A stretch of 37,752 nt of DNA from Halorubrum lipolyticum DSM 21995 (GTDB lineage Archaea; Halobacteriota; Halobacteria; Halobacteriales; Haloferacaceae). Both the position numbers and the translations under genes were made by a program. The stretch lies in contig NZ_AOJG01000033.1 in NCBI RefSeq assembly GCF_000337375.1, forward strand, positions 1 through 37,752, in the 5' to 3' direction. Below the pieces are notes generated by a model, which had not been told where the DNA came from, searched no databases, and was given only the letters and a program-made list of their open reading frames with translations. Shown one piece after another: positions 1 through 37,752 of the stretch (its first letter is position 1; each line of letters starts with the position of its first letter).

Positions 1-197
1 CTTATAAATAGACGACAGCAACACCGCGATTCAATTTATAAACAACCGCTCAGCCGATCTGATTCACCTACTCCCGTAATCGCTCACCGCCACCTCTGTA
101 CTGAGCGATTGAGAGTCAGAAATCATCACCTTGTGGGGTTCAACTAGGTCAGCAGGGGATGAGCGGACACTTCATGTCGATGTCCAGCAGGTTCGTA
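1..197. other. Non-coding window start with two TTTATAA-type boxes
   Basis: No gene is recognisable here. TTATAAATAG begins at base 3 and a perfect TTTATAAA lies at 35-42. Both resemble the boxes that bound the intergenic repeat elements at 13932-14228 and 34603-34999, so this may be the edge of a degenerate copy cut by the window boundary. The GH15 gene ends on the minus strand at 198. Confidence 0.3.
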
Positions 198-2252
198 TCA
201 CTCTCCGGGCGCCATCCCGTACGGTTCGCCACGGCGCATGCTCTCGGCGAGTAACACGTAGGTCGCTTGGCTCCACAGGAGGTTGGCGTTCCAGCGGGGG
301 CGACCGGCCCCGTCGACGCGTTCTGGGAGGAGGTTTGCGCTCGTCACCCATTCGGGGGCGTGATGATGGACGTAATCGGAGACCGCATCGGTGTCCTGAC
401 CGCTCTGCCAGCGAACCATGTCGGCGTAGGCCTCACAGATGGGCCAGCCACCGTCCTCGTCGACTCCGGTCGGCGTGTAGTCGTCACCGGGATAGCGGCC
501 CAAACACTGGCTTCGTTTGGCCCGCCACGCGGTGTCGTCGGCGTGCTCGACCGTCGAGACCATCGTTTCGTCGTCGGCTGCAACGACGTTCCACGGCCAG
601 TATGCCATGAATACGGCCCCGTCAGGACGGCGGTCCGCCGGGGGTGAGTCCGGATACTCGGGGTTGCTCGCCGTGACGTAGTGGGCACCCAACAGTCCGT
701 CCTCCTCGAAACAGTAGTCGCGGAAGTTACTCGCCCACGTGTCAGCGCACTCGCGACAGCGCTCGGCGTAGGCGTCGTCGCCGGCTGCCGAGGCGAGTTC
801 AGCCATCGACCGAAGCCCGGCGATAGCGGCCGCCGATCCCTCTGTCGTGTGACCCCAGATTTCTTCCCAAGGGTCTTGATGTCGTTTCGGGAATCCGTTC
901 CGATCCCACGACAGCAGGAAGTCTGCTGCCCGACGGCTCATGGGATAGTGCGCTTCTAACAATGCGTCGTCACCGGTCTCCTCGTAGAGGAGCCAGTGGG
1001 CGTATATCGGTCCGCCGACCTGGTCGAGTTGGAGTTCCTGCCAGTGATCGCTCCCGTCAGCGTAGTAGTTCTGCCACCACGTGCCGTAGCGGTCGATGTC
1101 TCGCGTATCGGTCGTGTGGGTGTCGATCTGAACGTGATTGAGCCAGTCCAAGGCGCGCCGGGCTTCGGGGATCGCCCCGACCGCCGAGAGCGCTTGTATC
1201 ATAATGACCAGGTCTCGCGGCCAGATGTAGCGGTAGGAGAACTGCTCCGGCTTGAACGCCCCGGCGATAATGCCCCCGCGGCGGTCTTGGGCACATTTGA
1301 TGCTCGTCACCGAGAGCTCGTACAGCTCTCGCGCAGTGGCGTCGGCCGGAGGAGACAACGAGAGACTCGAATACCACGCCTCCCAGAACGCCTCGAAGGT
1401 GGCGCGCTCGCGCTCGTACCCGGCATCCAGCGTCCACCGGACGTTATCGATAGCTTCCTGTTCGCTCTTCCCAAACCCGATGCCGGTCGTCCAGCGGACG
1501 TCGGTTTCTCTCCCCGCATGTAGCGCGATGGCGGCGTCTACTTTACCCTCCTTCTCCGTCGTCTCGGTCAGCGTCCCGTTCCCGTCGACGTAGAGGTCCT
1601 GCCACGCGCTGCGGTCCGGGCCCGAATCGACGCCTTGGAGGCCGATTCGCTGCCCGTCGAACGTGGTTTGGCCCGTCTCCGGATTCCGCTGAGCGATTGC
1701 GAGATGCCGGTTTCCGTCGTGTCCGACGATGAAATCGTAGCCGCTTATGTGTCGGCGAGCCGCCCCCTCGACATCATCGCCGGTTCGTATGTCGTCCATC
1801 CCGAGGCTGGCCAGCGTGAACAGCGAGTGTCCCCGCGCATCTTCGAATCGCACGCGGTTGTCGACCAACAGTGTCGGCGCGCTGGGACTGACGAGTACTC
1901 GTTGATCGAGGGCTGCCGCCTCACCGTCAGGGAACCGGAAGTCGTTGTGAATCCCGATCTCGGGGACACGGCTCGAGGTATAGCCGGTGGTACTCGAAAC
2001 GGCATCGTTGCGCACGTCGAGGGTCACTCCCGAGTCCGTTCGACTCAGCAGTGTGTGTAAGTCGTAGAGCTGTTCGACGTCGAGTCGAAACGCCGAAACC
2101 TCCTCGATAAGTGCCCCGTTCCACGCCCGGTGGTTGGTTCCGGGGTACTTGTTCACCGCCGCAAGCACGTCGCGGCCGCCACCGAAGGGCGCACTCACGA
2201 TCGCGTCCTTATCGCTCGGTCGCGGGGCGAACGGTCGCTCTGGGTCAGTCAC
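198..2252 (-). CDS. Glycoside hydrolase family 15 protein (glucoamylase/trehalase-like)
   Basis: A 684-residue protein of the glucoamylase family, expected to release glucose from alpha-glucans or related disaccharides in the cytoplasm, as no signal peptide is visible. The N-terminal half looks like the beta-sandwich domain of prokaryotic GH15 enzymes; the C-terminal half has the alpha/alpha-barrel signatures SYRYIWPRDL and DPWEEIWGHTTEG, where Glu463/Glu464 is the expected general acid. Near the C terminus WSQATYVLL stands where the family usually has W-x-x-A-E-Y, so the general base appears to be Thr664 (codon 261-263). That makes activity uncertain. A longer reading from TTG at 2270 exists; GTG at 2252 is preferred because a GGGAG sequence lies about ten bases upstream. 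Family assignment is fairly sure; substrate is not known. Confidence 0.8.
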   Translation of the reverse strand: MTDPERPFAPRPSDKDAIVSAPFGGGRDVLAAVNKYPGTNHRAWNGALIEEVSAFRLDVEQLYDLHTLLSRTDSGVTLDVRNDAVSSTTGYTSSRVPEIGIHNDFRFPDGEAAALDQRVLVSPSAPTLLVDNRVRFEDARGHSLFTLASLGMDDIRTGDDVEGAARRHISGYDFIVGHDGNRHLAIAQRNPETGQTTFDGQRIGLQGVDSGPDRSAWQDLYVDGNGTLTETTEKEGKVDAAIALHAGRETDVRWTTGIGFGKSEQEAIDNVRWTLDAGYERERATFEAFWEAWYSSLSLSPPADATARELYELSVTSIKCAQDRRGGIIAGAFKPEQFSYRYIWPRDLVIMIQALSAVGAIPEARRALDWLNHVQIDTHTTDTRDIDRYGTWWQNYYADGSDHWQELQLDQVGGPIYAHWLLYEETGDDALLEAHYPMSRRAADFLLSWDRNGFPKRHQDPWEEIWGHTTEGSAAAIAGLRSMAELASAAGDDAYAERCRECADTWASNFRDYCFEEDGLLGAHYVTASNPEYPDSPPADRRPDGAVFMAYWPWNVVAADDETMVSTVEHADDTAWRAKRSQCLGRYPGDDYTPTGVDEDGGWPICEAYADMVRWQSGQDTDAVSDYVHHHAPEWVTSANLLPERVDGAGRPRWNANLLWSQATYVLLAESMRRGEPYGMAPGE

Positions 2253-2420
2253 TGCTGTCTCTCCCGGCAACCGCTGTCCCGCTGTCTACAGCGAACCTGC
2301 GTCACCCTCAACACGCAATTATTCATAAAACGGTCTGTTAAGGACACCATTATAACTCACTTGTTGCTAGTACACTTAAAATACGATCACGGGCCGCATA
2401 TTCAAAAATGCGAGGCACAC

Positions 2421-3419
2421 ATGCCAACAATATTCTGTCATCACACTCATACGACGGATTCGAACCACGCCGAACGCGATGTGAGGGGCCATACGAACGG
2501 GATCCATCACGCGGATTACGTTTCAATGGTGGGTGCTGCCCCACCGAACCTCGATATGGTCTTTACACGTACCGAACACTGGAAGGCCGACCCCGACCGG
2601 TTCGATCGGCTTGCCGAACGCGTTACCGAGCGCGGTGGCACAATCGACCGGTTCGAATCCCACGCCGTCTTCACGGTAGCCGGCAGCCGCGGGGCGGTTA
2701 TCAACGGTGTCGAGACCTCCGTTGCAACTGATGACAGCCACGTAACCGTCTGTGGATTACCGATAGAAGACCGCCCGCCCGCCCGAGCGTGCTCACTCGA
2801 CGAGCTGTGTGACCTCGGCCGCGAGGCCGCTTGGGTCGCCCCCGCCCACCCGCGGTTCCCGAAGCTCGGCTTCTCTGATGCGCACCTCCGGAGCGTTCTG
2901 GACCGTGTCGTCGATGAGTCGTTCGCTGTCGCGCTCGGATACACGACCGGCTATCCGGCCCCGCTGAACGCCCTCGCACAGGGGAAACACACGGCTCACC
3001 CGATCAGAGAGTACGCGCGGGAGTACGATGTCCCATTGCTGCCGGAACTGGACTGGCATGCCCCTCTTCCACGAACGCCCTCCGGCTTCGGTGTCGTGGA
3101 TGACGAGGCGTTCGACGCTCTCGCCGATGGGCGAATCCCGACCGCAGATCTGCTCTCCGCGGGACGTCTCAAAACGGGTCGGTGGCCTGCCGGCGTGACG
3201 TGGTCCGACTTCGTCCAGACCTTCCCCGGGGCGGTCCCGGCACCGCTTCGGTCGATCAGCGGCGCCGCAGTGCCGGCCGAAGACAGGCTACGGGCCATCC
3301 GAGACCAGACCATCGGTGAACTGTTTGCCCACCCGTTCTGGAAGCGGTTCTGTACCCCTCCTGACGCGCCCATCACTCGTCAATCCGACTCGATTGATGA
3401 CACGAGTGTCGACGAATGA
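2421..3419 (+). CDS. PHP-like haloarchaeal protein
   Basis: A 332-residue protein starting FCHHTHTTDSN, a histidine cluster like the first metal-binding motif of PHP-domain phosphoesterases. Further His/Asp-rich motifs (PAHPRFPKLG near residue 140, PELDWHAPLP near 210) fit a metal-dependent TIM-barrel enzyme. The substrate cannot be told. The open frame extends upstream to 2130, antisense to the GH15 gene, but the ATG at 2421 has a GAGG sequence seven bases before it and a TATA-like CTTAAAATAC at 2375-2384, so it is taken as the start. It is followed after 81 bases by the phosphohexomutase gene, which has its own promoter. The family is an inference from motifs; the last 15 residues are polar and probably disordered. 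Confidence 0.55.
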   Translation: MPTIFCHHTHTTDSNHAERDVRGHTNGIHHADYVSMVGAAPPNLDMVFTRTEHWKADPDRFDRLAERVTERGGTIDRFESHAVFTVAGSRGAVINGVETSVATDDSHVTVCGLPIEDRPPARACSLDELCDLGREAAWVAPAHPRFPKLGFSDAHLRSVLDRVVDESFAVALGYTTGYPAPLNALAQGKHTAHPIREYAREYDVPLLPELDWHAPLPRTPSGFGVVDDEAFDALADGRIPTADLLSAGRLKTGRWPAGVTWSDFVQTFPGAVPAPLRSISGAAVPAEDRLRAIRDQTIGELFAHPFWKRFCTPPDAPITRQSDSIDDTSVDE

Positions 3420-3469
3420 GGCGCAGACGTGTTTCGTCGCGACGACCGCTGGTCATGGGCTGAAGAGGG

Positions 3470-3475
3470 TTTATA
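3470..3475 (+). promoter_or_regulatory. TATA box of the phosphohexomutase gene
   Basis: TTTATA centred 28 bases before the ATG at 3501, the usual spacing for a leaderless haloarchaeal transcript. It supports 3501 over the upstream in-frame ATG at 3429, which would lie before the promoter. Confidence 0.55.
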
Positions 3476-3500
3476 CTCGGCGCCCTCTCGCAATAAGACG

Positions 3501-4826
3501 ATGACACAGGGAGAGTACTTCGGGACGAGCGGTATCAGAGGACACGTTGGGACTGACGTCGACGCCGAACTGGCGCTTACAGTCGGGCGGGCAGTCGCAG
3601 CCGAGACCGACCGTGTCGTCGTTGGCCGAGACGCTCGTACCAGTGGGCCCATGCTTGCCGGTGCGCTGACGGCGGGACTGACTGAGTGCGGGACCGATGT
3701 CGTGGATGTCGGCGTTGCATCAACGCCGACGATCGCTCGAGGCGTCGCCGAACAGGACGCTGACGCTGGAATCGCGGTGACTGCCTCCCACAACCCGCCA
3801 CAGGATAACGGGCTCAAACTCTGGCAACCCACCGGACAGGCGTACGACCAGCCCCTACAGGATCGTCTCGTCAACCGGATCCGCACGGGGGAGTTTGACC
3901 GGCAGCCCTGGAACAATATCGGGCAGCGGTCGTCGTGGACTGGCGCACAAGCGAGTCACGCCGAGGCTATCTCCGAGGCTGTAGACTCCGTTGAGTCGGT
4001 TTCGGTTGTGATCGATATCGGCAACGGGGCCGGTGGCGTCAGCGTCGAAGCACTACAAGCGATCGGCTGTTCCGTCGAGACGCTCAACGCCCAACCTGAC
4101 GGCCGATTCCCGGGGCGACCTAGTGAGCCGACCGCCGAAAACTGCTCAACGCTCTCTACAACCGTAGGGGAGACCGACGCGGACCTCGGGATTGCTCACG
4201 ACGGCGACGCCGACCGCATGATGGCTGTCACCGGTGATGGGGAGTTTGTCCCTGGGGATGTCCTGTTGGCACTGTTCGCCCGGGAGGCGGCTGGAGCCGG
4301 TGACCGTGTCGCGGTCCCCGTGGATACAAGCCTCCTCGTAGCGGACACGCTCGAAGCCGTTGGTGCAGAGGTCGTTTTGACTCGCGTCGGTGACGTCTTC
4401 GTGGCCGAACGAACCACCGAAGAAGGTGTCGTTTTTGGTGGCGAGCCGAGCGGTGCGTGGATATTTCCGGAAGATACGCTCTGTCCAGACGGACCGTTAG
4501 CGGCGGCAAAACTCGTCGAACTCGTGGCTGAAACGGGTCCGCTCGCCGAACAGATAGCCGATTTCGAGCGGTACCCTACCCGTCGAACTACCTTCGAAAT
4601 CACTGATAAGATCGGCGTCATGGAACGGATTTCTGCTACAGTGCGGAATGAATACGATTCAGTCGATACCCTCGACGGTGTCCGAGTTGATCTTGGGGAC
4701 GCTTGGTTCCTCCTGCGTGCGAGCGGGACGGAACCACGTATTCGCGTTACTGCCGAGGCCAGAGATCCACAGCGGGCCGATACCGTCTTCGAGACCGCCT
4801 CTAGACTGGTTGAGCAACAAATGTGA
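3501..4826 (+). CDS. glmM: Phosphoglucosamine mutase / phosphomannomutase family protein
   Basis: A 441-residue alpha-D-phosphohexomutase that interconverts 6-phospho and 1-phospho sugars, feeding UDP-GlcNAc or other nucleotide-sugar pools. All four family loops are visible: the N-terminal FGTSGIRG, the phosphoserine loop TASHNPPQDNG with Ser96, the magnesium loop DGDADRM (Asp234, Asp236, Asp238), the sugar-specificity loop GGEPSG (314-318) and the phosphate loop RASGTEPR from Arg406. The protein looks complete and active. GEPSG favours glucosamine/mannose substrates over strict phosphoglucomutase activity, but the exact sugar cannot be read from sequence, so the symbol is tentative. Lower GC than genes right of 8 kb. 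A GC-rich hairpin begins four bases after its stop. Confidence 0.85.
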   Translation: MTQGEYFGTSGIRGHVGTDVDAELALTVGRAVAAETDRVVVGRDARTSGPMLAGALTAGLTECGTDVVDVGVASTPTIARGVAEQDADAGIAVTASHNPPQDNGLKLWQPTGQAYDQPLQDRLVNRIRTGEFDRQPWNNIGQRSSWTGAQASHAEAISEAVDSVESVSVVIDIGNGAGGVSVEALQAIGCSVETLNAQPDGRFPGRPSEPTAENCSTLSTTVGETDADLGIAHDGDADRMMAVTGDGEFVPGDVLLALFAREAAGAGDRVAVPVDTSLLVADTLEAVGAEVVLTRVGDVFVAERTTEEGVVFGGEPSGAWIFPEDTLCPDGPLAAAKLVELVAETGPLAEQIADFERYPTRRTTFEITDKIGVMERISATVRNEYDSVDTLDGVRVDLGDAWFLLRASGTEPRIRVTAEARDPQRADTVFETASRLVEQQM

Positions 4827-4829
4827 ACC

Positions 4830-4852
4830 GCCTCGGGGTCAAGCCCCGAGGC
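4830..4852 (+). terminator. Perfect 9-bp hairpin after the mutase stop codon
   Basis: GCCTCGGGG and CCCCGAGGC flank a TCAAG loop. It begins four bases after the stop of the mutase gene, so it may terminate that transcript, but no long T run follows. It could also be one end of an IS200/IS605-type element, because a TnpB remnant lies downstream. The two readings cannot be separated here. Confidence 0.4.
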
Positions 4853-5104
4853 ACTCGCCTTGCTTATCTGTAGATCACGTAAGAACGCCTCTACTGGTGA
4901 GTTCTACCCCCTGTTCTGTATTTCTTCATTTCCGGGACTGTTTCCGAGATTCAATCTGGATCCTGTGGTGTGCTACCCTTCTATCTCACAAACCGGTGTA
5001 TGAGCCCGCACCATGGAACTCTGCTCCTCTGAACCACGCGTTCTCCATAGACAACCGAGCCCCGCCAAGGGGTTTGCAGATATCAACGAAGCGATCGGAG
5101 CGGA
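4853..5104. other. Non-coding stretch upstream of the TnpB remnant
   Basis: No intact gene. The stretch is comparatively AT-rich and broken by stops in all frames. A small hairpin, CCCC-GCCAA-GGGG at 5060-5072, lies about 30 bases before the TnpB-like reading frame and is a candidate left-end hairpin of the relic element. Nothing else is recognised. Confidence 0.35.
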
Positions 5105-5403
5105 ATGAGGGTCCGAACGACGGCTACGAGCGCGGTGGACACTACAAAGACCCGGACGAAGACGGTATGGGACATCAGCGAGTATCGCGGTCGCTACGGC
5201 GGAACGCTCGGCGCATCCACGGTTCAGCAACTCGAACGCAAGAACCGCGAAGCGCGGAGGTCGTTCTTTAGCCTCAAAAGGAAAAGCGAAGCCAACAGCA
5301 AACCCGGGTTCTGGGGCGACTCGGACGGTGGACGGAGTCACCACGCTCTCCCCGTCCCAGCGAGGAGCATACAAACCCGCAAGTTGCCTCCGCGGGAAGG
5401 TAA
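5105..5403 (+). pseudogene. tnpB: Internally deleted TnpB (IS200/IS605 OrfB) gene
   Basis: Two pieces of a haloarchaeal TnpB are joined. The first (5168-5335) reads WDISEYRGRYGGTLGAS, then QQLERKNREARRSFF and KPGFWGDSDGGR, matching the N-terminal third of haloarchaeal OrfB proteins. The second, in another frame from about 5329, reads RWTESPRSPRPSEEHTN and ends at TAA 5401-5403, matching the extreme C terminus of the same family. The RuvC catalytic core and zinc finger, roughly 1 kb, are missing. The junction lies within CGGACGGTGGACGG (5322-5335). No nuclease can be made. What survives at the 3' side is the part from which TnpB guide RNA (omegaRNA/reRNA) normally arises. The exact N-terminal boundary is unclear. 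Confidence 0.75.
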
Positions 5404-5426
5404 CCCATACTCCCAGCGCGAGGAAA

Positions 5427-5493
5427 CCTCGCCGTCGTCGGGCGTAGCCCGACTGCTTGAGGGTGTTTTGCTCCCTCTCCGTTCACGGCGAGG
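5427..5493 (+). ncRNA. Structured IS200/IS605-type right end, possible omegaRNA 3' scaffold
   Basis: CCTCGCCGT (5427-5435) pairs with ACGGCGAGG (5485-5493). Inside sit a perfect 7-bp hairpin, GTCGGGC-GTA-GCCCGAC (5437-5453), and a 5-bp hairpin, GAGGG/CCCTC (5459-5463 with 5473-5477), giving a three-way junction. The motif CGCGAGGAAACCTCGCCGT...ACGGCGAGGAGGACGTCA is typical of the right end of haloarchaeal TnpB elements. In active elements this region forms the 3' part of the guide RNA, and the sequence after the element end, about 5502 on, would be the guide. Whether it is transcribed is unknown. Confidence 0.55.
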
Positions 5494-5587
5494 AGGACGT
5501 CATTCGGGTAAGACACGCCGACCACTATCTGACCTACACTCGTTTTATCATCACGGCCGCTCAACGTCCGTCGGTACCGTCGCAAAC

Positions 5588-6217
5588 ATGCGAGGAGATA
5601 TCAGCGTCTTTCGACCGGTCGAAGCGTACGCGGAGGCCGGCTCTTCGAGAACGCACGGCGTCGTCGCGGTCATCTCTTTCTGTGTGTTCGTCGGAACCAT
5701 CGTCTTCGGATTCGTGCCGGTCACGAGGGAGATCGAGACGTCCGGGTATTCGACCGCAGACCTACAGGAGGCAACGACTCGAACCGACGTGAACACCATC
5801 TTACAGGCATTCGAGCCGGTCATGGATTCGGTCGTTCTCCTCTCGGTGCTCGATTACCTCTTTATCGTCGCCGGGTTCTTTCTCTTTTTCTCGCTCCATT
5901 CGCTCGTGATGAAGCGACTGTGGTTCGCCGACCGCCTGGTGCTGATTCCGAAGGCCGGGATGGTGCTGACTGTCTGTTCACGACTCCTGGACTCATTAGA
6001 GAATCTCTGGGTTATCCTGATCTACTCAACCCCCGATAGCTATCCCACCGCTCTCATTAGCTTGATGAACACCACCCAATCAGCGAAGTGGCTGGTGGTT
6101 TCGGTCGAATACTCGACCCTCGGTCTGGCTATCGTCCTGGTTCTTCTGGTCAGGTTCACATCTCTGTTCGATGGGAAGCCATCCCAGAACGAATCGGATG
6201 CCGGTGATCGTCCGTAG
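5588..6217 (+). CDS. Putative four-segment membrane protein
   Basis: A 209-residue protein with about four hydrophobic segments: roughly residues 20-43 (around VISFCVFVGTIVFGF), 77-104 (around LDYLFIVAGFFLFFSLHS), 110-140 and 180-203 (around LGLAIVLVLLVRF). No family is recognised. The ATG at 5588 is preferred because TTTTAT lies at 5543-5548 and the upstream in-frame sequence belongs to the TnpB relic. It precedes two bPH2-domain membrane proteins on the same strand but is separated from them by 113 bases that contain their own TATA box, so co-transcription is unlikely. Confidence 0.6.
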   Translation: MRGDISVFRPVEAYAEAGSSRTHGVVAVISFCVFVGTIVFGFVPVTREIETSGYSTADLQEATTRTDVNTILQAFEPVMDSVVLLSVLDYLFIVAGFFLFFSLHSLVMKRLWFADRLVLIPKAGMVLTVCSRLLDSLENLWVILIYSTPDSYPTALISLMNTTQSAKWLVVSVEYSTLGLAIVLVLLVRFTSLFDGKPSQNESDAGDRP

Positions 6218-6299
6218 CTGAAGTGGATGCCGTCGCTAGGTGTGTGAACATCTCGGAAAGCGCACTGACGGACGACTCTCGCCATCGCCTCGCCGGGAG

Positions 6300-6306
6300 T
6301 TTAATA
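6300..6306 (+). promoter_or_regulatory. TATA box of the bPH2 gene pair
   Basis: TTTAATA centred 28 bases before the ATG at 6331. It supports this start and a leaderless transcript covering both bPH2 genes. Confidence 0.5.
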
Positions 6307-6330
6307 CAGCCATCTGGCGAACTGCCTCGT

Positions 6331-7026
6331 ATGCCCGAGTCCGCTACCTCCGACCCTGAGACTGCCGGCTGGTTAACTCTGGACGAGGATGAAGAGATTG
6401 TCTGGTCCGGAAAACCACACAGGAGTAGTTTGATCCCAGCGCTTATCGTCGGAATTCCGCTCTCTTTCGTCCTCATCGGCTTGTTCGTCATCGCCGGCAC
6501 CTATCTCCAACGCGAGAATACGCACTACGTCGTGACGACCGATGGGCTGTATAAGAAGACGGGTATCCTCTCGCGTGACGTCCAGCGTATCGATTTCGGA
6601 AAGGTCCAAAACACGTCCTACAGTCAGGGATTCTTCGGCTCTCAATTCGGGTACGGGAACGTGGACGTCTCGACCGCCGGCGGCTCCGGCATCGAGATGC
6701 AGTTCCGGTCAGCTCCGGAACCGCGGGAGGTTCAGGAGCTCATCAATAAACGTGTGAAGGGCAGCCGCGGTGAACCGACGACGGAATCCGGTGAAACGAA
6801 GCGCGACGTGCTTGACGAGATCCTCGTCGAACTCAAGGCGATCCGGTCGACGCTCGACGAACGACAGGGGACGACAGGAGCCACATCCGTCACGACGTCC
6901 ACCACCGGTACTGCGGCGGACGACCGATCTCCCGGTGAGGACGACACCAGTCACACTGACCTCGTGAGTGGAGACCAAAGCGAGAAGAGCTCTCCCGGCG
7001 ACCGCGAGTCGGACGGTGAACGGTAG
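6331..7026 (+). CDS. bPH2-domain (YdbS-like) membrane protein
   Basis: A 231-residue protein with the bacterial PH-like domain type 2. After a short acidic N terminus ending VWSGKPH comes a hydrophobic segment (about residues 34-58, IPALIVGIPLSFVLIGLFVI), then the domain signature YVVTTDGLYKKTGILSRD, IDFGKVQNTSYSQ and FGYGNVDVSTAGG, which is the usual membrane-anchored arrangement. The last 80 residues are polar, rich in Ser, Thr, Asp and Glu, probably a disordered cytoplasmic tail, with the short helix DEILVELKAIRSTLDE. That helix recurs as the C terminus of the next protein, showing the two are paralogues. Six bases separate the genes. Their role is unknown; YdbS/YdbT relatives are linked to envelope stress in bacteria. 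Confidence 0.75.
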   Translation: MPESATSDPETAGWLTLDEDEEIVWSGKPHRSSLIPALIVGIPLSFVLIGLFVIAGTYLQRENTHYVVTTDGLYKKTGILSRDVQRIDFGKVQNTSYSQGFFGSQFGYGNVDVSTAGGSGIEMQFRSAPEPREVQELINKRVKGSRGEPTTESGETKRDVLDEILVELKAIRSTLDERQGTTGATSVTTSTTGTAADDRSPGEDDTSHTDLVSGDQSEKSSPGDRESDGER

Positions 7027-7032
7027 CCAGCG

Positions 7033-7605
7033 ATGACGGATTCGATCGACTCGGCTATCCCGATCGACGCCGACGAATCGGTCGCGTGGTCCGGCCGCCC
7101 GCGGATCACTACTGCCCTTCCGGCAGTCGTGATCGGGGTTCTCCTCCTCATCTCCGGGGTCGCGGGCAGTGTTCTTAGCGGGAGCCTGCGCTTCCTCGTG
7201 GTCGTCCCGCTCGGGGTGGCGATCCCGATTTGGAAGTATTTCGCTCTCCAAGGCGTTCAGTACGTGATAACGGACGAGGCGCTCTACGTGAAACGCGGCG
7301 TTTTCACTCGGTCTGTCACACAGGCGAACCTCGAAACCGTTCAGAACAGCTCTTTCGGGCAGGATATCACGGGATCGATCTTCGGGTACGGCTCAGTGAC
7401 GTTCGAAATCGCTGGTGGGGACGACCTCTCGTTCCGGGCGATCGACGACCCCCGTTCCATCCGGGCACTCGTCGATCGAACCGCATCGACCGACGATGGT
7501 ATCGGTGGAGGGGATCGACGGGGATCCGGTATCCCTGGAGATCTGACGCAGTGGCAGCAAATCCGTGACGAGATCCGAGCGATTCGCAGCGCTCTCGAAG
7601 AGTAG
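7033..7605 (+). CDS. Second bPH2-domain (YdbS-like) membrane protein
   Basis: A 190-residue paralogue of the preceding protein. It has the same order: VAWSGRPR, a hydrophobic hairpin (about residues 28-72), then YVITDEALYVKRGVFTRS, ANLETVQNSSFGQ and FGYGSVTFEIAGG. It ends with a Gly/Asp-rich linker and a short helix IRDEIRAIRSALEE matching the helix in the first copy. The ATG is six bases after the upstream stop, so the two genes are almost surely one operon and the products may form a heteromer, as proposed for bacterial YdbS/YdbT. Function in archaea is unknown. Confidence 0.75.
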   Translation: MTDSIDSAIPIDADESVAWSGRPRITTALPAVVIGVLLLISGVAGSVLSGSLRFLVVVPLGVAIPIWKYFALQGVQYVITDEALYVKRGVFTRSVTQANLETVQNSSFGQDITGSIFGYGSVTFEIAGGDDLSFRAIDDPRSIRALVDRTASTDDGIGGGDRRGSGIPGDLTQWQQIRDEIRAIRSALEE

Positions 7606-7938
7606 CCGTTCGGGAGCAGCCAGAGGGTCAACGAGGGCCTCATGAGGACGACGTTCTCCCTATCTCGCACAGGATCTCTAACACGATCTAGGTAGGTCGG
7701 AGATTGACGTCGATGGAACGGCATTGTAAGCGAGTCGTACAGGCAGAGTGGGCGAGGTTGATGCGGTCAGCGAGTTTTCTATCGAGCGTACCAATTTTCA
7801 ATTGCTACGCCCGGGTGCGGTTCTGAAATGGCGGTTTGGGACAAAAGTAGCCGGTGAACGGGTGAATCGCTGAGGGGGAACAATGCGAAAGCCTCCCCGT
7901 CATGCGGTTTGCTACTTCACTGAGAGGAAGTGTTTAAG
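7606..7938. other. Gene-free stretch between the bPH2 operon and tRNA-Val
   Basis: No coding sequence or RNA is recognised. The stretch is of mixed composition with AT-rich patches (around 7790-7805). It lies on the 3' side of the minus-strand tRNA-Val gene, at the point where the lower-GC left segment meets the high-GC right segment, so it is where an integration scar would be expected. Confidence 0.4.
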
Positions 7939-8013
7939 TGGGTTGGGGCGGATTCGAACCGCCGACCTGCTCCGTGTGAAGGAGCCGTCATAACCTGGCT
8001 AGACCACCAACCC
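7939..8013 (-). tRNA. tRNA-Val, anticodon CAC
   Basis: A 75-nt cloverleaf on the minus strand. The acceptor stem GGGTTGG pairs with CCAACCC and is followed by discriminator A; the anticodon stem GCTCC/GGAGC encloses loop TTCACAC, so the anticodon is CAC, reading GUG valine codons. The T arm is GGCGG-TTCGAAT-CCGCC. There is no intron and no encoded CCA after the discriminator. Its 3' end faces the lower-GC region to the left, the orientation seen when tRNA genes serve as integration sites. Confidence 0.93.
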
Positions 8014-8097
8014 GCTCATGTCGACGTATCCGACCGCTAGACTTAAGAGTTACTTTACGGCGAAGATTCTTTCGCCGGGCGCCCGAACCGACCCGCC

Positions 8098-8616
8098 GTG
8101 ACCCACGAACTCCGGTTCCTCGAACGCCTCCGCCAGCACGCGGCGAGCCTCCTCCACCTCCCGCTGTCGGCGCTCGGGCTCTACGCGGAGCGAGAGACGC
8201 CGCGCGACCAGTACGCGTTCACCCTCCGGGAGCCCGCTCCGATCGTCGAGGCGCGGCTCCACCGGCTCGGCTTCGTCCGCAACCTCGTCTCGTCGCTCAA
8301 GTTCCGCGACTACGCCGCCCCGCCGGAAACGTCGGTCGCGAGCTGGGTCCGGTACCCCGACGGCGCGCTCGCGAGCGACCGCCAGCTCCACCTCGCGCTG
8401 TTCGTCGGCCCGGACCGCGAGACGACCGACGTGTACGCGCACTGGGAGCCCTCGTGGATCCGCCACCCGATCCGACACTACCGCGCGACCGACGTCGACG
8501 CCGAGGCGGGAATCGAGCGGGCGCGGAGGCTGTTCGAACGCGAGGGGATCGAGTACGCCGTCGTCCCGGCGGCGGAGCGACTCGCCGTCGAGGACGCGCG
8601 TTTCAAAAGCGAATAG
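8098..8616 (+). CDS. Conserved haloarchaeal protein of unknown function
   Basis: A 172-residue soluble protein starting at GTG. It is rich in Arg, Glu and aromatic residues, with segments such as RDQYAFTLREP, LHLALFVGPDRETTDVYAHWE and a C-terminal helix IERARRLFEREGIEY. No catalytic motif or known family is recognised. A TATA-like ACTTAAGAG at 8041-8049 and a small leader hairpin, GGCGAA/TTCGCC near 8059-8075, precede it. It is convergent with the next gene, 18 bases away. Confidence 0.6.
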   Translation: MTHELRFLERLRQHAASLLHLPLSALGLYAERETPRDQYAFTLREPAPIVEARLHRLGFVRNLVSSLKFRDYAAPPETSVASWVRYPDGALASDRQLHLALFVGPDRETTDVYAHWEPSWIRHPIRHYRATDVDAEAGIERARRLFEREGIEYAVVPAAERLAVEDARFKSE

Positions 8617-8634
8617 CCGGGTTCGACCGGAGCT

Positions 8635-8913
8635 CTACTCCGCCTTGGCGGCGTCGCGGCCGCGGTAGTCGGCGACGCGCTCGCGCGCCGACGCCACCGC
8701 CTCTCGGGCCTCGCCCTCCGCGCGCTCCTCGAGGTCCTTCAGGTCGGCCTGCAGCCGGTCGAGCCGCGACGGCTCCGGCTCCTCGTCGTCGTCGATGCCG
8801 ACGAGGTCTTTCACCCGCGCCTCGATCGGCGCTAGCTCCTCTTTCACGCCCGCCTTCGCGTGTTCCGCCGCGCGACCGAGGTAGTACCGTGCGTCTTCGA
8901 AGTGTTTGCTCAT
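8635..8913 (-). CDS. Small acidic helical haloarchaeal protein
   Basis: A 92-residue, highly charged protein predicted to be almost wholly helical: an N-terminal helix around HFEDARYYLGRAAEHAKAG, a loop IDDDEEPEP, then a long helix around LQADLKDLEERAEGEAREA that could form a coiled coil. It resembles small conserved haloarchaeal proteins without known role. A TATA box (GATATATCC on the minus strand, 8935-8943) lies about 27 bases before the ATG at 8913, so it is transcribed alone. Confidence 0.6.
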   Translation of the reverse strand: MSKHFEDARYYLGRAAEHAKAGVKEELAPIEARVKDLVGIDDDEEPEPSRLDRLQADLKDLEERAEGEAREAVASARERVADYRGRDAAKAE

Positions 8914-9057
8914 ATCTGTCCTTTGGGATGCGACGGATATATCCTTTGTGGCGGTGCGGCGGGGTCAGATTACTGCGGTCGCGCCGTCGCCGTCGAGTCT
9001 GGACTCCGGTTTCACCCGAGAACGGCGACGAGGGCGCAAGAGCGGCGGGAAGCGGGA
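8914..9057. other. Spacer between the small helical protein gene and the ATR remnant
   Basis: It holds the promoter of the helical protein gene (8935-8943) and about 100 bases downstream of the adenosyltransferase remnant. No further gene is seen. Confidence 0.4.
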
Positions 9058-9155
9058 TCAGTACGCGAGCGACTCCTCGGGCTCGCCTTCGACACCCGGC
9101 TCATGTCCCGGAGGTCGGTGTCGCCCCCGTCGCCGCGGCCGGTGTAGATGGTCAC
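9058..9155 (-). pseudogene. Internally deleted cob(I)alamin adenosyltransferase (PduO type)
   Basis: The frame opens at GTG 9155 with TIYTGRGDGG, then DTDLRDMSRVSKASPR, the diagnostic ATP-binding N terminus of PduO-type adenosyltransferases. After this the match stops. In a second frame the same DNA reads VEGEPEESLAY and stops at 9058-9060, plausible as the acidic C terminus of the family, so about 430 bases of the middle seem to be gone. The N-terminal frame itself runs on without homology to 9012. GTG overlaps the stop of the upstream glutaredoxin gene (GTGA), so the remnant is still placed for coupled translation. A functional copy may exist elsewhere. The N-terminal match is strong; the C-terminal one is weaker. 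Confidence 0.65.
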
Positions 9156-9391
9156 GCGAGGCTCCGCTCGACGTACTCCAAGATGTTCGCGCTCTCGGAC
9201 ATGGTCACGCCGCGCTCCTCGTCGATCAGGACCGGGACGCCGCGCTGGCCGCTGACCCGCTTCACCTCGTCGCGGTCGGAGTGGAGCGCGTCCACCCACT
9301 CGGTCTCGTACGCGACGCCGGCCTCGTCGAGCGCGTCGGACACGTTCTCGCAGTAGGGACACCCGTCGAGGGCGTACAGTCGGAGTGACAT
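9152..9391 (-). CDS. Glutaredoxin-like / GST N-terminal-domain protein
   Basis: A 79-residue single-domain thioredoxin-fold protein. It starts SLRLYALDGCPYCENV with the redox motif CPYC at residues 11-14, has the cis-proline segment GVPVLIDEERG and ends with SANILEYVERSLA, typical of GST-N/glutaredoxin-like proteins. It likely reduces disulfides or serves as an electron carrier in the cytoplasm. A longer frame from 9418 exists, but the ATG at 9391 gives the usual N terminus directly before the first beta strand. Its stop overlaps the start of the adenosyltransferase remnant. Confidence 0.8.
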   Translation of the reverse strand: MSLRLYALDGCPYCENVSDALDEAGVAYETEWVDALHSDRDEVKRVSGQRGVPVLIDEERGVTMSESANILEYVERSLA

Positions 9392-9467
9392 GGCCGATCG
9401 ATCGGCGCGCGGCGGCAAGAAGGTAGGGTGTCGACGGGAGTGTTGTCGGCAGATCGCCCGCCGCCCG

Positions 9468-9866
9468 TCAGATGTCGTGGTACGACTCGATCGTCGACCG
9501 GTGCTCGTCGGCGATCGGGGCGGGCTTCCCGGAGTCCGGATCGAGGCTCACGAGCGTCGCCTCCGCCTCGGCGACGACCTCGCCGCCGGCGCGGAGTTCG
9601 TGAGTCATCGTCACGCTGGAGGTGCCGAGCTCGGCGACCGACACGTCGACGGCGACGGTCCCGTCGGTCAGCTCGACCGGGCGCCGGAAGTCGATCGACA
9701 GCGACGCCAACACCGTCGCCAGCGAGGAGAGGTCCGCGTCGAGCACGTCCCGGAAGTACTCGGTCCGCGCCTGCTCGATGTACGTCGCGTACACGGCGTT
9801 GTTGACGTGCCCCATCGCGTCGATGTCGCGGAAGCGAACGTCGATCTCGGTGGTGTAACCGTTCAC
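9468..9866 (-). CDS. Acyl-CoA thioesterase, hot-dog fold (4-hydroxybenzoyl-CoA type)
   Basis: A 132-residue single hot-dog domain. The N terminus carries the signature RFRDIDAMGHVNNAVY with the catalytic Asp of this thioesterase subfamily, followed by YIEQAR; later strands read VEVDV-type segments and VTMTHELRAGGEVVAEAE. It probably hydrolyses acyl-CoA esters; the substrate is not readable. The frame is open far upstream across phoU, but GTG at 9866, six bases after the phoU stop, is the only start close to the domain, so it is translated downstream of phoU, probably in one operon. Confidence 0.8.
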   Translation of the reverse strand: MNGYTTEIDVRFRDIDAMGHVNNAVYATYIEQARTEYFRDVLDADLSSLATVLASLSIDFRRPVELTDGTVAVDVSVAELGTSSVTMTHELRAGGEVVAEAEATLVSLDPDSGKPAPIADEHRSTIESYHDI

Positions 9867-9871
9867 GGCGG

Positions 9872-10546
9872 TCAGTACAGCAGCTCGTCGTCGTTCTCGA
9901 TCATGTACAGCGAGCGCGCCGCGATGTTGACCGCGTGGTCGCCGACGCGTTCGAGGTCGCGGATCGTGAGCAGGAGCCGCGAGACGTTCCGCATCGTCCC
10001 CTCCACGCCCGCCTCCTCGCGGAGCTCGTCGCGCTCGATCAGGTCGCGCACGACGAGTTCGCTCGCGGCCTCGCAGGCGGCGTCGACGTCGTCGTCGGCC
10101 TCGGCGACCGCGAAACAGCGCTCGGGGTCCGACTCGGCGTACGCCTCCATCGCGTCCTCCAGCATCGCGAGCGTGTCGTCGCCGATGCGCTGCACGTCGA
10201 CGTCGGGGAACACCTCGCGGTCGGCCCGCTTCGCGTACCCGCCGAGGTTCGTCGCGAGGTCGGCGATCCGCTCGAGGTCGGTGATGATCTTGAACGAGGC
10301 GGCGATGAAGCGCAGGTCGCCCGCGACCGGCTGCTGGAGGGCGATGAGGTCCGTACACTGCCCCTCCAGTTCGAGGTACAGATCGTTGATCTCGGCGTCG
10401 CCGGCGATGACCTCCTCGCCGAGTTCGCCGTCCTGTCGCTCTAAGGCGTCGAGGCTCATCCGGAGCCGCTCGGCGACGAGCTCGCTCATGTAGAGGACGT
10501 CGTCGCGGAGCCCTTCCAGCTTCGTCTGGTACTGTTCGCGTGGCAT
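9872..10546 (-). CDS. phoU: Phosphate uptake regulator PhoU
   Basis: A 224-residue all-helical protein with two PhoU repeats. Each repeat carries the acidic metal-binding signature: DAEINDLYLELE (about 49-60) with ITDLERIADLATN (about 88-100), and in the second repeat VRDLIERDEL with IRDLERVGDHAVNIA (about 196-210). PhoU family proteins link phosphate transport to signalling. No pst genes are adjacent; the nearest partner is the thioesterase gene downstream. On the minus strand, TTTTTATACG (10575-10584) lies about 30 bases before the ATG, giving a leaderless transcript. The call is firm. Confidence 0.92.
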   Translation of the reverse strand: MPREQYQTKLEGLRDDVLYMSELVAERLRMSLDALERQDGELGEEVIAGDAEINDLYLELEGQCTDLIALQQPVAGDLRFIAASFKIITDLERIADLATNLGGYAKRADREVFPDVDVQRIGDDTLAMLEDAMEAYAESDPERCFAVAEADDDVDAACEAASELVVRDLIERDELREEAGVEGTMRNVSRLLLTIRDLERVGDHAVNIAARSLYMIENDDELLY

Positions 10547-10759
10547 CGTGTTGGCGTATCACGCTCACCGGACGTATAAAAACACGTCGCCGATCGAACG
10601 CCTACGGTCCGCCCGGTCTCTGCGCCGAAACCGACCGAACCGTGACCCTTTCCGGAATCCTCGCGGCTCCGCGGCTCGTCGGACAGTTGTTTATAAACGA
10701 CCGGCGTCGGTCCGAGCCGCGGGCGGTCGACGGCCGGGGGTCACTCGTCGGCCGGGGGG
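10547..10759. other. Intergenic region with phoU promoter, a solo TTTATAAA box and a short tandem repeat
   Basis: The phoU TATA box lies at 10575-10584. A perfect TTTATAAA is at 10690-10697, followed by CGACCGGCG, resembling the boxes that bound the intergenic repeat elements elsewhere in the window. No gene is seen. Confidence 0.45.
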
Positions 10760-10767
10760 TCACTCGT
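10731..10767. repeat. 18/19-bp tandem duplication at the 3' end of the TetR gene
   Basis: CGGCCGGGGGTCACTCGT (10731-10748) is repeated with one extra G at 10749-10767. The second copy contains the TetR stop codon, so the duplication lies across the gene's end without changing the protein. Confidence 0.7.
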
Positions 10768-11374
10768 CGGCGTACAGCGAGCTGAGAATGAAGTCGTCGA
10801 TCGCCTTCCGGGTCTCCTCGGGCGCGTCGGTGTGCCCCAGCGCCATCCGGCGTCCGCGCGCGGCGTGGATGACGTCGGTGATGAGCTGTCCCATCCGCTC
10901 GGCGTCGACGGGCTCGAACTCGCCCTGCTCGATCCCGTCTTCGACGACCTCGACGATGCTCCCGCGGACGCGGTCGTAGTGCTCGTCGAAGATCTCCCGG
11001 TGGTCGCCGTCGTTTTGCGCGTGGGTGTACAGCTCGTGGTACACCTTCATCCGATCCCAGTGGCTGAACTCCTCGAACTCCGGCCCGAAGAGGCACTGGT
11101 CGATCCGCGCGTCGAGCTCCGAGCGCGGGTCGTCGTCTCCGTCTATCTCCACGCTGCCCTCGTACTGGTCGATGACGTACTCCAGGAACGCGGACAGCAG
11201 GTCGTACTTGCCATCGAAGTGGTAGTGGATCACCTGCCGCGTCAGATCCATCTCCTCACCGATGTCACGCATCCGCAGGTCCGTGTACCCGTGCTTGCTC
11301 AGCGCACGGAACGTGGCCTCCATGATCACCTCCTCGGTGTCCTTGGCGGAGACCGTCTCGCGGGAGTCGCTCAT
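10760..11374 (-). CDS. TetR-family transcriptional regulator
   Basis: A 204-residue regulator. The N-terminal helix-turn-helix (about residues 12-58) reads EEVIMEATFRALSKHGYTDL, MRDIGEEMDL and RQVIHYHFDGKYDLL, a standard TetR DNA-binding domain. The C-terminal ligand domain is acidic and has no recognisable effector motif. A TATA-like CTTATATG (minus strand, 11397-11404) lies about 27 bases before the ATG at 11374. It is divergent from an amidohydrolase gene; a 20-base palindrome between them has the same core and placement as one before the BNR protein gene, so this protein is the natural candidate to bind both. The frame is open upstream to 12895, but that is antisense to the amidohydrolase. 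Confidence 0.9.
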   Translation of the reverse strand: MSDSRETVSAKDTEEVIMEATFRALSKHGYTDLRMRDIGEEMDLTRQVIHYHFDGKYDLLSAFLEYVIDQYEGSVEIDGDDDPRSELDARIDQCLFGPEFEEFSHWDRMKVYHELYTHAQNDGDHREIFDEHYDRVRGSIVEVVEDGIEQGEFEPVDAERMGQLITDVIHAARGRRMALGHTDAPEETRKAIDDFILSSLYADE

Positions 11375-11448
11375 ACGAGCCTCTCCGCCGGTGAGACATA
11401 TAAGCGATCCCACCCGAGAGGTCGAGTTTCCCGCTTCCCTGCGCGCTG

Positions 11449-11468
11449 AATTTACCACACAGTAAATT
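11449..11468. promoter_or_regulatory. Candidate TetR operator, site 1
   Basis: AATTTACCACACAGTAAATT is a perfect inverted repeat with 7-base arms and a 6-base spacer. It abuts the TATA-like TTTTTAAC (about 11467-11474) of the amidohydrolase, so a bound protein would block the transcription machinery. Its right edge is 33 bases before the ATG at 11501. It shares the core TTTAC-N6-GTAAA with the site at 15398-15417. Confidence 0.65.
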
Positions 11469-11500
11469 TTTAACCTCCTGGTCAAACGGTATACGTACAC

Positions 11501-12856
11501 ATGACACGAAAGATCATTCAGAACGGGACGGTCGTCTCTCTCGACCCGGATATCGGAGACCGCGAGGAGGCGGACGTGCTGATCGAGGACGGCGAGATCG
11601 TCGACGTGGGTCACGGGCTCTCGACCGAGAACGCCGAGGTCATCGACGCGTCCGGCAAGATCGTCGTCCCCGGCTTCGTCGACTCGCACATCCACCTCGC
11701 GCAGACCCAGGTCCGGGGCATCGCCGGCGACTGGTCGCTCATGGGGGAGTACTTCGACCACATGCTCGGCAACATCACCGGGCTCTACCGGCCCGAGGAC
11801 ATGTACCTCGGCGGTCTCTTCGGCGCGTTCGAGAAGCTCTACACGGGGACGACCACGGCGCTGGACTGGTCGTATCCGAACACGCTCGAACACGGCGAAC
11901 GGGCCGTCGACGCGCTGCAGGACGCCGGTCTGCGCGCCGTGTACACCTACGGCCCGCCGGGCGACGACGCGGCGAAGTGGTGGTACGAGAGCGACGTCGG
12001 CCTCCCCGAGGAGAACATCCGCGAGCTCCGCCAGGGGAAGATCCGCGACGACGACCTGCTCAGCCTCGCGCTCGGGCTCCGGGGACCGGACTTCTGTACC
12101 GACGAGACCGCCCGCGGCGACTTGGAACTGGCGCGGGACCTGGGCGTGCTCTCGACGATCCACATGGGCGCCGCGCTGTGGCCGTCGTCGGTGTACGGCG
12201 GGGACTACCAGGGGTTCGGCTGCATCGAGGACATGCTCGGCCCCGACGTCAACGTCGCCCACGGGAACCACTTCTCGCAGGAGGACATCGACCACGCCGT
12301 CGAGCAGGGCGTCTCCTTCTCGTCGACGCCGGAGGTCGAGATGCAGATGGGCCACGGCATCCCCGTCACCGGGAAGGTCCTCGAGGCGGGCGGCCGCCCG
12401 ACGTGGGGCGTCGACGTCTGCTCGAACGTTAGCGGCGACATGGGCAGCCAGATGCGGATCGGGATGCAGCTTCAGCGGATGTTCGACAACCAGGCGGTCC
12501 TCGAGGGCGACGAGGAGGTCACCGCGGTGAGCGTCACCGCGCGCGACACCCTCGAGATGGCCACCATCGAGGGCGCGAAGGCGCTCGGGTTGGACGACGA
12601 GATCGGGACGATCACGCCCGGCAAGCGCGCGGACCTCGTGCTCTTCGACACGAACGACTTCATGACCGCGCCCTGCCACTCCCCGGTCCAGACGGTCGTC
12701 TTCCAGTCGGACCCCTCGCACATCGACACGGTCCTCGTCGACGGCGAGGTCGTCAAGCGCGACGGCGAGCTGACGAACCCGAAGGTCGACGAGGAGTTCG
12801 ACCGGTTCGTCGCCTCCGGCGAGCGCCTGCTCGACGAGGCCGGCATCGACCTGTAA
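11501..12856 (+). CDS. Amidohydrolase-superfamily deaminase/hydrolase (AtzA/TrzN/MtaD-like)
   Basis: A 451-residue enzyme of the subgroup that includes adenosine/SAH deaminases and triazine hydrolases. Metal-site motifs are visible in order: GFVDSHIHLAQTQ (HxH near residues 66-68), TIHMGAAL (about 220), AHGNHFSQEDI (about 255) and GVDVCSNVSGDM with the catalytic Asp near 305. The small beta-sandwich is split between the N terminus and the C-terminal ITPGKRADLVLFD. One zinc or iron ion is expected; the likely reaction is removal of an amine or another leaving group from a nitrogen heterocycle, but the substrate is unknown. It sits behind a candidate TetR operator and 44 bases before a fumarylacetoacetase-family gene, which suggests a catabolic unit. 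Confidence 0.85.
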   Translation: MTRKIIQNGTVVSLDPDIGDREEADVLIEDGEIVDVGHGLSTENAEVIDASGKIVVPGFVDSHIHLAQTQVRGIAGDWSLMGEYFDHMLGNITGLYRPEDMYLGGLFGAFEKLYTGTTTALDWSYPNTLEHGERAVDALQDAGLRAVYTYGPPGDDAAKWWYESDVGLPEENIRELRQGKIRDDDLLSLALGLRGPDFCTDETARGDLELARDLGVLSTIHMGAALWPSSVYGGDYQGFGCIEDMLGPDVNVAHGNHFSQEDIDHAVEQGVSFSSTPEVEMQMGHGIPVTGKVLEAGGRPTWGVDVCSNVSGDMGSQMRIGMQLQRMFDNQAVLEGDEEVTAVSVTARDTLEMATIEGAKALGLDDEIGTITPGKRADLVLFDTNDFMTAPCHSPVQTVVFQSDPSHIDTVLVDGEVVKRDGELTNPKVDEEFDRFVASGERLLDEAGIDL

Positions 12857-12900
12857 CCGCGCGACCCGGCTCACTACCCCCATACGAACTCTCATCTCAC

Positions 12901-13794
12901 ATGAAACTCGGACAATACACGACGACGGACGCGGAAGACCCCTGGTGCGGCGTCCCGACCGACGACGGCGGCGTGGTCAGCCTCCCGGAGGCGGGCACGG
13001 CCGCCGGGGTCCGCATCGACGGATCGACGACCGACCTCCTCGCCGACTGGGAGTGGCGCCGGAAGGCCGAACTGGCGGTCGAGTACGCCGAGGAGACGGG
13101 GGTCGGCGTCCGCGACGCGGCCGACCTCTCGCGGGCGGCGCCCGTCTCCGACCCGGGGAAGGTCGTCTGCGTCGGGCTCAACTACCGCGACCACGCGGAG
13201 GAGGGCGACAACCCGATCCCGGACGAGCCGGTGCTCTTCTCGAAGTTCCCCACCTCGGTGACGGGGCCGGAAGACACCGTCTCGTGGGACCCCGACCTCA
13301 CGGGGAAGGTCGACTACGAGGCCGAGCTGGTCGCCGTCATCGGCGAGGAGGCCCGCCGCGTCGACCCCGACGAGGCGTTAGAGTACGTCGCCGGCTTCAC
13401 CGTCGGCAACGACGTGTCGGCCCGCGACCTCCAGCACGGCGACGGGCAGTGGGTCCGCGGGAAGAGCCTCGACTCGTTCGCTCCCATCGGCCCGGAGATC
13501 GTGACGACGGACGAGGTGGCGGACCCGCACGACCTGTCGATCTGGGCGGACGTGAACGGCGAGCGCCTCCAGGAGTCCACGACTTCGAACCTGATCTTCG
13601 GGATCGACGAGCTCGTCTCCTTCTGTAGCCAGGCGTTCACGCTGACCCCCGGCGACCTCCTCTTCACCGGCACGCCGCCCGGCGTCGGCGTCTACCGCGA
13701 GCCGCCGGTGCTGCTGGGGGACGGCGACAGCGTCACGATCGGCGTCGAGGGCGTCGGCGAACTGACCAGCGAGTTCGCGTACGACGCAGAATAG
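12901..13794 (+). CDS. Fumarylacetoacetate hydrolase family protein
   Basis: A 297-residue FAH-fold enzyme. After an N-terminal domain of about 80 residues comes VVCVGLNYRDHAEE, then PVLFSKFPTSVTGP, DYEAELVAVIGEEARRV with the metal-binding Glu residues, GFTVGNDVSARDLQ, and GKSLDSFAPIGPEIV; LLFTGTPPGVGV closes the active site. Members split C-C bonds in acylpyruvates or hydrate/decarboxylate 2-oxo acids using Mg. The ATG at 12901 is 44 bases after the amidohydrolase stop, so both are probably one transcript. Together they would suit ring opening followed by chain cleavage, which is an inference. Confidence 0.88.
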   Translation: MKLGQYTTTDAEDPWCGVPTDDGGVVSLPEAGTAAGVRIDGSTTDLLADWEWRRKAELAVEYAEETGVGVRDAADLSRAAPVSDPGKVVCVGLNYRDHAEEGDNPIPDEPVLFSKFPTSVTGPEDTVSWDPDLTGKVDYEAELVAVIGEEARRVDPDEALEYVAGFTVGNDVSARDLQHGDGQWVRGKSLDSFAPIGPEIVTTDEVADPHDLSIWADVNGERLQESTTSNLIFGIDELVSFCSQAFTLTPGDLLFTGTPPGVGVYREPPVLLGDGDSVTIGVEGVGELTSEFAYDAE

Positions 13795-13931
13795 CGGCGC
13801 GACGACCCTCACGGGAGTACGTGAGCCAAGTCGGCTCCGGATTTTCACAAGTGATCGAGTGGTGTTGCTGTCGGCTGTTTATAAGTGGTTGATGATACTG
13901 TGGTGAACACCTCCAAAGCCCCAGTCGCTCG
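13795..13931. repeat. Spacer and truncated 5' copy of the intergenic repeat element
   Basis: TTTATAAG at 13878-13885 is followed by a segment ending GGTGAACACCTCCAAAGCCC then CAGTCGCTCG at about 13931. The next element, starting TTTATAAA at 13932, repeats this order, so 13878-13931 is a tandem copy of only the first ~54 bases of the element. 13795-13877 holds nothing recognisable. Confidence 0.6.
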
Positions 13932-14228
13932 TTTATAAATAGCTGACTACAGATCGGCGGTGAACACCTCCAAAGCCCCAGTCGCGAGGACGACTTACGC
14001 TCGCTGCGCTCCTCAGTCGCTCGTTTCACTCGCTCCCTGCGGTGCTTTCGTCGCCTAAGTCGTCCTCGCGACTGCCCCTTTGGGTCCCACCCTGCCCCGC
14101 ACAGCACCGCACCTCACGCCTCCCCAGCCTCGTCGCTGGCGCCGACGGCGCCAGCGACTCCCTCGCGCGTGCTGCTCGCGGCCGGTGGCCGCTCGCAGGC
14201 ACGCGCCACCGCCTCGTTTGTTTATAAA
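13932..14228. repeat. Intergenic palindromic repeat element, copy A
   Basis: About 297 bases bounded by TTTATAAA at 13932-13939 and 14221-14228. It shares with copy B (34603-34999) the blocks CACCTCCAAAGCCCCAG, CTCGCTGCGCTCCT, GCCCCTTTG, CAGCACCGC, CCTCACGCCTCCCCA and CGCCACCGC. The main stem is an 18-bp perfect inverted repeat, AGTCGCGAGGACGACTTA (13980-13997) with 14056-14073, flanked by CCAAAG/CTTTGG. A second perfect 12-bp hairpin is at 14132-14143 with 14147-14158. No protein is credible here. It could be a non-autonomous mobile element, a structured RNA or both. Confidence 0.7.
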
Positions 14229-14303
14229 TGATCATCGCTGTCGCTCAGGGATCTGCGTGAAAAACGAGGTTTCGACGGGGCCGCACCGGCGAGAACGGGC
14301 GGA

Positions 14304-15329
14304 CTACTCCTGTTCGAAGTCGAAGACCGCTCGCGGGTTCTCCAGCACAACTCGTCGGATGTCGTCGGGGTCGATCCCGTAGCGGTACAGCTCGAAGATC
14401 GCGCGCTTCAGGGCGTACGGGTCGGTCCGGAGGACGTTCGCGCAGTCGGTGTCGACCATGATCCGCTCGGGACCGTACTCGTCGATGGCGTCGGCCACGT
14501 CCGCGGCGTCGACGCCGACCAGCCACGAGTGGCCGATGGTGTAGCTCAGGTAGCAGTCGGTCTGTTCCATCAGGTACTCGGTGTTGTTCCGGTCGGCGTG
14601 GGAGGCGACGACGCGCTCCTCGGGGAGGCCGGCGTCGCGCGCGGCCGCCACGTCGAGCTTCACGCACTCCAACGCGGGGTTCTCGCCGTCGAGGACGGGG
14701 TCGGCGCCGAGCCCCGCGTTCTTCTCGTATCCGGGCGTCACGCCGAGCCCGTCGCGGTACGCGCGCTTCGACTCGCTCGCCGTGTTCGGGGTGTGGAGGA
14801 TCACGGGGAGGCCGTGCTCGTCCGCGAGCTCCATCTGCGCCTGCACGACCGCCCGCTGCTCGTCGACGCCCCACCGCTCGACGTGCTGGGAGGGGACGAC
14901 GCCCGTCTCGCCGACGGCGACCACCTCGTCGAGCGCGCAGTACGCGTCCATCGCCGCCAACAGCTCCTCGGGGTCCTCGATGCGGACGCCGGTGTGGACG
15001 CCGAGCCCCAGCTTCGCCTCGAAGAAGTGGTTGCGCTCGATCGCTTCCCGCCGGTTGATCGCGTCGTCCCAGAGGAAGCGGATGTCGTCGGCCTCGACGG
15101 GCTTGTACGGCGTCCAGTGGTACCCCGACGCGACCATCATCATCGAGCGACAGCCGGACAGGGCGTACCGCTCTCGGTCGTCCCACGAGAGCGTGTGCGC
15201 GTGGTTGTGGATGTCGATCCACGGGAGCGTCAACAGCTCTCGCGGGGGATCGGGCGGGTCCTCCGCCGGGTCCCGGTCGTCGAGGTACGTCGCGTCGGTC
15301 GGTCGTTTCGTCGGGTGAGGCGCTGTCAT
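14304..15329 (-). CDS. TatD-like metal-dependent hydrolase
   Basis: A 341-residue TIM-barrel hydrolase. The metal ligands expected for the TatD/phosphotriesterase-like group are visible: WIDIHNHAHTLSW (HxH near residue 45), VAVGETGVV (about 138), PVILHTPNTAS (about 172), VVASHADRNN (about 230) and RIMVDTDCAN (about 290). It differs from housekeeping TatD nucleases by the long Pro/Asp-rich N terminus and loops, so a small-molecule substrate is possible. The ATG at 15329 is preferred to 15359 because the upstream residues are an unstructured Pro/Arg run. It is divergent from the BNR gene; a palindrome like the TetR-side site lies between them. Confidence 0.8.
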   Translation of the reverse strand: MTAPHPTKRPTDATYLDDRDPAEDPPDPPRELLTLPWIDIHNHAHTLSWDDRERYALSGCRSMMMVASGYHWTPYKPVEADDIRFLWDDAINRREAIERNHFFEAKLGLGVHTGVRIEDPEELLAAMDAYCALDEVVAVGETGVVPSQHVERWGVDEQRAVVQAQMELADEHGLPVILHTPNTASESKRAYRDGLGVTPGYEKNAGLGADPVLDGENPALECVKLDVAAARDAGLPEERVVASHADRNNTEYLMEQTDCYLSYTIGHSWLVGVDAADVADAIDEYGPERIMVDTDCANVLRTDPYALKRAIFELYRYGIDPDDIRRVVLENPRAVFDFEQE

Positions 15330-15397
15330 GAGTGGGTCGTCGCCGGGTCGGGGCCGCAACTGTCGTCGACTGCCGGTTGAGACCGCTGCTACTTAGC

Positions 15398-15417
15398 GTT
15401 TTACGGCTTGGTAAAAC
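15398..15417. promoter_or_regulatory. Candidate TetR operator, site 2
   Basis: GTTTTACGGCTTGGTAAAAC is a perfect inverted repeat with 7-base arms and a 6-base spacer, the same architecture and TTTAC-N6-GTAAA core as site 1. Its right edge is 32 bases before the ATG at 15449 (33 at site 1), directly before the TATA-like CTTTAG (15417-15422). It could also control the divergent TatD-like gene. Confidence 0.65.
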
Positions 15418-15448
15418 TTTAGTACGTGTTCGACACACGTACGCGTGT

Positions 15449-16501
15449 ATGACACTTTTGATCGGGACAGACGACGGCCTCTACCGGACCGAGACCGTGC
15501 CGTTCGAGCGGGGGGATCCGGAACGGGTGCTCGACTGCGGCGTCGTCACCGCCGCGAGGTCGTGGGACCACACCGAGGGAGTCTTCGTCGCGTCCTCGAC
15601 CGGGGCGTACCGCTCGCGGGACGGCGGGCTGACGTGGGAGGACCTCGGCGTCCCCCTCGGGGACCGCTTCTGGCACGCCGGCCAGAGCGAGGTGTGGTCG
15701 ATCCTCGCGACCGCCGACGGCGCGCTCTACGCCGGGACGAACGACCCCTACCTGTTCCGCTCGGTCGACGACGGCGAGACGTGGACGGAGCTGAAGGGGT
15801 TCCGCGACCTCCCGTCGCGCGGGCACTGGGAGTCGCCGATCGACCCGCACTACGCTCGCCTGCGCGCGCTCGAGGCGGTCCCCGGGCGCCCGGAGCGGCT
15901 GATCGCCGGCGTCGAGGCGGGCGGGATCCACCTCAGCGACGACGCCGGACAGACGTGGACCGACCGGCGAGACGCGATCGTCGACGACGTGCATCAGGTC
16001 CTCCCGATCTCGGAGGACGTGTGGCTCGCGACGACCGGGTACCTCGATCACAACCTCGAGAACCTCGGGCTCGGCCACGCGGTCGGCGAGGGCGGGCTCT
16101 GGCGCACCACCGACGCGGGCGACTCGTGGAACCGGGTCGACACCGGCAACGACTTCTCGTACATCCGGTGCGTGTTCGTCCACGACGGCACCGTCTTCTT
16201 CTGCGGCGGCGAGGAGGCGCCCCCGGCGTGGGTGAACGACGACCACGAGGTCGCGCTGTTCGAGTCGACGAACTTCGGCCGCGACTTCGAGCGCGTCCCC
16301 TTCCCCGGCGAGCCCCACGAGATCGTCGAGACGTGGGCGGTTCGCGACGGCGACGTGCTCTGCGGCTCCGGGCTGTTCGACGTGCCGGACCAGCGCGACG
16401 ACGTCGAGGGCAGGATCATGCGCCGGACCGCCGACGGCGCCTACGAGACGGTCGGGCGCGTCGACGCGAACGTCAGCCGCATCGAGGTGGTGTCGGCGTG
16501 A
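15449..16501 (+). CDS. BNR/Asp-box beta-propeller protein
   Basis: A 350-residue propeller with at least four Asp-box repeats: YRSRDGGLTWEDL, FRSVDDGETWTEL, HLSDDAGQTWTDR and WRTTDAGDSWNRV, plus a degenerate fifth near FESTNFGRDFERV. Such propellers occur in sialidases, sortilin-type proteins and photosystem II assembly factor relatives; no sialidase catalytic set is evident, so an enzymatic role cannot be claimed. No signal peptide is seen. It starts 32 bases after a candidate operator, and its stop overlaps the start of the DoxX-like gene (GTGA), so the two are translationally coupled. Confidence 0.8.
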   Translation: MTLLIGTDDGLYRTETVPFERGDPERVLDCGVVTAARSWDHTEGVFVASSTGAYRSRDGGLTWEDLGVPLGDRFWHAGQSEVWSILATADGALYAGTNDPYLFRSVDDGETWTELKGFRDLPSRGHWESPIDPHYARLRALEAVPGRPERLIAGVEAGGIHLSDDAGQTWTDRRDAIVDDVHQVLPISEDVWLATTGYLDHNLENLGLGHAVGEGGLWRTTDAGDSWNRVDTGNDFSYIRCVFVHDGTVFFCGGEEAPPAWVNDDHEVALFESTNFGRDFERVPFPGEPHEIVETWAVRDGDVLCGSGLFDVPDQRDDVEGRIMRRTADGAYETVGRVDANVSRIEVVSA

Positions 16502-16950
16502 GCGACGACGACGCGGTCACGGTCGACGACTCGACCACGGTCGCCGACGAGACACCGACCGCCGATTCGGGTTCGACCGCCGGTCCGCCGTCCGCGATCG
16601 GGCGCGCCCTCTACGGCGGTATCCTCGCGTACATGGCCGTCGACGGGTTCAAGAACAACGAGAAGCGCGTCGCGGTCGCCGAGGAGAAGGGGGTCCCGAT
16701 GCCCGACGCGCTCGTGCCGTTCGTCACCGGGATGCTGTTCGTCGCCAACCTCGGCGTCGTCCTCTGGAAGTTCCCCCGCGCGTCCGCCGGCGCGCTGATC
16801 GTGTTCTTCCTCGGGACCACCCCCTCGATCCACGACTTCTGGACGATGGAGGGGAAAGCGCGTCACGACAACAAGATCAACTTCTTAAAAAACGTCGCGC
16901 TCCTCGGCGGAGCGATCCTGCTCCTCGACGCGGCCGACCGCGAAGAGTAG
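16498..16950 (+). CDS. DoxX-like membrane protein
   Basis: A 150-residue protein starting at GTG that overlaps the upstream TGA. An N-terminal Asp/Thr/Ser-rich stretch of about 35 residues is followed by a four-segment membrane domain: around ALYGGILAYMAVDG, LVPFVTGMLFVANLGVVLW, SAGALIVFFLGTTPSIHDFW and NFLKNVALLGGAILLL. The NFLKNVALLGGAILL and HDFW segments are typical of DoxX/DoxD proteins, which are linked to quinone- or sulfur-related redox at the membrane. The role beside a propeller protein is unknown. Confidence 0.75.
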   Translation: MSDDDAVTVDDSTTVADETPTADSGSTAGPPSAIGRALYGGILAYMAVDGFKNNEKRVAVAEEKGVPMPDALVPFVTGMLFVANLGVVLWKFPRASAGALIVFFLGTTPSIHDFWTMEGKARHDNKINFLKNVALLGGAILLLDAADREE

Positions 16951-17113
16951 TCGAAGGCGAGCCGCGGCTCGACGCCGTCGAGCCGCTCTGCGGCCGTGAC
17001 AGGTCGCGGCCGTTCCGACGTCGGACCCGCCCCGCGACCGTCCCCTCCGAGACCGACAACGGTTCCAGGGAGGCCGCTGTACGTCCGGGTCTGACGAGCG
17101 ATCGAACCCGATA
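16951..17113. other. Spacer before the AddAB-like operon
   Basis: 163 bases with overlapping inverted repeats such as TCGAC-GCC-GTCGA (16970-16982), possibly terminating the DoxX transcript. No clear TATA box is seen before 17114. Confidence 0.3.
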
Positions 17114-17932
17114 ATGGACGGAACGCGCACACCTGACGACGGGGTCCCGGACCGGCTGACGCTTCACGTCGGCGACGAGGAGCGGCTGTTCGAGCGGGCG
17201 CGACACCGCTCGACTCCGACCGAACTCGTCGTCTCTCCGGTCGAACTCCATCAGCGGAACGTCCAGCGTCGACTCCGCGAGGCGCGGCTGCCGACGGACG
17301 CCTTCCGCTTCGCGGACCCGGTCGGCATCGGGACTCGGGTTTTGGAGGTCGCGGGCCGTCCGACCGCCGCCGTCGACCGCGTCGACCGCCTCTCGCTGAT
17401 CCGGTCGGCGCTCGGCTCCGGCGAGCCCGACGCTCCCGTGATCTCCGCCCTCCCGACGGGGGCTGCGTCGCGAGACCCGCGACGCGCAGAGCAGATCCGG
17501 GCGGACGTGGAAACGGTCACCAACTTCCACCCGGAGCGGATCGCGGCCTGGACGGACACGGCCGCCGCGCTCCCCGGACCGATCGACGACGAAGCGGACG
17601 GTCTCCTCGACGCCGGACTCGGGATCGAACGCGAACTCCGGGCTCGGACCGACGAGGCCGTCTCGGAGACGGCCCTCCTGCGCCGCGCGACGCGGTCGAT
17701 CACGGCGACCGACGGGTCGGCGTGGGCGGAGGCGTACCCGAACGTCGAACGGCTCACGCTCCTCGGGCTCAGCGCCCTGTCGGCGCCGCACACCGACCTC
17801 CTCCACGGGCTGCTGGCCGCCACGTCCCTCGAGGTCCACGTCCACTTCCGGCAGGGGACCGGGGAGTACCTCCGGAGTCGGGTCCCCGACCTCCTCGCCG
17901 TCGCCGACCTCGGAGCGGAGGCGTTCGAATGA
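17114..17932 (+). CDS. AddB-like helicase-family protein, N-terminal part
   Basis: A 272-residue protein of no obvious domain by itself. Segments such as TELVVSPVELHQRNVQRRLR, VGIGTRVLEVAG and VDRLSLIRSAL, followed by many short helices and the late strand SLEVHVHFRQG, fit the first (1A/1B) domains of an AddB- or PcrA-like superfamily 1 protein that has lost its Walker A site; no GxGKT/S is present. Its TGA overlaps the next ATG (ATGA), and the next protein begins where a 2A domain would, so the two look like one ancestral AddB split in two. This reading rests on order and context; similarity is weak. Confidence 0.5.
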   Translation: MDGTRTPDDGVPDRLTLHVGDEERLFERARHRSTPTELVVSPVELHQRNVQRRLREARLPTDAFRFADPVGIGTRVLEVAGRPTAAVDRVDRLSLIRSALGSGEPDAPVISALPTGAASRDPRRAEQIRADVETVTNFHPERIAAWTDTAAALPGPIDDEADGLLDAGLGIERELRARTDEAVSETALLRRATRSITATDGSAWAEAYPNVERLTLLGLSALSAPHTDLLHGLLAATSLEVHVHFRQGTGEYLRSRVPDLLAVADLGAEAFE

Positions 17933-19242
17933 CGGGGGCCGACCGGCTCGCGCTCTCGGCACCGATCGACGCGCCCGACGTGCCGGCGGTCGAGATCGCC
18001 TCCCCGACGCGCCGGGACGAGGCGCGCGACGCGATGGCGGTGGCGGCTGCGCTCCGGGGGGCGGGCGTTCCGGTCAGGGACGTCGCCGTCGTCGCCCGCG
18101 ATCTCGACCCCTACGAGGGGCCGCTGTTCCGGGCGGCGCTCCAGCACGGGGTCGCGCCGGTGTTCTGGACGCAGCTGCGGGTGACGCGAACCCGGCCGTA
18201 CGCCCTCGTCGAGGCGGTGTGCGAGGCGCTGTCCGGTGACGCCGCGGACCGCGAGACGCTGCTGCGCCCGCTCGAACTCGGCTGGTCGCCGTCGGGATCG
18301 GGCGACCCGTCGAACCCGCCGCTCCCGGACGACGCCGACCGCCCGTCACCGGGCTGGCCGATCGAACCCGAAGCGCTCCACCGAGCCCGAGAGGCCCTTC
18401 CGGACGGGTCGCGGCCGCTCTCCGAGTGGATCGAGGTGATCGACGGGAGCGAGTCGACGATCGCCGCGGACGACAGGGTCCGGCGGTTCGCCGAGTGGCT
18501 CGACGCCGCTCCCGCGCCGGGGCCGTCGTCGGTCGCCTCGGTGCTCGGCGAGGCGGTAGAGGGGTACGCCGACCGCGGGCTCCCGGAGACGAAGGCCGCG
18601 GACTCGCCGGCGCTCCTCGACACCGAGACCGACGCGCGCGCGGTCGTTCGCGTTCGCACCCTCGTCCGACAGCTGCGGCGCAAGCTCGCCGACCGGCTCG
18701 AGGAGGGGACGCTGGAGCGCTCGTGGAGCGCGGTCGCCGATCTCGCCGGGGTGATCGCTGCGCAGCGCCCCGGTCGCCGGGAGCACTCGAACGCCCGCGC
18801 GCTCGACGTCTTCGAGGCGAACGACGTCTGGGCGCTCGAGGTCCCGTACGTGATCTCCGTCGGGATGACCGCGGAGGAGTGGCCGCGGCCGTCGCGGTCC
18901 GTGTTGCCGCCGGAGTTTCGGGAGGCGGTCCTCCGAGGCGAGGGAGCGACCGGAGCGCTCGCGCCGCGGCCGGCGTGGGTCGGCGGTCGCGACCGCGATC
19001 AGTTCGCCGACACGCTCGGGGCGGCGGAGCGCTGTCTCGTCTTCACCCGACACACTCGGACTCCCGCCGGCGACGACGCGGCCCGCTCCCCGCTGCTCGA
19101 TCACCTCGACACGCGGCGGGTCGCCGAGGAGTCCCGGCGCGAACTGGCCGGGACGGAGCGGGAGCTTCCGCCCGAACTGCGAGCGGTCGTCGCCGGCGAG
19201 TCCGGGGGCACCCACGTGGACCCGGAGGCGGACGATGAGTGA
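17929..19242 (+). CDS. AddB-like helicase-family protein, C-terminal part
   Basis: A 437-residue protein. Near the N terminus, VRDVAVVARDLDPYEGPLFR followed by HGVAPVFW matches the 2A-domain signature of superfamily 1 helicases and AddB/RecC. Later, PYVISVGMTAEEWPRPSRSV and FADTLGAAERCLVFTRHTRT correspond to the AddB segments that precede and form the last helicase-like motifs. The C-terminal nuclease and its iron-sulfur cysteines, normal in AddB, are absent: the protein ends in an acidic tail. It overlaps its neighbours at both ends (ATGA upstream, 8 bases downstream), so all three products are likely made in fixed ratio as one complex. Probable role: inactive scaffold subunit in DNA end processing. 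Confidence 0.6.
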   Translation: MTGADRLALSAPIDAPDVPAVEIASPTRRDEARDAMAVAAALRGAGVPVRDVAVVARDLDPYEGPLFRAALQHGVAPVFWTQLRVTRTRPYALVEAVCEALSGDAADRETLLRPLELGWSPSGSGDPSNPPLPDDADRPSPGWPIEPEALHRAREALPDGSRPLSEWIEVIDGSESTIAADDRVRRFAEWLDAAPAPGPSSVASVLGEAVEGYADRGLPETKAADSPALLDTETDARAVVRVRTLVRQLRRKLADRLEEGTLERSWSAVADLAGVIAAQRPGRREHSNARALDVFEANDVWALEVPYVISVGMTAEEWPRPSRSVLPPEFREAVLRGEGATGALAPRPAWVGGRDRDQFADTLGAAERCLVFTRHTRTPAGDDAARSPLLDHLDTRRVAEESRRELAGTERELPPELRAVVAGESGGTHVDPEADDE

Positions 19243-22200
19243 CGGCGACCCCGTCCGCTTGCGGGGCGCACAGCGAGAGATCAGAGACGCCTATTTCGCG
19301 GCCGACGCCGGGCTGTTCACCCTCGACTGCGTTCCGGGGGCGGGCAAGTCGGTCGTCGCTCACCACGTCGCCGCCGAGGACATCCTCCGCCGGTACGCGG
19401 CCGGGGACCCGACCCCGGAGCAACACGTCGCGGTCGTCTCGTTCAACCGCGACGAGGCCGCCGACATCGCGCCGGCGATCTGCGACCGGCTGCGGGCGCT
19501 CGTCGAGCACGACCTCGTCCCCGCCGCGGCCGACGTCTCCGAGGCGGAGCTGCGGTACCTCCGACAGCGAACGCGACAGGCTCCCTACGCGGGCACCGTC
19601 GACGGGTTCCTGCGCGGGATCTTCCGGGAGTTCGCCGGCGACATCGGCTTCGACGGGACGCCGTCGGTCGGGAACGACGCGCTCCTGCGGCGGGTCCACC
19701 GCGACTGCTACGAGTCGCTCCGCGACGACCCGGAGCACGCCCGGCGGCTCCGCGACCTCGAAGCCGCGTATCCCGAGGGGGAGTACGACGCGGGCGTCGA
19801 CGAGATGCTGGCGGACGCGCTCGCGTACTGCCGCGACCGGCGCCTCTCGACCGATTCGTTCCGGTCGGAGCTGACGCGGACGCGCGACTCGACGTATCCC
19901 GGCGGGAGACCCGACTCGTTCGACGCGATCGCGCGGTCGGTCCGGCTGTTCGTCGAGGGCGAGGCGATCGGGGACCGAGAAGCGGCCGGCAAGGCGACCG
20001 GGAGCCGAGAGGCGGCCGGCGACGCGTCCGACGGCGACGCGTCCGGTGCCGCCGCCGACCGACTCCGAGAGGCGGTGACCGGCCCGGACCGAGCGCGTCT
20101 GCTCGGCGCCGACCGCGAGCTGTACGACGCGTGGGGCGCGCGCATCGACGACTTCTGTGCCGTCCTCTCGGCGTACCGCGCCCGCTACCGGACCGCGGTC
20201 CGGGAGCACGGCGCCGTCTCCCACACCGACGTCGCGTACCTCGTGGACGCGTTCCTCGACGAGTCGAGGGGGCGGTCGGACCTCCCGGAACCGCTCCGAT
20301 CGGTCGACGACTCGCATCGGGACCGGGTTCTCCGGACGTATCGGTCGCGGATTCGGAGTCTGGTCATCGACGAGGCGCAGGACGTGTCCGCCGTCCAGCA
20401 CGCCGCGCTCTCGCACGTCGTGACGAGCGAGTCGCGCGTGTTCGCCTGCGGCGACGCCCTCCAGGGGATCTACCTGTGGCGACACGCCGACCCGCGGTGG
20501 TTCGCCGCCGCGACGGCCGAGGGGACGTACCTCGGCGTGGACTGGGACACCCACGAGAACCGGACCGCGACCACGACCTACCGGTGCGTGCCCGACGTCG
20601 CCGCGGCGATAAACGCGGTCGCCGGCCCGGTGTTCGACGACCCGGCTCGCGGACGGCTCGGCGACCTCGACGCCGCGTCCCCGCGGTTGAACGCGGCCCG
20701 CGACGGCGGCGACGACCCGGCGGTCCACGTCTCCTCGTTCGCCGGTATCGGTCACCCCGGGTCCGGGACGTGGGCCGACCCGGAAGGCGAGGTCGGGGAG
20801 GCGAACATGCTCGCGAGACACGTCTCGCGGGGGCTCGCGGACGGGACGTTCCGCGACGCCGACGGCGACCCGCTCGGCGTCACGGTGCTGTTCCGCCGGG
20901 GGACGCGAATGCCCGAGTACGAGGCGGCGTTCGCCGACGAGGGGCTCCGCGTCCGCACCGCGACCGACGCGCTGTTCGACTGCCCCGCCGTCGAGACGGC
21001 GCTCGCCGTCTGCGAGTGGCTGATCGCCCCGGGCGCCCCCCGACGCACCGCCGAGCTCCTCACCGAGTCGCCGCTGTGCGACGCCGTCGACGCGTCTCCG
21101 GTCGAGGCCCGAATGTGGGACCTCGACCGGGTGCTCGACGACGATCCGCCCGCCCTCGGGGACGCGCAGCGGAACGCCCTCGAGGGACTCGCCCGGCTCC
21201 GCGACCGCAGCGACGCGTTCCGGCGGCTCCCGGCGAGCGTCTACGTCGAGGACGTCGTCGAGGCGCTCGCGCTCCGGGCCGACCCGAACGGGTTCGTCGA
21301 CGAGACCGACGCGGACCAGCGGGTCGCGAACCTGGATGCGCTCGTCGAGACGCTCTCCGACTGGGAGGGAGAGGACCGCTACCCGCCCTCGGAGCTGATC
21401 GACCTCGCGGCGCCGTTCCGCGAGGACCCCGGCCTCGGCCCGACGCAGCCGAGCGCGGCCGGCACCGCCTCCGACGTCGAGTTCCGCACGGTCCACCGAG
21501 CCAAAGGGGACCAGGACGACGTGGTCGTCGTCGCCGACCCCGGGTTCGACATCTGGTCGCGCGGCCCCCACACTCGTCGGTTCGTCGCGCAGGGACCGAT
21601 CGCGGGGCTCGCCCCGCCGACGAACACGGACGTGCCCGGCGACATCCCCGTCCCGCCCTTCGACGGGGGGCTGTACGACGCCGGTGACGGCTGGAGCCGC
21701 GACGCCGGGCTCCGCTGGGCGACGGCCCGGTGGCGCGACTCGGCGGTCGACTCCGTGTCGGACTCGGCGTCCGATACCGCCTCCGCCGACCGCGACGCGC
21801 TCGTCGGCCCCGCTCGGCTCGGCCGCGTCGCGGGGAACGAGCGCGCCGAGGCCTGGCGGCTGCTGTACGTGGCGCTGACGCGGGCCCGGGACCACCTCGT
21901 CGTTCCGCTGCCCCGCTCGGCCGCGGGAGGGGAGCTGACTCGGGACCGGTGGCTCGACGCGCTCCGCGACGGGCTGGCCTTCCCGCGCGGCGGGAGCGAC
22001 TCCTACGAGCTGCGGCTCGACGCGGACCCGAACCGTGACGCGATCGAGGTCGGCGTCAACGACGCGGACCTGTTCGCCCGACTCGACCGCCCGGTCTCGA
22101 CGGCGGGACGGGCTCACGTCGCCGCGTCTCCGACGCGTCGCGACCGGCTCGACCCGTGGGTCCCCCGGTTCCTGAGCCCCAGCACGATGTACCCGTTGAC

Positions 22201-22879
22201 GGAGGACGCGGATCGGTACGCGCTCGCCCACCTGTTGGGCGAACCGCTGCACACGGCGACGAACGAGGTCTCGGACGGTCTCCCCCTGCGCTTCGATCGG
22301 CTCGGTCCCGAGGCGGTGGGGACGTGTCTCCACGACGCGCTCACGCGACTCGTCGCCGGCGGCGTCGACGGAGGGGCGATCCGGACGACGGGGGCGGACG
22401 CGCGAGCGGCCTTCGACGAGGCCGCGAACGCGCTCCCGGAGCCGGTCGCCGGGGCGGAACGCGAGGGGATGTTCGCCTTCTTCCGGACCGTCCTCGACGA
22501 TTTCCTCGACTCCGACCTGTGGGAGCGGATCGCGGACCCGGCGACCGCGGTCGGCGTCGAACGCCCCCTGGACGGGCTGGCCGAGGTCGACGATCTCGAG
22601 GTCGAGATCCACGGGCGGGCGGACTTCGTCGTCGAGTACCCGACCGGAGAGCGGTTCGTGACCGACGTGAAGATTGCGCTGGCCGAGCCGACTCCCGAGA
22701 CGCGCCGGCGGTACGAGCTCCAGATCGCGGCGTACGCGTTCCTCGCGGAACAGCGCGGCGCGTCGGACGCCACGGTCAGCCGGACCGTCGAGACGTTCGG
22801 CGTCGCGACCGAGACGACGGGCGCCTCCTGGCCGCCGGACATCGTCCACCGGCGGCTGCGACGGCTCCTCGACCGTTGA
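19235..22879 (+). CDS. AddA-like UvrD helicase with C-terminal PD-(D/E)xK nuclease
   Basis: A 1214-residue helicase-nuclease. Helicase motifs are intact: Q13, Walker A PGAGKS (34-39), Walker B IDEAQD (378-383), motif III GDALQGIYLWR (406-416), motif V TVHRAKG (752-758) and motif VI ALTRARD (880-886). The C terminus is a RecB-type nuclease: H1033 in TCLHDAL, D1130 in HGRAD, D1144-V-K1146, and Q1163-x3-Y1167. It should unwind and degrade DNA ends using ATP, like AddA/RecB in recombinational repair. Two low-complexity inserts, about residues 243-275 and 843-857, are rich in Ala, Ser, Asp and Gly. With the two preceding genes it forms an operon. The motif reading is firm; equivalence to AddAB is inferred. 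Confidence 0.88.
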   Translation: MSDGDPVRLRGAQREIRDAYFAADAGLFTLDCVPGAGKSVVAHHVAAEDILRRYAAGDPTPEQHVAVVSFNRDEAADIAPAICDRLRALVEHDLVPAAADVSEAELRYLRQRTRQAPYAGTVDGFLRGIFREFAGDIGFDGTPSVGNDALLRRVHRDCYESLRDDPEHARRLRDLEAAYPEGEYDAGVDEMLADALAYCRDRRLSTDSFRSELTRTRDSTYPGGRPDSFDAIARSVRLFVEGEAIGDREAAGKATGSREAAGDASDGDASGAAADRLREAVTGPDRARLLGADRELYDAWGARIDDFCAVLSAYRARYRTAVREHGAVSHTDVAYLVDAFLDESRGRSDLPEPLRSVDDSHRDRVLRTYRSRIRSLVIDEAQDVSAVQHAALSHVVTSESRVFACGDALQGIYLWRHADPRWFAAATAEGTYLGVDWDTHENRTATTTYRCVPDVAAAINAVAGPVFDDPARGRLGDLDAASPRLNAARDGGDDPAVHVSSFAGIGHPGSGTWADPEGEVGEANMLARHVSRGLADGTFRDADGDPLGVTVLFRRGTRMPEYEAAFADEGLRVRTATDALFDCPAVETALAVCEWLIAPGAPRRTAELLTESPLCDAVDASPVEARMWDLDRVLDDDPPALGDAQRNALEGLARLRDRSDAFRRLPASVYVEDVVEALALRADPNGFVDETDADQRVANLDALVETLSDWEGEDRYPPSELIDLAAPFREDPGLGPTQPSAAGTASDVEFRTVHRAKGDQDDVVVVADPGFDIWSRGPHTRRFVAQGPIAGLAPPTNTDVPGDIPVPPFDGGLYDAGDGWSRDAGLRWATARWRDSAVDSVSDSASDTASADRDALVGPARLGRVAGNERAEAWRLLYVALTRARDHLVVPLPRSAAGGELTRDRWLDALRDGLAFPRGGSDSYELRLDADPNRDAIEVGVNDADLFARLDRPVSTAGRAHVAASPTRRDRLDPWVPRFLSPSTMYPLTEDADRYALAHLLGEPLHTATNEVSDGLPLRFDRLGPEAVGTCLHDALTRLVAGGVDGGAIRTTGADARAAFDEAANALPEPVAGAEREGMFAFFRTVLDDFLDSDLWERIADPATAVGVERPLDGLAEVDDLEVEIHGRADFVVEYPTGERFVTDVKIALAEPTPETRRRYELQIAAYAFLAEQRGASDATVSRTVETFGVATETTGASWPPDIVHRRLRRLLDR

Positions 22880-22910
22880 GGCCGGTTTCGTCCCGCACCC
22901 GACGCGAGCC

Positions 22911-22916
22911 TTTATC
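22911..22916 (+). promoter_or_regulatory. TATA box of the thioredoxin gene
   Basis: TTTATC centred about 27 bases before the ATG at 22940, fitting a leaderless transcript separate from the helicase operon. Confidence 0.5.
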
Positions 22917-22939
22917 AGCGCTCGACGACAATAGTGCGT

Positions 22940-23320
22940 ATGGAACCCAAGACCGACTCCGAGAACTCCGGGTCAGCTGACGGCGCCTCCGCCGGGGTCC
23001 GCCGGCCGATATCCCTCGAGGACGAAGCCGCGCTCGACGCGTTCGTCGCCGACGCGGACGCCGCCGTGGTCGAGTTCTACACCGACGGCTGCGGCATCTG
23101 CGCGAGCATGGAGCCAGTCCTCGGTAACGTCGCCCGCGAGCTCGACATCGCCGTCGCCACGGTGAACCCCCGCGACGACCCGCCCCTCGTCGAGCGGTTC
23201 GACGTGCGGAGCGTCCCGCTGTTCGTGCTGTTCGTCGACGGCGAGCCGGTCGCGCGCCGCGCGGAGGGGTTTATCCCGGGCGACGACCTCACGGCGTGGA
23301 TCGCGGAGCACGTCGCGTAG
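22940..23320 (+). CDS. Thioredoxin-family protein
   Basis: A 126-residue thioredoxin fold with a polar N-terminal extension of about 25 residues. The redox site is VVEFYTDGCGICASMEP, a CGIC motif near residues 53-56 in place of the classic CGPC; the cis-Pro segment is VRSVPLFVLFVDGEP. It should act as a cytoplasmic disulfide reductase, and the altered motif suggests a shifted redox potential or dedicated partner. It has its own promoter and stands alone, convergent with the aEF-1beta gene. Confidence 0.85.
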   Translation: MEPKTDSENSGSADGASAGVRRPISLEDEAALDAFVADADAAVVEFYTDGCGICASMEPVLGNVARELDIAVATVNPRDDPPLVERFDVRSVPLFVLFVDGEPVARRAEGFIPGDDLTAWIAEHVA

Positions 23321-23432
23321 TTCGACCGGGTCGGACACCTCGGAGGACCGCACGGCCGCCGCTCTCCGGTCGAGGAACGGTCGGATGCGAAAAATGTCGC
23401 CTTCGCGTCGTCTACAACGAGGACGAAGTCGC

Positions 23433-23699
23433 CTAGAGGCGACCGACGTTCTCGACGGCGACGGACTCGACGCCGTCGACTTCGTTGAACGCCTCCTCGA
23501 CGGCCTCGGTGCCGCCCGCGCCGTCGGGGACGATGACGGTGGGCAGGAGGGCGACGAGCCCGAACGCCACGTCGTCGCGCTGGAAGCCGCGGATCTTCGC
23601 GCCCTGCGGGAGCGACTCCTCCAGGCGGTCCTGCAGGTCGTCGAGGTCCACGTCGGGGCTGTTCGGCATGACCTTGATCTTGGCGGCGACGTCTCCCAT
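23433..23699 (-). CDS. Translation elongation factor aEF-1beta
   Basis: An 88-residue guanine nucleotide exchange factor for aEF-1alpha. It starts [20 protein letters not shown], continues [20 protein letters not shown] and ends [15 protein letters not shown], full length for the archaeal family. Its ATG lies three bases after the stop of the zinc micro-protein gene, so the two share one transcript. Confidence 0.93.
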
Positions 23700-23701
23700 G
23701 G

Positions 23702-23881
23702 TCAGGGCCCTCGGAAGCCGCAGTCGGGACACTCGTAGAGGTTGCTCTGCTTCCGGCACTTGGCGCACCGGTGGATCGTCTCTCCGCAGTCGGGGCAGGA
23801 GAACCGCGCGGCGTTCATCCCGGCCACCTGAATGCCACAGGAGACACACTGCCGGGTGCCCTGCGTTTCACTCTCGCTCAT
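23702..23881 (-). CDS. Zinc-binding micro-protein with four CPxCG-like motifs (HVO_2753 type)
   Basis: A 59-residue protein with four zinc knuckles in order: CVSCG, CPDCG, CAKC and CPDCG, eight cysteines able to bind two zinc ions. It starts [10 protein letters not shown] and ends GFRGP. This size, motif set and position just before aEF-1beta match the HVO_2753 family of Haloferax volcanii, a small zinc-finger protein linked to swarming and biofilm formation (recalled). A TATA-like GGTTAAAAG on the minus strand (about 23902-23910) lies about 27 bases before the ATG, giving a leaderless two-gene transcript. Confidence 0.9.
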
Positions 23882-23964
23882 ACATGAACCACCACCGCGC
23901 GACTTTTAACCGTTGTTCTTTGCCCTCGCCCTCCGTACGGCCGATTGCGACGCGATACCGTGGT

Positions 23965-25200
23965 TCACCCGACGATCAGCGGCCCGATCAGCACCCCCAT
24001 CAGGTGGACCCGTCGGGCGCCGACCCGCGGCGGGACGAGCCCCAGCGCCCCGGCGAGGACGAACACGCCGACGCCGAACGCCCCCGCGAAGGCGAACGAG
24101 ATCCCAGAGAGCAGCGCCAGCACGCCGACGGAGAGCCGCGTGTAGTCCGCGTTCCCGACGACGCGGAGGTAGGCGTCGCCGACCAGCAACACGAGCGCGA
24201 ACCCGCACGCCGAGGCGGTCGCGGCCGCGACGAGTAGGATCGGGAGCGCGAAGGGGACCTCGGCGCGGTCGATCGCGACGGTCACGCCCGTCCGCGGCGT
24301 CCCGAGCGCGACGAGCGCGAACAGCGCGAAAATGGTATTCGCCGTGTTCGCGCCGCTCGTGGCGACGACGAACCCGCGGTCCGACTCGTCGCGCGGGACC
24401 GCCGGCAGCGCAGCGACCGCCGCGATGGCCGCGGAGACGCCCGGCACGTAGCCGACGACCGCGCCCGCGAGCGACCCGCCGCCCGCGCTGGCGGCGAGCC
24501 CGCGGCGGCTCATCGCGATTCGGGCGTCGGCCTGCGGCGGCACGCCGCCGCCGCGCATCGCCTCGACGAGCACCGGGGCGCCGAACAGCCCGGCGAAAAG
24601 TGGCGCGAGGACGCCGCCCGCGTCGAGTGGTGCCGACGGGTCGGCGTCGAGCGTCGCGAGACCGAGCGCGGCGCTCGCGAGGAACGCGACGAGCCCGCCG
24701 AGCGCGGCCCGTTTCGACGATTCGGTGAGCACGAGGAAGGCGACGACGCCGCCGAGAAGCAGCGGGAGGTGCGCTCTGACGACGGGGTAGCCCCGTACCA
24801 TGACCCACGTGATCGGGACCGCGAGCGGGACCGCGAGCGCGACCGCGAGCCCCGATCCGACCGCGGACAGCCGGACTGCCTCCCGGCCGCGTCCCGCCAC
24901 CACGAGCCGGTGACCCGGCAGCGCCGCGACCGCGGTGGCCGCGTCCGGGACGCCGAGCGCGAGGGCGGGCACGATGTCGAGGAAGGAGTGGACCACGCCC
25001 GCGCCGAGCATCGCGACGCCGACGAGCAGCGGGTCGGCGGAGATCGAGGGGGCGACTCCCGCGAGCAGCAGCGCGAAGTTGTTGGCGTGGAGCCCCGGAA
25101 CGAGCCCGCTCGCCGTCCCGAGCGCGACGCCGCCGCACAGGAACGCCAGCGCCGCCGCCGCGAACCCCGGATCGACGACGGGTCGGACCAGCGCGTCCAT
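23965..25200 (-). CDS. TctA-like permease (tripartite tricarboxylate transporter family)
   Basis: A 411-residue integral membrane protein with about 10-12 hydrophobic segments. TctA-type glycine-rich signatures occur twice: GTASGLVPGLHANNFALLLAG near residue 30, and AGAVVGYVPGVSAAIAAVA near 250, each close to the start of a half. Bacterial TctA works with TctB and a periplasmic TctC; no such partners are nearby, as is usual for archaeal homologues, so it may work alone. Substrate unknown. On the minus strand GTTTATCC near 25225-25232 lies about 28 bases before the ATG at 25200, which supports this start over the longer frame from 25296. Confidence 0.75.
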   Translation of the reverse strand: MDALVRPVVDPGFAAAALAFLCGGVALGTASGLVPGLHANNFALLLAGVAPSISADPLLVGVAMLGAGVVHSFLDIVPALALGVPDAATAVAALPGHRLVVAGRGREAVRLSAVGSGLAVALAVPLAVPITWVMVRGYPVVRAHLPLLLGGVVAFLVLTESSKRAALGGLVAFLASAALGLATLDADPSAPLDAGGVLAPLFAGLFGAPVLVEAMRGGGVPPQADARIAMSRRGLAASAGGGSLAGAVVGYVPGVSAAIAAVAALPAVPRDESDRGFVVATSGANTANTIFALFALVALGTPRTGVTVAIDRAEVPFALPILLVAAATASACGFALVLLVGDAYLRVVGNADYTRLSVGVLALLSGISFAFAGAFGVGVFVLAGALGLVPPRVGARRVHLMGVLIGPLIVG

Positions 25201-25327
25201 CGCGACGAGGTGGCCGCGGCTCCCCGGATAAACGTGGGGACCGGCCGACCACGGGTCACCGCCGACGGCGACCGCGAGAGCCGCGGCTCGGCGCAAACGA
25301 AACGAACCGACAGAAACTCGAACCCGC

Positions 25328-25522
25328 TTACGCCTTCTGTGCCGCCTGCGCCTTCTTCTGGGTGACGTAGCCGGCGATCCGGTTGCGCACGCCCTTCGAC
25401 TCGACGGTCGTCAGCGCGGTGACGCTCTCCTTGTTCGTCTCGAAGTCCGTGTTGAACGAGTCGGGGTACCGCTCAAGCAGGACGTTCCCGAGCTGCTTGA
25501 TGTACTTGGGCTTGATGGCCAT
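25328..25522 (-). CDS. rps17e: Ribosomal protein S17e
   Basis: A 64-residue small-subunit ribosomal protein present in archaea and eukaryotes. It starts AIKPKYIKQLGNVLLERYPD and contains FNTDFETNKESV and GVRNRIAGYVTQKK, full length for archaeal S17e. A TATA-like CTTTTAGT (minus strand, 25549-25556) lies about 30 bases before the start, so it has its own promoter in the gap after the cofD operon. Confidence 0.95.
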   Translation of the reverse strand: MAIKPKYIKQLGNVLLERYPDSFNTDFETNKESVTALTTVESKGVRNRIAGYVTQKKAQAAQKA

Positions 25523-25601
25523 ACCGAGCGATACCGCCGGCCCGAACTAAAAGGGTTCGTTACGCCGCGAGCGGGCCGCAGGCGCGCTCGCGCCGACCGC
25601 T

Positions 25602-26273
25602 TCACGGCTCTTCACCGTCTCGGCCGCTTCGCGACTCCCCGCTTCCCGCCCGCTCCCGCCACCCGGTCGCCTCGTCGATCCCGGCGAACGCCTCGCGCTC
25701 GGCCGGGCCGCCGCACCGGTCGACCACGTCGGCGAAGTACCGCAGTCGGTCGAGGAGTTCGTCCGCGTCGAACCCCGGCACGTCCAGCCGCGAGGCCGCC
25801 ACCGTCGCGTCGACGACCGCGCCGAACCCGCGATTGATCGTGGGAACGCGCTCTCTCACGACCGCGTGGTCGACCGGGTCGAGCGCCCACGTCCGGACCG
25901 TCGTCTCGCCCTCGGTCTCGCTCCCGACCTCCTCGACGGTCACCTCGACCCACGCGTCCGCGGTCGGGAGCACCGGTTCGTCGACCTCGCGGACGGTCAG
26001 CGCGGCGTCGACGAACGTCCGCGGGTCGGCCGTGAACTGGACGACGCCGCCGCCGCGCTCGGCGAAGTTCCGCCACGTCCGGGTGCGCCCGTACGTCCGC
26101 GCGGTAACGGGGTCGCACGGGTCGTCCGGCGCGTGGAGGCCGAGCGCCGCGACGTTCCAGCGGTCGTTCGGCCCGAGCGTCGTCACGACCGACTCGGTGA
26201 CGCCCCGGAGGGCGACCGGCCAGCCGTCGGGGGCGGAATCCGTGTCGCGGTCGCCGCGGTCGGTCCCGCTCAC
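25602..26273 (-). CDS. DUF447-family protein
   Basis: A 223-residue protein starting at GTG that overlaps the stop of the CitG-like gene (GTGA). Segments LRGVTESVVTTLGPNDRWNVA, RTWRNFAERGGGVVQFT and INRGFGAVVDATVAASRLD are characteristic of DUF447, a family with a flavin-reductase-like split-barrel appearance. As I recall, DUF447 and CitG-like genes occur together in tetrahydromethanopterin gene clusters of methylotrophs, so a role in a pterin-like or other C1 cofactor is possible. It ends the four-gene operon that begins with cofD. Confidence 0.7.
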   Translation of the reverse strand: MSGTDRGDRDTDSAPDGWPVALRGVTESVVTTLGPNDRWNVAALGLHAPDDPCDPVTARTYGRTRTWRNFAERGGGVVQFTADPRTFVDAALTVREVDEPVLPTADAWVEVTVEEVGSETEGETTVRTWALDPVDHAVVRERVPTINRGFGAVVDATVAASRLDVPGFDADELLDRLRYFADVVDRCGGPAEREAFAGIDEATGWRERAGSGESRSGRDGEEP

Positions 26274-27199
26274 CGCTCCACCTCCGTCCCGCGGCGGAGG
26301 GCGACGTACAGCGCCGCGCAGGTGAGGTCGGCGGTCGTCCCGGGGTTGATCCCCTCGTCGACGAACGCGGCCGCCAGCTCCTCCGCGGCGTCGAGGTCGG
26401 CGCCGTGGACCGCGGCGGCGTCGATCGTCTCGGAAGTCGAGCGTTCCCCCGCGAGCAGCGCGGCGGCTCGATCGCTGGCCTCGCGGGCCCTCTCCGGACC
26501 GTGGTTCGCCGCGACCAGCGTGTCGGGCTCGGCCGCGAGCAGCCCGAGGAACGCCCTGGCCGCCCGGTCGGTCAGGGGGCCCTCGTCGCTCCGGATCCAC
26601 TCGGCCGCGCGGAACGTCCGCGGGAACCCCTCGACCCACTCCTGCGCGTTGCGGTCGGGGATCCTGTCGGCGTCGTCGGCCGCCGAGAGCGCCATCACGT
26701 CCCGCAGGGTCACGCCCCGCTCCCGGAGCGCGGGGGCCGCGTCGCCCCCGCGGCGCACGTCGAGGTCGTCGGCGTCCGCCGGCGGGTCCGCCACCGCCAC
26801 GTCGACGTGCTCGAACGCGCGGTAGAACGCGACGGCGTCGTCGACGGTCGTCCCTCTGGTGACTCGATCGACGGCCGCGGGGGAGAGGTCGCTATCGTCT
26901 TCGCCGGTCGCGACGGTCGCCCGCACCAGCGGAACGAGCAGGAGGAGACAGCCGAACTGGGTGTTCGTTCCGGCCCGCGCCGCCATCCCCGCGACGCCGC
27001 GCTCGAAGGCGCGGCCGATCCCCGCCTCACCGTCAGCGGCCAGTTCGAGCCCCTCGCGGGCGCCGACCGCCCCGCCGAGGAACGCCTCGAACCGGAGGTC
27101 GTCGAGGTCGCGATGCCGGTCGACGTTGCCCGGTTTCGGCGTCCCCGCGACTTCCAGCAGGAGTGCGAGCGTCGCGTCGTCGACGGGGTCGGGTCTCAC
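26270..27199 (-). CDS. CitG-like protein (triphosphoribosyl-dephospho-CoA synthase family)
   Basis: A 309-residue, mostly helical protein. The N terminus LLLEVAGTPKPGNVDRHRD is the family signature (E-x-x-x-x-P-K-P-G-N-V-x-x), and GTNTQFGCLLLLVPL (about 90-104) is the second nucleotide-binding block; a third is DEGINPGTTADLTCA near the C terminus. Bacterial CitG/MdcB attach a ribosyl group to dephospho-CoA to build the citrate or malonate lyase prosthetic group. No citrate lyase genes are near, so the substrate here probably differs. GTG start and TGA stop both sit in GTGA overlaps with neighbours. Confidence 0.8.
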   Translation of the reverse strand: MRPDPVDDATLALLLEVAGTPKPGNVDRHRDLDDLRFEAFLGGAVGAREGLELAADGEAGIGRAFERGVAGMAARAGTNTQFGCLLLLVPLVRATVATGEDDSDLSPAAVDRVTRGTTVDDAVAFYRAFEHVDVAVADPPADADDLDVRRGGDAAPALRERGVTLRDVMALSAADDADRIPDRNAQEWVEGFPRTFRAAEWIRSDEGPLTDRAARAFLGLLAAEPDTLVAANHGPERAREASDRAAALLAGERSTSETIDAAAVHGADLDAAEELAAAFVDEGINPGTTADLTCAALYVALRRGTEVER

Positions 27200-28044
27200 G
27201 GCGGCGCCTCCGGCGGGGTCGCCGAGCCCTCACCGAGCAGCTCCCCCGCCCGCCACGCCGCCACCGCGTCGGCGACCCGAGAGAGGGCTTCCGGGCGCTC
27301 GCTCGGCCGGCCGACGCTCACGGCGTCCGCGCCGTACGCGGCGTACTCGGCGACCGTCTCCCGGCCCCGGACGCCGTTGTTGGCGATCACGGCGAGGTCG
27401 TCGCGGGGGTTCTCGGGCTCGCCCGTCGACCGGCCGGCGGTGAGTTCGCCGACGACGCCCTCCGAGTCCATCGCGTCGACGTGGAGCCAGTCGGCGCCCG
27501 CGGCCGCGACCGCGTCCGCGACGGCGACGAGGTCGACGCCGGGGACCTCGGCGCGGACCTTCACGCTCGTCGTCGCGCCGGTCTCGGCGGCGGCGGCCAC
27601 GTAGTCGGCGAGGCGGCCGGCGTCCCGGAGGAGCGACTCGCCGCAGCCGACCGCACGGAGTTCGGGCTGCCGGCAGTGCGCGTTCACCTCGCAGACCGCG
27701 TCGCGCTCGGCGCAGACCGCCGCCGCCTCGCGGACCGGGTCGACGGTCGCGCTCCGGACGTTGACGCCGGGGATGACGGGGGTCTCGGCGAGGCGACCGA
27801 GCTGGCGGTCGATCCACGCGAGCGGATCTCCGGGGAGGAACTCCGAGCGGTCGCGGGCGACGAGGTCGCGCGCGGCGGCCCGACTGGCCGGGTCGAGCGC
27901 GATCCCCCCGAGGACCGCGGCGTCGACGTGCGGGGCCGCGGCCCGCGCCCAGTCCGCGTCGGCCGCGCCGCTGAGGCTGGCCGCGACGAGGAACGGGCTC
28001 GGGGGCGGGAGTGAAGGTGGAGCCCCCTCGCCGGTCGCCGTCAC
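27196..28044 (-). CDS. Dihydrouridine-synthase-like TIM-barrel flavoprotein
   Basis: A 282-residue protein with order and motifs of the Dus/dihydroorotate dehydrogenase-like barrel: [14 protein letters not shown] at the N terminus, [31 protein letters not shown] (about 127-144), [23 protein letters not shown] and [14 protein letters not shown], the last being the FMN phosphate site. The segment VNAHCRQPE replaces the usual Dus motif N-x-G-C-P, so it may not modify tRNA. Start GTG 28044 overlaps the cofD stop (GTGA). Context suggests a cofactor-related reaction. The fold is fairly sure; the substrate is not. Confidence 0.7.
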
Positions 28045-29081
28045 TCCGCCACCTCCGCGTCCGCTTCCGTCTCGGCCTCTCCGTCCGCCACCGCCGCCAG
28101 CGCGCGCTCGCACGCCCGAGCGACGCGCTCGGCGTCGCCCGCGTCGTCGATGCGGGTGTCGGTGCGCTCGACGTGCCGATCGGGAAGCTCGGTCGGATCG
28201 TCGTCGTCGAGGACGAGCGCGTCCGCGAACGGGTACGCCTCGGCGACGCCCGCGGTGGAGGGGTCGCGGCCGACGCCGGCCATCAGGTCGGCGGCGGGGC
28301 CGGAGAACACCTCGTCGCCGACGAACGGCGAGACGGCGACCACGGGGGTCGCCGACAGCGCCGCCTCGACGCCTGGGAGCGCGAGCATCGGGCCGACGCT
28401 CGTCACGGGGTTCGAGGGTCCGATCACGACGGGGTCGGCGAGCGCCTCGCGGACGGCGGCGGTCGGCTCCGCGTCCGCCGCGCCCCGGAACTCCACGTCG
28501 GCGACCGCCGGCTCGCCCCGGCGCGCGACCCAGTACTCCTGGAAGTGGATCGTCTCGCCCGCCTCGGTGTGGACCAGCGTCGCGACCGGGTCGTCGGACA
28601 TCGGGAGGAGGTCGACGTCGAGGCCGAAGGCGTCCGCGAGGGTACAGATCGCCTCGGTGAGCGACTTCCCCTCGTCGAGCAGGCTCGTGCGCGTGACGTG
28701 GACCGCGCGGTCGCGGTCGCCGATCTCCATGAACTCGCCGACGCCCGAGAAGCGCCGCCAGCGGGCTATCTCGCGGCCCGCCGTCTGCGCGGCGTCGTCG
28801 AGGTATCGGGGGGCCGTCTCGAGTCCGACCTCGTCGGCGAGCCGGCGCAACTCCTCGTGAGTCGTCGTCGTGTCGTCCGCGATCCCCCACCACGTCTCGC
28901 GGTCGAGGACGCCGCCGCCGGCGAACAGAACGGTGTCGACGTCGGGGCAGACGAGGTGGCCGCCGAGCTCGACGTCGTCGCCCGTGTTGGCGACGACCGA
29001 AATCTCCCCGGGGTCCCACACGCGGGTCGCCCCGTCGAGGAGCTTCGGCGTCCCCGTGCCGCCGGCGAGGAAGGTAACCAT
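28041..29081 (-). CDS. cofD: 2-phospho-L-lactate transferase CofD
   Basis: A 346-residue enzyme that transfers the phospholactyl (or related) moiety to the deazaflavin precursor FO in coenzyme F420 synthesis. It starts [17 protein letters not shown], the nucleotide-binding loop, then [20 protein letters not shown] and GWWG-like [19 protein letters not shown] (about 230) and [15 protein letters not shown] (about 255) are the other conserved sites. The acidic C-terminal tail of about 20 residues is a haloarchaeal trait. A TATA-like GATACAAAT (minus strand, about 29105-29113) lies 28 bases before the ATG. It heads a four-gene operon. Confidence 0.93.
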
Positions 29082-29169
29082 ACCGGCGCAAGGCGGCGGG
29101 CGGATTTGTATCCTCGCCTCCGCGGGCGGCGACGACCGCCGTTCTCACCCGACGCGCGCCCGCGGCGAG

Positions 29170-30519
29170 TCACCGCTCCGGGGTCCCCTCCGGCCCGTCA
29201 CCGAACCGCCGCCTGAGCAGGTACGTCGCCCCGCCGATCCCGGCCGCCGCGCCGGCGACGCCGAACCCCGGTGCGCTGTCGTTCACCGCGCCGTCGCTCT
29301 CGTCGGTCCCCGCCGACCCGTCGCCGCCGGGCGCCGACTCCCCCGACCGCACCGGCCCGCGGTGCCCGAGCGTCTCCAGGTCGGCGCGCGACCCCTCGCT
29401 GGACCCGTCGACCCCGGCGTCGACCGCGTGGAGACCGAAATCGGCGCTCCCGACGAAGACGGTACCGTCGGCGACCGTCGGCGACGAGTCGACCCGGTCG
29501 CCGGTCTCGAAGGTCCATTGCCGCTCCCCGGTCTCCGCGTCGACGGCGTAGAGGTTCCCGTCTTGGCTCCCGACGAAGACGACCCCGCCGGCGACCGTCG
29601 GCGACGAGTCGATCGCGACCGTCGGCGACGAGTCGATCCGGTCTCCGGTCCCGAACTCCCATCGCTGCTCGCCCGACTCGGCGTCGACCGCGTAGAGGGT
29701 CTGATCCCGGCTCCCGACGAAGGCGGTGCCGTCGGCGACGGTCGGGGACGACGAGACCTCCGCGTCGGTCTCGAACTCCCATCGCCGCTCGCCCGAGTCG
29801 GCATCGACCGCGTACAGGCGTCCGTCGGTGCTCCCGACGAAGGCGATGTCGCCGGCGACGGTCGGGGACGACGAGACGGCGCCGCCGGTCTCGAAGGTCC
29901 ACCGTCGGTCGCCGCTCGTCGCGTCCACCGCGTAGAGGGCGGAATCGACGCTCCCGACGAAGACGGTATCGCGGGCGACCGTCGGGGAGGAGAAGACGAC
30001 GTCGTCGGTCTCGAAGGTCCACCGCCGGTCGCCGCTCGCCGCGTCGACGGCGTAGAGGTTCCCGTCGTTGCTCCCGACGAAGGCGGTCCCGGCGACGACC
30101 GTCGGCGACGACTGGATCGGCTCAGGAGTCTCGAAGGCCCACTGCTGCTCGCCCGCGTCAGCGTCGACGGCGTAGAGGCTACCGTCGGCGCTCCCGAAGA
30201 AGGCGGTGCCGTCGGCGACGGTCGGGGACGACCAGACCTGATTCCCGGTCTCGAAGACCCACTCCCGCTCGCCCGTGCTCGCGTCGACCGCGTACACGTT
30301 GTCGTCCCACGCTCCGACGAGGACGGCGCCGTCGGCGACCGTCGGCGACGAGAACACGACCCCGTCGGTCTCGAAGACCCACTCCCGGTCGCCCTGTTCG
30401 GCGGCGACCGAACCGGAGGCGCTCGCCCCGAGCACGCCCAGTGCGGCGAGTCCGCCGACGGTTTTGAGGGCTCGACGACGGCTCGCGAAACGACGCTCGC
30501 GCTGTGGAGGGCACGTCAT
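29170..30519 (-). CDS. Tat-exported PQQ-type beta-propeller protein with PGF-CTERM-like anchor
   Basis: A 449-residue secreted protein. The N terminus has a twin-arginine signal, ASRRRALKTVGGLAALGVLG, with cleavage likely after VAA. Eight repeats follow, each with the pattern SSPTVADG-x-FVGS-x-DG-x-LYAVDA-x-x-GE-x-x-W-x-FET, giving an eight-bladed PQQ/quinoprotein-type propeller. A Ser/Gly/Asp-rich linker and APGFGVAGAAAGIGGA plus TYLLRRR form a PGF-CTERM-type archaeosortase signal, so it is probably lipid-anchored on the cell surface. Repeat 7 holds an 8-residue tandem duplication (SSPTVAID). No PQQ-dehydrogenase catalytic residues are evident; binding or assembly is likelier. ATG 30519 is chosen because it starts the signal peptide. 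Confidence 0.85.
   Translation of the reverse strand: MTCPPQRERRFASRRRALKTVGGLAALGVLGASASGSVAAEQGDREWVFETDGVVFSSPTVADGAVLVGAWDDNVYAVDASTGEREWVFETGNQVWSSPTVADGTAFFGSADGSLYAVDADAGEQQWAFETPEPIQSSPTVVAGTAFVGSNDGNLYAVDAASGDRRWTFETDDVVFSSPTVARDTVFVGSVDSALYAVDATSGDRRWTFETGGAVSSSPTVAGDIAFVGSTDGRLYAVDADSGERRWEFETDAEVSSSPTVADGTAFVGSRDQTLYAVDAESGEQRWEFGTGDRIDSSPTVAIDSSPTVAGGVVFVGSQDGNLYAVDAETGERQWTFETGDRVDSSPTVADGTVFVGSADFGLHAVDAGVDGSSEGSRADLETLGHRGPVRSGESAPGGDGSAGTDESDGAVNDSAPGFGVAGAAAGIGGATYLLRRRFGDGPEGTPER
29591..29638. repeat. Perfect 24-bp tandem duplication inside the propeller gene
   Basis: Bases 29591-29614 are repeated exactly at 29615-29638. The duplication is in frame and adds eight residues to repeat 7, where all other repeats are of constant length. 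Confidence 0.9.
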
Positions 30520-30904
30520 GTTCGGGAATATCTCTCCGATTGACAAGTATCTGATGGAGGGGGAACCGCAGTTCCGTGACCGGGACGGAGAATCGCTCGC
30601 CGTCGGCGGGGCCGTCCCGTCGCCGGCGACCACACAGGTACGGTAAGTCACATGTCGTGCGCACCGAAACCGACGCCGGAAGACCCACTTCTCTCCATGA
30701 ATTTCACGACGGAGGCCATACACCCGGCCGTCGGACGGTTCCGTCGTCTCGATCCCCGTTAGCGACGCGACAACCGTCGAGTTCGACCGGAACGCCGCCT
30801 TCCTCCGGCACACGTCTCTCGGGCCGTTCTCCCGCCTCCTGTCCTGTTCCTCACGGTCGGGACGGTCGCCTCGGTGTTCCTCGGCCGGGTCGACACGCGG
30901 ACGA
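30520..30904. other. Gene-free stretch between the propeller and asparaginase genes
   Basis: About 385 bases. Open frames exist but show no recognisable family or haloarchaeal amino-acid composition. One short stretch (about 30840-30885) would encode a hydrophobic segment like VLFLTVGTVASVFLGRV, possibly the remnant of a membrane protein; this is weak. Confidence 0.35.
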
Positions 30905-31822
30905 CTACCGTTCGGCCGCGCTCGTCTGCATCCCCTCGGTGTTGAACGCGCTCCCCGCGTCCTCGTCGCCGAGGACGATGACGCCGGCGCCCGACCCGGT
31001 TATCTCCTCGAACTCACCAATCGCTCGGTCGGCCGCCTCCTGCGCGCTCAGCCCGTCGTCGAGGTGATCCACGGCCCGCCGCGAGAGCGTGACGCGCGCG
31101 ATGTCCTCGCCGGCGCCCGTCGCGCTCGCGCCGCCGGCCTCGGTACAGAAGAACCCCGAGCCGACCTGCGGCACGTCGCCGACGCGCCCGGCGAGCGCGA
31201 ACGACCGGCCGCCGGTGGAGGTCGCCGCGGCGAACGTCTCGCCGTCCGTCGCCACCGCGCCGACGGTGTCGTGGTCGGGCGCGTCGCCCCCGGCTTCTTC
31301 CGGCTCGCCGCAGTCTGCGCCTCCGCCGGCCTGGTCGTCGCCCGACCCGAACCGCGTCGCGAGCCAGTCGAGGTGCGCGCGCGGGCCGCCCTGCGGCGGG
31401 TCCTCCGCCTCGTACCGCTCGCGCTTCTCGTCCGTGAGCAGGTCGACGCCCGTCTCGATCCCGAACTCGCCCGCGAGGTCGACCGCGTGCTCGCCGGAGA
31501 CGAAGACGTGGGGCGTCTCCGAGTGGACGACGCGGGCGACGCTCGCCGCGTGCTCGACGCCCGGCATCGAGCAGGCCGCGCCGACCTCGCGATCGGAGGT
31601 CATCACGCCCGCGTCGGTGCGGACGACGCCGTCGGACTGGACCGCGCCGCCGACGCCGGCGTTGAAGCGCGGGTCCGATTCGAGGACGCCGAGCGCCGCC
31701 TCGACCGCGCCGAGGGGCGTGTCGGCGTCGACGCCGCGGCGGGTCGCCTCGTCGAGCGTCGCCTGTCTGGGTGCCGGCTCGTCGGGGCGTCCCCCGGCGC
31801 CGCCGTGAGCGATGACGCGCAT
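30905..31822 (-). CDS. Isoaspartyl peptidase / plant-type L-asparaginase
   Basis: A 305-residue Ntn-hydrolase precursor. It starts MRVIAHGGAGGRP, has RFNAGVGGAVQSDG near residue 52 and the autocleavage site DHDTVGAVATDG near residue 183, where Thr becomes the N-terminal nucleophile of the beta subunit; GGRSFALAGRVGDVPQVGSG and ASATGAGEDIARV complete the active site. It should hydrolyse beta-aspartyl dipeptides or asparagine. The alpha subunit ends with an unusual Gly/Glu/Asp-rich linker before the cleavage site. The start at 31822 places the family N terminus at residue 1; the frame is open further upstream. Confidence 0.9.
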   Translation of the reverse strand: MRVIAHGGAGGRPDEPAPRQATLDEATRRGVDADTPLGAVEAALGVLESDPRFNAGVGGAVQSDGVVRTDAGVMTSDREVGAACSMPGVEHAASVARVVHSETPHVFVSGEHAVDLAGEFGIETGVDLLTDEKRERYEAEDPPQGGPRAHLDWLATRFGSGDDQAGGGADCGEPEEAGGDAPDHDTVGAVATDGETFAAATSTGGRSFALAGRVGDVPQVGSGFFCTEAGGASATGAGEDIARVTLSRRAVDHLDDGLSAQEAADRAIGEFEEITGSGAGVIVLGDEDAGSAFNTEGMQTSAAER

Positions 31823-32120
31823 ACGCGGGGGTCGCGCGGCGCCCGGATAAGCGCGCGGAAAGCGGCGGGGCCGGTCCGGCTTCCGTCTCCTGCACCTCCG
31901 CTCCCGCACCTCTGTGACCGGGCGGCGGGCTTCTCGGGCGAAGAGACGGCGTCGGTGACGGTCTCGTCGGTCGACCGACGTCGCCGGGACCGGCGAGGTC
32001 CGGGTCCGGGACGTCGGCACGCGCGAGTGCCGGTGAGGGCCGGCGGTGAGTCGTCTCGGAGAGAACGAGCGAGCGTGTTCTCGACTGACACTTATCACCC
32101 CCGCGCTCGAAGCGAGCGAC
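31823..32120. other. Divergent spacer between asparaginase and glycosyltransferase genes
   Basis: About 298 bases. It includes the glycosyltransferase TATA-like CTTATC at 32091-32096. No gene or RNA is recognised in the rest. Confidence 0.4.
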
Positions 32121-33098
32121 GTGACCAGCACGGACCAGGACCGTCCGCCGACCTCCGTCCTCCTCCCGACCGCTCGCTGGACCGACGCCTGCGAGGAGGT
32201 GGCCGCACAGCTCGGCGCGGGCGACGAGCTGCTCGTGATCTGCGACACCGACGACGACTCGGTCGCCGACCGCCGCGGAACGACGCCCGAGGGCGTCAGA
32301 GTCGTCCTCGCCGGCGAGCCCGAGGGCTGCTCGGGGAAGGCGAACGCCATCGCCGCGGGGATGGAGACCGCCGCGCACGACCGACTCGTCTGGACCGACG
32401 ACGACTTCGCGCACCCGAGCGACTGGCTCGCGACGCTCTCCGACGACTACGAGCGACGGGGGCCGACGACGGAAATCCCGGTCTTCGTCGGGAGAGACCC
32501 CCTCGCTCGGCTGTTCGAGCCCGCCTACGCGATCGGCGGGACCGTCGCGGTCGCCGTCGGCGGGATCGTCTGGGGCGGCGCGGTCGTCTTCGAGCGCGAC
32601 GACCTCGAACGCCCCGAGTCGGCCTCCGACGCCGCCGCGAACGCCGCCGACCCGGAGGCGGCGCTCCTCGCCGACCTCCGCCGGACCGTCAGCGACGACG
32701 GGACCCTCACGGAGTACCTCGACGTGACGGCCGCGGACCGGACGCGGACGGTTCCCTGCGGCGGCTCGGTCCGGGGGTCCGTGGAGCGGTTCGTCCGGTT
32801 CTTCCGGATCGTGCGGTTCCACGACCCCCCCGCGGCCGCGTTCGACGTCGCCTTCGCGGTCGCGTTCGCCGCGCTGTGTCTGTTCGCGCCGGTGCTCGGC
32901 GTGGCGCTCGTCACCGCCGTCTCGGCCGGCGTCTACGCCGGGTTCGGGATCCGCCGAGCGACGTTCCTGCTCGCCGGGCCGTCGGTGCTCGTCTCGCCGC
33001 TCTTCCTCGCGTACGCGCTGGCGCGTCGGACGTTCGTCTGGGGCGGTCGGCGCTACCGGTGGCGGTCGCTGTTCGACGTGGAGGTGTTGTCCGCGTGA
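32121..33098 (+). CDS. Family 2 glycosyltransferase, membrane-associated
   Basis: A 325-residue protein with an N-terminal GT-A fold: TSVLLPTARWTDACEEVAAQL, ELLVICDTDDDS, GCSGKANAIAAGM (substrate-loop lysine) and the metal motif VWTDDDFAHPSDW. The C-terminal third has hydrophobic segments (about 230-300, around AFAVAFAALCLFAPVLGVAL and FLLAGPSVLVSPLFLAYAL), so it is probably membrane-bound and acts on a lipid or polyprenyl acceptor, like ceramide-glucosyltransferase relatives. Start GTG 32121 is chosen over an upstream ATG at 32046 because CTTATC at 32091-32096 is 28 bases before it. Donor and acceptor unknown. Confidence 0.8.
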   Translation: MTSTDQDRPPTSVLLPTARWTDACEEVAAQLGAGDELLVICDTDDDSVADRRGTTPEGVRVVLAGEPEGCSGKANAIAAGMETAAHDRLVWTDDDFAHPSDWLATLSDDYERRGPTTEIPVFVGRDPLARLFEPAYAIGGTVAVAVGGIVWGGAVVFERDDLERPESASDAAANAADPEAALLADLRRTVSDDGTLTEYLDVTAADRTRTVPCGGSVRGSVERFVRFFRIVRFHDPPAAAFDVAFAVAFAALCLFAPVLGVALVTAVSAGVYAGFGIRRATFLLAGPSVLVSPLFLAYALARRTFVWGGRRYRWRSLFDVEVLSA

Positions 33099-33174
33099 GG
33101 CCGGCTCCCTCGTGAGACCGGCGTAAACCCCCGATTTCGGGGTCTCTGGCGCCCAGCGGCAAAGCGGCAGGCAC

Positions 33175-33180
33175 TTTACG
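33175..33180 (+). promoter_or_regulatory. TATA box of icd
   Basis: TTTACG centred about 28 bases before the ATG at 33206, fitting a leaderless transcript. Confidence 0.45.
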
Positions 33181-33205
33181 CGGCTCCGACAACGCACGAA
33201 CGTTC

Positions 33206-34468
33206 ATGAGCTACGACAAGGTCGACGTCCCCGACGACGGCGAGGCCATCACGCTCGCCGACGAGGAGACCGGCGAGCTGAACGTCCCCGAGAACCCGAT
33301 CATCCCGATCATTCACGGCGACGGAATCGGCACCGACGTCGGGCCGGCCGCCCAGAAGGTACTGGACGCGGCCGCGGAGGCGACGGGCCGCTCCATCGCG
33401 TGGATGCGCGTCTACGCCGGCTCCAGCGCCCGCGAGAAGTACGACGAGAACCTCCCCGAGGACACCGTCTCGGCGATCCGCAACCACCGCGTCGCGATCA
33501 AGGGCCCGCTGACGACGCCCGTCGGCGCCGGCTTCCGCTCGCTGAACGTCGCGCTCCGCAAGACGCTCGACCTCTACGCGAACGTCCGCCCCACCTACTA
33601 CATCGACGGCGTTCCCTCGCCCGTCAAGAACCCGGAGGAGATGGACATGATCACCTTCCGGGAGAACACCGAGGACGTCTACGCCGGTATCGAGTGGGAG
33701 GCCGGCACCGACGAGTCCGAGCAGGTACGCGACTTCTTAGAACAGGACATGGAGGTCGCCGACGTCATCCACGACGGCCCGGTCGGCATCGGCGTCAAGC
33801 CCATCTCCGAGTTCGGCTCGAAGCGGCTCATCCGCGAGGCGGTCGACTACGCGCTCGCGAACGACCGCGACTCGGTCACGCTCGTCCACAAGGGGAACAT
33901 CATGAAGTTCACCGAGGGCGCGTTCCGCGACTGGGGATACGAGGTCGCCGAGGAGGAGTACGGCGACGACGTCATCACCGAGGACCAGCTCTGGGAGGAC
34001 CACGACGGCGAGCGCCCCGAGGGCACTCTCGTCGTCAAGGACCGCATCGCGGACAACATGCTCCAGCAGCTGCTGACCCGCACCGACGAGTACTCCGTCA
34101 TCGCGACGATGAACCTCAACGGCGACTACATGTCCGACGCCGCCGGCGCGCAGATCGGCGGCCTCGGCATCGCGCCCGGCATCAACCGCGGCCACGGTCG
34201 CTGTCTCGCCGAGCCCGTCCACGGCTCCGCGCCCAAGTACGCCGGCGAGGACAAGGTGAACCCCACCGCGATGATCCTCTCCGGCCGCGAGATGCTCGAC
34301 TACCTCGGCTGGTCCGACGCGGCCGACCTCGTCCGTGAGGCCGTCGAGGAGACGATCGCCTCCAAGAAGGTCACCTACGACCTCCACCGGCAGATCGAGG
34401 GCGGCGAGAAGCTCGCGACGAGCGAGTTCGCCGACGCCGTCGTCGAGCAGATCGACGAGCTGGCGTAA
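33206..34468 (+). CDS. icd: Isocitrate dehydrogenase (NADP)
   Basis: A 420-residue TCA-cycle enzyme that oxidises isocitrate to 2-oxoglutarate and CO2. Visible sites: PIIPIIHGDGIGTDVGPAAQ at the N terminus, the substrate loop GFRSLNVALRKTLDLYANVRP with the conserved Ser, Asn and Arg, ITFRENTEDVYAGIEW, LVHKGNIMKFTEGAF (catalytic Lys) and the metal-site Asp cluster NLNGDYMSDAAGAQIGG. HGSAPKYAGEDKVNP carries the Lys-Tyr pair that marks NADP use. Full length, typical for haloarchaea, and monocistronic. Confidence 0.95.
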   Translation: MSYDKVDVPDDGEAITLADEETGELNVPENPIIPIIHGDGIGTDVGPAAQKVLDAAAEATGRSIAWMRVYAGSSAREKYDENLPEDTVSAIRNHRVAIKGPLTTPVGAGFRSLNVALRKTLDLYANVRPTYYIDGVPSPVKNPEEMDMITFRENTEDVYAGIEWEAGTDESEQVRDFLEQDMEVADVIHDGPVGIGVKPISEFGSKRLIREAVDYALANDRDSVTLVHKGNIMKFTEGAFRDWGYEVAEEEYGDDVITEDQLWEDHDGERPEGTLVVKDRIADNMLQQLLTRTDEYSVIATMNLNGDYMSDAAGAQIGGLGIAPGINRGHGRCLAEPVHGSAPKYAGEDKVNPTAMILSGREMLDYLGWSDAADLVREAVEETIASKKVTYDLHRQIEGGEKLATSEFADAVVEQIDELA

Positions 34469-34520
34469 ACCGGAGCGACGCCGTCGAAATCGGCGGCGAC
34501 GCGGATCGACAATTTCGATA

Positions 34521-34528
34521 TTCTTTTT
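34521..34528 (+). terminator. T-rich terminator after icd
   Basis: TTCTTTTT lies about 53 bases after the icd stop. Archaeal transcription commonly ends at such T runs. Confidence 0.4.
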
Positions 34529-34602
34529 GAGGGAATGCGGAGCCGTCGCTTATAAGGCGTAGTTGGCGCTGTGGCTAGGAAGTTTAAATCTCCAGCCACT
34601 CA

Positions 34603-34999
34603 TTTATAAGTGATCGACCGCGGATCGGTGGAGGCACATCCAAAGCCCCAGCCGGGAGGCGGGCGCACGCTCGCTGCGCTCCTTACTCGGTCGCTCACTT
34701 CGTTCGCTCCCTCGTTGCGGTGTCGCCGGCGGCTGCTCGTGGCGCGTAGCGCCACGCTGCTTACGTCGCCTGTGACCGCCTCCCGGATGCCCCTTTGAAT
34801 CCCGCCCGCACCAGCACCGCCCCGCGCCTCACGCCTCCCCAACCTCGTCGGCCGGCCTCCGCTTCGCTCCGGCCGTCCGACTCCAGCGAGGGACCGAAGG
34901 TCCCTCTGGCAGCCGGCGCGACGCGCCGGCGACCTCGTGCGGGCGGTTCGCGCCCTCCGGGCGCTCACCGGCGCACGCCACCGCGCGTTCATTTATAAA
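34603..34999. repeat. Intergenic palindromic repeat element, copy B
   Basis: About 397 bases bounded by TTTATAAG (34603-34610) and TTTATAAA (34992-34999), homologous to copy A. Its main stem is CCGGGAGGCGG (34652-34662) with CCGCCTCCCGG (34776-34786), different in sequence from copy A but again perfectly paired and flanked by CAAAG/CTTTG. Extra hairpins fill the loop and the right part: CGTGGCGC-GTA-GCGCCACG (34738-34756), GAGGGACC-GAA-GGTCCCTC (34888-34906) and GCCGGCGCG-A-CGCGCCGGC (34912-34930). These insertions explain the greater length. No protein is credible. Confidence 0.7.
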
Positions 35000-35018
35000 T
35001 CGTCGCTGCGTCGCTCGC

Positions 35019-35432
35019 CTACCCCAACCGCTCGTCGAGGATGAGCCGCGTCTTGGTCGACTTGACCTCGTCCATCTCCCTCGCCTGCGAGATGAGTTCG
35101 TTGACCGCGCGCGTGTCGACGGCGTCGACGACGAGGACGATGTCGTCCTCGCCGGAGACCTGCCAGACGAAGTCCACCTCGTCCCAGTCGACCATCCGCT
35201 CGCCGACGGCGGCGGTGTCGACGTTCATCTCGACCGAGATCTCGATCATCGCCTTCACGTTTCCCGTGCGGGTCGTGACGGTGAACCGCTCGATGACCCC
35301 CTCGTCGGTCATGCGGTCGACCCGGTTGCGCACCGTTCCCTCCGAGGTGCCGACCCGGTCCGCGATCTCCGTGTACGGGGTCCGCGCGTCTCGTCGCAGT
35401 ATCGAGAGGATCCGGCGATCGAGGTCGTCCAT
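35019..35432 (-). CDS. Lrp/AsnC-family transcriptional regulator
   Basis: A 137-residue regulator. The N-terminal winged helix reads DDLDRRILSILRRDARTPYTE, then IADRVGTSEGTVRNRVDRM and GVIERFTVTT; the C-terminal AsnC/RAM domain (about 65-130) contains VDFVWQVSGEDDIVLVVDAVD, the usual effector region. It is divergent from carA; a 19-base palindrome lies between them, over its own promoter region, so autoregulation and control of carA by an amino acid or nucleotide-related signal are likely. Confidence 0.92.
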   Translation of the reverse strand: MDDLDRRILSILRRDARTPYTEIADRVGTSEGTVRNRVDRMTDEGVIERFTVTTRTGNVKAMIEISVEMNVDTAAVGERMVDWDEVDFVWQVSGEDDIVLVVDAVDTRAVNELISQAREMDEVKSTKTRLILDERLG

Positions 35433-35461
35433 ATCCGCCCGTCTCGCCCCGGCGACTTACT

Positions 35462-35480
35462 CGTTACGAATATCGTAACG
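35462..35480. promoter_or_regulatory. Palindromic candidate operator between lrp and carA
   Basis: CGTTACGAATATCGTAACG has perfect 8-base arms around ATA. It lies 30-48 bases before the Lrp start, over its probable promoter, and 18 bases before the carA TATA element. A further CGTAA half site is at the carA start (35525-35529). It is the natural candidate for binding by the Lrp protein. Confidence 0.6.
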
Positions 35481-35497
35481 AAGCTACGAACGACGCA

Positions 35498-35503
35498 TTT
35501 ATT
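35498..35503 (+). promoter_or_regulatory. TATA box of carA
   Basis: TTTATT centred about 28 bases before the ATG at 35529, fitting a leaderless transcript. Confidence 0.5.
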
Positions 35504-35528
35504 ACCCTTTACGCGTACGTTTCTCGTA

Positions 35529-36590
35529 ATGTCGGACGCCTACATCGCGCTGGCCGACGGACGCGTGCTCGAAGCGCGCGCTCGTTCGCCGGGGCGTACC
35601 CGTGGCGAACTGGTGTTCACGACCGCGTACACCGGCTACGAGGAGTCGCTCACCGACCCCTCCTACGCCGAACAGATCCTCACCTTCTCGTACCCCCTGA
35701 TCGGGAACTACGGCGTCCGAAGCGAGCGGTTCGAGTCCGACTCGGTCCAGCCGCGCGCGGCGATCGCCCGCGAGTTCACCGACGACGTCGCCGAGTGGCT
35801 CGCCGGCGAGGACGTGCCCGCCGTGGACCACGTCGACACCCGCGAGATCGTCACCACGGTCCGCGAGGAGGGCGCGATGGCCTGCGGGATCGCCGCCGGG
35901 CCGGACGCGACCCCCGAGGACGCGGTCGCGGAGATGGAGGCGTGCAAGCCGATGAGCGACCACGTCGACATCGGCGCGCAGGTGTCCGTGTCGGAGCCGA
36001 CCGTCCACGAGGGCGACGGCGTCGCCGACGTGGCCTTGCTCGACTGCGGCGCGAAGGGCTCGATCATCTCCTCGCTCACCGAGCGCGGCGCGGACGTGCA
36101 CGTCCTCCCGTACGACGCGACCCCCGAGGACGTGGCCGACGTGGACCCCGACGTGCTGTTCGTCTCGAACGGCCCGGGCGACCCGGAGAACTTCGTCGCC
36201 GCTCAGGAAGTCGTCGACGCGTTCGCCGGCGAACTGCCGATGGCCGGCATCTGCCTCGGCCAGCAGGTGATCACGAGCGCCCTCGGCGGCTCGACCGAGA
36301 AGATGGCGTTCGGCCACCGGGGCGTCAACCAGCCCGTCAGGGACCTCCGGAGCGAGAAGGTCGTGATGACCACCCAGAACCACGGCTACACGGTCGACGA
36401 CACCGGTCCGCTGGAGGTGACGCAGGTGAACGTCAACGACGACACCGTCGAGGGGCTCGACAGCCAGGAGCTCGACGTCATCACCCGCCAGTACCACCCC
36501 GAGGCGAACCCCGGTCCGCACGACTCGCTCGGCTTCTTCGACGAGGTGCTGGAGCTCGCGGAGGCGGCCCCGCCCGTCGCCGCCGACTGA
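35529..36590 (+). CDS. carA: Carbamoyl-phosphate synthase small (glutaminase) subunit
   Basis: A 353-residue glutamine amidotransferase that supplies ammonia to CarB for carbamoyl phosphate, used in arginine and pyrimidine synthesis. The N-terminal CarA domain has FTTAYTGYEESLTDPSYAEQ and PLIGNYG; the class I amidotransferase domain has SNGPGDPENF, the nucleophile in MAGICLGQQVI (Cys near residue 242), GVNQPVRD, QNHGYTV and the His-Glu of QYHPEANPGP. Full length. carB is not in the window. It is controlled from the intergenic region shared with lrp. Confidence 0.95.
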   Translation: MSDAYIALADGRVLEARARSPGRTRGELVFTTAYTGYEESLTDPSYAEQILTFSYPLIGNYGVRSERFESDSVQPRAAIAREFTDDVAEWLAGEDVPAVDHVDTREIVTTVREEGAMACGIAAGPDATPEDAVAEMEACKPMSDHVDIGAQVSVSEPTVHEGDGVADVALLDCGAKGSIISSLTERGADVHVLPYDATPEDVADVDPDVLFVSNGPGDPENFVAAQEVVDAFAGELPMAGICLGQQVITSALGGSTEKMAFGHRGVNQPVRDLRSEKVVMTTQNHGYTVDDTGPLEVTQVNVNDDTVEGLDSQELDVITRQYHPEANPGPHDSLGFFDEVLELAEAAPPVAAD

Positions 36591-36814
36591 CCGCCCCGCT
36601 CCCGACGAATCCGCTGGCCGCGACCGACCGCCCCGTGCCGCCACTGACCGCCACGGAGTACCACCCGCCCGACGCCTGCCGGTTCCCGCGTCGGATTCTC
36701 ACGTTCCGTTTCTCGTCCGTTCTCCGCCCGTTTCTCGTCTGTTTCCTGCCCATTTCGTTCCCCGTCCCGTCCGCGACCGGCGACGTTTTCCCCCGTCCCC
36801 TCGCAGTGACGCCC
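36591..36814. other. carA-surE spacer with pyrimidine-rich tract
   Basis: About 36695-36800 is a pyrimidine-rich tract with imperfect repeats of CGTTTCTCGTC. It could end carA transcription, as archaeal termination favours T-rich DNA. No gene is seen. Confidence 0.4.
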
Positions 36815-37723
36815 ATGACGACGGAGATCCTCCTCACCAACGACGACGGCATCGACGCCGTCGGGATCCGGGCGCTGGCCGACGCGCTCTCGCGCGACTA
36901 CGACGTGACGGTGGTCGCGCCCGCGAGCAACCAGTCCGGCGTCGGCGGCGCGCGCTCGTGGTGGGACACGACGGTGGAGTACACCGAGACCGACGCCGGC
37001 TACGCGGTCGAGGGGACTCCCGCCGACTGCGTCGCCGTCGCGGACGTGGCGCTCGGGCTGGACCCCGACGCCGTCGTCTCCGGCTGTAACCACGGGCCGA
37101 ACATCGGCGCGCACATCCTCGGGCAGTCCGGCACGGTCGGCGCCGCGATGGAGGCGTCGTTCCTCGGCACGCCGGCGATCGCGGTGTCGCTGTACGACCG
37201 GGGGAACCTCCCCGTCCCGCCGACGCTCGACAACGGCGACTTCGCGGTCGCCGGCGAGGTCGTCGCCGACCTGCTCGACCGCGCCGAGGGCGGAAGCGAC
37301 GGTGACGGCGACGCCGATCTCTCTCTCCCGTTCGGCGCCGACGTGCTGAACGTCAACGTCCCGGCGGCCGACGACGAGGCGGCCGAGGCTCCGACCTATC
37401 GGCTGACGGAACCCGCGCGCGGCTTCGACGTGATCGAGTTCCACCCCGGCGAGGCGGAGCCGGAGGACGAGAACGTCCCCGAAGGGTGGGAGTTCAGCGA
37501 GCGGCGCGGGGAGATGGGGATGGAGCTCCGCGACCGCTTCTGGCGGGAGTTCCTCCGCGGCGACGTCGCCGACGATCCCGGCTCCGACCGGCTCGCGGCC
37601 GTCGAGGGCGAAGTGAGCATCTCGCCGCTGTCGTCGTCGCGGTCGATCGCGGGCGACCGCGCCGGCGAGGTCGTCGAGGGGGCGGCGGCCGGCTCGGGGG
37701 CCTCGCGGATAGAGCAGGACTGA
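36815..37723 (+). CDS. surE: 5'/3'-nucleotidase SurE
   Basis: A 302-residue metal-dependent phosphatase of nucleoside monophosphates. It starts EILLTNDDGIDAVGIRAL with the double Asp of the metal site, then VVAPASNQSGVGGA, GTPADCVAVA, and SGCNHGPNIGAHILGQSGTVGAA with the conserved Asn. The domain ends near residue 260; the last ~35 residues are a low-complexity Ser/Ala/Gly tail. ATG 36815 gives the family N terminus at residue 1. It probably has its own promoter after the pyrimidine-rich spacer. Confidence 0.93.
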   Translation: MTTEILLTNDDGIDAVGIRALADALSRDYDVTVVAPASNQSGVGGARSWWDTTVEYTETDAGYAVEGTPADCVAVADVALGLDPDAVVSGCNHGPNIGAHILGQSGTVGAAMEASFLGTPAIAVSLYDRGNLPVPPTLDNGDFAVAGEVVADLLDRAEGGSDGDGDADLSLPFGADVLNVNVPAADDEAAEAPTYRLTEPARGFDVIEFHPGEAEPEDENVPEGWEFSERRGEMGMELRDRFWREFLRGDVADDPGSDRLAAVEGEVSISPLSSSRSIAGDRAGEVVEGAAAGSGASRIEQD

Positions 37724-37736
37724 GAGGGACGGCTCT

Positions 37737-37752
37737 CCCCCCCCCCCCCCCC
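37737..37752. other. Terminal 16-base C run
   Basis: The window ends in sixteen C bases directly after TCT. A homopolymer exactly at the sequence end is more likely an assembly or sequencing stop than biology. Confidence 0.6.

Follow-up and report, generated by a model that had tools for sequence, protein, structure and literature searches.

Three overlapping genes of Halorubrum lipolyticum DSM 21995 (contig NZ_AOJG01000033.1; "the window" denotes the whole 37,752-nucleotide stretch analyzed) probably encode an accessory AddAB-type helicase-nuclease end processor of three chains, with one motor and one nuclease. We put the probability of this reading at roughly 0.78. Support for a three-chain enzyme comes from: the top solved match of the large protein, which is AddA, together with the near-invariance of its catalytic residues; the co-occurrence of all parts in every genome that carries the operon; and the retention of a coupling-type overlap in nearly every locus where AddB is split. 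That fused and split forms of AddB replace each other among loci further supports a single AddB unit built from two chains. The arrangement of overlapping genes described in an earlier note on this DNA is confirmed by the open reading frames (Table 1). The host genome, 3.43 Mb in size and 99% complete, has one copy of the gene for the large protein, P0002, whose nearest named relatives are from Halorubrum species, such as H. kocurii.

Table 1. Genes, overlaps and catalytic motifs of the three-gene operon in the window, with the support or conservation of each feature.
Feature	Position	Strand	Support or conservation
AddB-N (P0001), 272 aa; assigned to domains 1A/1B of AddB, without Walker A	17114..17932	+	Aligns with N-terminal ~267 residues of fused relatives
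ATGA stop/start overlap, AddB-N to AddB-C, 4 bases	17929..17932	+	RTGA in 36/37 split loci
AddB-C (P0003), 437 aa; assigned to domains 2A/2B of AddB	17929..19242	+	AdnA profile match, predicted structure
Overlap of 8 bases, AddB-C to AddA	19235..19242	+	
AddA (P0002), 1214 aa; SF1A (UvrD-type) helicase with C-terminal PD-(D/E)xK nuclease	19235..22879	+	
Walker A GAGKS, P0002 residues 35-39	19337..19351	+	G35, G37, K38 identical in 65/65 relatives
Walker B Asp-Glu, D379 E380	20369..20374	+	Identical in 65/65 relatives
Nuclease motif His, H1033	22331..22333	+	62/63 relatives with a residue at the site
Nuclease catalytic Asp, D1130	22622..22624	+	63/63 relatives with a residue at the site
Nuclease (D/E)xK, D1144-K1146	22664..22672	+	D or E 62/63; K 62/63
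Nuclease QxxxY, Q1163-Y1167	22721..22735	+	Q 62/63, Y 63/64 relatives

On sequence evidence, P0002 is an AddA. It matches the UvrD-helicase and PDDEXK_1 families above the curated Pfam cut-offs, and, of the solved structures, B. subtilis AddA is the top match of a profile of 21 of its relatives (3u44_A, E 3.9e-64), with AdnB and RecB ranking lower. These Pfam matches, and residues conserved in essentially every relative, bear out the proposal that the protein contains all UvrD motifs and a complete PD-(D/E)xK site. In the motor, K38, D379, E380, Q410, R416, R450, K757 and G758 are invariant in all 65 relatives. In the nuclease, Glu is the sole substitute for D1144 among the same 65, one row apart, and the relative that deviates at the H, K, Q and Y positions is L049. 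The near-invariance of both sets of residues indicates that motor and nuclease are under strong constraint. The NCBIfam AddA equivalog gives P0002 48.7 bits, below its cut-off of 707.65. Models of GajB (Gabija) match P0002 in shared UvrD motif regions only, and the adjoining partner genes are AddB-like.

By the predicted folds of P0003 and of a fused relative, P0001 and P0003 together are the helicase-like half of AddB. Searched on their own, the two proteins yield no significant Pfam or NCBIfam family match; their sequence likeness to AddB is weak and is reached via intermediates, and the closest sequence match is AdnA, reached by the P0003 profile (E 3.8e-5). Some relatives contain both small proteins as a single continuous chain of ~670-750 aa. 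The AlphaFold2 model of one such natural fusion (Halarchaeum rubridurum, L095, 709 aa; pLDDT 90.6, pTM 0.87) retrieves AddB as all of its top five PDB chains (Foldseek E 1e-18), and its residues 18-693 align with residues 2-716 of the 1,166 of B. subtilis AddB (VIA-align Z 22.7, 607 residues, rmsd 5.1). The RecC fold is also matched by this model in the structure search. The predicted structure of P0003 (pLDDT 85.5, pTM 0.64) aligns with AddB ~291-719, with Z about 17, and with UvrD ~290-661, with Z about 19. P0003 therefore corresponds to the 2A/2B domains of AddB, and P0001 to 1A/1B. The placement of P0001 was made by alignment with the fused relatives, which match AddB from residue 2.

The AddB-like proteins and the fold match both end at AddB ~716-720, leaving no second PD-(D/E)xK nuclease, and the region of the AddB four-cysteine Fe-S cluster is absent from the AddB-like proteins of the window. 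Together with the fold matches and the recurrence of split loci, this upholds the AddB-like identity put forward in the earlier note, its division into two coupled genes, and the loss of nuclease and cysteines; no unrelated fold was seen in structure searches with P0003 and the fused relative. The same note had described both small proteins as lacking Walker A and nuclease motifs and as carrying 2A and late-motif segments. The absences hold for both; the segments are found in P0003 only, P0001 being assigned to 1A/1B.

B. subtilis AddAB unwinds DNA with a single motor, located in AddA; the 3'-ended strand passes through the helicase-like domains of AddB, where Chi is scanned, and is cut by the AddA nuclease, and the 5'-ended strand is led to the AddB nuclease and cut there (PMC4824097). 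For the haloarchaeal enzyme, we infer co-assembly of the three chains, activity, strand routing and any Chi-like control. The proposed mechanism would involve: coupled production of AddB-N and AddB-C from overlapping genes; rejoining of the two chains as the inactive helicase-like half of AddB, the nuclease domain with its iron-sulfur cluster having been lost ahead of the split; and engagement of a DNA end by AddA, which would be the sole ATP-driven motor and the sole nuclease. AddA would unwind 3' to 5', and the 3' strand would pass through the two-chain scaffold before being cut by the AddA nuclease. The outcome would be either degradation of the 3'-ended strand alone, or cutting of both strands by AddA, as RecB does. 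With the 5'-strand cutter lost, no 3' overhang for recombination would be produced unless AddA cuts both strands or another nuclease helps. Degradation of the 3'-ended strand alone would suit destruction of foreign ends better than the making of recombination substrates.

In AddB, Chi is bound by F68 and F210, E129 makes a latch contact, and the latch contains D627-R629 (PMC4824097). Judged by the aligned AddB ranges, F68, F210 and E129 fall in the part equivalent to P0001, and D627-R629 in the part equivalent to P0003. By analogy, fission between the halves would place two elements of AddB's Chi control on different subunits. An extended proposal, which we regard as tentative and rather unlikely, is that the scaffold is divided at the hinge of the RecA-like halves, into a 1A/1B part corresponding to the Chi-binding residues of AddB and a 2A part corresponding to its latch, that the enzyme degrades the 3'-ended strand only, and that it is a DNA-destroying AddAB derivative which arose stepwise (nuclease death, domain loss, fission) next to canonical resection systems.

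A complete truncated or split operon is found in 17 of 146 haloarchaeal genomes, with all parts linked in each of the 17, and in none of the sampled phylum members outside the haloarchaeal order. Window-type AddA also occurs on 17 plasmid records (two of the distant dead-AddB type), where it is annotated only as 'UvrD-helicase domain-containing protein' and its overlapping neighbors as 'hypothetical protein'. Several genomes hold the operon in two copies, whereas the species representative of Haloferax volcanii yielded no locus, and the AddA gene tree mixes families and departs from species relations. Taken together, the plasmids, the doubling and the tree point to horizontal transfer. NurA is encoded in 129 of the 146 haloarchaeal genomes and in 15 of the 17 operon carriers. 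The operon therefore adds to the archaeal resection machinery, and a role as a replacement for HerA-NurA is ruled out. The contrast originally drawn with Mre11-Rad50-HerA-NurA, the usual archaeal system, thus needs recasting: the operon is an extra system, with NurA alongside it in most carriers.

These features bear on the role of the enzyme. The three-chain machine may serve defense, by rapidly degrading one strand of linear or plasmid DNA that enters the cell, and not host break repair; we consider this a serious contender at somewhat under even odds. Its patchy distribution, on plasmids, in duplicate and across family boundaries, is consistent with such a role, as is the loss of the 5'-strand nuclease, which fits degradation better than the making of 3' tails. 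Recurring neighbors point the same way: DUF7344 regulators flank the operon in eight loci, HNH genes in five and an integrase-like gene in four, with HNH and DUF7344 genes upstream and the integrase-like gene downstream at some loci. However, a defense-island setting is weak, as PADLOC models hit few of the 140 flanking genes scanned and many of these genes are housekeeping or plasmid genes, in a scan of the operon flanks alone. Also against defense, the operon in the window's Halorubrum group occupies one stable chromosomal site, adjoining a thioredoxin gene that other Halorubrum carry without the operon. A viral origin was rejected: viral contigs contain no relative of AddB-C, and the AddA query finds only short generic UvrD matches there.

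Comparison of 53 loci (52 named loci from the species collection and the window) divides them into 37 with split AddB and 16 with fused AddB. The existence of the fused form argues against a model in which AddA acts alone and the small proteins, as their separate chains might suggest, have separate roles such as single-strand binding or regulation. This is improbable given that the small proteins are one chain in those 16 loci, fold as one AddB unit, and are always linked to AddA.

The split falls between the two RecA-like halves, where the fused model is predicted with lower confidence (residues ~261-290). Because MAFFT misplaced the first residues of the split rows in alignments A1 and A5, this position relies on the bulk of the alignment together with the fold match. 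In 36 of the 37 split loci, the TGA that ends the first gene shares a four-base overlap with an ATG or GTG start; L085, the sole exception, reads CTGA. In Haloferax volcanii, such overlaps confer strict translational coupling, ATGA being a standard stop-start coupling signal (PMC6728339), and genes for subunits of the same complex are overrepresented among short gene overlaps (PMC10666635). With its ATGA overlap, AddB-C is read in the -1 frame, an arrangement that would also suit a ribosomal frameshift by which split organisms still make fused AddB as one chain. We regard this as very unlikely: the bases before the overlap differ among clades, no slippery heptamer is seen by eye, and ATGA has an established coupling function in Haloferax.

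The constant linkage of P0002 to an AddB-like partner speaks to its identity as well. UvrD-Cas4 fusions, in which a UvrD helicase is joined to a pfam12705 nuclease, occur in mesophilic archaea and share this layout with P0002 (PMC5704561). It is nonetheless scarcely credible that P0002 is a stand-alone nuclease of this type accompanied by unrelated passengers: AddA is its closest solved relative; its translation lacks a C-terminal, Cas4-like cysteine cluster; and an AddB-like partner is not described for the fusions.

The split is real and old. In the AddA tree, split loci group as a single 41-locus clade (support 100), a result repeated with outgroups, and one independent case, L040, stands beside fused relatives. 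Ka/Ks of about 0.3-0.5 for both small genes within the Halorubrum group indicates purifying selection. A sequencing error or recent pseudogene, for which the existence of relatives with a fused gene is the one point in favor, is therefore ruled out for practical purposes by the 37-locus recurrence, the overlap, the single strongly supported clade and the selection on both parts. As to whether the split is fixed, a question raised in the earlier note, it is fixed in one large clade and not across haloarchaea, other clades having a fused, nuclease-less AddB.

The trees also suggest an order of events, which probably involved: death of the AddB nuclease; domain loss, perhaps more than once; and the later split. 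The deepest haloarchaeal relatives (L107-L114) contain a full-length AddB of 1,116-1,202 aa, in which the C-terminal cysteines are kept in all eight and the G-x-D...DxK nuclease signature is found in none. This suggests that the nuclease probably died first. One full-length protein, P0005, matches NCBIfam addB_Gpos (E 5e-14) and the AddB chain 3u44_B (E 3e-6), and the full-length form is related to P0003 (E 8e-9 for L047). L049 and L050 have a shorter AddB without the nuclease/cysteine domain. The deepest haloarchaeal branch order, from trees without a bacterial AddA root, is weakly supported (82/65).

AddAB in archaea is not exceptional as such, and no description of it was found in the literature searched. 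Outside the haloarchaeal order, other members of the phylum (probably methanogens) encode AddB (~1,030-1,120 aa) and AddA side by side, the AddB having C-terminal cysteines and, in several, an intact DYK nuclease. Within haloarchaea, about thirty of 293 genomes contain open reading frames that are roughly 1,060-1,140 aa long and match AddB over a short stretch. In all 10 loci inspected among them, this is an AddB that has C-terminal cysteines and whose nuclease is intact, followed by an AddA-like reading frame, one of these shortened. UvrD-Cas4 fusions are thereby ruled out as the identity of the ~1,065-aa haloarchaeal reading frames. AddA of the canonical haloarchaeal operons clusters with AddA of the non-haloarchaeal phylum members and stands away from the window's lineage, and two genomes (G083 and G066) carry both types. 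The claim of an AddAB-type machine in archaea stands, and the surprise is smaller than claimed, since canonical dual-nuclease AddAB is present in many haloarchaea and in other phylum members.

The window operon can be placed among known systems. With B. subtilis AddAB (PDB 3u44, 3u4q, 4ceh) it shares an AddA motor with a C-terminal nuclease, an AddB helicase-like half of 1A/1B/2A/2B fold, and AddB gene(s) directly before AddA. In contrast, the window's AddB is without nuclease, Fe-S cysteines and Walker A, and is two chains in the window's clade. Canonical archaeal AddAB has the same operon order and subunits, with short AddB/AddA overlaps in most loci; it differs in its single-chain AddB of ~1,030-1,130 aa, with intact nuclease and C-terminal cysteines, and in its AddA, which branches separately in the AddA tree. 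RecBCD has one working nuclease, in the RecB-like chain, and an inactive helicase fold in the partner RecC, as is proposed here; unlike the window operon, it has a RecD-like second helicase (5'-3'), and its RecC is one chain that keeps a nuclease-like domain. Mycobacterial AdnAB provides the closest sequence match of P0003, in AdnA. It is a two-chain system in which AdnA and AdnB each carry a nuclease, whereas the window operon has one in AddA only.

The series from canonical to nuclease-dead, truncated and split AddB is a natural experiment that bears on the purpose of the AddB nuclease, of the iron-sulfur cluster, and of joining the two halves of the Chi scanner covalently. With this operon it can be tested whether an AddAB that has a single nuclease serves resection, destruction or defense. 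If the two-subunit scanner reading is true, these haloarchaea would possess a dedicated DNA destroyer beside canonical resection systems.

The NurA family PF09376, part of the usual HerA-NurA end-resection machinery of archaea, was scored across haloarchaeal and control genomes. In the control genome Haloferax volcanii, a match above the family cut-off was found, despite a review reporting that this species lacks both HerA and NurA (PMC7776575). No NurA match was detected in G129 (locus L045) or G141 (L042), two high-quality genomes belonging to a single genus, in which AddB-N and AddB-C are fused into one chain alongside AddA.

At L170 (genome G533) and L171 (G456), a CxxCxYxxxC motif lies close to the C-terminus of AddA itself; this motif gives the nuclease the look of a Cas4-type enzyme that contains an Fe-S cluster, unlike the AddA of the window. 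The window AddA also carries an Asp/Glu/Ala-rich insert, frequently missing from relatives, as judged from matches that are interrupted there.

Coordinates of the AddA insert and the additional AddB-N copy
Feature	Sequence	Position	Description
AddA insert	the window	19955-20095	between Walker A and Walker B
Second AddB-N copy	G052, contig 2	202271-202663	partial; 38% identity across residues 9-139; ~30 kb from the intact operon

Around the operon, an HNH endonuclease-like gene (~260 residues) is located upstream at five loci (L057, L058, L065, L082 and L084). DUF7344 HTH genes lie immediately upstream at eight loci, and an integrase-like gene immediately downstream at four.

Canonical dual-nuclease AddAB operons with the C-terminal cysteines are present in phylum members outside the haloarchaeal order (L163-L169, L176-L178) and in haloarchaea (L263-L272). 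These archaeal operons score far under the curated AddB cut-off, and the name would therefore escape annotation pipelines.
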